64,000 bases of DNA from Qipengyuania algicida (GTDB lineage Bacteria; Pseudomonadota; Alphaproteobacteria; Sphingomonadales; Sphingomonadaceae): NCBI RefSeq assembly GCF_009828025.1, contig NZ_WTYA01000004.1, forward strand, positions 1 to 64,000, written 5' to 3'. How positions within the stretch are numbered: the stretch's first letter is position 1; each line of letters begins with the position of its first letter. A program made the translations under genes and the position numbers. Positions 1 through 64,000 of this stretch are shown piece after piece. The notes beneath the pieces were generated by a model, which saw only the letters and a list, made by a program, of their open reading frames with translations, ran no database searches and had not been told where the DNA came from.

Positions 1-116
1 ATATGGCCGTCTGGCGTGTTGTCGACCTGCAGCTCCTGACCTCCCGGTGAAAGCACAATGTCGAGCTTCGCTTTGCCGGTATCGATCCCTGCGACGTTTA
101 TGGTATTGTATGTCAT
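1..116 (-). CDS. IS110-family transposase (N-terminal fragment, runs off left edge)
   Basis: The minus strand reads 38 codons from an ATG at 116 to the window edge. The N-terminus carries VAGIDTGKAKLDIVL, the opening strand of the RuvC-like DEDD domain of IS110 transposases with its first catalytic Asp in GID. An AAGGAAGG stretch about 10 nt upstream can serve as ribosome binding site. IS110 transposases (DEDD recombinases) move their element with a structured bridge RNA encoded in a non-coding end of the element. The rest of the gene lies outside the window, so intactness cannot be judged, nor whether it belongs to the IS110 or IS1111 subgroup. Confidence 0.8.
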   Translation of the reverse strand, partial: MTYNTINVAGIDTGKAKLDIVLSPGGQELQVDNTPDGH

Positions 117-763
117 CTTCGCTTTGCCCTTCCTTGCGATACGAACCCTGTGGTTCAGTCAACCATTCGGGCCGAAGTGAAGAACTGGCCGTGATCGCGC
201 TGAGGGACAGCCCTCGAAGGCTTTGGAGCACTCGATCCAGCGACCAGTTGGCCTTGGTGGGATGGCCATCCCACCAAGGCCGGTCCCTTACGGAACAGCA
301 CGCAAATAACACGGATCGATAATACAAGGAGCGCGAAGCGCGGGACAGAGCGCGTCCTCCAGAAAATCCCGCTCAACTTCCAAATACTCCTGATCGTCAC
401 CCGAATGGGCCGGGACTACAGGCCCGGTCCGCGCAGCGGATAGAGCAGGTTGCCCGCAAGGGCAGCCCACATCAAACAAGAGAGTAGTGCTGTTCGGAAT
501 GACAAAAACTGGGCCGTTTGCAGAATGTCGGGTTGTGAGTGACGAAAGGCAGATAGCTGCCATCCAATCTACAACTCAGCGATAGCGGCTGGCGACCAAC
601 AGACGCCGTTCCGCTGATGCCGCAGCAATGCCGGCTCACGCCTGAACCTGTCATTCGCAAATTTTAAAGGCGCTGAGTTGAGAAGCGCTCTGTGCGCGGT
701 AGTTCATAGCGCTTTGGTGCGAACAAAAGCGGACCGAATAGGCGTTTCTCGCAAGCATTATCA
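117..763. other. non-coding flank of the IS110 element and neighbouring DNA
   Basis: No open frame here looks like a gene: the short frames on both strands have biased, low-complexity translations. The part next to the transposase start is the non-coding end of the IS110 element; in the IS110 subgroup this end encodes the bridge RNA. A perfect 32-bp palindrome lies at 250-281. I could not place the end of the element. Confidence 0.5.
250..281. repeat. perfect 32-bp palindrome
   Basis: The 16-base arm GGCCTTGGTGGGATGG is followed directly by its reverse complement, with no spacer. Such a perfect palindrome can extrude as a cruciform or form a strong hairpin in RNA. It lies 134 bp upstream of the IS110 transposase start, and several IS110/IS1111 elements target REP-like palindromes, so it could be a target remnant or part of the element end. 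Confidence 0.85.
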
Positions 764-1225
764 CTACGCTATTCTATGAGCGAGTTTTACAATGTCGCGG
801 ATAGCTGCAGCATGTAGCTTTTTCGTCTTGTTGTATTCTACCACAGCTGCTGCTCTGCGTTTGTGTCGCCGCAGTAACCGTATCGATTGGATGCTTGTCC
901 CTGAGAGCGTCAGGTATTTGCTGCTTATCCGGCGATTTATACCGCACCAACCTCGCTTCTTGAGATCGCCATCAACCGCATTGCACGTTCGGCACAGCCA
1001 CTCGGGCTGAACCGGCAGCAGAGGAAAGAAGAGATGACCGTCACGGCCCCATGCATATGCAAAACGTCCGCCCTGACCCTTCGTCGTCATTATTTTTCGA
1101 AGATAATCTCTAGCGAAATTGAGTAGGTGGTCATGATGTAGCACTTCGGTGTTGCCGCCGCAGGCACAGACATTAGTTTTTGGTCCAGCATATGCGGTAA
1201 GCTGATCGTGTAGGGGCGTAACCAT
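764..1225 (-). CDS. hypothetical protein with HNH / endonuclease VII-like Cys-His pattern
   Basis: A 153-residue frame. It holds CACGG near residue 21, HHDHL near 30 and CRTCNAVDGDLKK near 82. A Cys pair, a D/H-rich strand and a second C-x2-C-N motif resemble the beta-beta-alpha zinc fold of HNH and recombination endonuclease VII proteins, but the spacing between the second and third elements is longer than usual. The C-terminus is basic and helical. It stands alone between the IS110 flank and the integrase, so it may be a phage or island remnant. No strong Shine-Dalgarno is visible before the ATG at 1225. The nuclease assignment is an inference from a few residues. Confidence 0.45.
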   Translation of the reverse strand: MVTPLHDQLTAYAGPKTNVCACGGNTEVLHHDHLLNFARDYLRKIMTTKGQGGRFAYAWGRDGHLFFPLLPVQPEWLCRTCNAVDGDLKKRGWCGINRRISSKYLTLSGTSIQSIRLLRRHKRRAAAVVEYNKTKKLHAAAIRDIVKLAHRIA

Positions 1226-1525
1226 TCAAACATGTTAAATCCGAAGTGCTAACAAGGTTTTTCCAATCAAGACCTCCGTCACAACGAGCAAATGATTGAT
1301 AGCGCGGGCGAAGGCGAAGAGGTCGCGCGAGCAATGGAAAAGGGCTACAACGTCAACGTCGGAGCCCACAGATAGCAGACGCCTCTTTTCGTGCTGCAAT
1401 GCTATCGGCAAACGCTTGGTGTCGGCTCCTGACCCAGGCCTGCCTTTCGATAACTCGCTGGCGAACGACCGTTTTGTCCCAGGCGCCCGTGTCCGGTTTC
1501 TCACCGGAGACGGGAGCCCATGGGT
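1226..1525. other. no supported gene
   Basis: About 300 bp between the HNH-like ORF and the integrase stop. Short frames on both strands overlap each other and resemble no family I recognise. I see nothing functional here. Confidence 0.5.
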
Positions 1526-2158
1526 TCAGAACTCAGTGTTTTCAGCAAGCGCAAGTGCATCTTCCACGTCGATCCCAAGATAGCGAACCGTGTTCTCGAT
1601 CTTGCTATGGCCGAGCAGAATCTGGACGGCGCGCAGGTTGCCAGTCGCCCTGTAGATGATCGACGCCTTGGTTCGGCGAAGCGAATGTGTGCCATATTCA
1701 CTTCGCATCAGGCCGATCCCCGTCACCCATTCATCGACAAGCCGGGCATACTGCCGGGTACTGAGGTGACCAGTGTGATCAACCCGGCTTGGAAAAACGA
1801 AATCGTCCACTGTGCCGCCACGCCGCTCGAGCCAGGCCAGCAGACTTGCCCGCGCGTCCGGCAGCAGTTCAAACTGAACAGGCCTGCCTGTTTTCTGCTG
1901 CATCACGATTGCTCGCGTTCTGATCTGTCCTCCGCTGACAATGTCACCAATTTTCATCTGCACGAGGTCGCAACCGCGGAGCTTACTGTCGATCGCAAGG
2001 TCGAACAGCGCACGATCTCGCAATCGGCGTCGCTGATTGAGGTAGAATCGGATCTCCCAAATATGTTTCGGTTTCAGTGCTCGCTTCGCGCCAACAGTGC
2101 GACCGGCGTTCCAGACCTGCCGCTTGGCTGATGCGTGCGCGATTGTAGGCGTCTCCAT
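1526..2158 (-). CDS. short tyrosine-type recombinase/integrase
   Basis: This 210-residue protein has the catalytic residues of the phage integrase family: Arg in SKLRGCDL, Lys in QQKTGRPVQF, HSLRR (H-x-x-R), the LLGH histidine and the RYLG tyrosine nucleophile. The catalytic domain fills almost the whole chain; the N-terminal core-binding domain is reduced to about 30 basic residues, as in the small integrases common on sphingomonad plasmids and islands. The ATG at 2158 is preferred because GGAGA lies 7 nt upstream; the frame could also start at 2188. It probably performs site-specific integration, excision or resolution. An inverted repeat lies just upstream (2171-2188). Confidence 0.88.
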   Translation of the reverse strand: METPTIAHASAKRQVWNAGRTVGAKRALKPKHIWEIRFYLNQRRRLRDRALFDLAIDSKLRGCDLVQMKIGDIVSGGQIRTRAIVMQQKTGRPVQFELLPDARASLLAWLERRGGTVDDFVFPSRVDHTGHLSTRQYARLVDEWVTGIGLMRSEYGTHSLRRTKASIIYRATGNLRAVQILLGHSKIENTVRYLGIDVEDALALAENTEF

Positions 2159-2170
2159 GTTCATTCTCCA

Positions 2171-2188
2171 ATGGCCAGAATTGGCCAT
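2171..2188. promoter_or_regulatory. inverted repeat upstream of the integrase start
   Basis: Arms ATGGCCA and TGGCCAT are separated by GAAT, starting 13 nt upstream of the preferred integrase ATG. The position fits an operator, or a recombinase core site. No function is shown. Confidence 0.4.
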
Positions 2189-2396
2189 CTGAAGGACGTC
2201 TGCTGGTGCGCGGAGGCAATGCCGTTAGGCTTGGGCCGACCAAGCCCGGTCGCTCAGATCAACCACTGCGAAGGTCTTCTAATGACAGAAGCTGACGAGG
2301 GATTGCGCCCAAGCGTGGCGTTCGCAATGCATGCTCATTGTGGTTATTCAGCGAAGAGATGGTCGAACCAGTTGAAGGCGTTCTGCAATCGACGCT

Positions 2397-4601
2397 TTAC
2401 TGGCGGACTTTGAGCTCCAGATAGCTGCCCGCGAGCCAGCGAATATCTAGCGGCACCTTGGCATCGGCGATGGATTCGTCACTCACATCGCGTCCGGTGC
2501 CGTAGTTGATCTGTAAATACGGGCTCTTCGGAATTTGAATGACCGCCACTATCCGGCTCCCGGCCGCGATCCTGCGGGCTGTGACAGTCTGGCTCTGGAA
2601 GTCGAGGAGTTGGGGAACACCGGGTTGCAGCAGGGTCCTGTGGCTTCGATCCGCCATGTAGCTCGCCCGACCGAGATACGAAGCGAGGGGGAAATAATGT
2701 CCGTCCGCCCGGCGTTCGTAAAACTCCACCGCCAGATCAAGATCGCGCTTGTTCACGATCACATTGAAATGCCCTGTGAACAGGCCATCGACTTCCATCG
2801 AATGAGTAAAAGAAGCCGTTGAATACACCAGAGCATTGCGTGTGTCGGGCGCATCGACAGGCGGCTCGTAGTGGGCGTCGGATCGATCAGCGAAATCAAC
2901 GCGCAGGTCCGGCGCAGACGTGGCTGTCCGTTCGGTGTCGAACACCATACCGTTCGTATCGTGCCGGGAGCCGAGATACAGGCGCAAAGGTGTCGTCGCC
3001 ATGTCGGCCAGAGTGGCGACATGGCGCCAGCGGTTCGCTCCCATCACCTCGAAATTGATCTTGCCGCTCAGGATATCTGGCAGCGGCGCATCATGAAACA
3101 CATGGTCGAACCATTTGAGCCGAACGCCCTGTAAATCGATCATCGCCGCCTTATCAATCACTTCGCTACCGACACTGGCGGATACGCCGACCTGCATCGC
3201 AGTGTGCCTGTAAGGCCCGATCAGCATCCGATGATCGGCCGAGGGGCGATATTTATAGTGCTGCTGAAGATAGTAGAGCGCGCCTACCATACCGCCGTCA
3301 TAATATCCGGTCTCGACGAACACGGGGATATCGATCTTCGCGAATTCGTCGCGATAGGGAATGAGGCGCTGCCAATAACCGTCATAGCTCGGATGCCTGA
3401 GCCATTCGTCGAACACCGGATTGGGTTTGCCGTCAATGCGGTCGAGATCGCGATACGGTTTGCCGCTGACATACCAGTCGTGGTTGAGCTTTTCCCAACG
3501 CGCACGATCGTCATAGACCTTGTCATCCAGACCTTTGGTATCCGTCGTGTAAAAGGGCCACGGGTAGATGAAGTTCTGGAACACGTTGCCTTGCATCGGT
3601 GCATCGATTCCCGGCGCGTTGCTGGCATTGGTAGCAATCGCCTTCAGCGCGGGCGGATGATGCTTGACGGCTGCCCACTGGGTCGACGCATTGTAACTTC
3701 CGCTGAACATGCCCACGCGGCCATCGCTCCAACTCTGCCCGGCCAGCCAGTTAATGACGGTCGTCGCATCGGCACCGTCGTGGACGTAGGGCACAACCGG
3801 GCCAGGACTGCGTCCTTTCCCGCGAGTATAGGCAACGACGCCAGCATAGCCATAAGCCGCCATCTTGACCGCGTCGGAAAAGCTCCAGCTGTCGTTCGCA
3901 TAAATCGTGAAGTTCAATAGGGAGGTAAGCTTTCCTTTCACAGCGCGGGGACGCACGAGAATCGTGGCGATCTTTGCACCATCGGGCGTCGATATGAGGA
4001 GCGTGTCATCGATCAGGAATCGACGTTCAGCATCGGAACGGATCAAAGACTTCGATTCCGGTAACAGGTAACTCCACGTGGCAACCGCCTGATCTGCAAG
4101 AACCAGGTCGATTGCCGAGGGGCATGCAATCAGTGCGGCGGGTTTGCAGGCGTCGGCTTGCTTCGTTGCAGCGGCCCGCAACGCTGAAACATCGGCGTCG
4201 TACCAGGGCAGAATGTCTGCGATCTGCTTGTCGGAAAGGCTGCCATAGAGTTCGGAAAATGCCCGTCGCAGGGCCGCTGGAGCGGTCGCGCCCGCCTTCT
4301 CGTATTGCTTGGCACGCGCATAGATGCGCCAGGGTATAAGCATACCCCGTCGACCTGGTAGGCTTTCACGGTCGAGATGATTGATGGTGGTTTCCGCGTC
4401 GCGGTAATGCCCTGCCGCAAGCTGCAATTTGTACAGCTTGGCAGGATCGGTCGTCGTTGCGAGCAGCGCCTTGGCAGTGGCGGCGATTTGATCGTTCAGG
4501 GGCAGATACGCGAGGGTTTGTGATGGTTGAGCCAGCGTGGGATGAGTGCTCCCCACGGCGCTGCTGAAGGCGAAAACCAACAAGGGCATGAGTTTGCGCA
4601 T
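2397..4601 (-). CDS. CocE/NonD family hydrolase (X-Pro dipeptidyl-peptidase S15-like)
   Basis: A 734-residue alpha/beta hydrolase with an N-terminal signal peptide (basic start, hydrophobic core, cleavage near AQPS at residues 24-27), so probably periplasmic or secreted. The catalytic elements are SGSYNAS near 300 (nucleophile Ser302), YYDGGM (acid) and GPYRHTA (His). The C-terminal third is the jelly-roll domain of the CocE/alpha-amino acid ester hydrolase group. Family members cleave acyl esters or N-terminal X-Pro dipeptides; the substrate here is unknown. About 200 N-terminal residues precede the hydrolase core, longer than in classical CocE. It follows the LytTR gene by 102 bp on the same strand and may be cotranscribed with it. 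Confidence 0.88.
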   Translation of the reverse strand: MRKLMPLLVFAFSSAVGSTHPTLAQPSQTLAYLPLNDQIAATAKALLATTTDPAKLYKLQLAAGHYRDAETTINHLDRESLPGRRGMLIPWRIYARAKQYEKAGATAPAALRRAFSELYGSLSDKQIADILPWYDADVSALRAAATKQADACKPAALIACPSAIDLVLADQAVATWSYLLPESKSLIRSDAERRFLIDDTLLISTPDGAKIATILVRPRAVKGKLTSLLNFTIYANDSWSFSDAVKMAAYGYAGVVAYTRGKGRSPGPVVPYVHDGADATTVINWLAGQSWSDGRVGMFSGSYNASTQWAAVKHHPPALKAIATNASNAPGIDAPMQGNVFQNFIYPWPFYTTDTKGLDDKVYDDRARWEKLNHDWYVSGKPYRDLDRIDGKPNPVFDEWLRHPSYDGYWQRLIPYRDEFAKIDIPVFVETGYYDGGMVGALYYLQQHYKYRPSADHRMLIGPYRHTAMQVGVSASVGSEVIDKAAMIDLQGVRLKWFDHVFHDAPLPDILSGKINFEVMGANRWRHVATLADMATTPLRLYLGSRHDTNGMVFDTERTATSAPDLRVDFADRSDAHYEPPVDAPDTRNALVYSTASFTHSMEVDGLFTGHFNVIVNKRDLDLAVEFYERRADGHYFPLASYLGRASYMADRSHRTLLQPGVPQLLDFQSQTVTARRIAAGSRIVAVIQIPKSPYLQINYGTGRDVSDESIADAKVPLDIRWLAGSYLELKVRQ

Positions 4602-4703
4602 GACAGAGTCTCCATTTGCCCGGTGGGTAGCGGTGGAGACGCGGCGCGGAGAGAAAATCGGTGAATGCGCAAGAATGCGCGGTCACCGAACGCCATGGGG
4701 CCG

Positions 4704-5549
4704 TCAGATAACCCGATCGCGCAATAGTCGGGTGCCCGTTCGACTGGCAGGGATCAATCGGCCATCGCTCATGTGCAACAACAGCCGCCCCCCACCAGCT
4801 GGTTCGGCACGCAGGATGTGTCCCACGTTGACGATCGATGACCGATGAACGCGCGCAAACCTGGTCGGATCGAGCGTTTTTTCAAGCTCGGCGAGGGTCA
4901 TCCGCACCAAATGAATGCCGTCCTGTGATGTGATCTCTGCGTAATCGTCCGCGCCCGCGACGCTGATAATTCGTTCGAAGTCGATGGGGCGCAAATCATC
5001 GCCGCTTCGAATGAAATAATGCGATGTGCCGGAATCGCGGCGTTCGATGATCGCTGGCGCCTGTTCCGGGTGAACTTCTTCCTCAGGCGTCACGGTCTGC
5101 TGGTGATGCGGCTGTATCGGGATGTATGATAGTGCAGCGATTATGCCATAGGTGGTGACCGTTTCGAGCATTTGCCATGCCGTCCCGCTAGTGGCGAATG
5201 GTTTGACCGCGAATTCGGTCAGGGAAATGCCGTTTACCAGCCCCAACAGGACGACCAGTAGCCAGTAAGACATAAGCGTGAAAGCCGCGCCTAACACCAC
5301 ATGTCCGGCGATTTGGGCTGTGGGGCTCAGGCCCACCAGTCGCTCCCTGATAATCTGGCGTGTCAGCGCGCCGAAGATCACCACCGGCACTGTATTCGCG
5401 ACGCCCCCAGCAATGGATGCGCTGATCGACGCTTGGAGTGCGACCGCAATCGTTACGCTATACGCTACGAAGACGAGACCGACCAGCAGCAGGTCAACGG
5501 TTCGTGCGCTCAGGGAACCGGAACGCAAAATATTGTGACGATCTTTCAT
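4704..5549 (-). CDS. membrane-anchored LytTR transcriptional regulator
   Basis: A 281-residue protein with about four hydrophobic segments in residues 17-150 and a C-terminal LytTR DNA-binding domain from about 180 (FERIISVAGADDYAEI, RVHRSSIVNV, LIPASRTG). There is no phosphoacceptor receiver domain, so DNA binding is probably controlled through the membrane part. This architecture is common in sphingomonads. The CocE-type hydrolase gene lies downstream on the same strand and is the obvious candidate target or operon partner (inference). Confidence 0.88.
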   Translation of the reverse strand: MKDRHNILRSGSLSARTVDLLLVGLVFVAYSVTIAVALQASISASIAGGVANTVPVVIFGALTRQIIRERLVGLSPTAQIAGHVVLGAAFTLMSYWLLVVLLGLVNGISLTEFAVKPFATSGTAWQMLETVTTYGIIAALSYIPIQPHHQQTVTPEEEVHPEQAPAIIERRDSGTSHYFIRSGDDLRPIDFERIISVAGADDYAEITSQDGIHLVRMTLAELEKTLDPTRFARVHRSSIVNVGHILRAEPAGGGRLLLHMSDGRLIPASRTGTRLLRDRVI

Positions 5550-6067
5550 GCCAAACCTTAAAGCGGATGCCTTTCATAGGACATTGCGTCCGCCAGCGCC
5601 AAGCGCGCGCAAATCATCGATGTCCGGGACAGTGCACAACGCGCCCACATGCAACTAGAATGGAATCTTGCGTCTGGCGCGCGTTGTGATTGCCGACAAG
5701 CGGTGAGCCGTCATCGTCAATTGCAACCTCCAATGGTGGAAATATAAAAAACTGCCATCCAGCAAGCGGACCAATCTTTCGTCTAATGACTCTGGCGCTA
5801 GGCCGCGACAGCTTGATGAACCAACGGAGGGTTTTAGCGATGCGTTTCGAAGGGGCGAAAGTCCGCTTTGTGGGCGTCTGCGGCCTCGCTGACAAATTAT
5901 TCGGCATGAAACGTGAGCATGTATTTCGAGAAATTTGGACAAACGCCTGATTGTATATGGCTGTAACCAAGTCATCGAGAGCGGTGCAGCAAGCAAGTGC
6001 GCCAAAACAGGTCTTGATGGCGCTATCAATGGACCCAAACATAGGCGTTGCTGGCGATAATCTGCCG
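5550..6067. other. intergenic, no supported gene
   Basis: 518 bp between the LytTR and GlxA-type genes. Frames of 80-140 codons exist on both strands but overlap each other, lack a family signature and have no convincing start. It should contain the LytTR promoter. Nothing else is visible. Confidence 0.5.
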
Positions 6068-7015
6068 TCAAATTCCTCGGGCTACGCGGCGCATAGCCTG
6101 GGGAGGCTGACCAAAGGCACGCAGGAAGGCGCGGCGCATCCGTTCTGGGTCATGAAAGCCGATGGTAATGGCGATCTGCTCGATAGGCGCAGAACTGCCT
6201 TCCACCCGCTCGCGAGCAGCCTCCAGCATCAGGCGTTCAACGGCCTTAGCGGGGCTCATGCCGACGCCGCGAGTGAAGGCGCGGCTAAAATTGCGCGGAC
6301 TCATGGCGGCCTGAGCCGCCAGCACGTCGACGGTCAGCCGCTTGTCAAGATTCACGCGAATCCAGTCGAGCAACGACGCAAATTGCGTGTGGTGATTACT
6401 CAGTTCAGCCAGAGCCGAAAATTGCGATTGCCCCCCCGGACGCCGGTAATAAACCACCATCTCCTGCGCCACGCGGCGGGCGATTTCCTCTCCGACATCG
6501 TCCGCGATCAGCGTGAGCGATAGATCAATTCCCGCGGTGATCCCGGCCGAGGTCCAGACGTTGCCATCGCGGATATGAATGCGATCCGGCTCAACGGGCA
6601 CCTTGGGGAACAGCCGTGCCAGGAGTCCGGCTCGGCTCCAATGCGTCGTCGCACGCCGCCCATCCAGCACGCCCGCAGCCGCCAACGGAAACGCTCCCGA
6701 ACAGACGCTGCATATCCGTCGCACCGTGCCGGTCGCCTCGCGCAGAAAGCTTACGTTTGCCTCTCGGCGCATGGCATCCCGGCTCCCATCGCCGCCAGCA
6801 ACGATCAGCGTATCAATCGCACTGGCAGCATCGGCCGCGAGTGTGTCCAGCGCTACTCCGGATAAACTGCTCATCGACCCGCCGCTGGCCGAGATCAGGG
6901 TCAGTTGATAGGCGCCCCCTGCCATTTGCCCAGCGATCTCGAAACTGGTGATCGGCCCGCAGGCGTCGAGCAGTTGAAAATCCTCGTAGAGATAAAGTGC
7001 AATCGTGCGAACCAT
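6068..7015 (-). CDS. GlxA-family (DJ-1/PfpI + AraC) transcriptional regulator
   Basis: A 315-residue two-domain protein. Residues 1-170 form a DJ-1/PfpI-like amidotransferase fold with the nucleophile-elbow region CSVCSGAFPLAAAG. Residues 215-312 are an AraC-type double helix-turn-helix (DVLAAQAAMSPRNFSRAF, then ITIGFHDPERMRRAFLRAFG). Relatives act as ligand-sensing activators of catabolic or redox genes. It is divergent from the broken protease gene at 7186, and the 170-bp gap can hold promoters for both. The ligand and targets cannot be told from sequence. Confidence 0.9.
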   Translation of the reverse strand: MVRTIALYLYEDFQLLDACGPITSFEIAGQMAGGAYQLTLISASGGSMSSLSGVALDTLAADAASAIDTLIVAGGDGSRDAMRREANVSFLREATGTVRRICSVCSGAFPLAAAGVLDGRRATTHWSRAGLLARLFPKVPVEPDRIHIRDGNVWTSAGITAGIDLSLTLIADDVGEEIARRVAQEMVVYYRRPGGQSQFSALAELSNHHTQFASLLDWIRVNLDKRLTVDVLAAQAAMSPRNFSRAFTRGVGMSPAKAVERLMLEAARERVEGSSAPIEQIAITIGFHDPERMRRAFLRAFGQPPQAMRRVARGI

Positions 7016-7185
7016 GGCTCGAAATGAGGGATCATTGTCATTCCGTCAATCGACGCCATAGGCGATAAAGGGACGTCCACGAAAGTAGTCGTTCGTCGTC
7101 AATTAACAGGTGAGTGGCGGGGTCGAACGTCTTTCGCACCGTCCAAGTCCAATAACCCATCACAAATCAGGGTAAAGAGGTAATC

Positions 7186-8060
7186 GTGAGAAAGCTGATC
7201 TGGCTTGCCGTTCCGTTAGCGTTGATCGCCGCCAAGGCAAATGCGATTATTGTCCGTCACACTCTGACTGACGCACAATATCGTGTTGATCCGCACTCCA
7301 TACCTGCTCTGGCTGATTTGCCCGACGAGGGGCATGGCACGCTCATTGCGCCGCGTTGGGTCGTGACCGCCGCCCATGCCGTAAACATGATGCAGATGAT
7401 GCCCGAAGAGAGATAAGTCACACTCAACGGCAAAAGGCGAGCGGTAAGCCGCATCATTGTCTATCCGGACTACCCCGCAGCTCGCGTCGGATGGCAGAAA
7501 TTGTTCGGTGGATTCAAAACGGCGGACACGGACACCTTCGCAGGGCAATATATCACGGCAATGGCCGGGATGCATGACATTGCACTTCTGGAGCTCGCGG
7601 AGCCGGTGACCGATGTTGCGCCAATGCCGGTTTTTTGGGGTGACGCACAACCTGGAACGTTAAGCACCGTCTATGGCGCGGGGGCCACGGGCACCGACAT
7701 TACCGGGGCACCCGACGATCCAAGCCATCGCACGCAATTGCGCCGCGCGCAAAACCGGCTAACCCGAACCGATGGGCAGTGGCTTCGTTTCGCCTTCGAT
7801 TGTAGCGCTGATGCGCCGCGGCTCAGTGGCGCGACGGCGGGGGGAGATAGCGGCGGACCAGTCACCATCGCCATTGATGGACGCCAATACCTCGCCGGTC
7901 TTACCCACGGCCTCGATGCAACCCGTCCCGAAGCAAGGGTAATCGTGCAGAAGATGCAGAACGGTTCGCTTAAGATGGGTGTGTGTGTGGACAAACGTTC
8001 GCAGCGACACGGTTGGCTTTCTACAAAGCATGGCTTGACCGGACGATGGCAACGGAATGA
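7186..8060 (+). pseudogene. trypsin-like serine protease, disrupted by nonsense codon and GT-repeat frameshift
   Basis: The frame starts with a signal peptide (MRKLIWLAVPLALIAAKANA) and holds the full S1 triad: His in VVTAAHAV, Asp in HDIALLEL, Ser in AGGDSGGP. An in-frame TAA at 7414-7416 interrupts it after MMPEER; the same frame continues smoothly with VTLNGKRRAVSRIIVYPDYP. Near the end the frame is lost at a (GT)5 run, 7979-7988. Removing one GT gives GVCGQTFAATRLAFYKAWL and a stop at 8058-8060, a normal trypsin C-terminus. As written, the second fragment runs to 8088 with an unrelated tail. Two independent lesions argue for a decaying gene; sequencing error, or phase variation at the GT run, remain possible. 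Confidence 0.85.
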
Positions 8061-8126
8061 CCTGACTTTCTCGCCATTTCCTTCATAAAGGCTTGGCCGC
8101 TGGAGGTCCAGTGCGGGGGGACGGAA

Positions 8127-8297
8127 TCAAACTTTCTTTCGCTGTGGCGACATGAGGAAGGTAAACATGATCTCTTCCCCTTCTTCAGGCTTGCCATCCA
8201 GAAGCTCGGCTTCCAGTTCGTCGATCAGCGTGTTGATCCTGGCCAACTTTTGCTGGTTTGCGCGGATCATAAAGAAGCGTGCTCTGGTATTACGCAT
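8127..8297 (-). CDS. small hypothetical protein with coiled-coil-like helix
   Basis: A 56-residue frame from ATG 8297 to TGA 8127; an in-frame TAG lies just upstream, so no longer start exists. The middle (LARINTLIDELEAELLDG) has heptad-like hydrophobic spacing and the C-terminus is charged (MSPQRKKV). Codon choice fits coding sequence. No strong ribosome binding site is seen. It may be a real short protein or the tail of a truncated gene between the protease remnant and the CadC-like regulator. Confidence 0.4.
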   Translation of the reverse strand: MRNTRARFFMIRANQQKLARINTLIDELEAELLDGKPEEGEEIMFTFLMSPQRKKV

Positions 8298-8481
8298 CCG
8301 CCGCTATAGATTCTTCCGAAGAGCGCTCCTGGCAGAAAAGCCCTTCGAGGAATTCATGGACGCAAGGTTGGAAGCGGAAAGAAAGGTCAAAGCTCCATGG
8401 CAGTTCTGCTTCAGTCCCGGAGGCGGATGAATCCGGGCCGAAGTCGCAGCGTGTTTCGGCTCAGTTTAGCCGCAGCGAGCC

Positions 8482-9255
8482 TCAGCTTCGTCGATCAAGC
8501 GCGCCTTCCAGTGAGACTGCCATTTGCTTGGCAAGCTCCTGCTGCAGCGGAACGTAGTCGTTGTTGTCTGTGGGAGCGGCGAACTCTTTTGACCAAAGGA
8601 TGCTGCCGTCCTTGTCGTTGCGCAGCGTCACTGTGACGACGGTTCGCTGCGTCGTCTGGCGAACGCTCACTCGCGCGTGCAGGTCCGCCTTCTCACCGGG
8701 AGCCACCATCTGGTAGTCGGCCGGCAGGATCTGGGTCGCCTGTGCAACAAAGCTCTCGCGCAGACCCGCATTGAAGTGCGGATACAGCACGTATTCGCAG
8801 ATACCTTTCACCGGCTCTATCGCAAGGCGGTGATGGGGGTCGGACGCGCCGCCATGCCCCCAGGCGATGCAAGCGATAGCAAGAGCAGCCAGCACGCCAC
8901 CCCCGAGGGCGTAACCTAAAAGCCGCTGTCCTCGTTTCGGTGCGTCCGCCTCCGTCAGACTGCCGATGAACCTGTAGCCGGAGCGAGGGCGCGTCTGGAG
9001 GTAGCGCGGCGTCGCCACGTCGTCGTCCAGCAAAGCTCGGATGCGCTTGATGCACGTGTTGAGCGCGGCATCGCCGCCCGTGCCGGAACGCGCCCAGAAG
9101 CAGTCGAGCAGCTCTTGCCGGCTCACCGTCCGATCTCGATTCTCAATCAGGTAGGCGAGAACCTCGATAATCTGGGGCGAAGCCTCGAGCCGTTCGTCGC
9201 CACGAAATATCTGCAACGCGTCCAGTTTCAGCCGGAAATCGTCGAAAGCAAGCAT
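8482..9255 (-). CDS. CadC-like membrane winged-helix regulator
   Basis: 257 residues. Residues 1-98 are an OmpR/CadC-type winged helix (TVSRQELLDCFWARSG, ALNTCIKRIRALL, YLQTRPRSGYRFIG) without a receiver domain. One transmembrane helix lies at about 110-132, followed by a periplasmic domain of about 120 residues with one Cys (KGICEYVLYP). This is the ToxR/CadC layout, in which a membrane-bound regulator reads a periplasmic signal. It is divergent from the serine hydrolase at 9462 across 206 bp, so it probably controls that gene and itself (inference). Confidence 0.87.
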   Translation of the reverse strand: MLAFDDFRLKLDALQIFRGDERLEASPQIIEVLAYLIENRDRTVSRQELLDCFWARSGTGGDAALNTCIKRIRALLDDDVATPRYLQTRPRSGYRFIGSLTEADAPKRGQRLLGYALGGGVLAALAIACIAWGHGGASDPHHRLAIEPVKGICEYVLYPHFNAGLRESFVAQATQILPADYQMVAPGEKADLHARVSVRQTTQRTVVTVTLRNDKDGSILWSKEFAAPTDNNDYVPLQQELAKQMAVSLEGALDRRS

Positions 9256-9461
9256 GCCTTTCCCCTTAACGCATTCGGGCTCCTGGTCGTCGAACGAGCC
9301 CTTCGGGTGTATCGCTCGTCCGAGGCAGTTCAGTTGAAGTCAACCCGGCAAGTCATCAATGTCGGGAAATGTCAGGCCAAGTCACAAGTTGTCATTTGGC
9401 GACCGCGGATGGCTTTGCTTAGGTGGAGGACGTCGTTCCCAGCTGACAGGACATTGCCCCC

Positions 9462-10952
9462 GTGACCGACCAGAACATCGCCTGCACCACTGATCGCCGA
9501 GGCATCCTTGGCCTCGCTCTAGCGGGCGTCGCCGCTTCGCTCGTCACGCTTCCCACGGCGAGCGACGCCGCAACGCTCAGCGACGGAATTGATGCACTCC
9601 TCGACACCACCGCATCGGCCTATGGAACCGTCGGCTATTCGGTTGCGGTGCTTCGCCGCGGCGCTCTGGTATATTCGCGTCACGCTGGACTGGCCGACCG
9701 CGAAGCGGGAACGCCGATCACTGATGCCTCGGTCTATCCGATGTTCTCGATCTCCAAGCTGTTCCTCATCGTGGAGCTCCTGAAGGCGGCCGAGCGCGGC
9801 CAACTCGACTTTGCGATGACGGTCGGGAAAATTCGTCCCGATCTTCCTGATGCGTGGCGTCGGATTACGTTCGAGCAGGCACTCGCTCATGTCTCTGGCC
9901 TGCCCGACTATATTCCTGACTTCGTTGCCCCAACGGAGGATCTGGCATTTGCCGAAATCCGCAATCTGCCGCTTCGCTTCCCGGCTGGCACACGAAACGA
10001 CTACGTCCAGACCAACATGCTGATCGCACGTGAGGCGGCTGAGCAGGCGACCGGTCAAAAGATTCAGGCGCTCGCTTCGCGCCAGTTTCGAGCGGCGGGC
10101 ATGACGCACTCGGGATATCATACCGGCTATCCCAACGGTGCGGTGACGCTTCTCAATCTGGTGACGAGCTATCGCCCGCTGCCGAAGCGGGATGGTCCGC
10201 CGCCCCGTTACACTATCCCGTCCTGGCCAGAATACACCTACGGTTCGACCGGGGTTTTCACGACGCTCGGCGATATGGTCCGCTGGAGCCAGGCGCTGCA
10301 CCGGGGCGACCTTGTGCCTCTTGATCGCCTGCGGGCCTCTTGGGCACCGTTTCAGACAAGTACCGGTGCGCCCGCCTGGCACACCCACGGATGGGAGTAT
10401 TTCGAGCATGACGGTGTCACAGTTGTCGGCCATGGCGGCGATGTTCGCCTGGTCTGGCGACACTTCTTCCGAACAGAGAATCCGGACGACTGCGCCACGG
10501 TCATGTATTTCGATAACGGTGGCCGCTCGACCTTTGACCGGCACCGGCTCGCAACGCTGCTTGCAGATCGCGTCATGTCGGGGGCGGCGCGATCTTCTGA
10601 GGCGCAGGAGGAGACGCTGTTCCGCGGGCTCGCATCGGATCATTGGGTCGAGGCCGTGCGCGAGGTTCGAGCGATGGTGCCGCTCCCAGCCATGCAGGCA
10701 ATCGTAAACCGCGTCGGCTACGACGCGTTGAACATTCTTGACGCCCGAACGGCGCTTACGCCTTTCGCATGGAACACGACCGAGTTTCCGCATTCTGCCA
10801 ATGCGCACGATAGTCTCGGCGACGCCTACCGGGCCGCGGGCCTGACTGCTGCGGCCCGTAAAAGCTATGCGCAAGCTCTCTCGCTGGATCCGGAAAGCGC
10901 GGGCACGCGGGCGAAGCTCAACGAACTCGCCGCCTCCGCCCCAGCGGACTGA
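9462..10952 (+). CDS. exported serine hydrolase, beta-lactamase/class C PBP-like, with C-terminal TPR-like tail
   Basis: 496 residues from a GTG start. The N-terminus (TDRRGILGLALAGVAASL) looks like a twin-arginine or Sec export signal. The class C serine hydrolase motifs are SISK (Ser96-Lys99), Tyr181 in DYVQTN, and GHGG near 324 in place of KTG. The second motif reads Y-V-Q rather than the usual Y-x-N, with an Asn two residues on. The last ~60 residues (HDSLGDAYRAAG, SYAQALSLDPES) form a TPR-like hairpin seen in several esterase-type members. Probably a periplasmic esterase or peptidase; true beta-lactamase activity is unlikely but not excluded. It is divergent from a CadC-like regulator. 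Confidence 0.88.
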   Translation: MTDQNIACTTDRRGILGLALAGVAASLVTLPTASDAATLSDGIDALLDTTASAYGTVGYSVAVLRRGALVYSRHAGLADREAGTPITDASVYPMFSISKLFLIVELLKAAERGQLDFAMTVGKIRPDLPDAWRRITFEQALAHVSGLPDYIPDFVAPTEDLAFAEIRNLPLRFPAGTRNDYVQTNMLIAREAAEQATGQKIQALASRQFRAAGMTHSGYHTGYPNGAVTLLNLVTSYRPLPKRDGPPPRYTIPSWPEYTYGSTGVFTTLGDMVRWSQALHRGDLVPLDRLRASWAPFQTSTGAPAWHTHGWEYFEHDGVTVVGHGGDVRLVWRHFFRTENPDDCATVMYFDNGGRSTFDRHRLATLLADRVMSGAARSSEAQEETLFRGLASDHWVEAVREVRAMVPLPAMQAIVNRVGYDALNILDARTALTPFAWNTTEFPHSANAHDSLGDAYRAAGLTAAARKSYAQALSLDPESAGTRAKLNELAASAPAD

Positions 10953-10985
10953 TTTTCCGATCGATTTGGATAGAGGATGTTTTCG

Positions 10986-11756
10986 ATGAGAACTCGATTA
11001 TGTTTGCCCGTCTGCGCTTTGCCGGCGCTACTCGTATTGGCCTCTGCCGCACAGGCGGAGCCGACGAAAGTCGAGGTGCGCGTCATCGCGCGCGGCGCCA
11101 AGTTCCTAGGAGGGTATCGGGCACCGGTTCGCGTGACGATGACCGACGCCGACACCGGAAAAGTCCTTGCGCGCGGTTTCACCTCGGGCACAACCGGAGA
11201 CACGCAGCAAATCCTGAGCAAGGGCAAGGACAGCGGCGGCGTCATATCGACGCCCGATTCGGCGGTGTTCCGCACCACGCTCAATCTCGACCGCGCGCAG
11301 CGCGTCACCGTTAGCGCCACAGGCCCGCTCAGCCAGCCGCAGGCCGAGACGACGGTCACCAGTACGCAATGGATCCTGCCGGGTCACGATCTGACTGCGG
11401 GCGACGGCTGGCTGCTGGAAATGCCGGGGCTGATCGTCGATGTCGCGAGCCCGGTTGCCTATCATGCGTTCAAAGTCGGCGACACCGTTCCACTTCGTGC
11501 AGGCGTCACGATGATGTGCGGCTGCGGAATCTCGGAAATGGGGCCATGGCGCGTCAGCGATACCGACGTCGAGGCGTACGTGTCCGTGGACGGGGGGGTA
11601 GCCGAGCGGCGCAAGCTGACATTCGACCCAGACACGGCGACGTTCGGGACGGATATAAAGGCCAACAAACCGGGTCTGTACGAAGTCGAAGTCAGGGCCT
11701 GGATGGCACCGAGCAACAATGCCGGCGTGTCGCATGTCTCCTATTTCGTTCATTGA
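10986..11756 (+). CDS. exported protein of unknown function
   Basis: 256 residues. The ATG at 10986 is preferred over 10977 because GAGG lies 8 nt upstream. A Sec signal peptide (LCLPVCALPALLVLASAAQA) leads into a beta-rich chain with two immunoglobulin-like halves, including VRVTMTDADTGKVLARG and LYEVEVRAWMAP. A Cys pair, MMCGCGISEMGPW, sits near residue 180. It starts 33 nt after the serine hydrolase stop, so the two are probably one operon acting in the periplasm. I do not recognise the family. Confidence 0.8.
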   Translation: MRTRLCLPVCALPALLVLASAAQAEPTKVEVRVIARGAKFLGGYRAPVRVTMTDADTGKVLARGFTSGTTGDTQQILSKGKDSGGVISTPDSAVFRTTLNLDRAQRVTVSATGPLSQPQAETTVTSTQWILPGHDLTAGDGWLLEMPGLIVDVASPVAYHAFKVGDTVPLRAGVTMMCGCGISEMGPWRVSDTDVEAYVSVDGGVAERRKLTFDPDTATFGTDIKANKPGLYEVEVRAWMAPSNNAGVSHVSYFVH

Positions 11757-12328
11757 GCTTTCGCGACGGGCCGGCTGGAGCTGTTCTGTGATCCGTGATC
11801 TACCCGTCCCAGGGTCGCAACCATTGTTGTGATGTGCCAGCTCTGATTTTGCATCGGACTCCTTGGGTGGCCAAGCCTGTGGCGAGGAGCCTAAATAGTG
11901 AGCGATATTCTGACTGATGGACGAGAAAAACAAAAAGTCCCTAACGACCGCCGATCCATAGCCGTTGTGGCCAGACAGTCGGCGGTCGATCAACTCTCGC
12001 CGCTCCGGTGCGGTCGCTGGAATGTCGGTTTACGTCGGAAACGGTCTTTGAGAAGTTGGACCGCCGCCGATCGGCTAAGCGCCCTCACAGCGGTCGTTTC
12101 CGCTAGAAACTGCTCATGCCTGAAAGCCGTCATTCACATATTGTGCATCGTCGAGCCGAACTGACTGGTGATCTCTGGCTCGTCCTGGCGGGTGCAGAAG
12201 GTCTGGGACACTCCTTGCGGGCGCGGGGACAAAGTCCTTTTAGCTTAATTATGAACGGAACGGTGAGACTCATCTAAGTATCTGCTAACCTGAATCTCTC
12301 GCATGTGATTGCTCTGGAGCATAGGTAA
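11757..12328. other. intergenic, no supported gene
   Basis: 572 bp. The only sizeable frame (from GTG 11898, 88 codons) has an Arg/Ser-rich translation typical of antisense or non-coding sphingomonad DNA and no ribosome binding site. I see no gene, RNA or clear repeat here. Confidence 0.5.
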
Positions 12329-13039
12329 ATGTTTGATCAGGACAATGCTGCCGGACTCGCCCTGCACGGAATGAGGCGTTTCGAACTCTTCGCGGCTGCA
12401 CGCATCCTCTCGGACACCGCCGCGCAGTTCACAAATCACAAAGGCACCGCCACACCGCTTACCGAGGCGCGCGTGCAACATGGCATTCGCAGCTCGATCG
12501 CATGCGTCTCGTTGTTATGCGATGAAAATCACTTTGACGACCTTGTTAAAGGCTTCAACGGGAACAAGCTGTCATGTGACAGCGACTTTATTCTCAATGG
12601 AATTTCCCAAGACCTTTCGCGCGTGGTCGAAAACGTAGGTCAATTCATGGAAAGCAATTACCTCAGAGAGGCCGTGAATAGTCCAATTTCCTTTAGTGAA
12701 GAAGAGGCGTCTGATACCATCAGTTATTTGAAAATGCTTGTCGCGGAACTCCGCCTCATCGATCAGGATGATTCCGAAAGGCAGGTTGTTCTCGCAGCAC
12801 AGATAGCGGACCTGTTGCGGGCCTGTGCATATATTGCCGTCATGGTCGCCCCCCCTGTTCGCGACATGAGCCGGGCGCGCTTAGTGCGCACCGCCGCCTG
12901 TATCAATGGCGCGTCGAAAATTCTGAATGATTTACAAAACTTACGGATATGCAGGCGGCTTCTGAGACAGCGCGACACCGCGCCGCCTCCTGCCATAAAG
13001 AGACGGAAATCCAAACCCGCGTCAAAGAATGGGAAATAG
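12329..13039 (+). CDS. hypothetical protein, first of a two-gene pair
   Basis: 236 residues, predicted largely alpha-helical, with a very basic tail (KRRKSKPASKNGK) that could contact nucleic acid or membrane. An AGG lies 6 nt and GGAG 12 nt before the ATG. No catalytic motif, signal peptide or transmembrane segment is evident. Base composition is less GC-rich than the core genes to the right. The next gene starts at its end, so the two are probably translated from one message. I do not recognise the family. Confidence 0.72.
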   Translation: MFDQDNAAGLALHGMRRFELFAAARILSDTAAQFTNHKGTATPLTEARVQHGIRSSIACVSLLCDENHFDDLVKGFNGNKLSCDSDFILNGISQDLSRVVENVGQFMESNYLREAVNSPISFSEEEASDTISYLKMLVAELRLIDQDDSERQVVLAAQIADLLRACAYIAVMVAPPVRDMSRARLVRTAACINGASKILNDLQNLRICRRLLRQRDTAPPPAIKRRKSKPASKNGK

Positions 13040-13043
13040 CGGT

Positions 13044-13691
13044 ATGGATTTTGCTCTAGATCTGCTGTCTTTTGGGCGAGCGCTCTCTGAAACGGCTGAC
13101 GATCTGGACTCTGTGGCGACAGAGTTAGAGGATGGTCGAGCAGATTCGCTCGATACCGTTAAACGCCTAACTGGGCACGCGTGCGAGCTGTTTCGTCAGT
13201 TAGAGGAACACCTTGGGAGCGGTGATATCAACCCTTTACGCTCACTGGTAAATCAGTTCATGGGAGACGACATCTCGTGGAGCCCGGAGGAGATCAAGGC
13301 CGCGGAGAGGCGCCTATTAGCCCTGATCGGCCTCAAGGCCGATCTGCTCAATGATCTCTGGAATGATATCGCGGAGCTCGCACGCGAGGGGACTGGCTTC
13401 ACCCAAGTGGATATGGACGACTGCCTTCACGTACTGAGCACCTGCCGCGAGGCCGAGTGCCGCGTAGCCGACGTGATCGAGGAATTTGAAGACCCGATCC
13501 GGTTCGCTCTGGACATAGCAAAACTATGCCGCCACGGGTCCGTGATATGCGTGGATGCAGCCACGATATCGCTCGATATGGGGGTGTTCAGCCTTGTTCT
13601 TGCGGGCAATTCGATCCGGTCGGGTATAAAAGGAATTAGGCGCACTCTTGGCGGTATGATTGAGAGGTTTGGCAAGTGGTGGGACTCGTAG
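13044..13691 (+). CDS. hypothetical helical protein, second of a two-gene pair
   Basis: 215 residues from ATG 13044, which follows the stop of the previous gene by 4 nt; an in-frame ATG at 13029 would overlap it. The N-terminal two thirds are acidic and helical (ETADDLDSVATELEDG, AAERRLLALIGLKADLL). A moderately hydrophobic segment near residues 160-195 (ISLDMGVFSLVLAGNSI) may be a membrane-interacting or buried helix, and the tail is basic. No known domain is recognised. The pair sits between an exported-protein operon and an IS1182 insertion, consistent with mobile cargo. Confidence 0.7.
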   Translation: MDFALDLLSFGRALSETADDLDSVATELEDGRADSLDTVKRLTGHACELFRQLEEHLGSGDINPLRSLVNQFMGDDISWSPEEIKAAERRLLALIGLKADLLNDLWNDIAELAREGTGFTQVDMDDCLHVLSTCREAECRVADVIEEFEDPIRFALDIAKLCRHGSVICVDAATISLDMGVFSLVLAGNSIRSGIKGIRRTLGGMIERFGKWWDS

Positions 13692-14092
13692 TTGAGCATC
13701 AATAATCGCCCAGGCTAACTTGCTCCCGAGAGCAGACCTATTTCGCCGATGAATCCCTCGAAATTCGGGAGATTTGGCCAGATGGCCTCGGGAGAGTAGT
13801 CGCGAGTTGCTCGCGTACCACGAGGAGATAGCCTATTTATTTACCGGAACTGTCCCGGTGACGCGCGTCTGAAGGTGAAGTGATGCTTTTCGGGGACACG
13901 GCCAAGCGGCAGCTTACCTATTATCAAGTCCGTAAACCCAACATTCTGCTCCCGACCCAGTCATTCGCGCTCCCTGCCGCTACTTGCTGTCTTTCAGAGC
14001 GTCCGGTGATCGGCTTATTCTGTTGAAGAAGTCGCTGCTGTTGCTGCCAGGGTTGCGCCGCGGATAGTGGGCGAGCGGCCCTTGCGTCCCGC
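13692..14092. other. intergenic up to the IS1182-type transposase
   Basis: About 400 bp with no supported gene. The right part belongs to the 3' non-coding end of the insertion sequence; TTCTGTTGAAGAAGTC at about 14024-14039 looks like part of an IS end, but no matching inverted copy was found at the other side. Confidence 0.45.
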
Positions 14093-15540
14093 TCATGCGG
14101 GTACGAGGCCCGGGATCGGCTTCATCCTGGCCAGCTTGCGGAGGTTTTGGGCTGCGGCGGCGAGGTGGAACTCGTCTTTTGCTCCGTTGGGACCGCGCAG
14201 GCGCAAGCGATCGAGCTTGAGGATGCGTTTGAGGTGCGCGAAGAGCATCTCGACCTTCTTGCGCTGTCGGCGCGAGACGAGATAGGCATCGCTGGTGGCG
14301 ATATCGCGTGCAAGGTCGCGCGCGCCTTCGTGGACCGAGCGCATGATCTTGCGTGCTGCCAGTTTGGGCGTGCAGCGCTGCTTGAGCGGGCAGGCGCCGC
14401 AGTCCTTCTCGCGGGCCCGGTAGCGGATGAAGCCATCGGCGTTGGCGCGCGGACGCGGTGTGCTGAAGTTGCGGTTCGATGAGCGCAGGCGGTTGCCGCC
14501 AGGGCAGGTATAGCTGTCATCCTCATGATCGAAGGTGAAGGCCGATCGCTCGAAGGTGTCGTCGCGGCGGGCGGACTTATCGAACACGGGGATATGCGGC
14601 TCGATCCCGCGATCCTCGACCAGCCAGGCAAGGTTCGGAGCCGAACCATATGCGGTATCGGCCACCAACTTTGCGGGCCACAGGCCGAAGCGGTCTTGCG
14701 TGCGCTCGATCATCCGACGCTGGGCGGTGACCTCGGCCTGGCGGATCGCGGTGGTCGCCTCGACATCGACGATGACAGCATGGTCGAGATCGATCAGGTA
14801 GTTCGTGCTGTAGGCGTAAAAGGCCGAACCGCGTGTCGCCGCGGTCCAGCGCGAGGCGGGGTCAGTGAGGTTGATCCGCTTGGGCGTCACCGGGGTCGCT
14901 CCGCCGAACGAGGCATCGTCGAGCACGTCGAGATACTCGGCGACCGCGCGCCCCGCCACGTCGGGCGGCAGGCCTTCTTCGCCCGGCACCGAGCGCTGCC
15001 GGTGCACATCGGCCCGGATCAGGCTGGCATCTACCGCGAAGCCCTCGGCGCCGACCAGCCCCTCGGCCATGCAGCGCTCCACGGTCGTCTCGAATAGCTT
15101 GCGCAACAGATCGCTGTCGCGGAACCGCCCATGCCGGTTCTTCGAGAAGGTCGAGTGATCGGGCACCGCGCCATCCAGATCGAGCCGACAGAACCAGCGA
15201 TAGGCGAGGTTGAGATGCACCTCCTCGCACAACCGCCGCTCCGAGCGGATACCCATGCAATAGCCTACGATCAGCATCCGGATCATCAGCTCGGGGTCGA
15301 TCGAGGGCCGCCCCATCGCGCTGTAGAACGGCTTCAGGTGCTCGCGGATGCCGGACAGATCGACGAACCGGTCGATCGCGCGCAAAAGGTGTTCTGTCGT
15401 GCTGGTTGATGGCATGTCGGTCGATCCTTTCCTCTATCGGGTGATGACGGACCGGCCTGGGGGGGGACATTGCGCGATGATCAGACCGGTCCGCCATCGC
15501 GTCCCTTATCGTCCGCGATGGCTACATGGTGCCACATGAC
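14020..15540 (-). mobile_element. IS1182-type insertion sequence (ends not resolved)
   Basis: The element is defined by its transposase at 14093-15415 plus short flanks. I could not identify matching terminal inverted repeats or a target duplication, so both limits are approximate. The element separates the 12.3-13.7 kb gene pair from the hypothetical genes at 15.6-19.8 kb. Confidence 0.5.
14093..15415 (-). CDS. IS1182-family (IS5/IS1182-like) DDE transposase
   Basis: A full-length 440-residue transposase. The N-terminal DUF772-type domain spans about 25-100 (GRPSIDPELMIRMLIVGYC, DLDGAVPDHSTFSKNR). The DDE core follows: FAVDASLIRAD carries the first Asp, LVADTAYGS the second, and the C-terminal RRQRKKVEMLFAHLKR the Glu. 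A Cys cluster (CGACPLKQRC) before the last motif is typical of IS1182. No frameshift or stop is visible, so the enzyme looks functional. Its antisense strand is open over long stretches, a GC-rich artefact. Confidence 0.93.
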   Translation of the reverse strand: MPSTSTTEHLLRAIDRFVDLSGIREHLKPFYSAMGRPSIDPELMIRMLIVGYCMGIRSERRLCEEVHLNLAYRWFCRLDLDGAVPDHSTFSKNRHGRFRDSDLLRKLFETTVERCMAEGLVGAEGFAVDASLIRADVHRQRSVPGEEGLPPDVAGRAVAEYLDVLDDASFGGATPVTPKRINLTDPASRWTAATRGSAFYAYSTNYLIDLDHAVIVDVEATTAIRQAEVTAQRRMIERTQDRFGLWPAKLVADTAYGSAPNLAWLVEDRGIEPHIPVFDKSARRDDTFERSAFTFDHEDDSYTCPGGNRLRSSNRNFSTPRPRANADGFIRYRAREKDCGACPLKQRCTPKLAARKIMRSVHEGARDLARDIATSDAYLVSRRQRKKVEMLFAHLKRILKLDRLRLRGPNGAKDEFHLAAAAQNLRKLARMKPIPGLVPA

Positions 15541-15602
15541 GTTTCTGCGCCAGCACCGCCGTTTGTACGATGCGCCGCAGCAGGCCATTTGTAGGACGCA
15601 AA

Positions 15603-15848
15603 TCAGGACCGATGCGCGGCGCAGTGGATGCGGGTGAACGACCATTGCGGAACAGCTTTTGGATTAGGCGACCACTCGAAATGGGAAAGCCGTCGCTTGA
15701 TCGACTGAAATTCAACGACAACTGACATCAACCGCCAGCCGCTCTCTTCGAAAGCCGCCGCACGTTCCGTAAATAAACCAACCACCTGCACCCCGGGCGA
15801 CGGCGGTGCTTTTATCTCGCTATCCAATTCATCCTCATATTCAGACAC
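15603..15848 (-). CDS. small hypothetical protein (doubtful)
   Basis: An 81-codon frame with a GTG start directly preceded by an in-frame stop. The middle (VVGLFTERAAAFEESGWRL) looks protein-like; the end may have been altered by the adjacent insertion sequence. No ribosome binding site is convincing. It could be a truncated island gene. Confidence 0.33.
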   Translation of the reverse strand: MSEYEDELDSEIKAPPSPGVQVVGLFTERAAAFEESGWRLMSVVVEFQSIKRRLSHFEWSPNPKAVPQWSFTRIHCAAHRS

Positions 15849-15982
15849 CTATGGGCACAACTTTCTAGCCGATGTGAGCCTCTCGCAAGGCTGCAATCGG
15901 GTTAGAAGATAGCCGCAGTTATCTTTCAAAACAGGAGCGGAATGCTTGCAGCCAGTTCACCTCAGTGGCACCGGGTAGGGCA

Positions 15983-16144
15983 ATGAGTGAAGATTCCAAA
16001 GCATGTCTACTGCAAGTCGTCGAGCGTATGCCTGACTGGCTCCGACGCGATCTGACTGCCCGAGACGAGGTCACGCGCAAACGTGCCGAAGAAACGCTCG
16101 CAGGCATGATAGTAGGAGCTCTGACAGGGGTATCCGCCGAATAG
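15983..16144 (+). CDS. 53-residue protein, DUF6771-like
   Basis: ATG at 15983 follows TAGGG. The product contains MPDWLRRDLTARDEVTRKRA and ends AEETLAGMIVGALTGVSAE. I recall similar short sphingomonad proteins (alpha-helical, P-x-W-L-R-x-D-L then A-E-E-T-L-A-x-M-I) annotated as DUF6771, often on mobile DNA; this match is from memory and not checked. Function unknown. It is divergent from the doubtful ORF at 15603 and faces the hypothetical gene at 16211. Confidence 0.6.
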   Translation: MSEDSKACLLQVVERMPDWLRRDLTARDEVTRKRAEETLAGMIVGALTGVSAE

Positions 16145-16210
16145 ATCAATAGAGCTGTCGTCGAGTTTCGGGAAGGTGATATGCGTTCTTGGATGGCTGA
16201 AATGTTGGGG

Positions 16211-16801
16211 TTAGCGGACGTAGACCTCGCTCACCAAAGCAACTGAGAAGATTTTGTAGCTTCCCTCCTCGCAACCGCCGCCGAACTTGCCAGCCTCCAC
16301 TGCGTCTTTGGCTTCGCTGAAGCTGTCGAAGAGGCAGTATTTGTTAACTGGCACGTCAGCTGCGATGGAGTTGCATGAGAGCGGGGAGTGCTCCAGAAAA
16401 TCGCCAAACACGACAACATCGTAGCCGAGGGGATTCAGACTGACATCTGGTCCCGGCACAGTGACCTCGTCAGGTATCTCCGATGACGCGGCGCGAGACA
16501 GGGGTTGCCACTGGCTCGGGTCGAACTGCCACCCATCGGATTCGAGCTCGCGTTCATACGCAGAATAGAAGAAGAGCTTAGAGTTGGAGAGCGCCGCTCC
16601 GCTTTCCCGCGCAAGCTCCCACAGCACCTCGGGGCTGTTCGCCAGCCCAAATCCATTGTGCATCCAACCGTCTTGAGGCTCGACAACATTGTCGTTCACG
16701 CAGTCCGCTACGCTGCAAACTTCCTTAACGTGCGACGTGCTCGGCAGCAGCCAGCCGGGTGGCGGCACGGTTCGCTTCAATAAGTAACCAGCAGGTATCA
16801 T
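16211..16801 (-). CDS. hypothetical acidic protein
   Basis: 196 residues, acidic and rich in aromatic residues, soluble, with no signal peptide. It contains LFFYSAYERELESDGWQFDP in the middle and FDSFSEAKDAVEAGKFGGGC near the end. Several Cys residues are spread without zinc-finger spacing. Codon use and base composition match the neighbouring island genes rather than the core. I do not recognise the family; small acidic proteins in such islands can be immunity or anti-defence proteins, but nothing in the sequence shows this. Confidence 0.62.
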   Translation of the reverse strand: MIPAGYLLKRTVPPPGWLLPSTSHVKEVCSVADCVNDNVVEPQDGWMHNGFGLANSPEVLWELARESGAALSNSKLFFYSAYERELESDGWQFDPSQWQPLSRAASSEIPDEVTVPGPDVSLNPLGYDVVVFGDFLEHSPLSCNSIAADVPVNKYCLFDSFSEAKDAVEAGKFGGGCEEGSYKIFSVALVSEVYVR

Positions 16802-17081
16802 GCGATTAACCTAACGGCGGGATGAATGTCCGCAAAGGTGTCGTTAGCGGCTGGACCGCTTTTGAGCAGGTTGTAGCGAAAGCGGCCTGTCTGCTGATAG
16901 ATCGCTCGATAGCAGGATCGAGCGGCCAATATTGGGATGGTTTTAGCGATAGTCGGCTTTTGCGAGGCGAGAGCTGCCACTCGCATGTTGTGCTCAAAGT
17001 ACAATGAGGAAGGGGTGGGTTCCGGCATGGCAAGCCAAAAATTAGCTACACTCCTGCTTGAAACGAAAATTCCTTTACACC

Positions 17082-17669
17082 TTAGCCTTCGCCATCATCC
17101 AGTAAGGTTTGATGAACCCGCTCAGCGAGGAAATAGAGCCCTTGGATAGTGCAAAGGATGACCGCGAAAGTCACGAAGGCCACGATGAACACAAAGCCTA
17201 GCTCAACCCAACCGTACGCTTCTGGTGATCCGGCCAGCTCGGTTTCGACGCTAGGAACAAGTAACGATCCAATCACACAGATGCCGAATCCGATAAATGA
17301 CAATGCTGTGAGGTAAGAAAAGAGATAGCATAGAAAGACGCGGAATGTGATGCCCACTCTTGAGGTATCTCGGTTTGCGGTGATGATCGCTGTCGTGTGG
17401 GGCATATCCTTGTCGAGATCGCCACCCTGAAAAGCTACAATTGCGGCGAGAGCGGCGATGTAAAAACCGGGCAATGTCGCAAAAAGCTGTGCGAGATAGG
17501 AGGACAGCGAGTCGCTTCCGACGGTGTTCAAGCCCGATGGCAAAAGCCATACGATTACCACTGAGAGACCCGCAAGCGCGAGCGGCCCCCATATGCGGTA
17601 AACGCCCAAACTCGGGCCTTGGACAGACAGATAGGCGAAAGGGCGCGCGAGTTGATACAGAAAGCTCAA
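17082..17669 (-). CDS. four-TM membrane protein, partner of the 17666-18631 gene
   Basis: 195 residues with four predicted membrane helices at about 26-45, 56-80, 105-138 and 154-184, and short soluble ends. The third helix region (RVFLCYLFSYLTALSFIGF) is long. No catalytic or channel motif is recognised. Its ATG overlaps the stop codon of the upstream gene (ATGA), a sign of translational coupling and of a joint function at the inner membrane. In size and topology it resembles the membrane subunit of two-gene defence systems such as Kiwa KwaA, but sequence homology is not claimed. Confidence 0.8.
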   Translation of the reverse strand: MSFLYQLARPFAYLSVQGPSLGVYRIWGPLALAGLSVVIVWLLPSGLNTVGSDSLSSYLAQLFATLPGFYIAALAAIVAFQGGDLDKDMPHTTAIITANRDTSRVGITFRVFLCYLFSYLTALSFIGFGICVIGSLLVPSVETELAGSPEAYGWVELGFVFIVAFVTFAVILCTIQGLYFLAERVHQTLLDDGEG

Positions 17670-18631
17670 GAGCGTTCCTTGATGAGCTCATGCTTCATCC
17701 GGCTGACTAAATGCGGAACGAAATGGTCCACTGCGCTGGTCGTGATTGGGGGCGTGATCCCTCCAAAATGCTTCGTCTTCACATAGCCTTCACTGATGAG
17801 CTTTCCGCTATCAGCGTCTAGGTCCACATGAGTTGATCTGCCACCAGACTCTGGTTTGAAGCTGATCCTGATTTGCGAATAATCTTTGGACTGAGATTTC
17901 GCGGCAGCACGAATAGTGGAGAGCACTTGACCGGATTTGGGCTTCCGGAGCATCTTGACCTTCATGTATTTCTCTACACCCGAAAAATACTTGCCCTGAC
18001 CCAAGGGCTTGGCGGTGTCCGGCTCGACAAGCGTAATGCTATTGATCGCGCCCTTTTCGAGGTCGGTCTGCAAGGCATAGGATGCATGGCCGTGAAAATC
18101 TAAGTGCGGGACGAACGGAATCTCCCTCTTGGAGCCGCCGGGCATCTTGTACAGGAAATGGTTATCTTCTTGGCAGAGCAGTCGAATGGCTGTGTTTAGA
18201 ACAGACCTTACGCGATGCTCCGGGAAGTTTGGCACCTTCTCGACCAATCCAAGGTAAACATTGTCCCCAGTGGCCTCAGGCGTCAGAGAAATGACGATGT
18301 GAGCACTATGTCCGCCCCCTTCGTCCTTCTGCTTATTAAAATCTCGCTTAGTTTTGGCCGCATGATTCACATAGCGCGTATTCGGAGCATTCTTGTCGGC
18401 TGATTCCAACAGGATGGTCACCGTGTCGTCGCCATCGTCCTTATCGACCTCCTTGATGATGTAGGTCATATCGCCGTTCTCAAATTCTTTGACGGGAAAG
18501 TCATCATCATCAGCCGCCGCCTTAAGAAGGTCTGCAATCCTTCCCATAGGAGGAAAGGTGGCGTGCTTCGCTCTCCTCTCAATATGGACATCGAAGTAAT
18601 ATACATCACGCGACTGCCGACTGTAGGTCAA
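17666..18631 (-). CDS. hypothetical soluble protein coupled to a membrane partner
   Basis: 321 residues, mixed alpha/beta, without signal peptide or membrane segment. The N-terminus (DVYYFDVHIERR) forms a beta strand and a later stretch reads GGGHSAHIVISLTPEATGDN; the C-terminal half is rich in Lys and beta strands (DYSQIRISFKPESGGRS). I do not recognise a catalytic motif. It is the first gene of a two-gene operon; the second encodes a four-TM protein and overlaps it by 4 nt. Base composition is lower in GC than the core genome. A sensor or nucleic-acid-binding role beside a membrane effector is a guess. Confidence 0.78.
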   Translation of the reverse strand: MTYSRQSRDVYYFDVHIERRAKHATFPPMGRIADLLKAAADDDDFPVKEFENGDMTYIIKEVDKDDGDDTVTILLESADKNAPNTRYVNHAAKTKRDFNKQKDEGGGHSAHIVISLTPEATGDNVYLGLVEKVPNFPEHRVRSVLNTAIRLLCQEDNHFLYKMPGGSKREIPFVPHLDFHGHASYALQTDLEKGAINSITLVEPDTAKPLGQGKYFSGVEKYMKVKMLRKPKSGQVLSTIRAAAKSQSKDYSQIRISFKPESGGRSTHVDLDADSGKLISEGYVKTKHFGGITPPITTSAVDHFVPHLVSRMKHELIKERS

Positions 18632-18890
18632 ATACCGTCCCCCAATTTACTGACGACCTTGTAGGAGTGTGAACGGAGACGAGCAAGCGAGCAGCGACAT
18701 CATTTGAGTAGCGTCATGCCCTCGCGGCCTCGCCCTTTGTTCACGTGGGCTAGACCATTTGCGAACTTGCCAAACGTCGGCTTTGTAGAGGGCGCTACCA
18801 GCGGCGAACGTTCTTAATTGGGGTCGCTAGCCGCCAGTCCACTTCTAGGGGGCTATCTCAATAAGCAGCCGTAGCGATCGCGGCGAACCT

Positions 18891-19829
18891 CTACCGCTTA
18901 TCCGGTCGGGCCTTTGCGTCAGCCTTGAGCTTTTCCAGTCGCTCCGAACACACCTCATGAACCACGCGGCCCAGCCCTTCGACCTGCTCCCCAAGCCATT
19001 CAAGCTCGTCCTTGGTGATGCGGTAATGCTTCGAGTATCGCGCCTTCACATAAGCTTCCTTGAGCTTCTCGAACCTTGTTCGATCGCGCTTAGTCTGGCG
19101 CGGCCAGACATAGGTAAGGCGGGGATCAATCCGCTCGGCTTGGGTTCGCAGAAAGCCGAGGTTGTGAACGTGAGGGGTGTAAAAGGTACAGACGAGCAGG
19201 ACCGTGTGATATAGACGCTCGCATGCTTGGTGCAGATCGAATGCTGCTTTCTTTAGGTCGCCATCGTCAATTGCATGGCCGTATCCACGCATGAAACTTT
19301 GGGCACTCGGCAGCCAATCCTCAAAATACTCCTGCGCCATGGCGAGCGCCTGAGTGGGCGTCTTGGGCTTGGGTGTATGCAGCTCGGTATCGTCGGACTG
19401 GTAAAGCGCGATGCCGTCCTGCTTCACATCCATGAAGAAGTAGCGCCCATGGGCAAGACCATCGTTCACTTCCTGAAGCGTGTGAACGATGAAATTGACC
19501 GGGGTCTTGAGCGTACCGGTGACACCATACTCGCGCATCAGCCGGTCATCGAGCCTGGACCAGTACTTCACCCTGTCGGTCAGCCGCTTGTCGTTGACGA
19601 TGATCAGAAGATCGTAGTCCGACTGATAGCCCTTGGCCGTATGCGGCTCATCCACCCAGGTGCCTCTGGCATAGCTGCCGTAGAGGATCACCTTGAGTAT
19701 CCGTCCGGCCTTCTTCCACTCGTGCCTCGCCAGCGCGAAGGCGTCGTCGAACTCCTCGAAGATCAGCTGCACCACGCGCTCGATCTCGCGTTGCTTTTGC
19801 GGGGGAAGATGATCGAGCTCGGTCTTCAT
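18891..19829 (-). CDS. single-chain MNT nucleotidyltransferase + HEPN protein
   Basis: 312 residues. The N-terminal half is a minimal nucleotidyltransferase of the pol-beta fold: LYGSYARGTW near residue 50 (GS motif) and QSDYDLLII near 70 (D-x-D). The C-terminal half is a HEPN helical bundle (AAFDLHQACERLYHTVLLVC) with KARYSKHYRIT near 265, an R-x3-H variant of the HEPN RNase motif. Where the two domains are separate genes, MNT proteins AMPylate HEPN toxins as antitoxins. Here both are in one chain, which may be self-regulating. It is the last gene of the island before tRNA-Lys. Confidence 0.85.
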   Translation of the reverse strand: MKTELDHLPPQKQREIERVVQLIFEEFDDAFALARHEWKKAGRILKVILYGSYARGTWVDEPHTAKGYQSDYDLLIIVNDKRLTDRVKYWSRLDDRLMREYGVTGTLKTPVNFIVHTLQEVNDGLAHGRYFFMDVKQDGIALYQSDDTELHTPKPKTPTQALAMAQEYFEDWLPSAQSFMRGYGHAIDDGDLKKAAFDLHQACERLYHTVLLVCTFYTPHVHNLGFLRTQAERIDPRLTYVWPRQTKRDRTRFEKLKEAYVKARYSKHYRITKDELEWLGEQVEGLGRVVHEVCSERLEKLKADAKARPDKR

Positions 19830-20246
19830 CGCTTATGTCCTAGCAAGCCATTGGGCGAGTTGCACCACTGCAATCCAAATCAACCAGAATGAAATTGGAC
19901 CTCAACCCATTCACAACGGCACCAAGACTCAGTCTCGCTGAAAACCCAGTCAATACCAATAAATGGGGAGGGGGTCGCAACAACGCCCGACCAAGCCAAA
20001 AACCTTCCTTTATCGGACGAGCGCGGACGCCAGCAAACTGCCGGTCACAAAGCACATTGGGATGTGAGGGATTGCAGCGTCGGAGAACGAAATTACGACA
20101 AGCAGCACCGAGAGTGCGCAGCGCTACGCCAGAGTTTGCGCGGGTTTGACGCTACAGTGCGAAGCCACTTGATTACGTGGCGATTAAACGGGCCTCGACA
20201 CCCGCTCCGCAGGGGTGTAATATCAGCGCTAAGTCTTTGAGAAATT
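19830..20246. other. intergenic between island gene and tRNA-Lys
   Basis: 417 bp without a supported gene. Next to the tRNA 3' end is a short inverted repeat (ACACCC/GGGTGT at about 20,200-20,220) that may act in termination. No second copy of the tRNA 3' end (attachment-site repeat) was seen in the window. Confidence 0.5.
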
Positions 20247-20322
<76 letters not shown>

Positions 20323-20433
20323 ACCTGGCCGGTTACGGCATCCGAGTGATGCGTTGCACTCGACTCGGGAGGCGCCGCATATAGCTATCGCCTCACGAAT
20401 GAAAAGGGGGTCTTTTCGTTTCTTGTGAGATTT

Positions 20434-21549
20434 TCAGCCGCGCAGACCACTGCGCGGAGCCATCCGGTTCCAGCGATCGATCATCATCAGCGTGCCCACG
20501 CAGATCATATTGGTCATCATGGAAGATCCGCCGTGGCTGACGAAGGGAAGGGGGATGCCTACGACCGGTGCGAGACCCATCACCATCATCAGATTGATCG
20601 CCACATAGAAGAAGATCGTCGCCACCATTCCGGCCGCAAGCAATTGCGAGAAGCGGTCCCTCGAACGGCGCGCCACATTCCATCCCCAGCGCAGTATCAG
20701 TGCGAAAACCACCAGCACGAACAACCCGCCAACAAACCCCCATTCTTCCGCCATCGTCGCAAAGGCGAAATCGGTGTGTGGCTCGGGAAGGTAGTTTAAA
20801 TGGCTTTGCGTGCCGTTCCCAAAGCCCTTTCCAAACCATCCGCCTGACCCGATCGCGATCTTCGACTGGGTGATGTGATAACCGTCACCGAGCGGATCCT
20901 TCTCCGGCGTCAGGAAGGTGAAGACGCGTTTTTGCTGGTATGGCTTGAGCACGAAAAAAAACGCTACGGGCGCCATCGCCGCGCCGGCAAGTCCAGCCCC
21001 CACGAACCAGCGCAGCGGCAAGCCTGCCAGAAACATGACTACCGCGCCGCCGAAGCCGATCGCAAGCGCTGTGCCGAGGTCGGGCTGGAGACCCACGAGG
21101 ATCATCGGAACAGCGAGCAGAGTGACCACCGGGATCAACGAGCGCCAACTGGGCACTTCACCGACCGGCAGCGAAGCATAGAAACGAGCGATGACAAGCA
21201 CAATTGCCGGCTTCATCAGTTCGGACGGTTGCAGCTGCATGAAACCGAGATTGAGCCAGCGCTGGCTGCCGCCACCCATCGCACCCACCGCCTCGACGAG
21301 GACCAGAAGCACGAGGACCACGGCATAGGCAGGAAAGGCTATCAGCGCGACGAAATCACGCGGGAAACGCGTCATCACGAAAGCCATGATCAGAAACACG
21401 AAATACTGGACGAGGTGCGGTGCCGCATAGGGCATCCATCCGCCACCACCGGCCGAATAAAGGACGAGCGCACCGAAACAGACAAGCGCCGTCAGCGGAA
21501 TCAGCATCTGCCACGGCTGGCGTGCAATAGAGGTCGGGATGACGCTCAT
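20434..21549 (-). CDS. rodA: peptidoglycan glycosyltransferase RodA
   Basis: A 371-residue SEDS-family membrane protein with about ten transmembrane segments. Motifs are WLNLGFMQLQPSELMKPAIV, QPDLGTA, and near the end VGIPLPFVSHGGSSM. RodA polymerises glycan strands from lipid II in the elongasome together with PBP2. Its ATG overlaps the PBP2 stop by one base (TAATG), so translation is coupled. It is the last gene of the mre operon and ends about 110 bp before tRNA-Lys; only a weak hairpin follows. Confidence 0.97.
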   Translation of the reverse strand: MSVIPTSIARQPWQMLIPLTALVCFGALVLYSAGGGGWMPYAAPHLVQYFVFLIMAFVMTRFPRDFVALIAFPAYAVVLVLLVLVEAVGAMGGGSQRWLNLGFMQLQPSELMKPAIVLVIARFYASLPVGEVPSWRSLIPVVTLLAVPMILVGLQPDLGTALAIGFGGAVVMFLAGLPLRWFVGAGLAGAAMAPVAFFFVLKPYQQKRVFTFLTPEKDPLGDGYHITQSKIAIGSGGWFGKGFGNGTQSHLNYLPEPHTDFAFATMAEEWGFVGGLFVLVVFALILRWGWNVARRSRDRFSQLLAAGMVATIFFYVAINLMMVMGLAPVVGIPLPFVSHGGSSMMTNMICVGTLMMIDRWNRMAPRSGLRG

Positions 21550-23606
21550 TATGTCGTGGTTATAGGGGCGCCGCTCGCGCCAGGCGAGGGCGTAGGCGTC
21601 TCCATCTCTGCGCTACCGGGTTTCATTCCGGCGACGCGGCTTTCGGCGTCCACCCGCGATGAAATGTCAAGATCCGGCGGCGGCGGAGGTGGATCGTCGA
21701 CGCCCTGGTCGCCGATAAAGGTCAGGTAACGCCGCCGCATACGTTCATCGGGTGTACCGCCCCATCCCTGTTCGAGCTTGTGAAGCGTATCGAGCGCCTT
21801 TTCCGGTGCGAACAGGTAAGTCATCACGTCCCGTGCGATCGGTGCCGCAGCGACGGAGCCGAACCCTCCGTGCTCGATCACCACTGCAATCGCATATCTC
21901 GGGTTATCGAAGGGCGCGAAACACACGAACAGTGAGTGATCGCGCGCTGCCCAGTCACTGATGTGGCCGCGCGCGACAAGCTTGCGGACCTGTGCCGTGC
22001 CGGTCTTGCCAGCCATCTGGATTCCGTCGAGGTTGAGGCGGGCGCTTGAAGCGGTCCCCGAACCGTTGACTACCCTGAACATCCCGTCATGGGTCACCTG
22101 GAGCTGTTCCGGCGTAAATGGCAGCGGCGGCCCCACCGGGCGCTTGTTGCCGTAGATAAGCGACGGCAGGAGGTTCTTGCCGGTGGCGATGCGAGATGTC
22201 ATCACGGCAAGCTGAAGCGGGTTTGCGAGGACATAGCCTTGCCCGATGGAGGCGTTCAGTCCGTCGGCGGCGGTCCATTCCTGGTGAAAGCGACGCATTT
22301 TCCAGTCAGGCGTAGGGACGGTGCCGTAGCGCTGCGAGGTTCCGGGCAAATCGAATTCATCGCCCAGTCCCAGAGTGCGGGCCATCGGAGCCAGTACATC
22401 GTATCCGACGCGGTGAACCATGGTCCAGAAATAGGTATTGCAACTCTTCTCGATAGCGGTCCGCATATCGACTGAACCATGGACGGCATCGCAGCGGAAA
22501 TAGCGCCTGCCAAGCTGGTAACCGCCACCGCAATAGACGTGTTCGTCGGGCGAAACGCCATGTTGCTGCAATGCCAGCGTGGCCATCGGCTTGACGGTCG
22601 ATCCGGGTGGATAAAGACCACGCACCGACTTGTTGAGGAGCGGGATATGATCGTCCTCGTTGAGCATTTTCCAGCGCAACCGACCGATGCCCCCGACAAA
22701 GCTATTGGGATCGAATGCGGGCATGGAGACAAGGGCCAGTATTCCCCCGGTCTGGCAATCGATCACCGCGACCGAGCCCGATTCCAGGCCGATACGCCGC
22801 GCCGCAAAATCCTGAAGCGGACCGTCGATTGTCAGTTTGACCGACTGGCCCTGCACATCCTCGCGGGTTTCAAGCTCCTTGACGATCCGCCCGGATGCGG
22901 TGACCTCGACGCGTCTTGCGCCGGGAACGCCGCGCAATTCCTTTTCGAAGGACTTTTCGAGACCATCCTTGCCGATCTTGAAGCCCGGCGTGATCAGCAA
23001 AGGATCGTGGTCCTTTTTGTATTCTTCCGCATTGGCCTGCCCGACATAGCCGATCAGATGCGCGACCGATGGGCCTGTCGGATAATAGCGCGAAAAACCC
23101 CGCTGCGGCACGACTCCGTGTAAATCCGGCAGACGAACGCCCACTGCTGCGAATTGGTCGTAGCTGAGCCCGGATGCGACCTCTACCGGCTGTGCGCCAA
23201 CCGCGTCGGCGACCCGCTGGTGGACATCGGCGATAGTCGTTGCGTCCATTCCAAGGATATTCCCCAGCTTGGTGACTGTCCCTTGCGGATCAGTCATCAA
23301 TTCGGGAACAACATCAACGCGGAAATCTGCGCGATTTGACGCAAGCGGCGCGCCATTGCGGTCCAAGATCCACCCACGCCGCGGCGGGATCAGAGACAGG
23401 TTTACGCGATTGCTCTCGGACTCGAGCGAGTATTTCTTGTTCTCTATGACTGCAAGATAGCCGACGCGCGACGCGAGCAGCGTGCCGATGCCGCCCATGC
23501 CAGCAGCCACCACGAAACTGCGGCGCGAGAAAGACGCTTCCAGTGTTGCCGCGCTCGTGAAGGGCTTGCGGCGATTCTTGCCTAGTTTCACGACAGGGCT
23601 CGCCAT
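21549..23606 (-). CDS. mrdA: penicillin-binding protein 2 (elongasome transpeptidase)
   Basis: 685 residues: one N-terminal membrane helix (about 30-52), the PBP dimerisation domain with IPPRRGWILDRNGAPLASN, and a transpeptidase domain with the three active-site motifs STVK near 336, SCN near 390 and KTGTAQ near 555. It cross-links peptidoglycan synthesised by RodA during side-wall growth. A low-complexity tail of about 65 residues follows the domain and contains six consecutive prolines (DDPPPPPPDLD), longer than in enterobacterial PBP2. It overlaps mreD upstream by 19 nt and rodA downstream by 1 nt. Confidence 0.97.
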   Translation of the reverse strand: MASPVVKLGKNRRKPFTSAATLEASFSRRSFVVAAGMGGIGTLLASRVGYLAVIENKKYSLESESNRVNLSLIPPRRGWILDRNGAPLASNRADFRVDVVPELMTDPQGTVTKLGNILGMDATTIADVHQRVADAVGAQPVEVASGLSYDQFAAVGVRLPDLHGVVPQRGFSRYYPTGPSVAHLIGYVGQANAEEYKKDHDPLLITPGFKIGKDGLEKSFEKELRGVPGARRVEVTASGRIVKELETREDVQGQSVKLTIDGPLQDFAARRIGLESGSVAVIDCQTGGILALVSMPAFDPNSFVGGIGRLRWKMLNEDDHIPLLNKSVRGLYPPGSTVKPMATLALQQHGVSPDEHVYCGGGYQLGRRYFRCDAVHGSVDMRTAIEKSCNTYFWTMVHRVGYDVLAPMARTLGLGDEFDLPGTSQRYGTVPTPDWKMRRFHQEWTAADGLNASIGQGYVLANPLQLAVMTSRIATGKNLLPSLIYGNKRPVGPPLPFTPEQLQVTHDGMFRVVNGSGTASSARLNLDGIQMAGKTGTAQVRKLVARGHISDWAARDHSLFVCFAPFDNPRYAIAVVIEHGGFGSVAAAPIARDVMTYLFAPEKALDTLHKLEQGWGGTPDERMRRRYLTFIGDQGVDDPPPPPPDLDISSRVDAESRVAGMKPGSAEMETPTPSPGASGAPITTT

Positions 23607-24142
23607 CGCCGGAGACGAAAATTATCCAGCCCGGAAACGAGCCGGGCGGCTACGGGAAAGAGAAGTATCGACAGCACGACCTGCGGCCCCAAAGCGACGA
23701 GCGCTGCAACCGAGGGTGGTCCACCCGATAGCAACAGCTGTGCGCCGATATACGCCAGAATTGCTAAACCAGCGGTGAACCAATCCTGCACGAAGGTGCG
23801 CCAGGGAATGCGAGTGTCGAGAACTTCCATCGCCAATAGTGTGACCGACCACAGAAAAATACCACATCCGAACGGCTGCCCGCTGAATAGATCGTCGAAC
23901 AGACCCAGCGCAATCCCTGCCCAGATCGGCAACAGACCGGGGCGCACGAGGCGCCAGGCCAACAGCATCAGATAACCTAGCGGCGGGACAATGGGCAGGG
24001 CGGTCGCGATTGCGAACACGGGCAGCACCGATGCCAACATGATCGACAACCAAGGTATCGCCAGAGCAACAATCGGCGAGTGCTGTCGATTGATACGGCT
24101 CCCGTAAGCATCCTTGCGGGCTTCGGGCGCATAGCGTTCCAC
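23588..24142 (-). CDS. mreD: rod shape-determining protein MreD
   Basis: 184 residues with about five membrane helices and the MreD-type stretch LPIWAGIALGLFDDLFSGQP. It is the inner-membrane scaffold linking MreC to PBP2/RodA. The start is GTG in TAGTG, overlapping the mreC stop by one base. Sequence conservation in this family is low; the call rests equally on topology and on its place between mreC and mrdA. Confidence 0.92.
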   Translation of the reverse strand: MERYAPEARKDAYGSRINRQHSPIVALAIPWLSIMLASVLPVFAIATALPIVPPLGYLMLLAWRLVRPGLLPIWAGIALGLFDDLFSGQPFGCGIFLWSVTLLAMEVLDTRIPWRTFVQDWFTAGLAILAYIGAQLLLSGGPPSVAALVALGPQVVLSILLFPVAARLVSGLDNFRLRRWRALS

Positions 24143-25032
24143 TATTCGCCAACCTTCTGCTCGACCGGAGTCTGCGCCGTCTTCGATGCTTTCGGTTCGA
24201 ATATGGGCATGACTGCTACAAAATCGGTCGCAGCCGGATCGCTTACGATGCGCGCAAGCCCGCCATCCGAGTTCTTTTCGACCACGATGGCGACCGCTTT
24301 GTTGGGCTGATAAAATCCGCCGGCACCGCTGGTGACGAACATGTCGCCGATTTTGAGCGGATTAATCCCGAGATTGATGAGCCGGATGCGCAAGAGCCCA
24401 TCTCCGCGACCATCGGCAAACGCGACAAGTTGATCATAGGACCGGCGCACCGGGACCACGCTTTCGCTGTCTGTCAGGAGCAGCACGCGCGAACTGTCGT
24501 CGCCTACCTCAAGGATACGCCCGATCACACCGCGAGCGCTCACAACCGGCATGCCGATCTCGACGCCCTTGTCCCGTCCTGCACCAAGGTATGCAAAACG
24601 GCGGCTGCTCGATGCGCTCGATCCGACCAGCCTTGCGACGGTTACCGGCTTGATTTGCTGGTCCCGCAAACCCAGCAGCGCCTTCAACGTCTCGTTTTCC
24701 TGTCGCAGAGCAGACGCTTCCTTGAGACGTATACGAGCGATCTCGACTTCCCTCTTGAGCGCCGCGTTCTGCGAGCCTGCGCGGAGGTAGCCTTCGATGC
24801 TCGACATCAGGTTCCTGCTGCTTGCCCTTGCAACCGCGACACCCGACGCAGCCGGTTCGATGCCGTCATGTGCGGTATCGCGCAACCCGGACATGAACGC
24901 AGGATGCCACAGCGACACGCCAAGCAATACCGCGCCGACAAGCGCTCCCACCCCGGCCACGATATAACCGGTGAACTGCGTGTATTGCGCCCTGCGAGAA
25001 TAGCTCGAGCGCCGCTGTGCGTTCGGCGCCAT
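24142..25032 (-). CDS. mreC: rod shape-determining protein MreC
   Basis: 296 residues: an N-terminal cytoplasmic basic stretch, one membrane helix (about 20-43), a coiled-coil region (about 75-115: AALKREVEIARIRLKEASAL) and the two beta-barrel MreC core (SSRRFAYLGAGRDKGVEIGM, VIGRILEVGDDSSRVLLLTD). It bridges cytoplasmic MreB filaments and periplasmic PBP2. The start lies 16 nt after the mreB stop. Confidence 0.96.
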   Translation of the reverse strand: MAPNAQRRSSYSRRAQYTQFTGYIVAGVGALVGAVLLGVSLWHPAFMSGLRDTAHDGIEPAASGVAVARASSRNLMSSIEGYLRAGSQNAALKREVEIARIRLKEASALRQENETLKALLGLRDQQIKPVTVARLVGSSASSSRRFAYLGAGRDKGVEIGMPVVSARGVIGRILEVGDDSSRVLLLTDSESVVPVRRSYDQLVAFADGRGDGLLRIRLINLGINPLKIGDMFVTSGAGGFYQPNKAVAIVVEKNSDGGLARIVSDPAATDFVAVMPIFEPKASKTAQTPVEQKVGE

Positions 25033-25048
25033 GATGGCTCCTCCCCGT

Positions 25049-26278
<1,230 letters not shown>

Positions 26279-26291
26279 TCAAATCAACGCC

Positions 26292-28100
26292 ATGCCGACC
26301 ATTCGCCGCCTGCCTGAAACACTCGTCAACCGCATCGCTGCCGGCGAGGTTGTCGAGCGTCCGGCGGCGGCGCTCAAGGAACTGGTCGAGAATGCCGTCG
26401 ATGCCGGTGCTGGCCGGATTGTGGTGAAGCTGGTCGAAGGCGGACTCGATTCGCTTGAGGTAACAGACGACGGCTGCGGGATGACGCCGCAAGACATGGC
26501 CCTGGCGCTCGAACGCCATGCGACCTCCAAATTGCCCGACGAAGCGATCGAGAAGGTTACGACGCTCGGCTTTCGCGGAGAAGCCTTGCCCTCGATCGCC
26601 AGTGTCGCGCGCTTCACACTCGAAAGCCGCCCGCAAGGCGCTCAAGAGGGGTGGCGAAAGGTAATCGACCACGGCGCACCAGTTGAGGAAGGACCTGCCG
26701 CGCTGCCGGTCGGCACGCGCGTTCGGGTGGAAAATCTGTTTGGACGCATTCCGGCTCGACGCAAGTTCCTGCGCACCGCGCGTAGCGAATATGCGGCCTG
26801 TCTCGATGTGGTGCGCAGGCTGGCCATGGCGCGACCTGATATCGCGTTCACGCTTGAGCATGGCGCCCGGCGAATCCTTGCCTTGCAAGCCAGCGATGCG
26901 TTGCCGGACCGTGTCGCCCAGCTGATCGCGCGCGAGTTGAAGGACAACGCCGTGGAGATCGATATGGAACGCGGCGCGATGCGGCTTACCGGGATCGCCG
27001 GTTTGCCGACCTATAATCGCGGTGTTGCCGACCACCAGTATCTGTTCGTCAACGGTCGCCCGGTGAAGGACCGACTGCTGACGGGGGCGGTGCGCGGAGC
27101 CTATGCCGATATGCTCGCTCGAGATCGCCATGCGGTTTTGGCGCTGTTTCTCGAACTTCCGGCTGAGGAAGTCGATGTCAACGTCCATCCTGCAAAGACC
27201 GAGGTGCGGTTTCGCGATGCGGCGGCAGTGCGAGGATTCATCGTGTCAGGTCTGCGGCAGGCGCTGGCCACGGGCGATCGGCGAAGCGCACAATCCCCGG
27301 ACGCTGCGGCAATGGGTCGCTGGATCAGCGAGCCCGTGCGGGCGGAGCCTGCTGCAGCCCTGCGCTCAATGTTCGAAGGCCGCGACTGGTCTGCACCATC
27401 AGCCCACGTCGCTGAAAATCGCAACGAATGGGCGCCATCGCAAGCTACCGACACGGCCTTTGCTCCACCGAGTGGCCGGGCTGAGGAAGCAGCACCCATG
27501 CCCGAAGATGCCAGCGCTTATCCGCTCGGCATTGCGCGTGGGCAGATCGCTGACACCTATATCGTCGCAGAGGCGGAGGACGGGCTGGTGTTGGTCGACC
27601 AGCATGCCGCCCATGAGCGCCTCGTGCTGGAACGTCTGCGCGCCGCCGGAGCGGGGGAGGCAACCACGCGGAGCCAGGCCTTGTTGATGCCCGAGGTCGT
27701 CGAACTGGAAGAAACCGCCTGTGACCGGCTGGAAGAAGCTGCAGAGGGGCTTGCGCGGCTGGGCCTTGAGATCGAACGCTTTGGCCCATCGGCCATGCTG
27801 GTGCGTGCCGTTCCCCATGCATTGCGCAAGGGCCACCCGGCCAAATTGCTGCGCGATATTGACGACGATCTTGTCACCCATGGCGAAGCGTTACTGCTCG
27901 GGGAAAAGCTCGATCTGGTGCTGGCGACCATGGCCTGTCACGGATCGGTCAGGGCAGGGCGTGTGCTCCGGATCGAAGAAATGAATGCCCTTCTGCGCGA
28001 AATGGAAAGAACACCGCGCTCGGGCCAATGCAACCATGGGCGGCCTACGTGGGTTAAGCTCTCCATGAGTGATGTCGAAAAGCTCTTTGGGAGACATTGA
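26292..28100 (+). CDS. mutL: DNA mismatch repair protein MutL
   Basis: 602 residues from ATG 26292, which gives the conserved IRRLPETLVNRIAAGEVVER; the open frame extends further upstream but that part is not MutL. GHKL ATPase motifs: ENAVDAGA, DDGCGM, GFRGEALPSI. The C-terminal domain has the metal-binding endonuclease motif DQHAAHERLVLE near 436, the CHG motif (MACHGSVRAG) and QCNHGRPTW. It is therefore a nicking MutL, as in bacteria that lack MutH, acting with MutS to remove mismatches. The linker between the domains (about 335-405) is variable. The lipoprotein gene overlaps its stop by one base. Confidence 0.97.
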   Translation: MPTIRRLPETLVNRIAAGEVVERPAAALKELVENAVDAGAGRIVVKLVEGGLDSLEVTDDGCGMTPQDMALALERHATSKLPDEAIEKVTTLGFRGEALPSIASVARFTLESRPQGAQEGWRKVIDHGAPVEEGPAALPVGTRVRVENLFGRIPARRKFLRTARSEYAACLDVVRRLAMARPDIAFTLEHGARRILALQASDALPDRVAQLIARELKDNAVEIDMERGAMRLTGIAGLPTYNRGVADHQYLFVNGRPVKDRLLTGAVRGAYADMLARDRHAVLALFLELPAEEVDVNVHPAKTEVRFRDAAAVRGFIVSGLRQALATGDRRSAQSPDAAAMGRWISEPVRAEPAAALRSMFEGRDWSAPSAHVAENRNEWAPSQATDTAFAPPSGRAEEAAPMPEDASAYPLGIARGQIADTYIVAEAEDGLVLVDQHAAHERLVLERLRAAGAGEATTRSQALLMPEVVELEETACDRLEEAAEGLARLGLEIERFGPSAMLVRAVPHALRKGHPAKLLRDIDDDLVTHGEALLLGEKLDLVLATMACHGSVRAGRVLRIEEMNALLREMERTPRSGQCNHGRPTWVKLSMSDVEKLFGRH

Positions 28101-28600
28101 TGCGTCGGTTTGTTGCCGTTCTTGCGCTGGGCTGCGCGCTATCGTCATGCGGTCACAAGATGACCCGGGCAGAACAAGAGGCAGCCGATAACAAGGCGAT
28201 CGCCGAAGTCGAAGCCAATCAGACACCGCCCCCGGACACGCCTGAAATCCAGCCGTTAAGCTCATCGGAAATCGATGGGCTTGGCCTCGCCGGTGGAGGG
28301 TGCAGCTTCTATCGTGCCGTAAATGACAGGCAGGTATTGAGCCTGCTGACACCCGAAGCAGCCTATCTAAAATTGGACGGCGATGTGGAACGGCTGGCAT
28401 CCGATGCTGGCAGCAAGTCTGGTCCGATAGATACGCGCACGCATTACGACGGAAAACGTCAATCACTGCACGTTGTGATGGGCGACAAAGGGGAAAGTAT
28501 CGTAAGCGATACGACCGACTATCCTGCCAGCCTGACCATTCGCGACGGCAAGGGTCGGGTTGAGGCCAAGCTGACGGGTACGGCTCGTTGTGGAAGCTGA
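28100..28600 (+). CDS. lipoprotein of unknown function
   Basis: 166 residues. The ATG at 28100 overlaps the mutL stop (TGATG). The N-terminus MRRFVAVLALGCALSSCGHK is a lipoprotein signal with lipobox LSSC, so the mature protein begins at the Cys and is membrane-anchored. The body has a charged linker with prolines (NQTPPPDTPEIQPL) and a beta-rich domain ending in a second Cys. I do not recognise a function; conserved placement behind mutL would need comparison. Confidence 0.82.
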   Translation: MRRFVAVLALGCALSSCGHKMTRAEQEAADNKAIAEVEANQTPPPDTPEIQPLSSSEIDGLGLAGGGCSFYRAVNDRQVLSLLTPEAAYLKLDGDVERLASDAGSKSGPIDTRTHYDGKRQSLHVVMGDKGESIVSDTTDYPASLTIRDGKGRVEAKLTGTARCGS

Positions 28601-29148
28601 CGCATTCCAGCGAAGCAGACGGAATCATACGGAAGTTCGTCATGATTTCCGGTTGCTCTGGCGGCGGCAAGTCGACCTTGCTTGCCGAACTGGCACAGCG
28701 CGGATTTTCCGTTGTCCCCGAACCCGGGCGGCGCATCATCGCCGAGGAACGTGTTTCCGATGGGGCAGCGCTGCCATGGAGAAATTCTGCCGCTTTTGCC
28801 CGTAGGGCATTGGCCATGTCCGTAGCCGATTACGATACGGCAACCGGACTTACTTTCTTCGATCGCGGGATTGTGGACGCTGCAGTGGCGCTCGTCGCTA
28901 CCGGCGGCACTTACCCGTCGTTCGAGGTGACCCACAGACGCTACGACCGTTTGTTCATCGTGCCACCGTGGGCGGAAATCTACGAGAATGACGAAGATCG
29001 CCGCCACAGTTACGACAAGGCGCTCACGGATTTCGAGCGCGTGAACAGCGCTTGGATAGAGGCTGGTTACGATCCAGTTGAAATCCCGCGAACTACGGTG
29101 GCGGGCCGAGCCGATTTCGTTCTCGAAACTCTTGGCTTGGACAGCTAA
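28588..29148 (+). CDS. AAA family ATPase / P-loop kinase-like protein
   Basis: Up to 186 residues. Walker A is GCSGGGKST, and a kinase-like TFFDRGIVDAA follows at about 90. Related proteins (AAA_28-type) begin RKFVxISGCSGGGKST, so translation must start upstream of the internal ATG at 28642; the TTG at 28588, overlapping the lipoprotein gene by 13 nt, is the only suitable in-frame start. PEPGRRIIAEE after the P-loop is typical of this family. Substrate unknown. The 3' end overlaps the convergent MaoC gene by 4 bp. Confidence 0.8.
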   Translation: MWKLTHSSEADGIIRKFVMISGCSGGGKSTLLAELAQRGFSVVPEPGRRIIAEERVSDGAALPWRNSAAFARRALAMSVADYDTATGLTFFDRGIVDAAVALVATGGTYPSFEVTHRRYDRLFIVPPWAEIYENDEDRRHSYDKALTDFERVNSAWIEAGYDPVEIPRTTVAGRADFVLETLGLDS

Positions 29149-29609
29149 TCTTTGATCGGTGCAGCTGGATCGCGCACGCGGATCAGGCCGTTGCTGACCA
29201 TCTCCAACACCATTTCGTCGTTCTGGTTGAAGGTTCGGCAGCGTGATTTGAACAGGCCCATGTCCTTGCGTGACTTGCTGCGGCGCTTTTCGATCACCTC
29301 GGTTTCGCAGCGCAGCGTATCACCCGGATAGACAGGCTTGATCCAACGCAGATTGTCGACACCGGGACTGCCCAGCCCCGCTTGCTCGACCACACTCATG
29401 TTTTCCACCAACATCCGCATGGTCATCGCGCAGGTGTGCCACCCGCTTGCCGAGAGCCGCCCGAAATAGGTCTGCGCCGCCGCATCATCGTCCAGGTGGA
29501 ACGGTTGCGGGTCGTATTTGCTGGCAAAATCGATCACTTCTTCGCGCGTCACTTCATAACGACCGAAAGATTGCTTGTGACCGATTTCGATCTCTTCGTA
29601 ATGGATCAT
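29145..29609 (-). CDS. MaoC family dehydratase
   Basis: 154 residues from ATG 29609 (the frame is open to 29645 without similarity). A single hot-dog fold with the (R)-hydratase signature: FASKYDPQPFHLDDDAA, where Asp and His form the catalytic pair, and FGRLSASGWHTCAM. MaoC proteins hydrate 2-enoyl-CoAs in fatty-acid, PHA or dicarboxylic CoA pathways; the substrate cannot be told here. The gene stands alone and converges on the ATPase gene. Confidence 0.9.
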   Translation of the reverse strand: MIHYEEIEIGHKQSFGRYEVTREEVIDFASKYDPQPFHLDDDAAAQTYFGRLSASGWHTCAMTMRMLVENMSVVEQAGLGSPGVDNLRWIKPVYPGDTLRCETEVIEKRRSKSRKDMGLFKSRCRTFNQNDEMVLEMVSNGLIRVRDPAAPIKD

Positions 29610-29684
29610 GATAATAGGAATGGCCCAGTAGGTCTTGCCGGGCAATACCGAAATTGACGGACGACATCACCGATCAGCAATGGC

Positions 29685-30491
29685 TCAACTCCTGAAGGCA
29701 GGTTTGAGCTTACTCTCATCAAGGTCGGGGATGATTCGATAGCGGGAAAGGATCAGGCTGAATACACCGAACAGCAGCAGGCCGATCGCAGTCAGTTTGA
29801 AAACAACCCCGTTGCCCGCGAGGCTCTCGACTGCGGCGCCGAGTGTTTTTACCTGATCAGCGCCACCCGATAGGAAGCCAGCCTTGAATAACGACCATCC
29901 AACGACGGCGTAGACGACCGCTCTCGCGCAATATCCGGCAAGGCCCAGCCAGCGGGTTCCGGATGGTGCGTTTCCGGCAATACGGTTCATGAATTCTCCG
30001 CTGATACCCTTCTTTGCCTGGAAGAATGCGGTTGCGATGAATGCGACGCCGAGCAGGCCCAAAACAACGCCGCCAAATTCTACCGACAGTAAACCCGAGG
30101 CCGCCTTTTGCGCCCCTCCACCGGCTTGTGAGTGTCCGTGCGACGACGCAAGTTGATAGGCGATATAGGCAAACACCAGATGGCCGATGGCGCTTCCCGC
30201 ATGACCGATCCTCTGCATCCATCCCTTCGCGTCCGAGCCATTGTTTTCGATATCGAAAGCGAATGAACTGAACCGGAACAAAGCATAGGCGATCAGCCCC
30301 AAGACCATGATCCACAGCAGGACATTGCCCGCGGGGTAGTCCTCTATCGCCTTGAGCACGCCGCTGGTTCCATTTGCAATCTTCTGCGCGCTGGTCAGCG
30401 CCAAAAGGCCCAGCACACCGTAGAGCAGAGCGCGGCTGAAGTACCCCACGCGTACCAGCCAGGTGAATTTCTCGGATTTGTCGATCGTCAT
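29685..30491 (-). CDS. DUF1206 integral membrane protein
   Basis: 268 residues with six membrane helices in three repeats of two, each repeat starting with a motif like RVGYFSRALLYGVLG or LAGYCARAVVYAVVG. This repeat pattern defines DUF1206. The function of the family is unknown. Its ATG lies 58 bp after the PhoD stop on the same strand, so it may share the ychF-phoD transcript. Confidence 0.9.
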   Translation of the reverse strand: MTIDKSEKFTWLVRVGYFSRALLYGVLGLLALTSAQKIANGTSGVLKAIEDYPAGNVLLWIMVLGLIAYALFRFSSFAFDIENNGSDAKGWMQRIGHAGSAIGHLVFAYIAYQLASSHGHSQAGGGAQKAASGLLSVEFGGVVLGLLGVAFIATAFFQAKKGISGEFMNRIAGNAPSGTRWLGLAGYCARAVVYAVVGWSLFKAGFLSGGADQVKTLGAAVESLAGNGVVFKLTAIGLLLFGVFSLILSRYRIIPDLDESKLKPAFRS

Positions 30492-30549
30492 ACCTGCCCT
30501 CGCTGAATTCTTTCATTCAATACGAAGCGAGGGCGCGATCGTGCCCGGA

Positions 30550-32106
30550 CTATGTGATCGACAGATTGACCGGTCCGGCTTCGACCACCGCACTGGCGCG
30601 GCGAGTGAGCTTGCCGTCGGGCGTTGAAACCTTGTCCAGCACCATGAAATCGGTTTGCCACGCTTCGGGCTTGACCGTGCAGACGCCATATCCACGCTGG
30701 TCGTTGATGAATTTCAATTGAGGGTTTTCCGACAGGATGCGATCGCTTCCGGGGCGCTTGTCCTGACCGTCGCCACCGCTGGTGACGGAGGTCAGTACGC
30801 ATTCGACTCCCACCGGCTTGTCCTTGGACAGCAACAGCCCTGCATAGTTCTGATGTTCGTCACCGGTCAGAACGACTGCATTGTCGACCTTTGCAAGACG
30901 CGCCATCAACCGTTCGCGTGGGACGGCATAACCGGCCCAGCTGTCGAGATTATACATCAGTTCCGGCTGGCTATCGCTGGTCCGGCGGTTGAGCGGCATA
31001 ACCATGACTTGCTGAGCGATGCAGTTCCACTTCGCGTCCTTCTGCATCAGATTGTCGTCGAGCCATTTCTCCTGCGCCGCGCCCATGACCTGGGCATTCT
31101 TGTCGTAAACCCCGGCACAGGGCGTGATACCCCATTTGTCATCGCAAGGCTGGTCCGAACGGAAGCTGCGCGTGTCGAGGAGATTCATCGACATCAGATT
31201 GCCGTAATCCAGGCGACGGTTGGCATGGATCAATTGGCCATTGGGGATCATCGTGCGGCGCACCGGCATGTTCTCGTACCAAGCCTGCATTGCGGCTTCA
31301 CGGCGCAGGGCAAAAACATCCTGCGGAACACCGGGATCCTGGGAATAGTCGTCGACCCAGTTATTCTCGATCTCATGGTCGTCGAAGGTCGGCAGGAAGA
31401 CCTGCATGGCGCGAGCCGACTGGAGATCGAGGTCGGTCAGATATTGCGCATAGTGCTGACGATAATCGTCGAGCGAATAAACCTCGCGCAGACGATGCTG
31501 GCGGACTTTGGGGACAGGCAGGCGATCCGGCCCATAGTTGTAGTCATAGCTGTATTCGTAAATGAAGTCGCCGTAGTGGAACACGAAGGCCAGATCGTCT
31601 TTCGCAATATCGCGATAGGCAGTGAAGAAGCCGCTTTCGTAATGCTGGCACCCGCATACACCGAACCGCAGCTGATCGACTACGGCACCGGCTGCGGGCA
31701 GCGTGCGGGCACGTCCGGTCAGCGAACGATCGCTACCAATGGTGAAGCGATACCAATAGGGACGGTTCGGCTTCAGGTCGGAAACCTCGACATGGACGCT
31801 ATGGCCCAATTCCGGACGTGCGAGAGCCGTGCCCTTGGCCGCGACGGTTTTGAAACGGTCGTCCTCAGCCACTTCCCAATCGACTGGCAGGGCCGACATG
31901 GGCACACCGGCATGACGCTCGAACGGCTCGGGCGCGAGCCGGGTCCAGAGAACGAAGCCGTCGCTCGCTGGCTCACCGGAAGCCACCCCCAGCTTGAAAG
32001 GATAATCGCGGAACCAGCTTTGCGCGCGCAGGATGCCCGGTGCAGCAAGGTTGGCGGCGGCGAATCCGGTGGCGGCGGTGCGGATGAGCGAGCGACGGCT
32101 TATCAT
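30550..32106 (-). CDS. phoD: PhoD-type alkaline phosphatase (exported)
   Basis: 518 residues from ATG 32106, which gives a twin-arginine signal (MISRRSLIRTAATGFAAANL); the open frame extends into ychF but that part is antisense. Residues 45-140 form the N-terminal Ig-like PhoD domain. Metal-site motifs follow: GVCGCQHY with the Fe-ligand Cys, HYGDFIYEY, FDDHEIENNW and LTGDEHQNY. PhoD enzymes are Tat-exported Fe/Ca phosphodiesterases that release phosphate from organic esters and teichoic acids. It starts 10 bp after the ychF stop, an unusual partner for a phosphate-scavenging enzyme. No Pho box was recognised. Confidence 0.92.
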   Translation of the reverse strand: MISRRSLIRTAATGFAAANLAAPGILRAQSWFRDYPFKLGVASGEPASDGFVLWTRLAPEPFERHAGVPMSALPVDWEVAEDDRFKTVAAKGTALARPELGHSVHVEVSDLKPNRPYWYRFTIGSDRSLTGRARTLPAAGAVVDQLRFGVCGCQHYESGFFTAYRDIAKDDLAFVFHYGDFIYEYSYDYNYGPDRLPVPKVRQHRLREVYSLDDYRQHYAQYLTDLDLQSARAMQVFLPTFDDHEIENNWVDDYSQDPGVPQDVFALRREAAMQAWYENMPVRRTMIPNGQLIHANRRLDYGNLMSMNLLDTRSFRSDQPCDDKWGITPCAGVYDKNAQVMGAAQEKWLDDNLMQKDAKWNCIAQQVMVMPLNRRTSDSQPELMYNLDSWAGYAVPRERLMARLAKVDNAVVLTGDEHQNYAGLLLSKDKPVGVECVLTSVTSGGDGQDKRPGSDRILSENPQLKFINDQRGYGVCTVKPEAWQTDFMVLDKVSTPDGKLTRRASAVVEAGPVNLSIT

Positions 32107-32116
32107 TGTGCGGACC

Positions 32117-33217
32117 TCAGACGTTGAACTTGAAGTGCAGCACGTCGCCGTCCTGCACGAGATATTCCTTGCCCTCCTGGCGCAGCTTGCCTGCGTCGCG
32201 CGCTGCGCTCTCGCCGCCCAATGTGACATAGTCGTGATAGGCGATGGTTTCGGCGCGAATGAAGCCCTTCTCGAAATCGGTATGAATTTCGCCTGCCGCT
32301 TGCGGAGCCTTGGCGCCGGAAGGGAAAGTCCAAGCTCGCGCCTCCTTTGGGCCTGCAGTGAAAAAAGTCTGCAAACCAAGCAGTTTGTATCCCGCCTTGA
32401 TAACCCGGCTCAGGCCGCTTTCCGTAAGGCCGAGTTCGGACAAATATTCCCCGCGTTCCTCGGCCGGCATCGCGACCAGTTCGCTCTCGATGGCAGCGGA
32501 AACGACGACCGCCTCCGCCCCTTCGGCTTTGGCCTTTTCGAATACCTGAGCCGACAGTGCATTGCCTTCGGCCGCATCCTCTTCGGCGACATTGCATACG
32601 TAGAGCACAGGTTTTGCAGTCAGCAACTGCGCCTGCGCGAAGATGCGGGCTTCCTCATCGTCCTTCGGTTCGGTGAGGCGCGCGGGCTTGCCATCGCGTA
32701 GCAATTCGAGCGCCTGTCCCAACACACTTGCCGCGATCTTCGCTTCCTTGTCGCCGCCGGTGGCGCGCTTGGCCGCGGCGGGGACCCGCTTTTCGAGGCT
32801 TTCGAGGTCGGACAGCATCAGTTCGGTTTCGACCACTTCGGCATCGGCGATCGGATCGACCTTGTTGGCGACATGCTGGATATCGTCATCCTCGAAGCAG
32901 CGCAGCACATGGACGATGGCGTCCACCTCGCGGATATTGCCGAGGAACTGGTTGCCCAGACCTTCGCCCTTGCTGGCGCCTTTAACCAGGCCGGCAATAT
33001 CGACAAAGCCGAGCTGCGTCGGAATGATCTTGGCGGAACCGGTAATTTCCGCGATCTTATCGAGACGCTCGTCCGGCACTGCGACCTGGCCCACATTGGG
33101 TTCGATCGTACAGAACGGATAATTCGCGGCCTGCGCGGCCTGCGTCTCGGTCAATGCATTGAAAAGGGTCGACTTGCCGACATTGGGCAGCCCGACGATC
33201 CCGCAACGGAAACCCAT
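32117..33217 (-). CDS. ychF: redox-responsive ATPase YchF (OLA1)
   Basis: 366 residues, the usual length. G-domain motifs are GLPNVGKSTLFNALT (P-loop), DIAGLVKGAS, and the altered G4 motif NVAEED that gives ATP rather than GTP preference. A coiled-coil insert (about 130-200) and a C-terminal TGS domain (WTFPSGAKAPQAAGEIHTDF) complete the family layout. YchF binds ribosomes and affects the oxidative stress response. The phoD gene follows after 10 bp. Confidence 0.98.
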   Translation of the reverse strand: MGFRCGIVGLPNVGKSTLFNALTETQAAQAANYPFCTIEPNVGQVAVPDERLDKIAEITGSAKIIPTQLGFVDIAGLVKGASKGEGLGNQFLGNIREVDAIVHVLRCFEDDDIQHVANKVDPIADAEVVETELMLSDLESLEKRVPAAAKRATGGDKEAKIAASVLGQALELLRDGKPARLTEPKDDEEARIFAQAQLLTAKPVLYVCNVAEEDAAEGNALSAQVFEKAKAEGAEAVVVSAAIESELVAMPAEERGEYLSELGLTESGLSRVIKAGYKLLGLQTFFTAGPKEARAWTFPSGAKAPQAAGEIHTDFEKGFIRAETIAYHDYVTLGGESAARDAGKLRQEGKEYLVQDGDVLHFKFNV

Positions 33218-33303
33218 CGAAAACTCCGGAGATTATGGTGTCGGGGCGCGAATAGGCGCAGACCGTGCGAAAAGCTAGGGCTCTGGGACAGCACTGTAGT
33301 CAT

Positions 33304-34188
33304 TCAAAGATCGTCGCGAACTTCCTGCGCAAGCTCCAGGAAGGCATCGGACGCCTTGGTTCGGTATCTTTCCTTGTGCCTCAAACCATAGAATGCACGG
33401 GGAGAAAGGCGCAACGGCGCTACTTTCAAATTGCCTGAGGTAACTGCGGTATCAGTCACCAGGGAAGACATGACCGCTATGCCAGCACCCGCCTCAACCG
33501 CCGTTCGTACGCTCTCATTGGTCGGCAAGACCAGCGCGATATCCAGCGTTTCCGGATCGACACCCAGTTCCCGTAAGTGCTGTTCGAGGGTCGAGCGCGT
33601 TCCCGAGCCCGGTTCGCGCATGATCCAGCTCGCTTGTTGCAACCACGCAGTGTCGATCGCCTCGCTTGTGAAATCGCGATTTCCCACCAGCTGAAGCTCG
33701 TCCCGCCCGATCTCCCACTGTGCGAGGGCGGGGTTATCGACATTCCCTTCGACTATACCGATGTCGGCCATGCCCTCTTGCACGTAGTTCGCCGCCTGCT
33801 GGGTGTTGCCGACCCCAACATCGATTTGCAGGCGAGGGTATCGTTCGTGAAACAGCGCGAGGCGCTGCGGTAGCCAGTACGCCGCTATCGTCTGGCTGGC
33901 GATGAGGCGGAGGCTGCCGCGTTCCAGACCCCCAAGTTCCTTGAGGACGGTTTCCGCCACATTGGAATGCTTCAGCACATTCCCGGCCTCGGCCAGAAAA
34001 GCCTTACCGGCTTCATTCAATTCGATCCCGCGTCCTACGCGATGAAACAGTTTGACCCCGTATCGATCTTCAAGGGCCGCAATAGCCGCGGATACTGCGG
34101 ATTGTGTGAGGTTCAACCTCCTCGCAGCAGCGGTCATATTTTCCAGTTCGGCAACACAGGCGAAAATGCGAAGTTGTTCGAGCGTCAT
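33304..34188 (-). CDS. LysR-family transcriptional regulator
   Basis: 294 residues from ATG 34188. Residues 1-60 are the LysR winged helix (MTAAARRLNLTQSAVSAAIA). The rest is a periplasmic-binding-protein-like effector domain with the CysB/CbbR-like stretch EPGSGTRSTLEQHL near 195. It is divergent from the yeiH-like gene, the classical arrangement in which a LysR protein activates the neighbouring gene. A sulfur-related effector is plausible from the partner but not shown. Confidence 0.93.
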   Translation of the reverse strand: MTLEQLRIFACVAELENMTAAARRLNLTQSAVSAAIAALEDRYGVKLFHRVGRGIELNEAGKAFLAEAGNVLKHSNVAETVLKELGGLERGSLRLIASQTIAAYWLPQRLALFHERYPRLQIDVGVGNTQQAANYVQEGMADIGIVEGNVDNPALAQWEIGRDELQLVGNRDFTSEAIDTAWLQQASWIMREPGSGTRSTLEQHLRELGVDPETLDIALVLPTNESVRTAVEAGAGIAVMSSLVTDTAVTSGNLKVAPLRLSPRAFYGLRHKERYRTKASDAFLELAQEVRDDL

Positions 34189-34296
34189 CGCAGAACCATA
34201 CCTCAATCAACAAGCAAATACGATTGAAACTATTATATCTATCGGTTTGATCGATGAAAAGTGCAGGCCTAGCTGTTTCTACGAAAGGAACTTCGC
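34189..34296. promoter_or_regulatory. divergent promoter region of the LysR/YeiH pair
   Basis: A 108-bp gap between two outward starts, visibly AT-richer than the genes (for example the AT-rich stretch around 34,230-34,242). It must hold both promoters and the LysR operator; the LysR box (T-N11-A) was not defined with confidence. Confidence 0.5.
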
Positions 34297-35388
34297 TTGC
34301 AGACCGTCGCTCTTCATCGCCGTCACCAGCCATCCAATTGGGGCGCCTCGGTGCTCACCATAGCGCCTGGGGTCCTCCTTTGCGGTGCGGTAACAGCGCT
34401 GGCCTATGTACTGGAGGCTGCAGAAACTGCACTGACCGGCAAGGCCTGGATCGAAGCGCTGGTTCTGGCCATCCTGGCGGGGACTGCGATCCGCACGGCG
34501 TGGACCCCATCTCCAAGATGGCACAGGGGTATTGCCTTCAGTGCCAAATTCCTGCTGGAAATTGCAGTGGTCCTGTTGGGTGCTTCCGTGAGTGCGGCGA
34601 CTATATTGGCAGCCGGCCCCGGCTTGCTGGCTGGCATAGCCATCGTAGTGGCGACCGCGATACTCGCCAGCTTCGTCATTGCGCGCGCGCTCGGGTTGCC
34701 GGTGCGCATGGCGCTGCTGGTGGCTTGCGGCAATTCGATCTGCGGCAATTCCGCGATTGCAGCAGTCGCCCCCGTTATCGGAGCGGATAGCGACGATGTC
34801 GCTGCATCGATTGCTTTTACTGCCGTTCTTGGAGTGGTCGTGGTGCTGGGCCTGCCGCTGGTGGGATACGGTCTTGGTATGAGCGCGATGGGTTTTGGCG
34901 CGCTTTCAGGCCTCACAGTTTACGCAGTCCCGCAAGTCATTGCTGCCGCCTCCGCGTTTGGTGCGCTGGCAATACAAACAGGGACGCTCGTCAAACTGGT
35001 GCGCGTCTTGATGCTGGGCCCGGTCTGTCTCGTGTTGTCGTTCATCGCGCCGAGAATTGCGCCGCAATCCGAACTTCATGGCGAAACGATTGCCGGTGAG
35101 CCTGTCCGCAAGCGCCCCGGCCTGGCTCAGATGGTGCCGTGGTTCATCATCGGCTTCATCCTGCTGGTCGTGTGCCGCAGTCTTGGTTTCATTCCGCAGC
35201 AGGCCATCTCGCCGATCTCCCATACCGCGGGGATACTGACGGTGATCTCGATGGCGGCACTCGGGCTGGGGGTCGATGTCAGAACGGTGGCATCGGCCGG
35301 GGTCAGGGTGTCGGCAGCTGTAACTCTATCGCTGGTGGCGCTTGGCGCCCTCAGCATAACCCTGCTGAGCGTGCTCCATTTCGTGTGA
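34297..35388 (+). CDS. YeiH-family membrane protein (UPF0324, putative sulfate/sulfite exporter)
   Basis: 363 residues with about ten membrane helices. Start TTG 34297 has AAGGAA 7 nt upstream. The conserved half-helix motif is CGNSICGNSAIAAVAP near 150, and a second is TVYAVPQVIAAASA near 210; both are signatures of the YeiH/UPF0324 group. Relatives are proposed to export sulfate or sulfite released from sulfonates; the transport direction is not proven for most. Its expression is probably controlled by the divergent LysR gene. Confidence 0.9.
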   Translation: MQTVALHRRHQPSNWGASVLTIAPGVLLCGAVTALAYVLEAAETALTGKAWIEALVLAILAGTAIRTAWTPSPRWHRGIAFSAKFLLEIAVVLLGASVSAATILAAGPGLLAGIAIVVATAILASFVIARALGLPVRMALLVACGNSICGNSAIAAVAPVIGADSDDVAASIAFTAVLGVVVVLGLPLVGYGLGMSAMGFGALSGLTVYAVPQVIAAASAFGALAIQTGTLVKLVRVLMLGPVCLVLSFIAPRIAPQSELHGETIAGEPVRKRPGLAQMVPWFIIGFILLVVCRSLGFIPQQAISPISHTAGILTVISMAALGLGVDVRTVASAGVRVSAAVTLSLVALGALSITLLSVLHFV

Positions 35389-35406
35389 CCGCAGGCAAGG
35401 CCAGCT

Positions 35407-35826
35407 TCAGGTCGGTGTTACCGGCAAGAGGCGGGAATCCTCAACCGCTGCAGTGCGATGGGCCGTTATGCGTTGAGCCTCTGGATCGGATGCAAAAGCA
35501 AGAAAGCTCTCCTTGCTCGCCTGCTCGACCAGCAACACCGCATCCCAGTGCTCATCGGCCGGACCGATCAGGAAATGGCTGGCCGTACCCTGGAACAACA
35601 AGCGTCCACCGCTTGCCTCGAGCAGCGGCTCGATCCCCGCAACATACAGTGCATAGGCTTCCGCCCCGGTCACGCCGCCTTTCGGTTCCAGCTGCGGCGC
35701 ATGGGCATATTGCGCGCGCTGGCGAAATCGCAGCAGGTTGAGCATGACCACCGGGCCGTCGCCGGGTGTCTCGAAAAATCGCGCACCCTGTTCGGACGAC
35801 ACTTCGATATAAGTCCGATCTGCCAT
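35407..35826 (-). CDS. DUF1330 domain protein
   Basis: 139 residues with the ferredoxin-like alpha/beta fold of DUF1330 (VMLNLLRFR, AYALYVAGIEPLLEASGG, WDAVLLVEQASKESFLAFAS). Members are dimeric alpha-beta barrels of unknown activity. It follows pth by 3 bp in the same operon, with both ends tight, so it is cotranscribed with pth. Confidence 0.9.
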   Translation of the reverse strand: MADRTYIEVSSEQGARFFETPGDGPVVMLNLLRFRQRAQYAHAPQLEPKGGVTGAEAYALYVAGIEPLLEASGGRLLFQGTASHFLIGPADEHWDAVLLVEQASKESFLAFASDPEAQRITAHRTAAVEDSRLLPVTPT

Positions 35827-35829
35827 TGC

Positions 35830-36399
35830 CTATCCTTGCTGCCGCAGCGCGACATCGCTCATGAAGCGTTCGTTGTCGCCCTTGACCAACCAGTCCGCTT
35901 CGCTGCCGATCGCCGCCAGCATATCCACCAGGTCGTCCATTTCGGCTTTGGCGAAGTTGCCCAGCACATGGCCGTTGACGCGTTCCTTATGGCCCGGATG
36001 ACCGATCCCGATCCGCACCCGCCGGAAGTCAGGGCCGAGATGCTGGTCGATGCTTTTCAGGCCATTGTGACCCGCCAAACCGCCACCCATGCGCGCCTTG
36101 ACCTTGAACGGGGCAAGATCAAGCTCGTCGTGGAGCACGGTCAGCGCCTCAGGACCGAGCTTGTAGAAGCGCAACGCCTCGCCCGCCGAGCGACCGCTTT
36201 CGTTCATGAATGTGGCGGGCTTGAGCAGCAGGACTTTTTCACCGCCGATCGTGCCTTCCTGAACCCAGCCCTGGAATTTCTTCTGCACCGGCCCGAAGTC
36301 GTGCATTTCCGCAATGACATCGACCGCCATGAAGCCGACATTATGGCGGTGGAGCGAATATTTGGGTCCAGGATTTCCGAGGCCAGTCCAGATTTGCAT
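35830..36399 (-). CDS. pth: peptidyl-tRNA hydrolase
   Basis: 189 residues, a standard bacterial Pth. It opens with GLGNPGPKYSLHRHNVGF, containing the active-site Asn and His; TFMNESG, the catalytic Asp in LHDELDLAPF and GGGLAGHNGLKSID follow. It recycles tRNA from peptidyl-tRNA dropped during translation. In many bacteria pth follows rplY/ctc; here the P-loop gene lies between them, on the same strand. Confidence 0.98.
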   Translation of the reverse strand: MQIWTGLGNPGPKYSLHRHNVGFMAVDVIAEMHDFGPVQKKFQGWVQEGTIGGEKVLLLKPATFMNESGRSAGEALRFYKLGPEALTVLHDELDLAPFKVKARMGGGLAGHNGLKSIDQHLGPDFRRVRIGIGHPGHKERVNGHVLGNFAKAEMDDLVDMLAAIGSEADWLVKGDNERFMSDVALRQQG

Positions 36400-36407
36400 G
36401 GCGCCTG

Positions 36408-36917
36408 CTAACCGAGCGGCGCGATGCCCTCAAGCCATTGCTTCGCCTCGCGAGGTTTGCGAAAGCGCACAGTCTTTCCGGTAAATGCGGCAAGCTGCCG
36501 ATCCTGACCTTGGATCTTGGTGCGACGGAATGCCGCAACGTAGCGAATGAATTCCCAGTCGAACCGTTCGGGGCAGCCCGGTGCGGCATCCTCACGCACT
36601 GAGCCGTAATGCCGGGCGATGCGCTTGAGCAGCCGCCACAGACACAGACGAGTCGGATAGTCGAGCACGATCACCGTATCTGCGCGCAGAAGGCGGCGCT
36701 TCAGACTGCTGCCGTAATTGCCGTCGATGATCCAGCTTTCTCCGCCCAGAATTCCGGAGAGCGTGGCGTCCCATTTATCGGGGCTAGGCTCAATCCATCC
36801 GGGTTGGTGATATTCGGCATCGAGATGGATGAGTGGCAAGCCGGTGCGCAGCGCGAGCTTTCGCGCAAATATCGATTTTCCCGATCCCGGCGATCCGATG
36901 ACCAGTACGCGCTCCAT
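36408..36917 (-). CDS. adenylate kinase-like P-loop protein (FlaR/topology-modulation type)
   Basis: 169 residues from ATG 36917. Walker A is VIGSPGSGKSIFARKLA; HLDAEYHQPGW and WIIDGNYGSSLKRRL follow, then DYPTRLCLWRLLKRI. This is the small NMP-kinase-like family annotated as DNA topology modulation protein FlaR, whose true substrate is not established. It sits between rplY and pth on the same strand but after the rplY terminator. Confidence 0.88.
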   Translation of the reverse strand: MERVLVIGSPGSGKSIFARKLALRTGLPLIHLDAEYHQPGWIEPSPDKWDATLSGILGGESWIIDGNYGSSLKRRLLRADTVIVLDYPTRLCLWRLLKRIARHYGSVREDAAPGCPERFDWEFIRYVAAFRRTKIQGQDRQLAAFTGKTVRFRKPREAKQWLEGIAPLG

Positions 36918-36940
36918 CGCCCGCATCATATGGAATTACC

Positions 36941-36979
36941 TCAAAAACAAAAACGCCGGCTCCCACAGGAACCGGCGTT
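36941..36979 (-). terminator. Rho-independent terminator after rplY
   Basis: On the minus strand AACGCCGGTTCC pairs with GGAGCCGGCGTT (one G-T pair) around a TGTG loop, followed by TTTGTTTTT. It lies 24 bp after the rplY stop and should end most rplY transcription. Confidence 0.92.
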
Positions 36980-37002
36980 CATGTTCTTCGGGATCGAAGC
37001 GA

Positions 37003-37668
37003 TCAGTCGTCGGACTGCTCGTCCTCGCCTTCAACCGTCTCGGCATCCTGCTCGGTGACTTCGGTTTCCTCCGCACCCGCTTCGCCTTCGCTCTTCTTGA
37101 GCGCGGACGGAGCGACGAAGGTTGCGATGGTGAAGTCGCGATCGGTGATCGCGCTGGCCGAACCCTCCGGCAGCGTCAATTCGCTGATGTGGATCGAATC
37201 GCCAACTTCCTTGCCGGTGACGTCGATCTCGATCTCGCCGGGGATCTTGTCGGCTTCGCAGATGAGGTCCAGCTCGTGACGAACCACGTTCAGCACGCCG
37301 CCCTTCTTGAGGCCCGGGCTCGCTTCTTCATTGATGAAGACGACGGGGACCATCACTTCGACCTTCGCGTCCTTGCCCAGACGCAGGAAGTCGGCATGCT
37401 CGGGACGGTCGGTGACCGGGTCGAGCGCGACATCCTTGGGCAGGGTGCGGATCTTCTTGCCGCCCAGCTCGAGCGTGACGATGGAATTCATAAGGTGACC
37501 GGTGTCGAGCAGGCGCGTCAGCTCCTTCGCCTCGACATGGATCATGGTGGGTTCTTCCTTGCCGCCATAGATGACGGCGGGAACACGGCCTTCGCGGCGA
37601 AGATGACGGGAGGCTCCCTTGCCAGCCCGATCGCGCGCCTCAGCCGGCAGGGTCAGAGCGTCGCTCAT
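37003..37668 (-). CDS. rplY: 50S ribosomal protein L25/general stress protein Ctc
   Basis: 221 residues from ATG 37668; the frame is open further upstream without similarity. The N-terminal L25 domain ([25 protein letters not shown]) binds 5S rRNA, and the C-terminal TL5/Ctc beta domain follows from about 100. A highly acidic tail of about 30 residues ends the chain, as in many alphaproteobacterial Ctc proteins. It is followed by a strong terminator. Confidence 0.97.
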
Positions 37669-37775
37669 AATATTGCCTTTCGAGTGTACTTTGGATCTTC
37701 GGTCCGCCACGCCTCCAGGGATGACCATGACGCCGAAGCGCGGGCCATTAGCAGGGGTGGGCCAAAACGCAAGCT

Positions 37776-38642
37776 TTACTGCACACGACGGACCTTGAAC
37801 CCGCGCGCCCGCAACAGGGCAGGGAGGCCATCATCGCCCAGCATATGCGCGGCACCAACGGCAACGAAGGGGCGGCGGCCCGAAGACAGCAGCGCAGCCA
37901 CCTTGCCGACCCATGCCTTGTTCCGGTCGAGCAGCAGCGCCTTGTAGAGGTCGGGATAGGACAGGATGCCCCGGCGTGACAGGTCCTCGATCTCGGCGGT
38001 ATCCCCCCTCAACCACGCTTGCGCGAGTTGTTCCTGTGCCTGCGGTCCGGCGTTACTCTCATCAATCACCCCCATCAGCAGGTCATGCTGGTCCTTGGCT
38101 GGCAAGCGGTCGAAGATCGAAAGCTGTGCCCGCGCGCCTTCAAGCTCCTCGATCGGACGCCCCTTGAATTGGCTCAGCAACACGCGATCGGCTCCGTTTG
38201 CAGCATCGCCAGACTGGTCAAGCTGGGCGATGGCGAGCGCCGCGCCCCAGGTTTCCAATCCGTCGAAACGGTCCGGGTCGACATCGTCGCGTTCGAGCAA
38301 GGCGTCGAGCCGCGCACGTTCCGCAGGAGCGAGACGCAGATCGAGTGGCGGCCCCGGATTGTCGGTCGCGAGCGATCTGAATATCCCGGCGATGGCCTCG
38401 GAGTCGCCCAGATCTCGCACCTCCACGACCAGCACGCCTGCTTTGGCGAGCGCTTCATCCAGCCTTGGCGTCTCCCACCGTGTTCCGGCAGGCAGAACAT
38501 GCACCGTGCCGAGCAGCCAGCCGGCGACGTGCCCGTCCTGCGTCGAAACCTCCCACAGCGCGGGTTTGCCCATAGGGGCAGGTTCCCGCGAACCGCAGGA
38601 GGCGAGACACAGGCAGGCGAAGAGTAGCGCGAACAGCCGCAT
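37776..38642 (-). CDS. TraB/GumN family lipoprotein
   Basis: 288 residues. A lipoprotein signal with lipobox LASC (Cys16) is followed by the TraB/GumN fold. The two conserved motifs are [17 protein letters not shown] (GxxH near 47) and, at the end, [20 protein letters not shown]. The fold is a Tiki-like metalloprotease relative, but activity in this subgroup is not established. It follows a second TraB/GumN gene by 2 bp, so the two are a cotranscribed tandem pair. Confidence 0.9.
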
Positions 38643-38644
38643 TA

Positions 38645-39586
38645 TTACTGGACGCGGGTTACCTTCAATCCGTCCTTGCCGAGGTAAGCCTGGACGCTCT
38701 TGTCGCCCGCGAGATGGCCTGCGCCCACCGCGATGAACACCGTGCCCGGTTTATCCATCCGCTGCTCGATCCATTTCGCCCAGTTGCGATTGCGCTGGTA
38801 CAGCAGGCGATCGGCGACGGCGGGGTCGTCGAGATCCTTGTTCATCAGCTCGGCCAGACCGTCGGCATTGCCCTTGGTCCAATCCGCGACCATTGCGTCG
38901 ATCGTCTTGCCGACATCGTCAACCTGCTCGGCGGTTGATACGAGGAATTTGACCTGCATGTCCTGCGGCATCTGGTCGAACAGCCCCAGCTGGTACTGGA
39001 TGGTTTCGAGCGATTCCCGCTTGACCGCGTCCGGCAGCTTGGCGTCGATGGTCTTGTCGACCCCGTTGGCCGGATTGTACCCCTGCTTGAGTAACGGGAT
39101 CATTGTCAGCGTGATGCTGGCGAACCAGGGTTCGAACTTGTCGAACGTTGCGACCGGCAGTCCGAGCTTGGTCATCGCCGCTTCATAGGTTTTGAGCTGC
39201 TCCGGATCGAGCAGTCCGCGCAGCGTTTGCCCTTCCGGCAATTTGGCGTGCTGGAGGAACATTGCCTGCGTTTCGGGCGCATCCATCGCCTTCATTGGCA
39301 CTTCAGTCACCAGCGTTCCCGCCGATTCCATCGCCTTGGCGACGGCACCATGGTCCCAGTTAATACCCTTGGGCAGAGCGTGGACGGTGCCGAACAGGTA
39401 GATCGTGGTGTCCTTGTCGCTCAGCTTCCACAGCGCGGGCGTCGCAAGTGTCGGTGCCTCTTCCGTTGCGGGAGCGCTTTCCGCCTTGGCCGCAGCGGCC
39501 TGCGTAAAGCCCGGTGAGGCCTGGAAGCCGGCCAGCAGTGTCGTCGCAGCAAGAGCAGCGGTAAAACGCGATTTGAAACGGATCAT
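38645..39586 (-). CDS. TraB/GumN family exported protein
   Basis: 313 residues from ATG 39586, with AAAGGA 8 nt upstream. A Sec signal peptide ends near residue 29. Conserved motifs are LFGTVHALPKGINWDH (GxxH) and TVFIAVGAGHLAGDKSVQAY. Compared with the lipoprotein paralogue downstream it has no lipobox and a longer acidic N-terminal linker. The pair probably arose by tandem duplication and acts in the periplasm, one copy soluble and one anchored. Divergent from glyQ. Confidence 0.91.
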   Translation of the reverse strand: MIRFKSRFTAALAATTLLAGFQASPGFTQAAAAKAESAPATEEAPTLATPALWKLSDKDTTIYLFGTVHALPKGINWDHGAVAKAMESAGTLVTEVPMKAMDAPETQAMFLQHAKLPEGQTLRGLLDPEQLKTYEAAMTKLGLPVATFDKFEPWFASITLTMIPLLKQGYNPANGVDKTIDAKLPDAVKRESLETIQYQLGLFDQMPQDMQVKFLVSTAEQVDDVGKTIDAMVADWTKGNADGLAELMNKDLDDPAVADRLLYQRNRNWAKWIEQRMDKPGTVFIAVGAGHLAGDKSVQAYLGKDGLKVTRVQ

Positions 39587-39731
39587 GCGGGTCCTTTCCC
39601 AGTCCCTGTTGGATACCGCTCCATGACTAGCGGGCGGAGGCTTAACAGTCGATGGAGGTCCGACGAATTGGCAAGGCATACCGTTCAGCCACCATTGACG
39701 CAATTCGCAGCCTTCGCCATGGCCCGCTACG

Positions 39732-40631
39732 ATGCAGCGAGAGCCGACCAAGAGTTTCCAGGACATGATCCTCGCGCTCCACGATTTCTGGAGCGCGCAG
39801 GGCTGCCTGATCCTGCAACCCTATGACATGCGCATGGGGGCAGGCACGTTTCACACCGCGACGACGCTCCGAGCGCTCGGCCCCGAGCCTTGGAACGCGG
39901 CCTTCGTCCAGCCCTGCCGCCGCCCGACCGACGGGCGCTATGGCGAAAACCCCAACCGGCTTCAGCATTATTACCAGTATCAGGTGATCCTGAAGCCGAG
40001 CCCGCCCGATATCCAGGACCTCTATTTGCAAAGCCTGCGGGTGATCGGGATCGATCCTCTGAAGCACGATATCCGCTTCGTGGAGGACGACTGGGAGAGC
40101 CCGACGCTCGGCGCATGGGGCTTGGGCTGGGAAGTCTGGTGCGACGGGATGGAAGTGACCCAGTTCACCTATTTCCAGCAGATGGGTGGCTTCGACTGCA
40201 AGCCGGTGGCGGGCGAGCTGACCTACGGGCTGGAACGTCTCGCGATGTATATTCAAGGCGTCGACAATGTGTACGACCTCGATTTCAACGGTCGCGGCGT
40301 AAGCTATGGTCAGGTGTTTCTCGAAAACGAGAAGCAGATGTCGAAATGGAACTTCGAAGTCGCCGAGACCGATGCGCTGTTCGACCTGTTCGCCAAGGCC
40401 GAGGCGGAATGCCGCAATGCGCTTGCAAACGAGGTGCCTATCGCAGCCTATGAACAGGCGATCGAAGCGAGCCACGTATTCAATTTGTTGCAGGCGCGCG
40501 GCGTGATCAGCGTGCAGGAACGCGCCAGCTACATGGGCCGCGTGCGCGACCTCGCGCGGTCGAGCTGCGAAGCCTATGCCGAGAAGATGGCCCCCGAATG
40601 GGCCGAGAAATACCCGGAGTGGAGCCTGTGA
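39732..40631 (+). CDS. glyQ: glycyl-tRNA synthetase alpha subunit
   Basis: 299 residues, typical for the class II catalytic alpha chain of the tetrameric bacterial GlyRS. Conserved stretches are [14 protein letters not shown], the motif-2 region [16 protein letters not shown], and [19 protein letters not shown]. It activates glycine and charges tRNA-Gly together with GlyS. The glyS GTG overlaps its stop (GTGA), coupling subunit synthesis. Confidence 0.98.
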
Positions 40632-43042
40632 CTGACTTCCTCCTCGAACTGCGCAGCGAAGAAATTCCTGCACGTATGCAGGCCGGTGCCCGCGCCGAAT
40701 TGGAAAAGCTGTTCCGCCGCGAGATGGACGCAGCAGGTGTTGTGGTTGGCGAGTTGACTGTCTGGTCGACGCCGCGCCGCCTCGCGCTGATCGCTCGCGA
40801 TCTGCCGCAAGCGACGGACGCCGTCAGCGAGGAGGCCAAGGGGCCGCCAGAGGGCGCGCCCGATCAGGCGGTCGAGGGCTTCTGCCGCAAGAACGGGGTC
40901 AGCCGCGACCAACTCGAAGTACGCGACGTCAAGGGACGAGCGACCTATTTTGCGGTGATCGAAAAGCCGGGCAGGGCGGTGCGCGACCTGCTGGCCGAAG
41001 CGATCCCGGCGATCATCCGCGATTTTGCGTGGCCCAAATCGATGCGCTGGGGTGCAGCCTCGATGAGCACCGAGAGCCTGCGCTGGGTGCGCCCGCTCTC
41101 GGGGATCGTCGCGCTGCTAGGCGATGAGGTTGTCGATTGTGAGGTTCATGGCGTCACCAGCGGCGCGGTGACTTTGGGCCATCGCTTCCATCACTCGGGC
41201 GACGTCACCATTGGCGATGCCGACGATTACGCGGTCAAGCTGCGCGCGGCGCATGTGATCGTCGATCACGAGGAGCGCGCCGCGATGGTCCGCGAAGGCG
41301 CGAGCAAGGCGGCGTCGGAGGCCGGGCTTTCGCTGGTCGAGGACGAAGGGTTGGTGGTCGAAAACGCCGGGCTGACCGAATGGCCGGTGCCGCTGCTGGG
41401 CCGCTTTGACGAGGCATTCCTCGACGTACCGCCCGAAGTCATCCAGCTCACCGCACGCGTCAACCAGAAGTATTTCGTGTGTGAAGACGCCGCCGGAGAA
41501 CTCGCCAACGCCTTCGTCTGCACCGCCAATATCGCGGCGGAGGATGGCGGCGCTGCGATTGTCGATGGCAACCGCAAGGTGCTCGCCGCGCGCCTCAGCG
41601 ATGCGCGGTTCTTTTGGGAGCTGGACCAGAAGACCTCGCTGGAGGACCACGCGAAGAAGCTGGAGCGGATCACTTTCCACGAGAAGCTTGGCACCGTCGC
41701 TGATAAGGTGGAACGGGTGGCGAAGCTGGCAAGGTGGCTGGTCGAAGAGGGCATTGTAACCGACAACCCCCTCCCGCCTGCGGGAGGGGGGCGAGACTTG
41801 GCGAGCGGTAGCGAGCCTAGTCGCAGCGGGGTGGGCTCTGGCGAGCCCATACCCACCCCTGACCCCTCCCGCAGGCGGGAGGGGGAACTCGCCGACCTCG
41901 CTGAACAGGCCGCGCGTCTGTGCAAGGCCGACCTCGTCACCGAAATGGTCGGCGAATTCCCTGAATTGCAGGGGCTTATGGGCGGGTATTATGCCCGCGC
42001 CGAAGGTTTGCCCGACGCTGTCGCCGATGCTATCTGCGACCACTACAAGCCGGTCGGGCAGGGCGACGAAGTCCCGACTGCTCCGGTGACGGTGGCTGTG
42101 AGCTTGGCGGACAAGCTGGATACCCTCTCGCAGTTTTTCTTCGTGGGTGAACGACCCTCCGGCTCTCGTGATCCCTTTGCGCTCAGAAGAGCAGGTATTG
42201 GAATAAATACGATCATTCTGGAGCGAGGGCTGCGATTGAGTTTCCTCGCCGCGCTAACCAATGAGTGGCGTCAAGGATTGGATCGTATTTCTGGACGCTT
42301 GGTTGGGGCAGACGAAGAAATCTGGAGCAAGATTGGTTCATTGTCCGAGACCCAGGTCCAAGAGCTCATCAACCGGGAAGTCTCCGCCGCCGCCCCCGAT
42401 CTCGATGCGCATGCCGATACCATTTCGCGGATTCCTGAAATAATCGAATTTCTCGCCGACCGCCTCAAGATCCAGCAGCGCGAAGCGGGCGTTCGCCACG
42501 ACCTGATCGATGCGGTGTTCGCGCTTGGAGACGAGGATGATCTCGTCCGTATGCTCGCCCGCGTCCACGCGCTCCAGTCCTTCATAGAAACCGAGGATGG
42601 CGCCAATCTACTCGCGGGCTACAAGCGCGCGGCTAATATTCTCAAGAAGGAAGACTGGCGCGGCGCAGAGGGCGAGATCGCGCGCACAGGCGAGGAAGAC
42701 CCGCTCGCCCTGGTCGACGATCCCGACATGAAGGCGGTGGTCGATGCCAAGATGGCCGAGCGTCATACCAGCGAAATGTCCTATCCGCCCGAACCCGCCG
42801 AGCAGGCGCTGATGGATGCGCTCGCAGACGCGGAACCGCGCGCTGCCTCGGCCATTGAGGCGGAAGACTTCTCCGCCGCGATGGCGGCGCTCGCCAGCCT
42901 GCGCGCGCCGATCGACCGTTTCTTCGAAGAAGTGACGGTAAATGCGGAGGAAGAAAACAAGCGTGCACACCGGCTCGATTTGCTTGCGCAATTCCGTGCT
43001 GCAGTGCACAAAGTTGCCGATTTCTCGCGCATCGAGGGATAG
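40628..43042 (+). CDS. glyS: glycyl-tRNA synthetase beta subunit with an in-frame repeat insertion
   Basis: 804 residues from GTG 40628, clearly longer than the usual ~690-750. The N-terminus [15 protein letters not shown] and the core ([67 protein letters not shown]) are standard; the C-terminal anticodon-binding domain ends DFSRIEG. The chain binds tRNA-Gly. Residues 380-419 are encoded by a palindromic repeat (41765-41884) and are low in complexity (Gly/Pro/Ser/Arg). They fall between two conserved helices, a tolerant surface site. A second, less GC-rich stretch at about 42,130-42,350 also differs in codon use from the rest of the gene. Confidence 0.97.
41765..41885 (+). repeat. in-frame palindromic repeat element inside glyS
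   Basis: Two hairpins bound the element: CCCCCTCCCGC-CT-GCGGGAGGGGG at 41767-41790 and CCCCTCCCGC-AG-GCGGGAGGGG at 41863-41884. Between them lies GGGGTGGGCTC-TGGC-GAGCCC followed by ACCCACCCC, another inverted repeat. The outer arms are also complementary to each other, so the whole ~120 bp can fold as one structure. Such CCCTCCCGC/GCGGGAGGG units are common between genes in sphingomonads; here 40 codons are read through it without a stop. Confidence 0.9.
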
Positions 43043-43101
43043 CACAAATCTACCGGGGGCGGCTCATCGGCTTGCGGACTCCCAACCAGTCAGAGGATAG
43101 C

Positions 43102-45774
43102 ATGAACGACACGGTCTTCACTTTCGGCGGCGACGCTCCGCATACGAATGCGCGGCAAAAGGACAAGACCATCACTGGCGGCAAGGGGGCGAACCTCGCT
43201 GAAATGGCCAGCATCGGCCTGCCGGTCCCGCCCGGATTCACGATCTCGACCGAAGAATGCCTGCGCTATCTCCAGCAGGGCGCAGACTTCTCTGACGATT
43301 TGCGCGATGCGGTCGCCAATGCGCTGAAGCATATCGAAAAATCGGTCGGCAAAGGCTTTGGCGATGAGGGCGACCCGCTGCTGGTTTCGGTCCGATCGGG
43401 CGCGGCGATCTCGATGCCCGGCATGATGGATACCGTGCTCAACCTCGGCCTCAATGACGAGACGGTGAAGGGCCTTGCCGCCACCAGCGGAGACGAACGC
43501 TTTGCCTGGGACAGCTATCGCCGCTTCATCCAGATGTATGGCGATGTCGTGCTCGACATGGATCATGGCCTGTTCGAAGAAGCGCTCGAAATCGCGAAGG
43601 AAGACAAGGGCTTCTATTCGGACACCGAGATGGAGGCATCGGACTGGCAGTCGCTGGTCGGCGAATACAAGCGGATTGTGAGCGAGGAGTTGGGCCGCGA
43701 ATTCCCGCAGGACCCGCACGAACAACTGTGGGGCGCGATCCGCGCGGTGTTCGACAGCTGGGACAGCGAGCGCGCCAAGGTCTATCGCCGCCTCAATGAC
43801 ATTCCGCATGATCTGGGCACGGCGGTCAATGTGCAGGCCATGGTGTTCGGCAATATGGGTGACAGCAGCGCGACCGGCGTCGCCTTCACCCGCGATCCCT
43901 CGACCGGCGAGAAAGCCTATTACGGCGAATGGCTGGTCAATGCGCAGGGCGAGGATGTTGTCGCCGGCATCCGCACACCGCAATTTCTGACCAAGGCCCG
44001 CCGCGAGCAATCCGGCGCGGACAAGCCGAGCATGGAAGAGGCAATGCCCGAAGCCTACGCCGAGCTTGCCCGCGTGTTCGAACTTCTGGAACAGCATTAC
44101 AAGGACATGCAGGATATCGAGTTCACCGTGCAGCAGGGCCAGCTGTTCCTGCTACAGACGCGCACCGGTAAGCGCACCGCCAAGGCCGCGCTCAAGATGG
44201 CGGTCGATATGGTGGGCGAGGGGCTGATCGACGAGAAAACCGCGATCCTGCGCATCGACCCGATGGCGCTTGACCAGTTGCTGCACCCGACACTTGATCC
44301 CGATGCGCCGCGCGATGTGCTGACCACCGGTCTGCCTGCTTCGCCCGGCGCGGCCTCGGGCAAGATCGTGCTCGACGCGGACACCGCCGAGCTTTGGGCA
44401 GGGCGGGGCGAGAAGGTGATCCTCGTGCGCGTCGAAACCAGCCCCGAGGATATTCACGGAATGCACGCCGCGCAGGGTATCCTGACGGCACGCGGCGGGA
44501 TGACCAGCCATGCTGCCGTGGTGGCGCGTGGCATGGGCCGCCCCTGCGTCTCCGGCGCCTCGGCGATCTCGATCCAGCGAGACGGGCGCACGGCCTCCAT
44601 CGGCAATCGCGAGTTCAAGGAAGGCGATGTCATCACCATCGATGGCGCCAACGGGCAGGTCATGGCAGGCGAAGTCGCCACCATCGAACCCGAGCTTGCC
44701 GGAGATTTCGGGACCATCATGGAATGGGCCGACACCCACCGCCGGATGAAAGTCCGCACCAATGCCGAGACGGAGGCAGATTGCCGCATGGCGCTGTCCT
44801 TCGGTACGGAAGGCATCGGCCTGTGCCGCACCGAGCATATGTTCTTTGACGCGGACCGCATCAGCGCTGTGCGCCAGATGATCCTGGCCGAGAGCGAGGA
44901 GGGGCGGCGCAAGGCGCTCGCACTGCTGCTGCCCGAACAGCGCGCCGATTTCGAAGCGATCTTCCGCGCGATGGCGGGGCACCCCTGCACGATCCGCCTG
45001 CTCGATCCGCCACTGCACGAGTTCCTGCCGACGGGTGACGAGGAATTTGCCGAGCTGGCGCAGGCGACCGGGCGCAGCGCCGAGCAGCTCAAGCGCCGCG
45101 CAGCCGAGCTGCACGAATTCAATCCGATGCTCGGCCATCGTGGGTGCCGCCTCGGTATAACCTTCCCGGAAATCTACGAGATGCAGGCGCGCGCAATCTT
45201 CGAGGCGGCTTGCGCCGTCGCCGGGAATGGCGATGCTCCGGTGCCCGAAGTGATGATCCCGCTGGTCGCCACGCGCCGCGAGCTGGAAATCCTCAGGGCG
45301 CTGGTCGACGATGTCGCCAAGGCGGTTTTCAGTGAAACCGGCGTGGCGCTGGAATATCTGGTCGGCACCATGATCGAACTGCCACGGGCCGCGCTGATGG
45401 CGGGTGAGATCGCGCAGGAGGCCGAATTCTTCAGTTTCGGCACCAACGACCTGACGCAGACGACATTGGGCGTCAGCCGCGACGATGCGGGGCGCTTTCT
45501 GACGACCTATGTCGAACGGGGGATCTTCCCGCGCGATCCGTTCGTCAGCCTCGATATCGAGGGTGTCGGGCAATTGGTCGAGCTGGCAACCCAGCGGGGA
45601 AGGAAATCGCGCCCGCAGATCAAGCTGGGCATTTGCGGCGAGCATGGCGGCGATCCCGCCTCGATCGCCTTCTGCGAGGCAACCGGGCTCGATTACGTCA
45701 GCGCCTCGCCCTATCGCGTGCCGATCGCGCGACTGGCGGCAGCGCAGGCGAGCTTGCGAGACGGGGCGAAATAA
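43102..45774 (+). CDS. ppdK: pyruvate, phosphate dikinase
   Basis: 890 residues from ATG 43102 with GAGGA upstream. The N-terminal ATP-grasp domain contains TITGGKGANLAEMASIGLPV, the central swivelling domain has the phospho-His motif GGMTSHAAVVARGMGRP (His470), and the C-terminal PEP/pyruvate TIM barrel has the conserved CGEHGGDP. It interconverts pyruvate, ATP and phosphate with PEP, AMP and pyrophosphate, giving a reversible glycolytic/gluconeogenic step. It starts 60 bp after glyS and may be partly cotranscribed. It converges on the methyltransferase gene. Confidence 0.98.
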   Translation: MNDTVFTFGGDAPHTNARQKDKTITGGKGANLAEMASIGLPVPPGFTISTEECLRYLQQGADFSDDLRDAVANALKHIEKSVGKGFGDEGDPLLVSVRSGAAISMPGMMDTVLNLGLNDETVKGLAATSGDERFAWDSYRRFIQMYGDVVLDMDHGLFEEALEIAKEDKGFYSDTEMEASDWQSLVGEYKRIVSEELGREFPQDPHEQLWGAIRAVFDSWDSERAKVYRRLNDIPHDLGTAVNVQAMVFGNMGDSSATGVAFTRDPSTGEKAYYGEWLVNAQGEDVVAGIRTPQFLTKARREQSGADKPSMEEAMPEAYAELARVFELLEQHYKDMQDIEFTVQQGQLFLLQTRTGKRTAKAALKMAVDMVGEGLIDEKTAILRIDPMALDQLLHPTLDPDAPRDVLTTGLPASPGAASGKIVLDADTAELWAGRGEKVILVRVETSPEDIHGMHAAQGILTARGGMTSHAAVVARGMGRPCVSGASAISIQRDGRTASIGNREFKEGDVITIDGANGQVMAGEVATIEPELAGDFGTIMEWADTHRRMKVRTNAETEADCRMALSFGTEGIGLCRTEHMFFDADRISAVRQMILAESEEGRRKALALLLPEQRADFEAIFRAMAGHPCTIRLLDPPLHEFLPTGDEEFAELAQATGRSAEQLKRRAAELHEFNPMLGHRGCRLGITFPEIYEMQARAIFEAACAVAGNGDAPVPEVMIPLVATRRELEILRALVDDVAKAVFSETGVALEYLVGTMIELPRAALMAGEIAQEAEFFSFGTNDLTQTTLGVSRDDAGRFLTTYVERGIFPRDPFVSLDIEGVGQLVELATQRGRKSRPQIKLGICGEHGGDPASIAFCEATGLDYVSASPYRVPIARLAAAQASLRDGAK

Positions 45775-45778
45775 CGCA

Positions 45779-46537
45779 TCATCGCCAGCCGGTTAGCGTG
45801 AGGATTTCAAAACGCTCGGCGATCCTGCCTTCGTCATCGGCCTGCGCGGAAAACGCAGCTTCGGCCCGTTTCAGCGCTGCCTTGCTCAGCGCGGGGCCGC
45901 CGCGCGCGAGTACGGCGGTCAGCGCCTGATCGCGCAAATCACTCACGAGTTTCCCCAGATCGGGATAGCGGACGGTCACCCCGTGCTCGTCAACGACCTG
46001 ACGGGAGAAGCCGGCGCGTTCAAGCAGGCCTGTCGCGGATCGGCTTTCCACCTGCGGGTGCAGGCGCGGGGCGGGGCGGTCGCCATCCGCCGCCAGCATC
46101 GCGCTGCGCAGCGCAGGCAAGGACCCGCCACCGACCATCATGGCGATCATCATCCCGCCGGGTGCCAGCGCGTTGCGCAAATGGATCAGCGCGCCGGGCA
46201 GGTCATTGACGCTCCCGAGGCGATCAAGACTGATGGCAAGGTCGAATGGCCCGCCATCGAGAGGCAGCTCTTCATCGACACTTGCAAGCGGCGGCGCGAC
46301 CACATCGGCGCCTGTGGAATTGAAATATCGCTCCAGCGTCCCGGACAAATCGCCCGCCAGCCAGACGCGCTTCGGCTCGAGACGGACGAAATCGATGCGT
46401 TCGATCGCGTCCTCCGCCATAACCCGGCTCAACCAGTTTGCCGGATCGCTGACCCGTGCCTGGCGATAGCTTGCCCGCTGGTCGCGCAGCCGGCGCCGTT
46501 GGCGCGAAAATATCTCGGGCACCTGATGATCGGTCAT
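45779..46537 (-). CDS. SAM-dependent methyltransferase, BioC/NDUFAF5-like
   Basis: 252 residues from ATG 46537 (MTDHQVPEIFSRQRRRLRDQ); the frame is open upstream but antisense to comF. The Rossmann core shows VWLAGDLSGTLERYF (SAM-binding strand, divergent), FDLAISLDRLGSVNDLPGAL and LRNALAPGGMMIAMMVGGGS. Alphaproteobacterial members of this group are related to mitochondrial NDUFAF5 (complex I assembly) and to BioC. The family's glycine-rich motif is weak, so the substrate is uncertain. Divergent from comF across 50 bp. Confidence 0.85.
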   Translation of the reverse strand: MTDHQVPEIFSRQRRRLRDQRASYRQARVSDPANWLSRVMAEDAIERIDFVRLEPKRVWLAGDLSGTLERYFNSTGADVVAPPLASVDEELPLDGGPFDLAISLDRLGSVNDLPGALIHLRNALAPGGMMIAMMVGGGSLPALRSAMLAADGDRPAPRLHPQVESRSATGLLERAGFSRQVVDEHGVTVRYPDLGKLVSDLRDQALTAVLARGGPALSKAALKRAEAAFSAQADDEGRIAERFEILTLTGWR

Positions 46538-46587
46538 GGCGCTCCCGTGACGTTCCGCCGGGCAGTTGGCAAGGGTCGAGGCCGTCG

Positions 46588-47406
46588 ATGGTGACAGGCA
46601 CGCGCTTTCTCGCTTCGTCACTCGCGCCGCTGATCGACTTCGTGTACCCGCCGCGCTGCCCTGCTTGCGAAAAGGCGATCGGACAGCAATCGGGCCTGTG
46701 TCTGGAATGCTGGTATACGCTGGCCATTCCAACCGACCCGAGTTGCGTGCTTTGCCAACGACCTTTTGGAGAGCATGGTCCGGGTGCCGGAGCGGTTTGT
46801 GCGCCGTGCATGGCCTCTCCCCCGGTTCATGACGGGATCGCCGCAGGCACGCTATACAATGTGACTTCGCGCAAGCTGGTGCTGGCCTTCAAGCACGGTG
46901 GACGCATAGCCCTGGCGACGATTTTGGCGCGCCTGATCGCCGCGAGGCTTCCCTCGTGCAGCGAGGAACGGTTGATTGTCCCGGTTCCCCTCCATCGTTG
47001 GCGCCTGTGGAAGCGTGGCTTCAATCAGGCCGCGCTGCTTGGTCGCGAACTTGAGAGCCTTGGCAAAGGGCAGCTTTATCCCGACGCCCTGATCCGTCGC
47101 AAAGCAACCCCGGCGCTCGGCGGCCTGAGCGCGCGTGCGCGACGACGGACGGTGAGCGGTGCATTCATCGCTGCGGCTGCGGCAAGGCAGCGAATCGAAG
47201 GCCGCGATATCTTGCTGGTCGACGACGTTCTTACCAGCGGTGCCACCAGAACGGCTTGTGTCAAAGCGCTCAAACAGGCCGGAGCGCGTAGCGTCATGAT
47301 TGCGTGTTTTGCGCGCGTCCTCGACGAGGCGCGCGCCCATGGCATTCAAGAGGAAAGCCAACAAACGAAACGCCCGGAGCCTCCCTTGGCTCCGGGCGCC
47401 GCGTGA
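46588..47406 (+). CDS. comF: ComF family phosphoribosyltransferase-like protein
   Basis: 272 residues from ATG 46588. Two Cys pairs (YPPRCPACEK with CLECW, and CVLCQRPFG with CAPCM) form the ComF zinc region, and the C-terminal type I PRTase fold has ILLVDDVLTSGAT and RWRLWKRGFNQAALLG. ComF is needed for handling transforming DNA in competent species; in other bacteria the role is unclear. The last codons run through a strong inverted repeat (47372-47397) that acts as a terminator on the opposite strand, so the C-terminal tail after about residue 255 is probably not conserved. Confidence 0.92.
   Translation: MVTGTRFLASSLAPLIDFVYPPRCPACEKAIGQQSGLCLECWYTLAIPTDPSCVLCQRPFGEHGPGAGAVCAPCMASPPVHDGIAAGTLYNVTSRKLVLAFKHGGRIALATILARLIAARLPSCSEERLIVPVPLHRWRLWKRGFNQAALLGRELESLGKGQLYPDALIRRKATPALGGLSARARRRTVSGAFIAAAAARQRIEGRDILLVDDVLTSGATRTACVKALKQAGARSVMIACFARVLDEARAHGIQEESQQTKRPEPPLAPGAA
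47361..47397 (-). terminator. strong Rho-independent terminator on the minus strand
   Basis: Minus-strand GCCCGGAGCC-AAGGGA-GGCTCCGGGC is a perfect 10-bp stem followed by GTTTCGTTTGTT. In the plus direction the stem is preceded by A-rich and not followed by T-rich sequence, so it terminates leftward transcription only. No protein gene on that strand explains it; see the ncRNA call at 47361-47582. Confidence 0.85.
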
Positions 47407-47582
47407 CGAAATCGTCGGGATCTCCGTTTCCGGTTCGGCGGTTCCCCCACGGACCACCTCGATCCAACCCTCATCGTCGCCGACCTTTCGCTCACCCCCT
47501 GAGCAGTCCGGTCGGACTTTGCCCCCTGAACCTGGCGTTCTGTCGACGCTCTGTTGCAGCGGAACGAGCTTCTGAACTCGTT
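47361..47582 (-). ncRNA. candidate small RNA between hisI and comF
   Basis: On the minus strand TTGAGG (47616-47611) and AATATA (47593-47588), 17 nt apart, form a sigma70-like promoter with an expected start near 47581. The transcript would open with the hairpin AACGAG-TTCAGAAG-CTCGTT and close with the terminator at 47372-47397, giving about 220 nt. Its interior is rich in G runs (for example CAGGGGGTGAGCG) and inverted repeats. No convincing short ORF was found. I could not match it to a known RNA family. Confidence 0.5.
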
Positions 47583-47694
47583 GGATGTATATTCGCGTAA
47601 AATGTCTTGACCTCAAACAGCCTTGTGAGTTTGCAATCCATTTTCCGGCGCAATGTGGTTATCGTGCAACAAGAATTCATATGACAATCGGGAC

Positions 47695-48054
47695 ATGATC
47701 GAAGTGACAGAGCAGCGTTTTACACCCAAGTTCGATCGCAATGGTTTGCTTTCTGCGGTAGTGGTCGATGCGGTTAGCAACGAAGTGCTGATGGTAGCGT
47801 TCATGGACGCCGAAGCGCTCGATGCGACGCGCGAAACCGGTTTTGCGCATTTCCACTCTCGCTCTCGCGGGCGACTCTGGAAGAAGGGTGAAACCTCGGG
47901 CAATGTCTTGCAGGTCGAAAACATTCTCGTCGATTGCGATCAGGATGCACTGGTCCTGAAATGCATCCCGGCGGGGCCGGTTTGCCATACCGGCGAGCGG
48001 GTCTGCTTTTTCAGAAAGCTCGACGGTGATGCTCTCGTTTCCGTCAATACTTGA
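47695..48054 (+). CDS. hisI: phosphoribosyl-AMP cyclohydrolase
   Basis: 119 residues from ATG 47695. The HisI motifs are present: [50 protein letters not shown] and the zinc-binding Cys stretch [15 protein letters not shown]. It opens the adenine ring of PR-AMP in the third step of histidine synthesis. It is a stand-alone HisI without the HisE domain and is not next to other his genes here. Confidence 0.97.
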
Positions 48055-48085
48055 CGTTTACGTAACTCAGGGCTACTAACCGGTG

Positions 48086-48541
48086 ATGGCTAGTGCTTCC
48101 AATTCGAGACCGGAAAGAGATCCCCACGGCCAATCGCGTGCGTTGCTCGATCGGCCGGACAAGCTGTCGCGCGAACAATTTTCCATCTCGGACCTCACCA
48201 GCGAGTTCGGGTGCACCGCGCGCGCCTTGCGGTTTTACGAGGACGAGGGGCTGATCGCGCCGTCGCGGGTCGGCTTGAACCGGATCTATTCCAAGCGAGA
48301 CCGCGCCCGCCTCGCGTGGATCATGCGCGCGAAGAACGTCGGTTTTTCGCTGACCGAAATACGCGAGATGATCGACCTCTACGATCTCGACGATGGCCGG
48401 GCGGAGCAGCGTCGCGTCACGATCGAGAAATGCCGCGCCCATGTCTCCAAACTGAAGCACCAGCGCGCCGATATCGACAGTTCGATCAAGGAGCTGACCG
48501 AGTTCATCGCCCACGTCGAAAGCGTGACTTCGGACAGCTAA
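48086..48541 (+). CDS. MerR-family transcriptional regulator
   Basis: 151 residues. The MerR helix-turn-helix begins near residue 33 (FSISDLTSEFGCTARALRFYEDEGLI) and ends with RNRIYSKRD-like wing residues; a coiled-coil dimer helix follows (AEQRRVTIEKCRAHVSKLK). The members that resemble it control fatty-acid or leucine breakdown genes. The acyl-CoA dehydrogenase gene starts 20 bp downstream, which supports such a role and suggests autoregulation (inference). Confidence 0.9.
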   Translation: MASASNSRPERDPHGQSRALLDRPDKLSREQFSISDLTSEFGCTARALRFYEDEGLIAPSRVGLNRIYSKRDRARLAWIMRAKNVGFSLTEIREMIDLYDLDDGRAEQRRVTIEKCRAHVSKLKHQRADIDSSIKELTEFIAHVESVTSDS

Positions 48542-48561
48542 TACAGACCAGAGGATATAAA

Positions 48562-50367
48562 ATGCCCAGCTACACCGCTCCCGCGCGTGACACACGCTTC
48601 GTCGTCAACGAAGTGCTCGACGTCGCCAGCTATGGAAACCTGCCCGGTTTCGAAAGCGCCACTCCCGATATCATCGATACGGTGATCGGTGAGGGCGGCA
48701 GGTTCTGCGCCGAAGTTCTGGCGCCGCTCAACCTGTCTGGTGACGAGCAGGGCTGCACGCGTCATGCCGATGGGTCAGTGACGACACCCGATGGCTTCAA
48801 GGACGCCTACAAGCAGTTCTGCGAGGCAGGTTGGGGCACGCTCGCGCAGCCGGAGCAGTTCGGCGGGCAGGGTATGCCGCACGTGCTCGGCTTTGCTCTG
48901 GAGGAATTCATTTCCAGTGCCAATCAGGCTTTCGGCATGTATCCAGGCCTCACCAACGGCGCGGTATCCGCTTTGCTGGCCAAGGGATCGCCAGAGCAGC
49001 AGGAAAAATACCTTCCCAAGATGATCTCCGGTGAATGGTCCGGCACGATGAATTTGACCGAGCCGCAGTGCGGCACCGATCTCGGCCTCATTCGCACCAA
49101 GGCGGAGCCGCAAGCGGATGGCAGCTATGCGATTACCGGCACGAAAATCTTTATTTCGGCGGGTGAGCACGACCTGACCGACAACATCATTCATCTGGTG
49201 CTGGCCAAGCTGCCCGGCGCGCCGGATTCGACCAAGGGTATCTCGCTGTTCGTGGTGCCGAAGTTCCTCGTCAACGACGATGGCTCGGTGGGCGAACGCA
49301 ACGGCGTTTCCTGCGGCTCGATCGAGGAGAAGATGGGCATTCACGCCAACGCCACCTGCGTACTCAACTACGATGAGGCGAAGGGCTGGCTCGTCGGTGA
49401 GGAAAACAAGGGGCTGGCGGCGATGTTCATCATGATGAACGCCGCACGCCTTGGCGTCGGCATTCAGGGATTGAGTCAGGCCGAGGTCGCTTACCAGAAC
49501 GCGGTCGCCTATGCGAAGGATCGTCGGCAGGGCAGGGCATTGACTGGGCCCGCCGATCCGGAAGCCAAGGCCGATCCGATCATCGTCCACCCGGACGTGC
49601 GCCGGATGCTGATGGACGCCAAGGCCTTTACCGAGGGGATGCGTGCATTGTGCCTGTGGGGCGCATTGCTGGTCGACCTAAGCCACAAGGCCTCCACCGA
49701 GGAAGAGCGTGCCGAGGCCGATGCGATGATCGGCCTGCTGACGCCCGTCATCAAGGGGTACGGGACCGACAAGGGCTATGCCGTGGCAACCGATATGCAG
49801 CAGGTGTTCGGCGGGCATGGTTATATTCGCGAGTGGGGCATGGAGCAGTTCGTGCGCGATGCGCGGATTGCGCAGATCTACGAAGGCACCAATGGTGTGC
49901 AGGCGATGGATTTGTGTGGTCGCAAGCTCGCCTACAAAGGCGGCGCGGCAATCCAGGCCTTCTTCAAGATGGTCGGCGATGAATGCTCAGCCGCCAAGTC
50001 GGATGAAACTCTCGCTCCGCTGGCTGAAAAACTCGAGAAGGCGCTTGGTGAGCAACAGGCGGCAACCATGTGGTTCATGCAGAATGCAATGAAAAACCCC
50101 GATGATCTGGGCGCTGGCGCACACGACTACATGCACATCATGGGGATTGTCTCGCTCGGCCTGATGTGGTTGCGCATGGCCAAGGTGGCACAGGCGAAGC
50201 TGGCGTCGGCGCCGGATGACAAGGCGTTCTACGAAACCAAGCTGGCGACGGCGCGGTATTATATCGAGCGGTTTCTGCCAGATGCCGGAGCATTGCGCCG
50301 CAAGCTCGAGGCTGGGAGCGAAGCGGTCATGGCGTTGAACGAAGACGCCTTCGATACGGCTGCATAA
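48562..50367 (+). CDS. acyl-CoA dehydrogenase, long FadE/DmdC-like type
   Basis: 601 residues from ATG 48562 with GAGG upstream. It has the extra N-terminal segment and C-terminal domain of the ~600-residue subgroup. FAD/substrate motifs are GTMNLTEPQCGTDLGLIRTKA, ITGTKIFISAGEHDLTDNI, QQVFGGHGYIREWGMEQFVRDARI, and the IYEGTNGVQAMDLCGRKL stretch of the active site. It oxidises an acyl-CoA to the 2-enoyl-CoA, passing electrons to ETF. The substrate could be a medium/long chain or 3-methylmercaptopropionyl-CoA type; the sequence alone does not decide. Confidence 0.95.
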   Translation: MPSYTAPARDTRFVVNEVLDVASYGNLPGFESATPDIIDTVIGEGGRFCAEVLAPLNLSGDEQGCTRHADGSVTTPDGFKDAYKQFCEAGWGTLAQPEQFGGQGMPHVLGFALEEFISSANQAFGMYPGLTNGAVSALLAKGSPEQQEKYLPKMISGEWSGTMNLTEPQCGTDLGLIRTKAEPQADGSYAITGTKIFISAGEHDLTDNIIHLVLAKLPGAPDSTKGISLFVVPKFLVNDDGSVGERNGVSCGSIEEKMGIHANATCVLNYDEAKGWLVGEENKGLAAMFIMMNAARLGVGIQGLSQAEVAYQNAVAYAKDRRQGRALTGPADPEAKADPIIVHPDVRRMLMDAKAFTEGMRALCLWGALLVDLSHKASTEEERAEADAMIGLLTPVIKGYGTDKGYAVATDMQQVFGGHGYIREWGMEQFVRDARIAQIYEGTNGVQAMDLCGRKLAYKGGAAIQAFFKMVGDECSAAKSDETLAPLAEKLEKALGEQQAATMWFMQNAMKNPDDLGAGAHDYMHIMGIVSLGLMWLRMAKVAQAKLASAPDDKAFYETKLATARYYIERFLPDAGALRRKLEAGSEAVMALNEDAFDTAA

Positions 50368-50380
50368 GCGGCCAAGCCGG

Positions 50381-51079
50381 CTAGCCTAGCACCTCATCGA
50401 GCATCGACATCAGCGCCGCCCAGCTTTGGTGGTCGGCGCTGGCGTCGTAGCCAATCGCGGGCATTCCCGAAGGCGCTTGCGGATTGGTGAACCCGTGCTT
50501 GACGCCGGAATAGCTGTGAAAATGCCAGTTGGCACCCGCTCGGTCCATCTCTTCCCAGAATTGGAGAACTTGTTCGCGTGGGACAAGCGGATCGGCATCG
50601 CCGTGGCATACCAATATGCGCGCCTTGATCGCACCCACATCTGCTGGAGCATGGGTTTCAAGCAATCCGTGAAAGCTTGCGGCAAGCACAAGATCGGCAC
50701 CCTCGCGTGCCATCTCCAGAGCTGCCTGACCGCCCATGCAAAAGCCGATTGCAGCCATGGGAATGGCGCCTGCAACATCGGCCAAGGCGTGCAGGGCAGG
50801 GCGCATCCGATCGCGCATCGCCTTTGCATCGGCTCGCAACGGCGCTGCCAATGCCTGCGATGCGGCCATGTCCTCCGGATTGGAGCCATAGAAATCGGCA
50901 ATCATGGCCAGATAGCCTGCATCCGCCAGCGATTTTGCCTTGGCTTCAACCGCTGGTGTGGAGTTCATGATCGTCGGGTACACGACTATGACAGCCTTCG
51001 GCGAACCTTCCGGTCTTGCCAGGAGCCCGGTTAGTGCTGTGTCTCCGTCACGGTAGGCGACAGTCTCGAAGTCGCTCAT
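50381..51079 (-). CDS. dienelactone hydrolase family protein
   Basis: 232 residues. An alpha/beta hydrolase with Cys nucleophile in [11 protein letters not shown], Asp in [10 protein letters not shown] and His in GVKHGFTNP, the DLH triad. Typical members hydrolyse lactones; many homologues are general esterases. The ATG overlaps the cysK stop (ATGA), so it is the last gene of the MFS-cysK operon. Confidence 0.92.
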
Positions 51080-51993
51080 TCAGGCAGGAACTCCGGCACC
51101 GACAGATAGCGCTCGCCGGTATCGTAGTTGAAGCCAAGTACGCGGCTTCCGGCTGCGAGTTCTGGTAGCTTTTTCGCAATGGCCGCCAGCGTAGCGCCAC
51201 TCGAAATACCGACCAGCAACCCTTCTTCGCGCGCGCACCGACGCGCCATTTCTTTGGCCGCCTCGGCATCGACAGCGATCGCGCCGTCGATCGCCTGCGT
51301 GTGGAGATTCTCCGGCACGAAACCTGCCCCGATGCCCTGGATCGGGTGCGGACCAGGCTGGCCGCCCCCGATGACGGGTGAAGCCTCGGGCTCGACGGCG
51401 TAGGCTTTCATACCCGGCCATTCGGCTTTCAGCACTTCAGCGGTCCCCGACAGATGGCCACCAGTGCCGACGCCGGTAATCAACACGTGGACCGGACTTC
51501 CCTTGAAATCTGCGAGGATTTCCTGCGCGGTAGTGCGCTTGTGGACTTCGAAATTGGAAGGATTGTCGAACTGGCTCGGCATCCATGCACCGTCGGTCTT
51601 ACCGACCAATTCCTGCGCGCGCTCGATTGCGCCCTTCATGCCCTTTTCCTTGGGCGTAAGATCGAAGCTTGCGCCATAGGCCAGCATCAGGCGGCGGCGT
51701 TCGATGCTCATGCTTTCGGGCATGACCAGCACCAGCTTGTAGCCCTTGACCGCGGCGACCATGGCAAGGCCAATACCGGTGTTGCCGCTGGTGGGTTCGA
51801 TGATCGTACCGCCGGGCTTCAGCTTGCCGGCCTTTTCCGCATCCTCGACCATGGCAAGCGCGATACGATCCTTGATCGATCCGCCGGGGTTCGAGCGTTC
51901 TGACTTGATCCAGACTTCATGGTCGGGGAACAGGCGGGAGAGCCGGATGTGCGGAGTGTTGCCAATCGTGGCGAGAACATTGTCGGCTTTCAT
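51076..51993 (-). CDS. cysK: cysteine synthase A
   Basis: 305 residues, a PLP-dependent O-acetylserine sulfhydrylase. PLP lysine lies in [15 protein letters not shown], the substrate-binding loop is [19 protein letters not shown], and the phosphate-binding loop [10 protein letters not shown]; the family motif [12 protein letters not shown] is present. It makes cysteine from O-acetylserine and sulfide. It overlaps both neighbours by 4 nt and is thus tightly coupled to an MFS transporter upstream and a dienelactone hydrolase downstream. Confidence 0.97.
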
Positions 51994-53273
51994 GAGGCAG
52001 ATCCTTCCTCTTTAGGTTTTCCATCTGACCGATCCTTGGGATCGAATGTCCGCGCGAGCCGCAGCTCGGGGAACAGCCAGGTCCATGTAATCGTCACCAA
52101 GATGGCGGCGCAGCCGCCGAATACAACCGCCCCCGCCGGACCGAGCAGGGAGGCCATCACACCTGTTTCGGCTTCCCCGAGTTCGTTCGAAGCCGAAATA
52201 GTCAGAGCGGATATCGCCCCGACGCGTCCGCGCATTTCATCGGGCGTGTGCAGCTGGATGAGCGACTGGCGGACATAGACCGACACCATATCGGCAGCGC
52301 CTGCGACAATCAGGGCGAACAAACTCAGGGGGAACCATGTCGACACACCGAAAGTGATGATGGCGAAGGCGAAGATCGCCACGGCGACGAGCATCTTGAC
52401 GCCGACATTTGTCTTCATCGGTCGGAAAGTGAACCACAGCGATCCGGCAGCTGCACCGATCCCCATGCCCGCGGCGAGCAGACCAAAACCTGTTGCTCCC
52501 ACATGCAGGATGTCGCGCGCATAGACCGGCAGCAGTGCCGTGGAACCAGCGAGCAGCACTACACACAGGTCGAGTGTTATTGCCGCCAGCACCAACCGGT
52601 TGTTGCGCACGTAACTGAACCCGTCGGCAATGCGATGGAGTGGGCGGCGGTCCTTCTGGACCGGCGGTTGTGGAACCTTCCTGATCAACATCAGGATGCC
52701 CAGCGCAATCGCAAACATCGCCGAAATCGACCCATAAGCGAAATCGGGATGGATTGCGTAAAGTACACCGCCGACGCTTGGACCTGCGATCATGCCTGTC
52801 TGCCAGGCGATCGAGCTGACCGCGATGGCGGTGGGCAGAACCTCCCGCGGGACGAGGTTGGGTGCAAGCGCCGAAAAGGCCGGACCAGAAAATGCCCGTG
52901 CGATCCCGACAAATACCGCAGCAAAGAACAGGAACGGCATCGTCAGCGCGCCAAGGTAGGTCAAGGCGCCGAGCATCAGGGCATTCAGTGTCAGCAGTGC
53001 AGTCGTGCCACGAACGATCCAGCGACGATCATAAGAGTCTGCAACAAGCCCGACGATCGGAGTAAGCAGGAACAGCGGTACGAATTGCGCCAGGCCGATC
53101 ATGCCCAGCAGAAAGGCTGATTCCTTGATATCCATCGTCTGGCGCGCGATGCCATAGACTTGCCAGCCGATGATGATGGCCTGCGCGCTCACCGCAATGG
53201 TGGTGAGAAACCGGGAAACGAAATAGGCGCGAAACGCAGGAATGCGTAGCGGATGGGGAGTTGCGTCGCTCAC
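51990..53273 (-). CDS. MFS transporter (EntS/MFS_3-like)
   Basis: 427 residues with twelve membrane helices from GTG 53273 (AAGG about 9 nt upstream); a TTG at 53309 would add 12 residues. The loop 2-3 motif is [20 protein letters not shown] and the N-terminal half resembles MFS_3 exporters such as EntS ([20 protein letters not shown]). Such proteins export small molecules. The coupling to cysK suggests handling of a sulfur metabolite or cysteine, but this is conjecture. Confidence 0.9.
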
Positions 53274-53343
53274 GCTGGCTGCCTTGGCAGCGCATTGTCG
53301 CGCTGCCAAGCTATCAGATTGTTACCAGCAGTGAAGTTCGGCT

Positions 53344-53682
53344 TTAGCGCGCCCGACGCAGACGCGGATTCGGCTGGAGAGTGTCGATCATGGCCATGAA
53401 GTCGTCGACACGGATGATTCGTTCAAACTGAAATCCGGCGCGATTCTCACGCACCCAGATGACGTAGGCCTCGATACGTCCGATGACCGGCAACCTCACG
53501 ATCACCCTGTCCCCACGCGCCAGATCGCGCGCATCATCGACCATGAATCCATGCGAGGAGAGATTGGCAATATGCATCCGCATGTCGCCCGCGCGGAAAT
53601 GCTCGGCGATCACGGGATGATCGACAGGATGTCGCGCCATTCGGCGTTGGTCGGTGACGCTGAGCTGAGCCCCTGCGGCCAT
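53344..53682 (-). CDS. PilZ domain protein
   Basis: 112 residues, a single PilZ beta barrel. It has an RRMARHPVDHPV start (RxxxR-like) and ANLSSHGFMVDDA, equal to the D/NxSxxG motif, which together bind cyclic di-GMP. A single-domain PilZ protein acts as an effector that changes its partners on c-di-GMP binding. No neighbouring gene points to a specific partner. Confidence 0.88.
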   Translation of the reverse strand: MAAGAQLSVTDQRRMARHPVDHPVIAEHFRAGDMRMHIANLSSHGFMVDDARDLARGDRVIVRLPVIGRIEAYVIWVRENRAGFQFERIIRVDDFMAMIDTLQPNPRLRRAR

Positions 53683-53787
53683 GTACGCTTCCCTCCAATG
53701 TTTTGGTGGAAAGCTAGGTGCACCAAAAAGGCTGACATTCGGTTAAGCCCGATACGCGGATCACCGACGATATCGCCAGCTATCCCT

Positions 53788-55017
53788 TTAACGCTTCAGG
53801 ATAGCATGCTTCTTTCGACCAAGGCTGAGTCGCGCTTCTGCCCCTTCGTCCAAGGTAAGAACCTGACCTGGATCGCTGAGAACTTCATCGTTAAAGCGCA
53901 CTGCGCCTTCAGCGAGCTTGCGCTTCGCCTCGCCGCCTGAAGCCGTGAAGCCAAGCTCGGTCAGTGCCGCACCGATGCGCATTCCATCAGGCCCGAGGTG
54001 CAGGACCGGCAGATCCTCGCCCAGACCGCCGCCCGCAAAGGTGGCCGCGGCTGTCGTTTCGGCCAGCTTCGCCGCTGCTTCGCCGCGCACGAGCCGGGTG
54101 ACCTCGTTCGCCAACACGATCTTGGCAGCGTTAATTTCGCTGCCCGCCAATGCGTCGAGCCGGACGACTTCTTCCATCGGGACATCGGTGAATAGGCGCA
54201 GGAAACGCCCCACGTCGCGATCGTCGCAATTTCGCCAGTATTGCCAGAAATCGTAATTGGGCAGCTGATCCTCGTTAAGCCAAACCGCGCCAGCGGCGGT
54301 CTTGCCCATCTTTGCGCCATCTGCAGTGGTGATCAGAGGGGTGGTCACGCCAAACAGTTCGTGCCCTTCCATTCTCCGTCCCAGCTCCAGCCCGTTGACG
54401 ATGTTGCCCCATTGGTCGCTTCCGCCCATCTGCAACCGACAATCATAACGCCGCGCCAGTTCGAGGAAGTCGTAGGCCTGCAGGATCATGTAGTTGAATT
54501 CGAGGAAGGTCAGCGGCTGTTCGCGATCGAGCCGCAGCTTGACCGAATCGAAGGTCAACATGCGGTTGATGGTGAAGTGCGGGCCGACATCGCGCAGCAG
54601 GTCGATATAACCGAGCTGGCCGAGCCACTCGTCGTTATTTACCACCACCGCATCGCTCGGTCCGTCGCCGAAGGTCAGCAGCCGCTCGAACACTTTGAGG
54701 ATCGAGGCAATGTTGCTCCCGATCGTCTCGGCAGTGAGGAGCTTGCGGCTTTCATCCTTGCCGGACGGATCGCCGATCTTGGTCGTCCCGCCGCCCATTA
54801 CCACGATCGGTTTGTGCCCGGCCTGCTGGAGCCGGCGCAGCAGCATGATCTGCACCAGGCTGCCGATGTGGAGCGAGGGTGCAGTGGCATCGAAACCGAC
54901 ATAGCCCGGCACTACTTGGCTTGCGGCAAGAGCGTCCAGCCCCTCCGCATCAGTCAATTGGTGGATATATCCCCGCTCATCCAGTAGGCGGAGAAGTTCG
55001 GACTTGTATTGAGCCAT
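53788..55017 (-). CDS. tyrS: tyrosyl-tRNA synthetase
   Basis: 409 residues, class I. HIGH-like motif is PSLHIGSLVQIMLLRRLQ, the KMSKS loop reads KMGKTAAGAVWL, the tyrosine pocket contains ILQAYDFLELARRYDC, and the C-terminal S4 RNA-binding domain (about 345-409) ends the chain. It charges tRNA-Tyr. Divergent from the DOMON-like gene at 55065. Confidence 0.97.
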   Translation of the reverse strand: MAQYKSELLRLLDERGYIHQLTDAEGLDALAASQVVPGYVGFDATAPSLHIGSLVQIMLLRRLQQAGHKPIVVMGGGTTKIGDPSGKDESRKLLTAETIGSNIASILKVFERLLTFGDGPSDAVVVNNDEWLGQLGYIDLLRDVGPHFTINRMLTFDSVKLRLDREQPLTFLEFNYMILQAYDFLELARRYDCRLQMGGSDQWGNIVNGLELGRRMEGHELFGVTTPLITTADGAKMGKTAAGAVWLNEDQLPNYDFWQYWRNCDDRDVGRFLRLFTDVPMEEVVRLDALAGSEINAAKIVLANEVTRLVRGEAAAKLAETTAAATFAGGGLGEDLPVLHLGPDGMRIGAALTELGFTASGGEAKRKLAEGAVRFNDEVLSDPGQVLTLDEGAEARLSLGRKKHAILKR

Positions 55018-55064
55018 CGCTGCATCCTGAAAAAGAGCGGCGCGCCTAGCATGGAGGGCTTTGG

Positions 55065-55601
55065 TTGCAAACTTTCGATCTTGTGTCTCACCCCACTTTT
55101 GCGCCCGAGGAGATAACCGGGGTCAGCGTGCGATGGGTGGAATTGCCGGACGGGCGGTTGATGTTGCGCTATCGCGTCGATGGTTGCGCTGCGTTGGTCG
55201 TGCCCGATTTCAAGGGGCATGGGCAGGCGGACGACCTGTGGAAGACGACCTGCTTCGAGCTTTTCCTGTATGATGGGGAAGGGCGCTATCGCGAGTACAA
55301 TTTCTCGCCATCAGGGCAGTGGGCCGCCTATGGCTTCAGCGGCTATCGCCATCGGGGAGAAGACCCGGTGTTGCGCGACGGCCCCGAAATCAAACACGAC
55401 AGGGGAAACAGCGTTTTCATGCAAACCGTCTTTATCGATGCAGCCATCCTGCAAGGGGCAGAACGGGCGGCGCTGTCCGCAGTCCTGGAGGAAAAGGGCA
55501 AACGTCCTTCCTACTGGGCGATGGCACATAACGGCCTGAAGCCCGACTTCCATGATCCGTTCGGCTTTCGTATCGCGCTGGCGAAGGAGACCGCCCGATG
55601 A
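55065..55601 (+). CDS. DOMON-like domain protein
   Basis: 178 residues from TTG 55065 with GGAGGG about 8 nt upstream. A single DOMON-like beta-sandwich (LMLRYRVDGCAALVVPDF, DDLWKTTCFELFLYDG, YREYNFSPSGQWAAYGF). These domains bind heme or sugars; neither site can be confirmed here. No signal peptide. Its stop overlaps the ATG of the NamZ-like gene (ATGA). Confidence 0.85.
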   Translation: MQTFDLVSHPTFAPEEITGVSVRWVELPDGRLMLRYRVDGCAALVVPDFKGHGQADDLWKTTCFELFLYDGEGRYREYNFSPSGQWAAYGFSGYRHRGEDPVLRDGPEIKHDRGNSVFMQTVFIDAAILQGAERAALSAVLEEKGKRPSYWAMAHNGLKPDFHDPFGFRIALAKETAR

Positions 55602-56800
55602 AGCTGGGGATAGATCGCCTGCTGGAAGAACAAGGTTTGCGCGCAGAACTGACCGGAAAGCGGGTTGCGCTGGTCGCGCACCCGGCATCGGTAACGCAAG
55701 GCCTTACGCACAGCCTAGACGCGCTCATCGCTGCCGGGATCAACGTCACCAGCGCATTCGGTCCGCAGCATGGGCTGAAGGGCGACAAGCAGGACAATAT
55801 GGTCGAGACCGCGGACGATACCGATCCGACTTACGGCATTCCGGTGTTCAGCCTTTACGGCGAGGTTCGCCGCCCGAGCGGCCAGATGATGTCGAGCGCC
55901 GATTTGTTCCTGTTCGACCTGCAGGACCTTGGCTGCCGTATCTACACTTTCGTCACGACGCTGCTCTACCTGCTCGAGGAAGCCGCGAAACATGGCAAGA
56001 GCGTCTGGGTGCTCGATCGTCCCAATCCCGCAGGGCGCCCGGTTGAGGGAACACTGCTGCTTCCGGGGCAGGAGAGCTTTGTCGGCGCTGCCCCTATGCC
56101 GATGCGCCACGGGTTGACCATGGGCGAAATGGGGCTTTGGTTCATCCGCCATTTCGGCCTCGATGTCGATTACCGGGTCATCGAAATGGCGGGTTGGGAG
56201 CCGCACTCCGCTCCGGGTTATGGCTGGCCGACGGACCGCATCTGGATCAATCCAAGTCCCAATGCCGCCAGCCTCAACATGGCCCGCGCCTATGCCGGAA
56301 CGGTGATGCTCGAAGGCGCCAATCTCAGCGAGGCGAGGGGGACAACGCGCCCGCTCGAAGTGCTGTTCGGTGCGCCCGACGTCGATGCAAAAGCTGTGTT
56401 GGCAGAGATGGAGCGCGTCGCTCCGCAATGGATGGGCGGCTGCGCCTTGCGGGAATGCTGGTTCACCCCGACATTCCACAAGCATGCTGGCGAGTTGTGC
56501 AACGGGATCATGATCCATGCAGAAGGCCGGTTCTACGATCCCGAGGCGTTCAAGCCGTGGCGCTTGCAGGCGCTGGCGTTCAAGGCGATCCGGCGGCTCT
56601 ACCCGGATTACAATCTGTGGCGCGATTTTGCCTATGAATACGAGTTCGACCGGCTCGCGATCGACGTGATCAATGGCGGGCCGGGCCTGCGCGAATGGGT
56701 CGACGACCGATCCGCCGAAGCCGGTGATCTGGAAGCAATTGCCGCGCAGGACGAGCAGCAATGGCGCGACGACATCGCTCCGGTCCTGCTATACACATAG
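55598..56800 (+). CDS. NamZ/DUF1343 exo-beta-N-acetylmuramidase-like protein
   Basis: 400 residues. DUF1343 motifs are SAFGPQHGLKGDKQDNM, ADLFLFDLQDLGCRIYTFVT, LDRPNPAGRPVEG and FTPTFHKHAGELCNGIMI. NamZ enzymes (GH171) remove terminal MurNAc in cell-wall recycling. No signal peptide is seen, so it should act on imported muropeptides or be exported unconventionally. It overlaps the DOMON-like gene and precedes a Tat-exported peptidase by 20 bp; the cluster may serve wall turnover (inference). Confidence 0.9.
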   Translation: MKLGIDRLLEEQGLRAELTGKRVALVAHPASVTQGLTHSLDALIAAGINVTSAFGPQHGLKGDKQDNMVETADDTDPTYGIPVFSLYGEVRRPSGQMMSSADLFLFDLQDLGCRIYTFVTTLLYLLEEAAKHGKSVWVLDRPNPAGRPVEGTLLLPGQESFVGAAPMPMRHGLTMGEMGLWFIRHFGLDVDYRVIEMAGWEPHSAPGYGWPTDRIWINPSPNAASLNMARAYAGTVMLEGANLSEARGTTRPLEVLFGAPDVDAKAVLAEMERVAPQWMGGCALRECWFTPTFHKHAGELCNGIMIHAEGRFYDPEAFKPWRLQALAFKAIRRLYPDYNLWRDFAYEYEFDRLAIDVINGGPGLREWVDDRSAEAGDLEAIAAQDEQQWRDDIAPVLLYT

Positions 56801-56820
56801 GCAAATCGGGGGAGGGGGTC

Positions 56821-58065
56821 GTGGATCGACGCAATTTTATCGCAACTGCCGGGTTGGCGAGTCTGGCCAGCGCCATTCCGTTACGCGCGATGGCGCAAGC
56901 GAGTGGCACTCTGCCCAACCTCGCGGCTGCAAGCTCGCCTATCTCTTCGCAAGAGCGCAAGGCCCGGATTGCCCGCGCCGCAGCGCTGATGCGAGCGCAC
57001 GATATCGACGCCGTGTTGATCGAAGCCGGATCGAGCATGGTCTATTTCACTGGCGTCCAATGGTGGCGCAGCGAAAGACTGACCGGGGCGGTGATGACAC
57101 GCGAAGGCGCGATCGCCATCGTGACCCCGTTCTTCGAGGAACCGTCGGTCCGCGAAACGCTCGGCGTTGAAGCCGAAGTCCTGACCTGGAACGAGGATGA
57201 GAACCCGCTCGCGATCCTTGGGGCATGGCTGACCCGGCAGGGGCTGGGCAAGGGGCGCATCGGGATCGAGGAGACGGTGCGCTATTTCGCGGTCGACCGC
57301 CTGCAGCACGCACTTCCGCAAGCCAGCATCGTCAATGCCGATGCGGTGGTGCGCGGGTGCCGGATGATCAAATCTCCAGCGGAATTGGCCCTGATGCAGA
57401 CCGCGACCGACATCACCATGGCGGCCTATCGCTATGTCTATCCGCGCATCGAAGCGGGCATGAGCCCGCAAGACATCGGCGGGATGATCAACGACGCGAC
57501 GACCAAGATGGGAGGCGTCCCGGAGTTCGCTCTCGTCCTGCTGGGTGAAGGCAGCGCCTATCCCCACGGATCGCACCAGAAGCAGGAAGTGCGCGAAGGT
57601 TCGGTGGTGCTGCTCGATTGCGGTTGCAACGTCCATGGCTACCAGTCCGACATCTCACGCAGCTTTGTGTTCGGTGACGCGACGCCAAAACAACGGCTCG
57701 TCTGGAACCAGATGCGCCGGGGGCAGCAGATCGCCTTCGAAACGGCACAGATCGGCACGCCAGCAGGCAAGGTGGACGATGCAGTGCGGGCCTATTATCG
57801 CGCGCTGGGATACGGGCCAGGCTACAAGCTGCCCGGCACCTCGCACCGCACCGGCCATGGGATCGGATTGGACGGGCACGAGCCGGTCAATCTGGTTCAT
57901 GGTGAGACGACGAAGCTGGCGGCCGGCATGTGTTTTTCGGATGAGCCGGGAATTTATATCCCGGGCGAATTCGGCATCCGGATCGAGGATTGCTTCCACA
58001 TGACCGAAAGCGGCCCGCGCTGGTTCAGCACGCCGCCGCGCTCGCTCGACGATCCGATTGGTTAG
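56821..58065 (+). CDS. exported M24 family metallopeptidase (Xaa-Pro type)
   Basis: 414 residues from GTG 56821 with GGGGGAGGGGG upstream. A Tat-like signal (VDRRNFIATAGLASLASAIP) precedes a pita-bread fold. Metal ligands are visible: LLDCGCN and SDISRSF (two Asp), HRTGHGIGLDGHE (His), SDEPGIY and GIRIEDC (two Glu). It should be a periplasmic aminopeptidase P/prolidase-like enzyme. Its last 41 bp overlap the convergent DUF817 gene. Confidence 0.92.
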   Translation: MDRRNFIATAGLASLASAIPLRAMAQASGTLPNLAAASSPISSQERKARIARAAALMRAHDIDAVLIEAGSSMVYFTGVQWWRSERLTGAVMTREGAIAIVTPFFEEPSVRETLGVEAEVLTWNEDENPLAILGAWLTRQGLGKGRIGIEETVRYFAVDRLQHALPQASIVNADAVVRGCRMIKSPAELALMQTATDITMAAYRYVYPRIEAGMSPQDIGGMINDATTKMGGVPEFALVLLGEGSAYPHGSHQKQEVREGSVVLLDCGCNVHGYQSDISRSFVFGDATPKQRLVWNQMRRGQQIAFETAQIGTPAGKVDDAVRAYYRALGYGPGYKLPGTSHRTGHGIGLDGHEPVNLVHGETTKLAAGMCFSDEPGIYIPGEFGIRIEDCFHMTESGPRWFSTPPRSLDDPIG

Positions 58066-58897
58066 CTTCGGGAGCTTTGATCGGTGACACGAGGCTCACC
58101 AGCACGAAACTGACCATCATCAGCAGGAACCAGCTGCCCAGCTTGGCAACACCGACCATGTGCCATTGCTCCTCTTGCCCCGGATAGCTCCAGGCATGAG
58201 CAAAAGTGCCGATGTTTTCAGCACCCCAGATGAACACCGCTACGAGCAAGAAGCCGAGCAGCAGCGGCATCCAGCGATGGCTGCGCCAGTTCCTGAAATA
58301 CACCCGCGTCCGCGCGAATATCAGCGCAGTGGCTGCGAACAGTGCCAGCCTGATGTCGGGAAGCCAGTGATGGGCGAAGAAATTGACATAGATCGCCGTT
58401 GCCAGCGCATACGTCATCCAGCGCGGCGGATAGGCAGTGTAGCGGAAATCAAAGATTCGCCAGACGCGGGCAATGTAGCTGCCGACGCTCGCATACATGA
58501 AGCCAGAAAACAGCGGCACCGCACCGATGTGGAGGACACTGGGTTCGGGGTAGACCCAGGAGCCGGTGCTCGTCTTGAACAGCTCCATCACCGTGCCGAC
58601 GACATGGAAGATCAGGATGACCTTCGCCTCGGCCCAGGTCTCGAGCCGGAAAGCCAGCATCGCGATCTGGATCAGCAGCGCACAAATTGTCAGGAAATCG
58701 TAGCGATAGAGCGGCGCGTTTGGCGGATAGACGAAATGCGTCACCAGCAGAACGCCCAGCATCAATGCGCCGAACAGGCAGGCCCATCCCTGCTTGAACC
58801 CGAACAGCAGGAATTCGTACAGCCACAAGCGCCAGCCAGTGTCCGGATCGAAGTTCTCAAGCCGGAGCCGAACCGCTTGAAAGCGGGAATGCCTCAA
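58025..58897 (-). CDS. DUF817 integral membrane protein
   Basis: 290 residues with about eight membrane helices, starting at TTG 58897 (CAGGGG upstream). The DUF817 hallmark FLLFGFKQGWACLFGALML and HVVGTVMELFKTSTGSWVYPE is clear. The family function is unknown. It lies 4 bp after the vWA gene on the same strand and overlaps the 3' end of the M24 gene. Confidence 0.9.
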   Translation of the reverse strand: MRHSRFQAVRLRLENFDPDTGWRLWLYEFLLFGFKQGWACLFGALMLGVLLVTHFVYPPNAPLYRYDFLTICALLIQIAMLAFRLETWAEAKVILIFHVVGTVMELFKTSTGSWVYPEPSVLHIGAVPLFSGFMYASVGSYIARVWRIFDFRYTAYPPRWMTYALATAIYVNFFAHHWLPDIRLALFAATALIFARTRVYFRNWRSHRWMPLLLGFLLVAVFIWGAENIGTFAHAWSYPGQEEQWHMVGVAKLGSWFLLMMVSFVLVSLVSPIKAPEANQSDRRASAAAC

Positions 58898-58901
58898 ACG
58901 C

Positions 58902-60083
58902 TCACCCCTGCTTGCGACTCAATTCCCGCATTGCATCGTCGAGCCCGTCCAGCGTCAGCGGGTACATCCGGTCCTTGACCAGATGCTTCATCACCTTGGT
59001 GCTCTGCGAATAGCTCCACTGCTTTTCGGGCACCGGGTTCAGCCAGACGGTGGCGGGATAGGTTTCCACCACACGTTGCATCCATGTGGCGCCCGCCTCT
59101 TCATTCATATGCTCGACGCTGCCGCCCGGATGGGTGATCTCGTAGGGGCTCATGGCGGCATCGCCGACGAATATCACCTTGTAGTCGTGCCCGAATTTGT
59201 GGAGCAGGTCCCAGGTCTTGGTGCGTTCCTGCCAGCGCCGACGGTTATCCTTCCAAACGCCTTCGTAAAGGCAATTGTGGAAATAGAAGAATTCCAGGTT
59301 CTTGAACTCGGTCGTCGCGGCGCTGAACAATTCCTCGCACAGCTTGATGAAGGGATCCATCGAACCGCCGACGTCGAGGAACAGCAGCAGCTTCACCGCA
59401 TTGCGCCGTTCAGGCCGCATGCGGATATCGAGCCAGCCCTGCTTTGCCGTCCCCTCGATCGTCGCGTCGAGATCGAGCTGGTCCGCGGCACCCTCGCGCG
59501 CGAAGCGACGCAGGCGGCGCAGCGCCATCTTGATGTTGCGGGTGCCCAGTTCCTTGGTGTTGTCGAGGTTCTTGAACTCGCGCTTGTCCCAGACCTTCAA
59601 CGCGCGCTTGTGCTTGCTCTCTCCGCCAATCCGCACGCCTTCGGGATTGTAGCCCGAATTGCCGAACGGGCTGGTGCCGCCGGTGCCGATCCACTTGCTG
59701 CCGCCCTGGTGGCGTTTTTCCTGCTCTTCGAGACGTTTCTTGAGCGTTTCCATGATCTCGTCCCAACTGCCGAGGGATTTGATCGCTTCCATCTCCTCAG
59801 GCGTAAGGAACTTCTCCGCCACCGCTTTCAGCCAGTCTTCCGGAATATCGACCGGGTTCTGACCGTAATCGCTGAAGATGCCCTTGAAAACGCGCTGGAA
59901 CACCTGATCGAACCGGTCGAGCAGCCCTTCGTCCTTCACAAACGTCGCACGGGAAAGGTAATAGAACGCTTCGGGCGATTGCCCGATTACATCCCGATCG
60001 AGCGCCTCGATCAGAGTGAGGTGTTCCTTGAAGCTGGCGGGAATGCCCGCCGCGCGCAGCTCGTCGACGAAATTGAAGAACAT
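58902..60083 (-). CDS. vWA domain protein, CoxE-like
   Basis: 393 residues. The N-terminal helical part (FVDELRAAGIPASFKEHLTL) and the C-terminal von Willebrand A domain with LLFLDVGGSMDPF (MIDAS DxGxS) match CoxE-type proteins. These pair with MoxR ATPases as chaperones or metal inserters for membrane or cofactor-containing proteins. A MoxR gene lies 1.5 kb upstream on the same strand with an opposite-strand chemoreceptor-like gene between them. Confidence 0.9.
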   Translation of the reverse strand: MFFNFVDELRAAGIPASFKEHLTLIEALDRDVIGQSPEAFYYLSRATFVKDEGLLDRFDQVFQRVFKGIFSDYGQNPVDIPEDWLKAVAEKFLTPEEMEAIKSLGSWDEIMETLKKRLEEQEKRHQGGSKWIGTGGTSPFGNSGYNPEGVRIGGESKHKRALKVWDKREFKNLDNTKELGTRNIKMALRRLRRFAREGAADQLDLDATIEGTAKQGWLDIRMRPERRNAVKLLLFLDVGGSMDPFIKLCEELFSAATTEFKNLEFFYFHNCLYEGVWKDNRRRWQERTKTWDLLHKFGHDYKVIFVGDAAMSPYEITHPGGSVEHMNEEAGATWMQRVVETYPATVWLNPVPEKQWSYSQSTKVMKHLVKDRMYPLTLDGLDDAMRELSRKQG

Positions 60084-60210
60084 GACGGCAAGCTTAGGCG
60101 AGCGCGCGGCGCGAAACCAGCCCCTGCATTTTCATTTGCTATACTTAACCACCCCCTAACTTCTGCGCGCTAAATCCGCTGCGAAATTAAAGACAAGGGG
60201 TTGCTGTCGC

Positions 60211-61611
60211 ATGGAATTGAGCGCGCTGGATGCCAAGGGTGCATCCGCCATCGATCTTATCCCGGAGGCCTGCGGCAAGGTTACCGTGGGCTGTTCCGAT
60301 GTCGCCGGCATCGTCCAGGCAGTTATTGACACTTCGAGTGTGTTGCGCGCCGAACATATCGAATTGCAGGGCACGGTTCACGAACTCGAACGCGACCAAC
60401 GCAAGGTCGCCGAAGCGAGCGACGAAGCAAGACTGCTGTCAGCGCGGGCAATCGATCGCCTGTCGCAAGGCACGCATATGATCCAGTCCTCGCTGGGGCA
60501 GATTTCGGATCTCCTCGAACTGGTCGACGCCTTGGCATCGCATGTCACCGGCTTTGCAGCCGCAATGGATCAGGTGAAACGGTGTTCGAAGGATATCGAG
60601 CAGATTGCGGAAACCACGAACATCCTGGCACTCAACGCCACGATCGAAGCGATGCGTGCGGGCGATGCAGGGCGCACCTTCGCGGTCGTGGCCAATGAGG
60701 TGAAGAGCCTCGCTGGTGAAACGCGCAAGGCAACGGACGAGATTGCGGACGTTATCGACACCCTGGGCGGCGAAGCAGCCTCGGTGATCGAGCGGATCGA
60801 GGTCGGCGCGAAGGCCAGCACCGAGGCCAAGAGCTCCGTCGCCAGTATCGAACAAACCATCGAAGACGTTTCGCGTCTGGTGGGCGAGGTCGATTCGCAG
60901 AACGACCAGATCGCGCGCGCAACCGGCATGATGACCGATCACGTTACCCGCGTACAGCAGGTCATCGAGAGCTTCGACCAGGCAGCTTCCGATAATGAGA
61001 GCAAGCTCGAAACCGTCCATGCACGGGTGGAGGACCTGGAGATGGTCGCAAGCGATATGTTCGACAGCCTCGTCCACGCCGGGCTGTCACCGCAGGACAG
61101 CGCGATGGTCGAGATGGCGCAGCGCCACGCTCAGGAGATCGTCGCCATGGCGGAAGACGCGATTGCCTCAGGTAAACTCTCGATGGAGCAATTGTTCGAC
61201 GACCAGTATGTCCTGATCGAAGGCTCCAACCCGCAGCGCTTCCGCAACAAATTAATGGATTGGGCTCACGCCAACTGGCGCCATAAGCTGGACGAAGTCG
61301 CCGGGTCGGACCCGCGGATCGTCGCCGCGGCCTGCACCGATATGCGCGGTCACCTGCCGACTCACCTTTCAAAGCATTCGCAGGCACCGACCGGCGACAA
61401 GACCCACGATACGCAATTCTGCCGCAACGGCCGGATGATCCTCGATCCGATCGACCAGCGCGCGAAGGTCAAGACCAAGCCATATATGATGGCGGTCTAT
61501 CGTCAGGAAGGCGACGGCAAGACCTATCGCGTCGTTCGCAATGTCTACGTGACGGCAACGATTGGCGGTCGCCGCTGGGGTGATTTCGAACTGGCTTACG
61601 TCCTCGACTGA
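60211..61611 (+). CDS. soluble methyl-accepting chemotaxis-like protein
   Basis: 466 residues without any membrane segment. Residues 50-300 are a long coiled coil with the MCP hairpin tip ([20 protein letters not shown], then [14 protein letters not shown], about 135-170). Residues 310-466 form a C-terminal domain ending [15 protein letters not shown], which resembles the Cache-like C-terminal domain of some alphaproteobacterial receptors. It thus senses a cytoplasmic signal and may activate a CheA kinase. The stop of the MoxR gene follows 4 bp after its own stop on the opposite strand. Confidence 0.88.
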
Positions 61612-61615
61612 AAAC

Positions 61616-62464
61616 TCAGCTCTGCCGCCGGGCCATGAACGCAAGGCGCTCGAACAGCATCACGTCCTGCTCGTTCTTCAGCAGCGCGCCATGCAGCGGC
61701 GGGATCGCGCTGTTCGGATTGGCGTCCTGCAACACTTCGAGCGGCATATCCTCGTTGAGTAGAAGCTTAAGCCAGTCGAGCAATTCGCTGGTCGATGGCT
61801 TTTTCTTGAGGCCGGGAACCTCGCGGATTTCGTAAAATACGTCCATCGCCTTCTTAACCAGCGTCTTCTGGATGCCAGGGAAGTGGACGTCGATGATTTC
61901 CTGCATCGTGTCGCGATCGGGAAACTTGATGTAGTGGAAGAAGCAGCGGCGCAGGAATGCGTCGGGCAATTCCTTCTCGTTGTTCGAGGTAATGACGACG
62001 ATCGGGCGTTCCTTGGCTTCGATCCGCTCCTGCGTTTCGTAAACGTCGAAGCTCATCCGGTCGAGTTCCTGCAACAGATCGTTAGGAAACTCGATATCGG
62101 CCTTGTCGATCTCGTCGATCAGCAGCACCGGCAGCTCGGGCGAGGTGAACGCCTCCCACAGCTTGCCCCGCTTGATGTAATTGCTGATGTCGTGAACCCG
62201 CTCATCGCCCAGCTGTCCATCGCGGAGGCGCGCAACGGCGTCATACTCGTAGAGACCCTGATGCGCCTTGGTGGTCGATTTGACGTTCCATTCGATGAGC
62301 GGTGCCCCCATCGCCTTGGCAACTTCGGTGGCCAGCACGGTCTTGCCGGTTCCGGGCTCGCCCTTGACCAGCAAGGGACGGCGCAAGGTGACAGCGGCAT
62401 TGACCGCGACCTTGAGATCCTCCGTGGCGATATAGGAGCTGGTGCCTTCGAAACGCTGCGTCAT
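61616..62464 (-). CDS. MoxR family AAA+ ATPase
   Basis: 282 residues from ATG 62464. Walker A is LLVKGEPGTGKTVLATEVA, Walker B LLIDEIDKAD, sensor 1 VITSNNEKELPDAFLRRC. MoxR ATPases work with vWA proteins such as the CoxE-like one at 58902. The C-terminal half is the MoxR helical lid. Confidence 0.95.
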   Translation of the reverse strand: MTQRFEGTSSYIATEDLKVAVNAAVTLRRPLLVKGEPGTGKTVLATEVAKAMGAPLIEWNVKSTTKAHQGLYEYDAVARLRDGQLGDERVHDISNYIKRGKLWEAFTSPELPVLLIDEIDKADIEFPNDLLQELDRMSFDVYETQERIEAKERPIVVITSNNEKELPDAFLRRCFFHYIKFPDRDTMQEIIDVHFPGIQKTLVKKAMDVFYEIREVPGLKKKPSTSELLDWLKLLLNEDMPLEVLQDANPNSAIPPLHGALLKNEQDVMLFERLAFMARRQS

Positions 62465-62535
62465 CTGGCTATGATCCTCAATTCCAATTGCGATTTGCAA
62501 CTGTGCTAGGGACACGCAATGCCAAGGGCAAGCCA

Positions 62536-63840
62536 TCAGTCATTCAACGAAAGAATCCGCTTGCCGAGCGCCAGCAGTGTGTCAGTGGCAACCGCGTTGT
62601 TCTGGTCATTCCAGGCGAGTGTCAGAATCCGCCAATCACCAGACTTGCTTTGCAGCAGCCACGTCATATCGAGCACGCCCGGTTCGGAACCACCTTTGTA
62701 ACCAATATAGTTCCAGTGCTTGCGCATGTCGTCACCGACGCCGATGTTGATGGCCATGATCTCGCGTGCTTTGGCTGAATCAGGTCCGGTCAATCGTTGG
62801 AGAAGTTTTCGCATCTGATCTGCGCTGACAAACCATTCGATCCGATCGATTGCGACCGGCTTCCCACTGAAAGCCGAGATTACCTGCTCTTGTGGCATTC
62901 GCTCCTTCGGTAGCGACTGGAGCAGTTTACGCCTCGCAGCTTCACCTGCTTTGGCGTACGCTTCAAGTAATGTAGGATCAGACTTGATCGTGAACATTTC
63001 CCTTGTTGTAAGAAACGGAAGTGTCGGTTCGCTTGCCCCACCGCTGGCTGCATATTCCTGCTCAACAACATTGCGCCCCAATAGCGCAATCAACTGGTCA
63101 GCAGCTGTGTTATCGCTGATCTGAATCATCAAGCTGGCCAGCGACTGCACGGTTAGCGGCGAATCCTTGGGCCAGGCTTGGAGCAATCCGCTCGGATACG
63201 ATTTCGCTGTTAAAGGCACGACGTCATTCCATCGATGTTGATCGGCCTTAATGGAATTCGACAGGGCAGACAGGACATATAGCTTGAATGCCGAGCCGAC
63301 GGCCATCGGACGATCTACATTGATGCTGATTAAAGGCCTTTCGCCATCAAGCGGCCCGTAATAGGCGCTGACCGTACCCGGCAAGGCTTTGATGTCGGCG
63401 GAAATCTTGGCTGGCGTATCGTCTACTGCTTCGAAACTGGTCAAGCGAAGCCCTGTGACCAGATGGGACGCATCGGGCGCAATTGTCATGACTCCCGAAC
63501 CAATGGCCTTTTCATAACGAAAAGCGATATTTGCTGAAAAATCGCCAGTCTTTGTGATGCTCTCGACGGCTTGGAGTGGACCGTATGCTGCAACCAATTG
63601 GGTTTGCAAGGCACTCAACTGCGACGGAGAAACCTGGGCGAGGAACTCTGGTGAGAAAACGTCTTTTGCGGGCAGTTTCCCGTTGAGAACCATGACGATC
63701 GCATCAGCTTTTACTCTGAGCGGATCTGCGGATGCGACCTGGCTTTGACTTGCGTCTTTCTGAATCGATTCAGCCAAAGCTCGTTCAGCTGTCGAACACA
63801 ACAAGATGCTCGCGATTCCTAACAGGACGATTTTGCGCAT
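62536..63840 (-). CDS. serine hydrolase, class A beta-lactamase-like
   Basis: 434 residues from ATG 63840 with a Sec signal peptide (IVLLGIASILLCSTAERALA). The class A motifs are present as SAFK in AVGSAFKLYVLSAL, SDN in QISDNTAADQLIALLG, and KGG in GYKGGSEPG. An extra N-terminal domain of about 100 residues (KDVFSPEFLAQVSPSQLSAL) precedes the enzyme. The Glu of classical class A beta-lactamases was not identified, so an esterase or peptidase role is likelier than resistance. Confidence 0.9.
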   Translation of the reverse strand: MRKIVLLGIASILLCSTAERALAESIQKDASQSQVASADPLRVKADAIVMVLNGKLPAKDVFSPEFLAQVSPSQLSALQTQLVAAYGPLQAVESITKTGDFSANIAFRYEKAIGSGVMTIAPDASHLVTGLRLTSFEAVDDTPAKISADIKALPGTVSAYYGPLDGERPLISINVDRPMAVGSAFKLYVLSALSNSIKADQHRWNDVVPLTAKSYPSGLLQAWPKDSPLTVQSLASLMIQISDNTAADQLIALLGRNVVEQEYAASGGASEPTLPFLTTREMFTIKSDPTLLEAYAKAGEAARRKLLQSLPKERMPQEQVISAFSGKPVAIDRIEWFVSADQMRKLLQRLTGPDSAKAREIMAINIGVGDDMRKHWNYIGYKGGSEPGVLDMTWLLQSKSGDWRILTLAWNDQNNAVATDTLLALGKRILSLND

Positions 63841-63944
63841 AATACTATTCCCCCTACCCATTGCAGATACTAACGCTCTACCTCTACCGTTCAAGCACGA
63901 CGTCCTGCCTTTCTAGGGGGCAGCCAGTCTCTAAACGAGGTCTC

Positions 63945-64000
63945 ATGCCAACCGAAAATGTCTCTATCCCGACAAGTCGCGGGTACCAATTGGCCGGATC
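63945..64000 (+). CDS. start of a gene at the right edge, possibly alpha/beta hydrolase (OsmC-fused type)
   Basis: ATG 63945 follows ACGAGG and the first 18 residues read MPTENVSIPTSRGYQLAG, like the N-termini of alpha/beta hydrolases fused to OsmC. Only 56 bp are in the window, so the function is tentative. Confidence 0.5.
   Translation, partial: MPTENVSIPTSRGYQLAG

Follow-up and report, generated by a model that had tools for sequence, protein, structure and literature searches.

The window, by which we mean the whole stretch of 64,000 nucleotides that was analysed, very probably contains a genuine noncoding RNA gene on the minus strand between comF and hisI, as judged from its sequence. 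The unit and its neighbours are as follows.

46591–47406, plus strand: comF, the convergent neighbour, with Pfam matches to a double zinc ribbon and a phosphoribosyltransferase domain (start codon assumed)
47364–47581, minus strand: noncoding RNA gene of about 218 nt, its 5' end placed from the promoter and hairpin positions and its 3' end from the terminator
47369–47400, minus strand: predicted intrinsic terminator of 13 pairs with the tail TTTCGTTTG, from a scan and from covariation
47564–47581, minus strand: 5' hairpin P1 (ACGAGU/GCUCGU), from the alignment
47588–47616, minus strand: putative promoter read from the sequence, with the −35 hexamer TTGAGG (47616–47611), a 17-nt spacer and the −10 hexamer AATATA (47593–47588)
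47653–48054, plus strand: hisI, the divergent neighbour (Pfam PRA-CH)

A sequence-only reading had postulated here a small-RNA transcription unit of about 220 nt, divergent from hisI, and its elements were recovered. The TTGAGG/AATATA promoter with its 17-nt spacing lay on the minus strand opposite to hisI, and the 5' hairpin was located at approximately 47581–47564. The stem with a T-rich tail was present (GCCCGGAGCC/GGCTCCGGGC, tail GTTTCGTTTGTTGG), the scan lengthening it to 13 pairs (47400–47369) rather than the 10 initially described. From these positions the predicted transcript is G-rich and measures approximately 218–220 nt. A promoter of its own and an intrinsic terminator, the attributes of a trans-encoded sRNA gene, can thus be read from the sequence. 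Taken alone, these signals were no better than chance. In the region 46400–48700 the consensus scan returned no strict promoter (0.5 expected), so that the window promoter was not among its results, and the two terminator-like sites compared with 2.3 expected, no more than in shuffled sequences. Folded as a single sequence, the unit had only modest stability (z = −2.4), which 5 of 200 shuffles equalled. Conservation and covariation, described below, raise the unit far above chance. In the alignment the −35 region appeared by eye to be kept as TTTGATGAA, and the −10 was poorly conserved.

The same reading had placed the 3' end of the RNA antisense to comF. This is correct in the present genome, where comF stops at 47406, and does not hold across the genus: among 30 same-genus loci, the window's included, the comF stop overran the start of the terminator in 4 and fell short of it in 15, the other 11 being undecided. 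The antisense arrangement is incidental, and antisense control of comF was rejected on the ground that the overlap is not conserved. A 254-codon open frame also runs antisense to comF on the minus strand (46852–47616) and crosses the RNA; it looks like an accidental high-GC frame. A conserved short open reading frame, which the sequence-only reading had named as the finding that would speak against an RNA gene, was looked for and not found. The sole start codon common to 30 of 30 aligned rows (AUGAGGG) opened frames of 5 to 94 codons, and a conserved small ORF was rejected for starts within the aligned RNA. The locus therefore shows a conserved RNA structure without a conserved ORF, as expected of a trans-encoded sRNA.

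No Rfam 15 family matched the locus at its gathering score, and a search at E up to 10 returned only four weak matches, all far below their cut-offs. Neither search brought up the suhB/alpha-R8 family (RF00519) at the locus, nor the 6S and SRP models. The 6S and SRP RNAs are encoded elsewhere in this genome, and together with the lack of an Rfam match this rules out either identity for the unit. Among the listed matches from the open-access literature, considered by title and the opening of the abstract, none dealt with this locus; an unnamed transcript is possible in the Zymomonas sRNA or Sphingopyxis dRNA-seq work. We regard it as very likely that the unit represents a genuine family of RNA genes with no Rfam 15 match.

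Conservation and fold of the RNA

A DNA search of 99 genomes with the interval gave matches in 48 of them (own genome included), all belonging to one genus, and the aligned relatives are Qipengyuania/Erythrobacter. In all 29 relatives' loci that were fetched, the gene order was methyltransferase (minus), comF (plus), RNA (minus), hisI (plus) and merR (plus). In G020, a genome of the same genus without a DNA match, the RNA was found by covariance model at 149 bits and in the same place. The structural elements downstream of P1 are listed here.

47522–47533, minus strand: unpaired motif AGGUUCAGGGGG, highly conserved and complementary to the alpha-R8 core
47480–47515, minus strand: hairpin P4, with the G-rich apical loop AGGGGG at 47500–47495 and both-side changes in 11 of 13 pairs
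47405–47478, minus strand: three-way junction with the closing stem GACGA/UCGUC, the conserved GAUGAGGG and the stems P6, P7 and P8
47465–47461 with 47422–47418, minus strand: junction stem P6
47458–47437, minus strand: junction stem P7, its loop holding GGGGG
47433–47424, minus strand: junction stem P8, with a GNRA-type loop GAAA

The order of the fold is P1, P3, the unpaired AGGUUCAGGGGG, P4, the three-way junction (P6, P7, P8) and the terminator. P6 and most of P7 escaped RNAalifold when it was applied to the alignment A1, presumably because of misaligned registers; a covariance model, R1, was therefore built from nine same-register sequences with a hand-drawn structure, the window sequence being excluded. 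R1 scored the window RNA at 77.3 bits and recovered all 30 same-genus loci, a 31st match being the opposite strand of one of them. In a set of 30 loci fetched with R1 (four of the same genus, two of these repeated from the first 29), the RNA lay between comF and hisI in every case. The alignment of 30 same-genus loci described one RNA, with the stretches GGUUC.GGGG, GAUGAGGG, GGGGG and UCGUCAC..GGCGCCCGG kept. The sequence-only reading had suggested related genomes and compensatory base changes as the places to check its proposal. The first check recovered the RNA in synteny at 29/29 and 30/30 loci. A refined model, R2, was made from 48 sequences with the window's among them; it matched the window at 47534–47364 with 113 bits. 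For the second check, 97.1% of the pair cells held in 48 sequences aligned to R1, and 31 of 48 pairs showed both-side changes. The double-change cells numbered 287 compared with a shuffled mean of 71, none of 500 shuffles being as high, and pairing fell to 35–49% when the partners were slid by one to three columns. This alignment was fitted to the structure, a bias in its favour; both controls were nonetheless far off.

The support was unevenly distributed along the molecule. P6, P7 and P8 together showed both-side changes in 13 of 13 pairs (48 sequences). In 30 sequences whose alignment was not fitted to it, P1 had 93.9% of its cells paired and both-side changes in 4 of 6 pairs. P3 was weaker, with double changes in 1 of 5 pairs, and for P1 and P3 taken jointly two of five measures did not rise above shuffles (63/500 and 336/500). 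The closing stem of the junction was near-invariant and received no support from covariation. It could alternatively be drawn as ACGA/UCGU or as GAUGAG/UUCGUC, and covariation cannot choose between these because the stem hardly varies. P8 was missing in L007 and L025, and by reading the P4 arm was lost or minimal in L141 and L142. Conservation, synteny, compensatory changes and a conserved upstream element argue, at the level of sequence, for the small-RNA unit originally proposed.

Distribution and a second chromosomal location

The RNA is widespread in the family Sphingomonadaceae, which we take in the sense of GTDB. Of 298 genomes in the family, R1 matched in 112 (43 of 96 genera) and R2 in 167 (60 of 96 genera); these counts include weak matches, and filtering is stricter in searches of more than 40 genomes. 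Elsewhere in the order the search covered 34 genomes of other families and gave no match at an E-value of 0.1 or better. When a 19-base segment from the 3' end was used for a scan, 80 named loci were listed among at least 118 stretches, and 73 of the 80 matched R2 at E up to 1e-6 (one of them truncated by the end of its contig, and another with a score of only 43 bits). The scan also reached the RNA in the cultured strains Qipengyuania aquimaris JCM 12189 (L154) and Erythrobacter sp. SD-21 (L191). The seven listed without an R2 match were labelled bacterium, Planctomycetota (two), Rhizobium, Trinickia, Burkholderia and Nanopelagicales. The RNA is single-copy as a rule. Two copies per genome were considered and rejected for G176 (C9), G479 (C15), G464 (C20) and G469, where the extra R2 matches look like unrelated terminators, a check that covered those four; extra matches also occurred in G146, G024 and G401, as did some opposite-strand matches. 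Within the window itself a weak R2 match of 24 bits was seen at 36946–37079 on the minus strand, perhaps a terminator with a similar stem.

Twenty weaker matches from 20 genomes were inspected. Four (50–67 bits) were at comF/hisI, the type A location, and the other 16 (26–43 bits, 15 genera) lay beside lolC, proS or pyrG, the type B location. The inspection also took in eight more loci, six of type A and two of type B. Within the 5 kb read at the lolC/proS/pyrG loci there was no hisI or comF. A hisI match was obtained in 14 of the 15 type B genomes searched; at these 14 hisI loci R2 found no RNA, and comF adjoined hisI in none. Short comF matches occurred approximately 1.1 kb from hisI at L118, L121 and L122. 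Most type B loci also possessed GGUUC.GGGGAG, the UCGUCACG motif and the terminator; L096, L097 and L099 had neither the upstream element nor the full motif. Against Rfam at gathering score, the 16 type B loci yielded only a tRNA. We read types A and B as one gene at two alternative locations, a probable homology judged from the shared parts and modest model scores.

Both types of loci share an element upstream of the RNA.

47654–47671, minus strand: upstream element TGTTGC-N8-CACA (TGTTGCACGATAACCACA), a putative activator site conserved at both locus types

With a spacer of six to eight nucleotides the element was present in 50 of 64 type A loci (same-genus repeats left out) and in 14 of 18 type B loci, compared with 3 of 4100 shuffles. 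Type B loci were L084–L099, L138 and L140, and most of them carry the same element. It stood 38 nt before the start of the TGAN hexamer in 12 of 14 type B loci, and at a spacing of 28–43 nt in type A. With the ATG at 47653, hisI would overlap the element; it could instead start at the in-frame ATG at 47695. In 29 relatives the matched region of HisI started at residue 14 or later in 19 and at residue 12 or earlier in 10. An exact copy of TGTTGCNNNATNNNCACA occurs in the genome once, at the upstream element. A large regulon was considered and rejected, with one exact genomic site and nine one-mismatch sites compared with two in all for a control pattern. A signal would presumably be read through the element.

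A candidate partner among the alpha-R8 RNAs

RF00519 matches above the cut-off came from all 18 genomes examined, a set selected for having the RNA. They were of two main kinds, one with the SuhB-like core GGCAUCCUCUCC and the other with the core CCUCCCUGAACC. The second kind, with the core CUCCCUGAACC, lay beside the gene for N-formylglutamate amidohydrolase (FGase) in all four loci that were checked, one of them in the window's genome; most species are reported to carry their alpha-R8 there (PMC12559287). The matching core type was recognised in 9 of the 18 genomes, the window's among them. In the other nine all the listed suhB matches were of other kinds, 50 of 51 matches having been read overall. 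The presumed partner is present in the same genome as the window RNA, where it scores 27 bits compared with the RF00519 gathering score of 41; an annotation based on RF00519 would therefore miss this copy. FGase-linked copies with the core UCCUCCCUGAACC were located at G000:C18:222972-223050 (L304, L324) and at L302, L325 and L326. Many genomes carried several SuhB-type sRNAs (L274–L303) with a nearly invariant GGCAUCCUCUCC, and G388 had seven RF00519 matches.

The unpaired motif, AGGUUCAGGGGG or GGUUCGGGGAGG, is complementary over 10–13 nt to CUCCCUGAACCU of the FGase-linked alpha-R8. In an accessibility-weighted search over all positions the motif and the core formed the best predicted duplex in eight of nine genomes, with energies of −9.8 to −14.0 kcal/mol. 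Out of 100 dinucleotide shuffles made of the partner in each of these eight genomes, 0, 0, 6, 0, 0, 0, 4 and 2 were as good. With the SuhB-type siblings the result was at chance level in nine of nine genomes (13 to 40 of 40 shuffles as good), and they were rejected as partners. The exception to the predicted contact was G112, where the motif is changed to AAGGAAAUGGGAGG, the alpha-R8 core being unchanged, and 67 of 100 shuffles were as good. Motifs similar to that of G112, with AAGGA replacing GGUUC, were also seen in three other genera at the type A loci L101, L103 and L134. According to these energy models an accessible segment complementary to the core, as expected of a sponge, is thus predicted better than chance in eight of nine genomes and fails in G112.

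At the motif, 10 bp or more of complementarity were found in 66 of 82 loci (44/48, 9/16 and 13/18). The same held for 3 of 976 control windows and, when the region was mononucleotide-shuffled, for 53 of 1640 shuffles. This complementarity was missing in 16 of the 82 loci, and an extra base interrupts it in L003, L012, L022 and L037. In single-sequence folds the motif was partly occluded, the eight genomes with the predicted contact needing 4.7–12.1 kcal/mol to open it. Mimicry of Shine-Dalgarno and anti-Shine-Dalgarno sequences can also produce matches between G-rich and C-rich segments. The conserved junction, GAUGAGGG and the P7 loop are left unexplained by alpha-R8 pairing.

Proposed function and comparison with known systems

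For this RNA gene, whose conservation, structure, relation to the second locus and specific complementarity were computed, the best explanation appears to be a trans-acting structured sRNA that antagonises alpha-R8 as a sponge, a reading we hold with moderate confidence. We propose that transcription of the RNA would start at its own promoter and stop at its own terminator. The unpaired AGGUUCAGGGGG or GGUUCGGGGAGG would then bind, in the cell and perhaps with the help of Hfq, the core UUCCUCCCUGAACC of the FGase-linked alpha-R8, a single-stranded anti-Shine-Dalgarno segment. This pairing would keep alpha-R8 off the mRNAs that it targets, in the way that Caulobacter CrfA acts on SisA-D; the effect could be that of a sponge or one of mutual antagonism.

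It is possible, although unlikely, that the trans-acting sRNA pairs by its G-rich unpaired segments mainly with C-rich stretches of mRNAs, the alpha-R8 match being secondary or a mere resemblance of Shine-Dalgarno and anti-Shine-Dalgarno sequences. Three or four G-runs are exposed (motif 1, the P4 loop in part of the genus, GAUGAGGG and the P7 loop), only one of which is used by the alpha-R8 contact, and this contact fails in G112. However, the complementarity reaches GAACC/GGUUC, beyond Shine-Dalgarno mimicry, and is specific to one type of alpha-R8.

The near-invariant unpaired nucleotides of the three-way junction, the GNRA-type loop, the conserved structure and the usual single copy would also suit an RNA of the ribonucleoprotein type, in which the junction and the G-loops bind a protein as a scaffold or a protein sponge. 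We consider this improbable, as there is no candidate protein, the P4 arm looks lost or minimal in L141 and L142, and P8 is missing in L007 and L025. Protein sponges of the CsrB/RsmZ type present repeated GGA in hairpin loops. That type was rejected here: the P7 loop lacked GGA in 20 of 24 same-genus rows, the window having GGGGGA there and none in the P4 loop.

That the conserved interval is instead a regulatory or coding piece of a neighbour (a hisI leader, the 3' end of comF or a small ORF) is suggested by the upstream element at the start of hisI and by the overlap of the terminator with comF in this genome. It is very improbable in view of what seems to be the same element and RNA at lolC/proS/pyrG with no hisI or comF within 5 kb, the compensatory changes in the minus-strand fold, the variable comF stop and the lack of a conserved ORF. 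A housekeeping RNA missed by Rfam, such as 6S or SRP, would fit the length and copy number and can be practically dismissed, with 6S and SRP present elsewhere in the genome and no Rfam match at the locus or at the 16 type B loci.

A broader proposal, which we offer tentatively, enlarges the antagonist of alpha-R8 into a family-wide new class of structured alphaproteobacterial RNA acting as a multi-site hub. Its conserved three-way junction and several G-loops might simultaneously hold anti-Shine-Dalgarno sRNAs and perhaps also a protein. The whole unit, promoter and activator site included, might have moved between the two places on the chromosome, and the RNA may be a main switch in the regulation of carbon use in sphingomonads.

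Alpha-R8 sRNAs are reported across the Alphaproteobacteria except the Rickettsiales and bear on carbon metabolism, through MmgR and polyhydroxybutyrate and through SisA in Caulobacter (PMC12559287). The SuhB of Sphingopyxis, which we take to belong to the alpha-R8 family, represses thnR in the catabolite repression of the tetralin genes (PMC6563040); the pathway touched by the window RNA is for this reason probably carbon use. If the proposal is true, an antagonist of alpha-R8 across much of the Sphingomonadaceae would be the missing half of a circuit in pollutant degraders. Since the RNA has no match in Rfam 15 and strong covariation, it can be catalogued and tested at once.

With alpha-R8, mmgR and suhB (RF00519) the window RNA shares the character of an alphaproteobacterial trans-encoded sRNA with an intrinsic terminator. 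The RF00519 sRNA would be its partner and not its relative, having a C-rich core, 77 model positions and a different structure. In CcnA of Caulobacter a short loop pairs by CCCC with GGGG and the targets are the ctrA and gcrA mRNAs (PMC8959179). A CcnA-like mechanism was rejected, as CcnA there bears the CCCC side, the opposite strand of the contact, and the window RNA bears the G-runs. QrrX of Vibrio (PMC12559287) and the sponge of RoxS in Bacillus are likewise cases of antagonism between sRNAs in other organisms and with other partners. The closest parallel would be CrfA of Caulobacter crescentus, which acts as a sponge under carbon starvation: its G/A-rich stem-loop binds the alpha-R8 core (UUUCCUCCCU) of SisA-D and lowers SisA (PMC12559287). 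In both RNAs an accessible segment rich in G and A is complementary to the core of alpha-R8, and the partner sRNAs are of the same family; the window RNA would work like CrfA. As far as the anatomy given for CrfA goes, the two are set apart by the size of the window RNA, approximately 220 nt with the P4 arm and a three-way junction, and by the place of contact, a second stem-loop in CrfA and the unpaired strand before P4 in the window RNA. The latter would also pair with the GAACC that follows the core in FGase-linked alpha-R8. If true, such an antagonist across much of the Sphingomonadaceae would suggest that alpha-R8 sponging is widespread or has evolved repeatedly.
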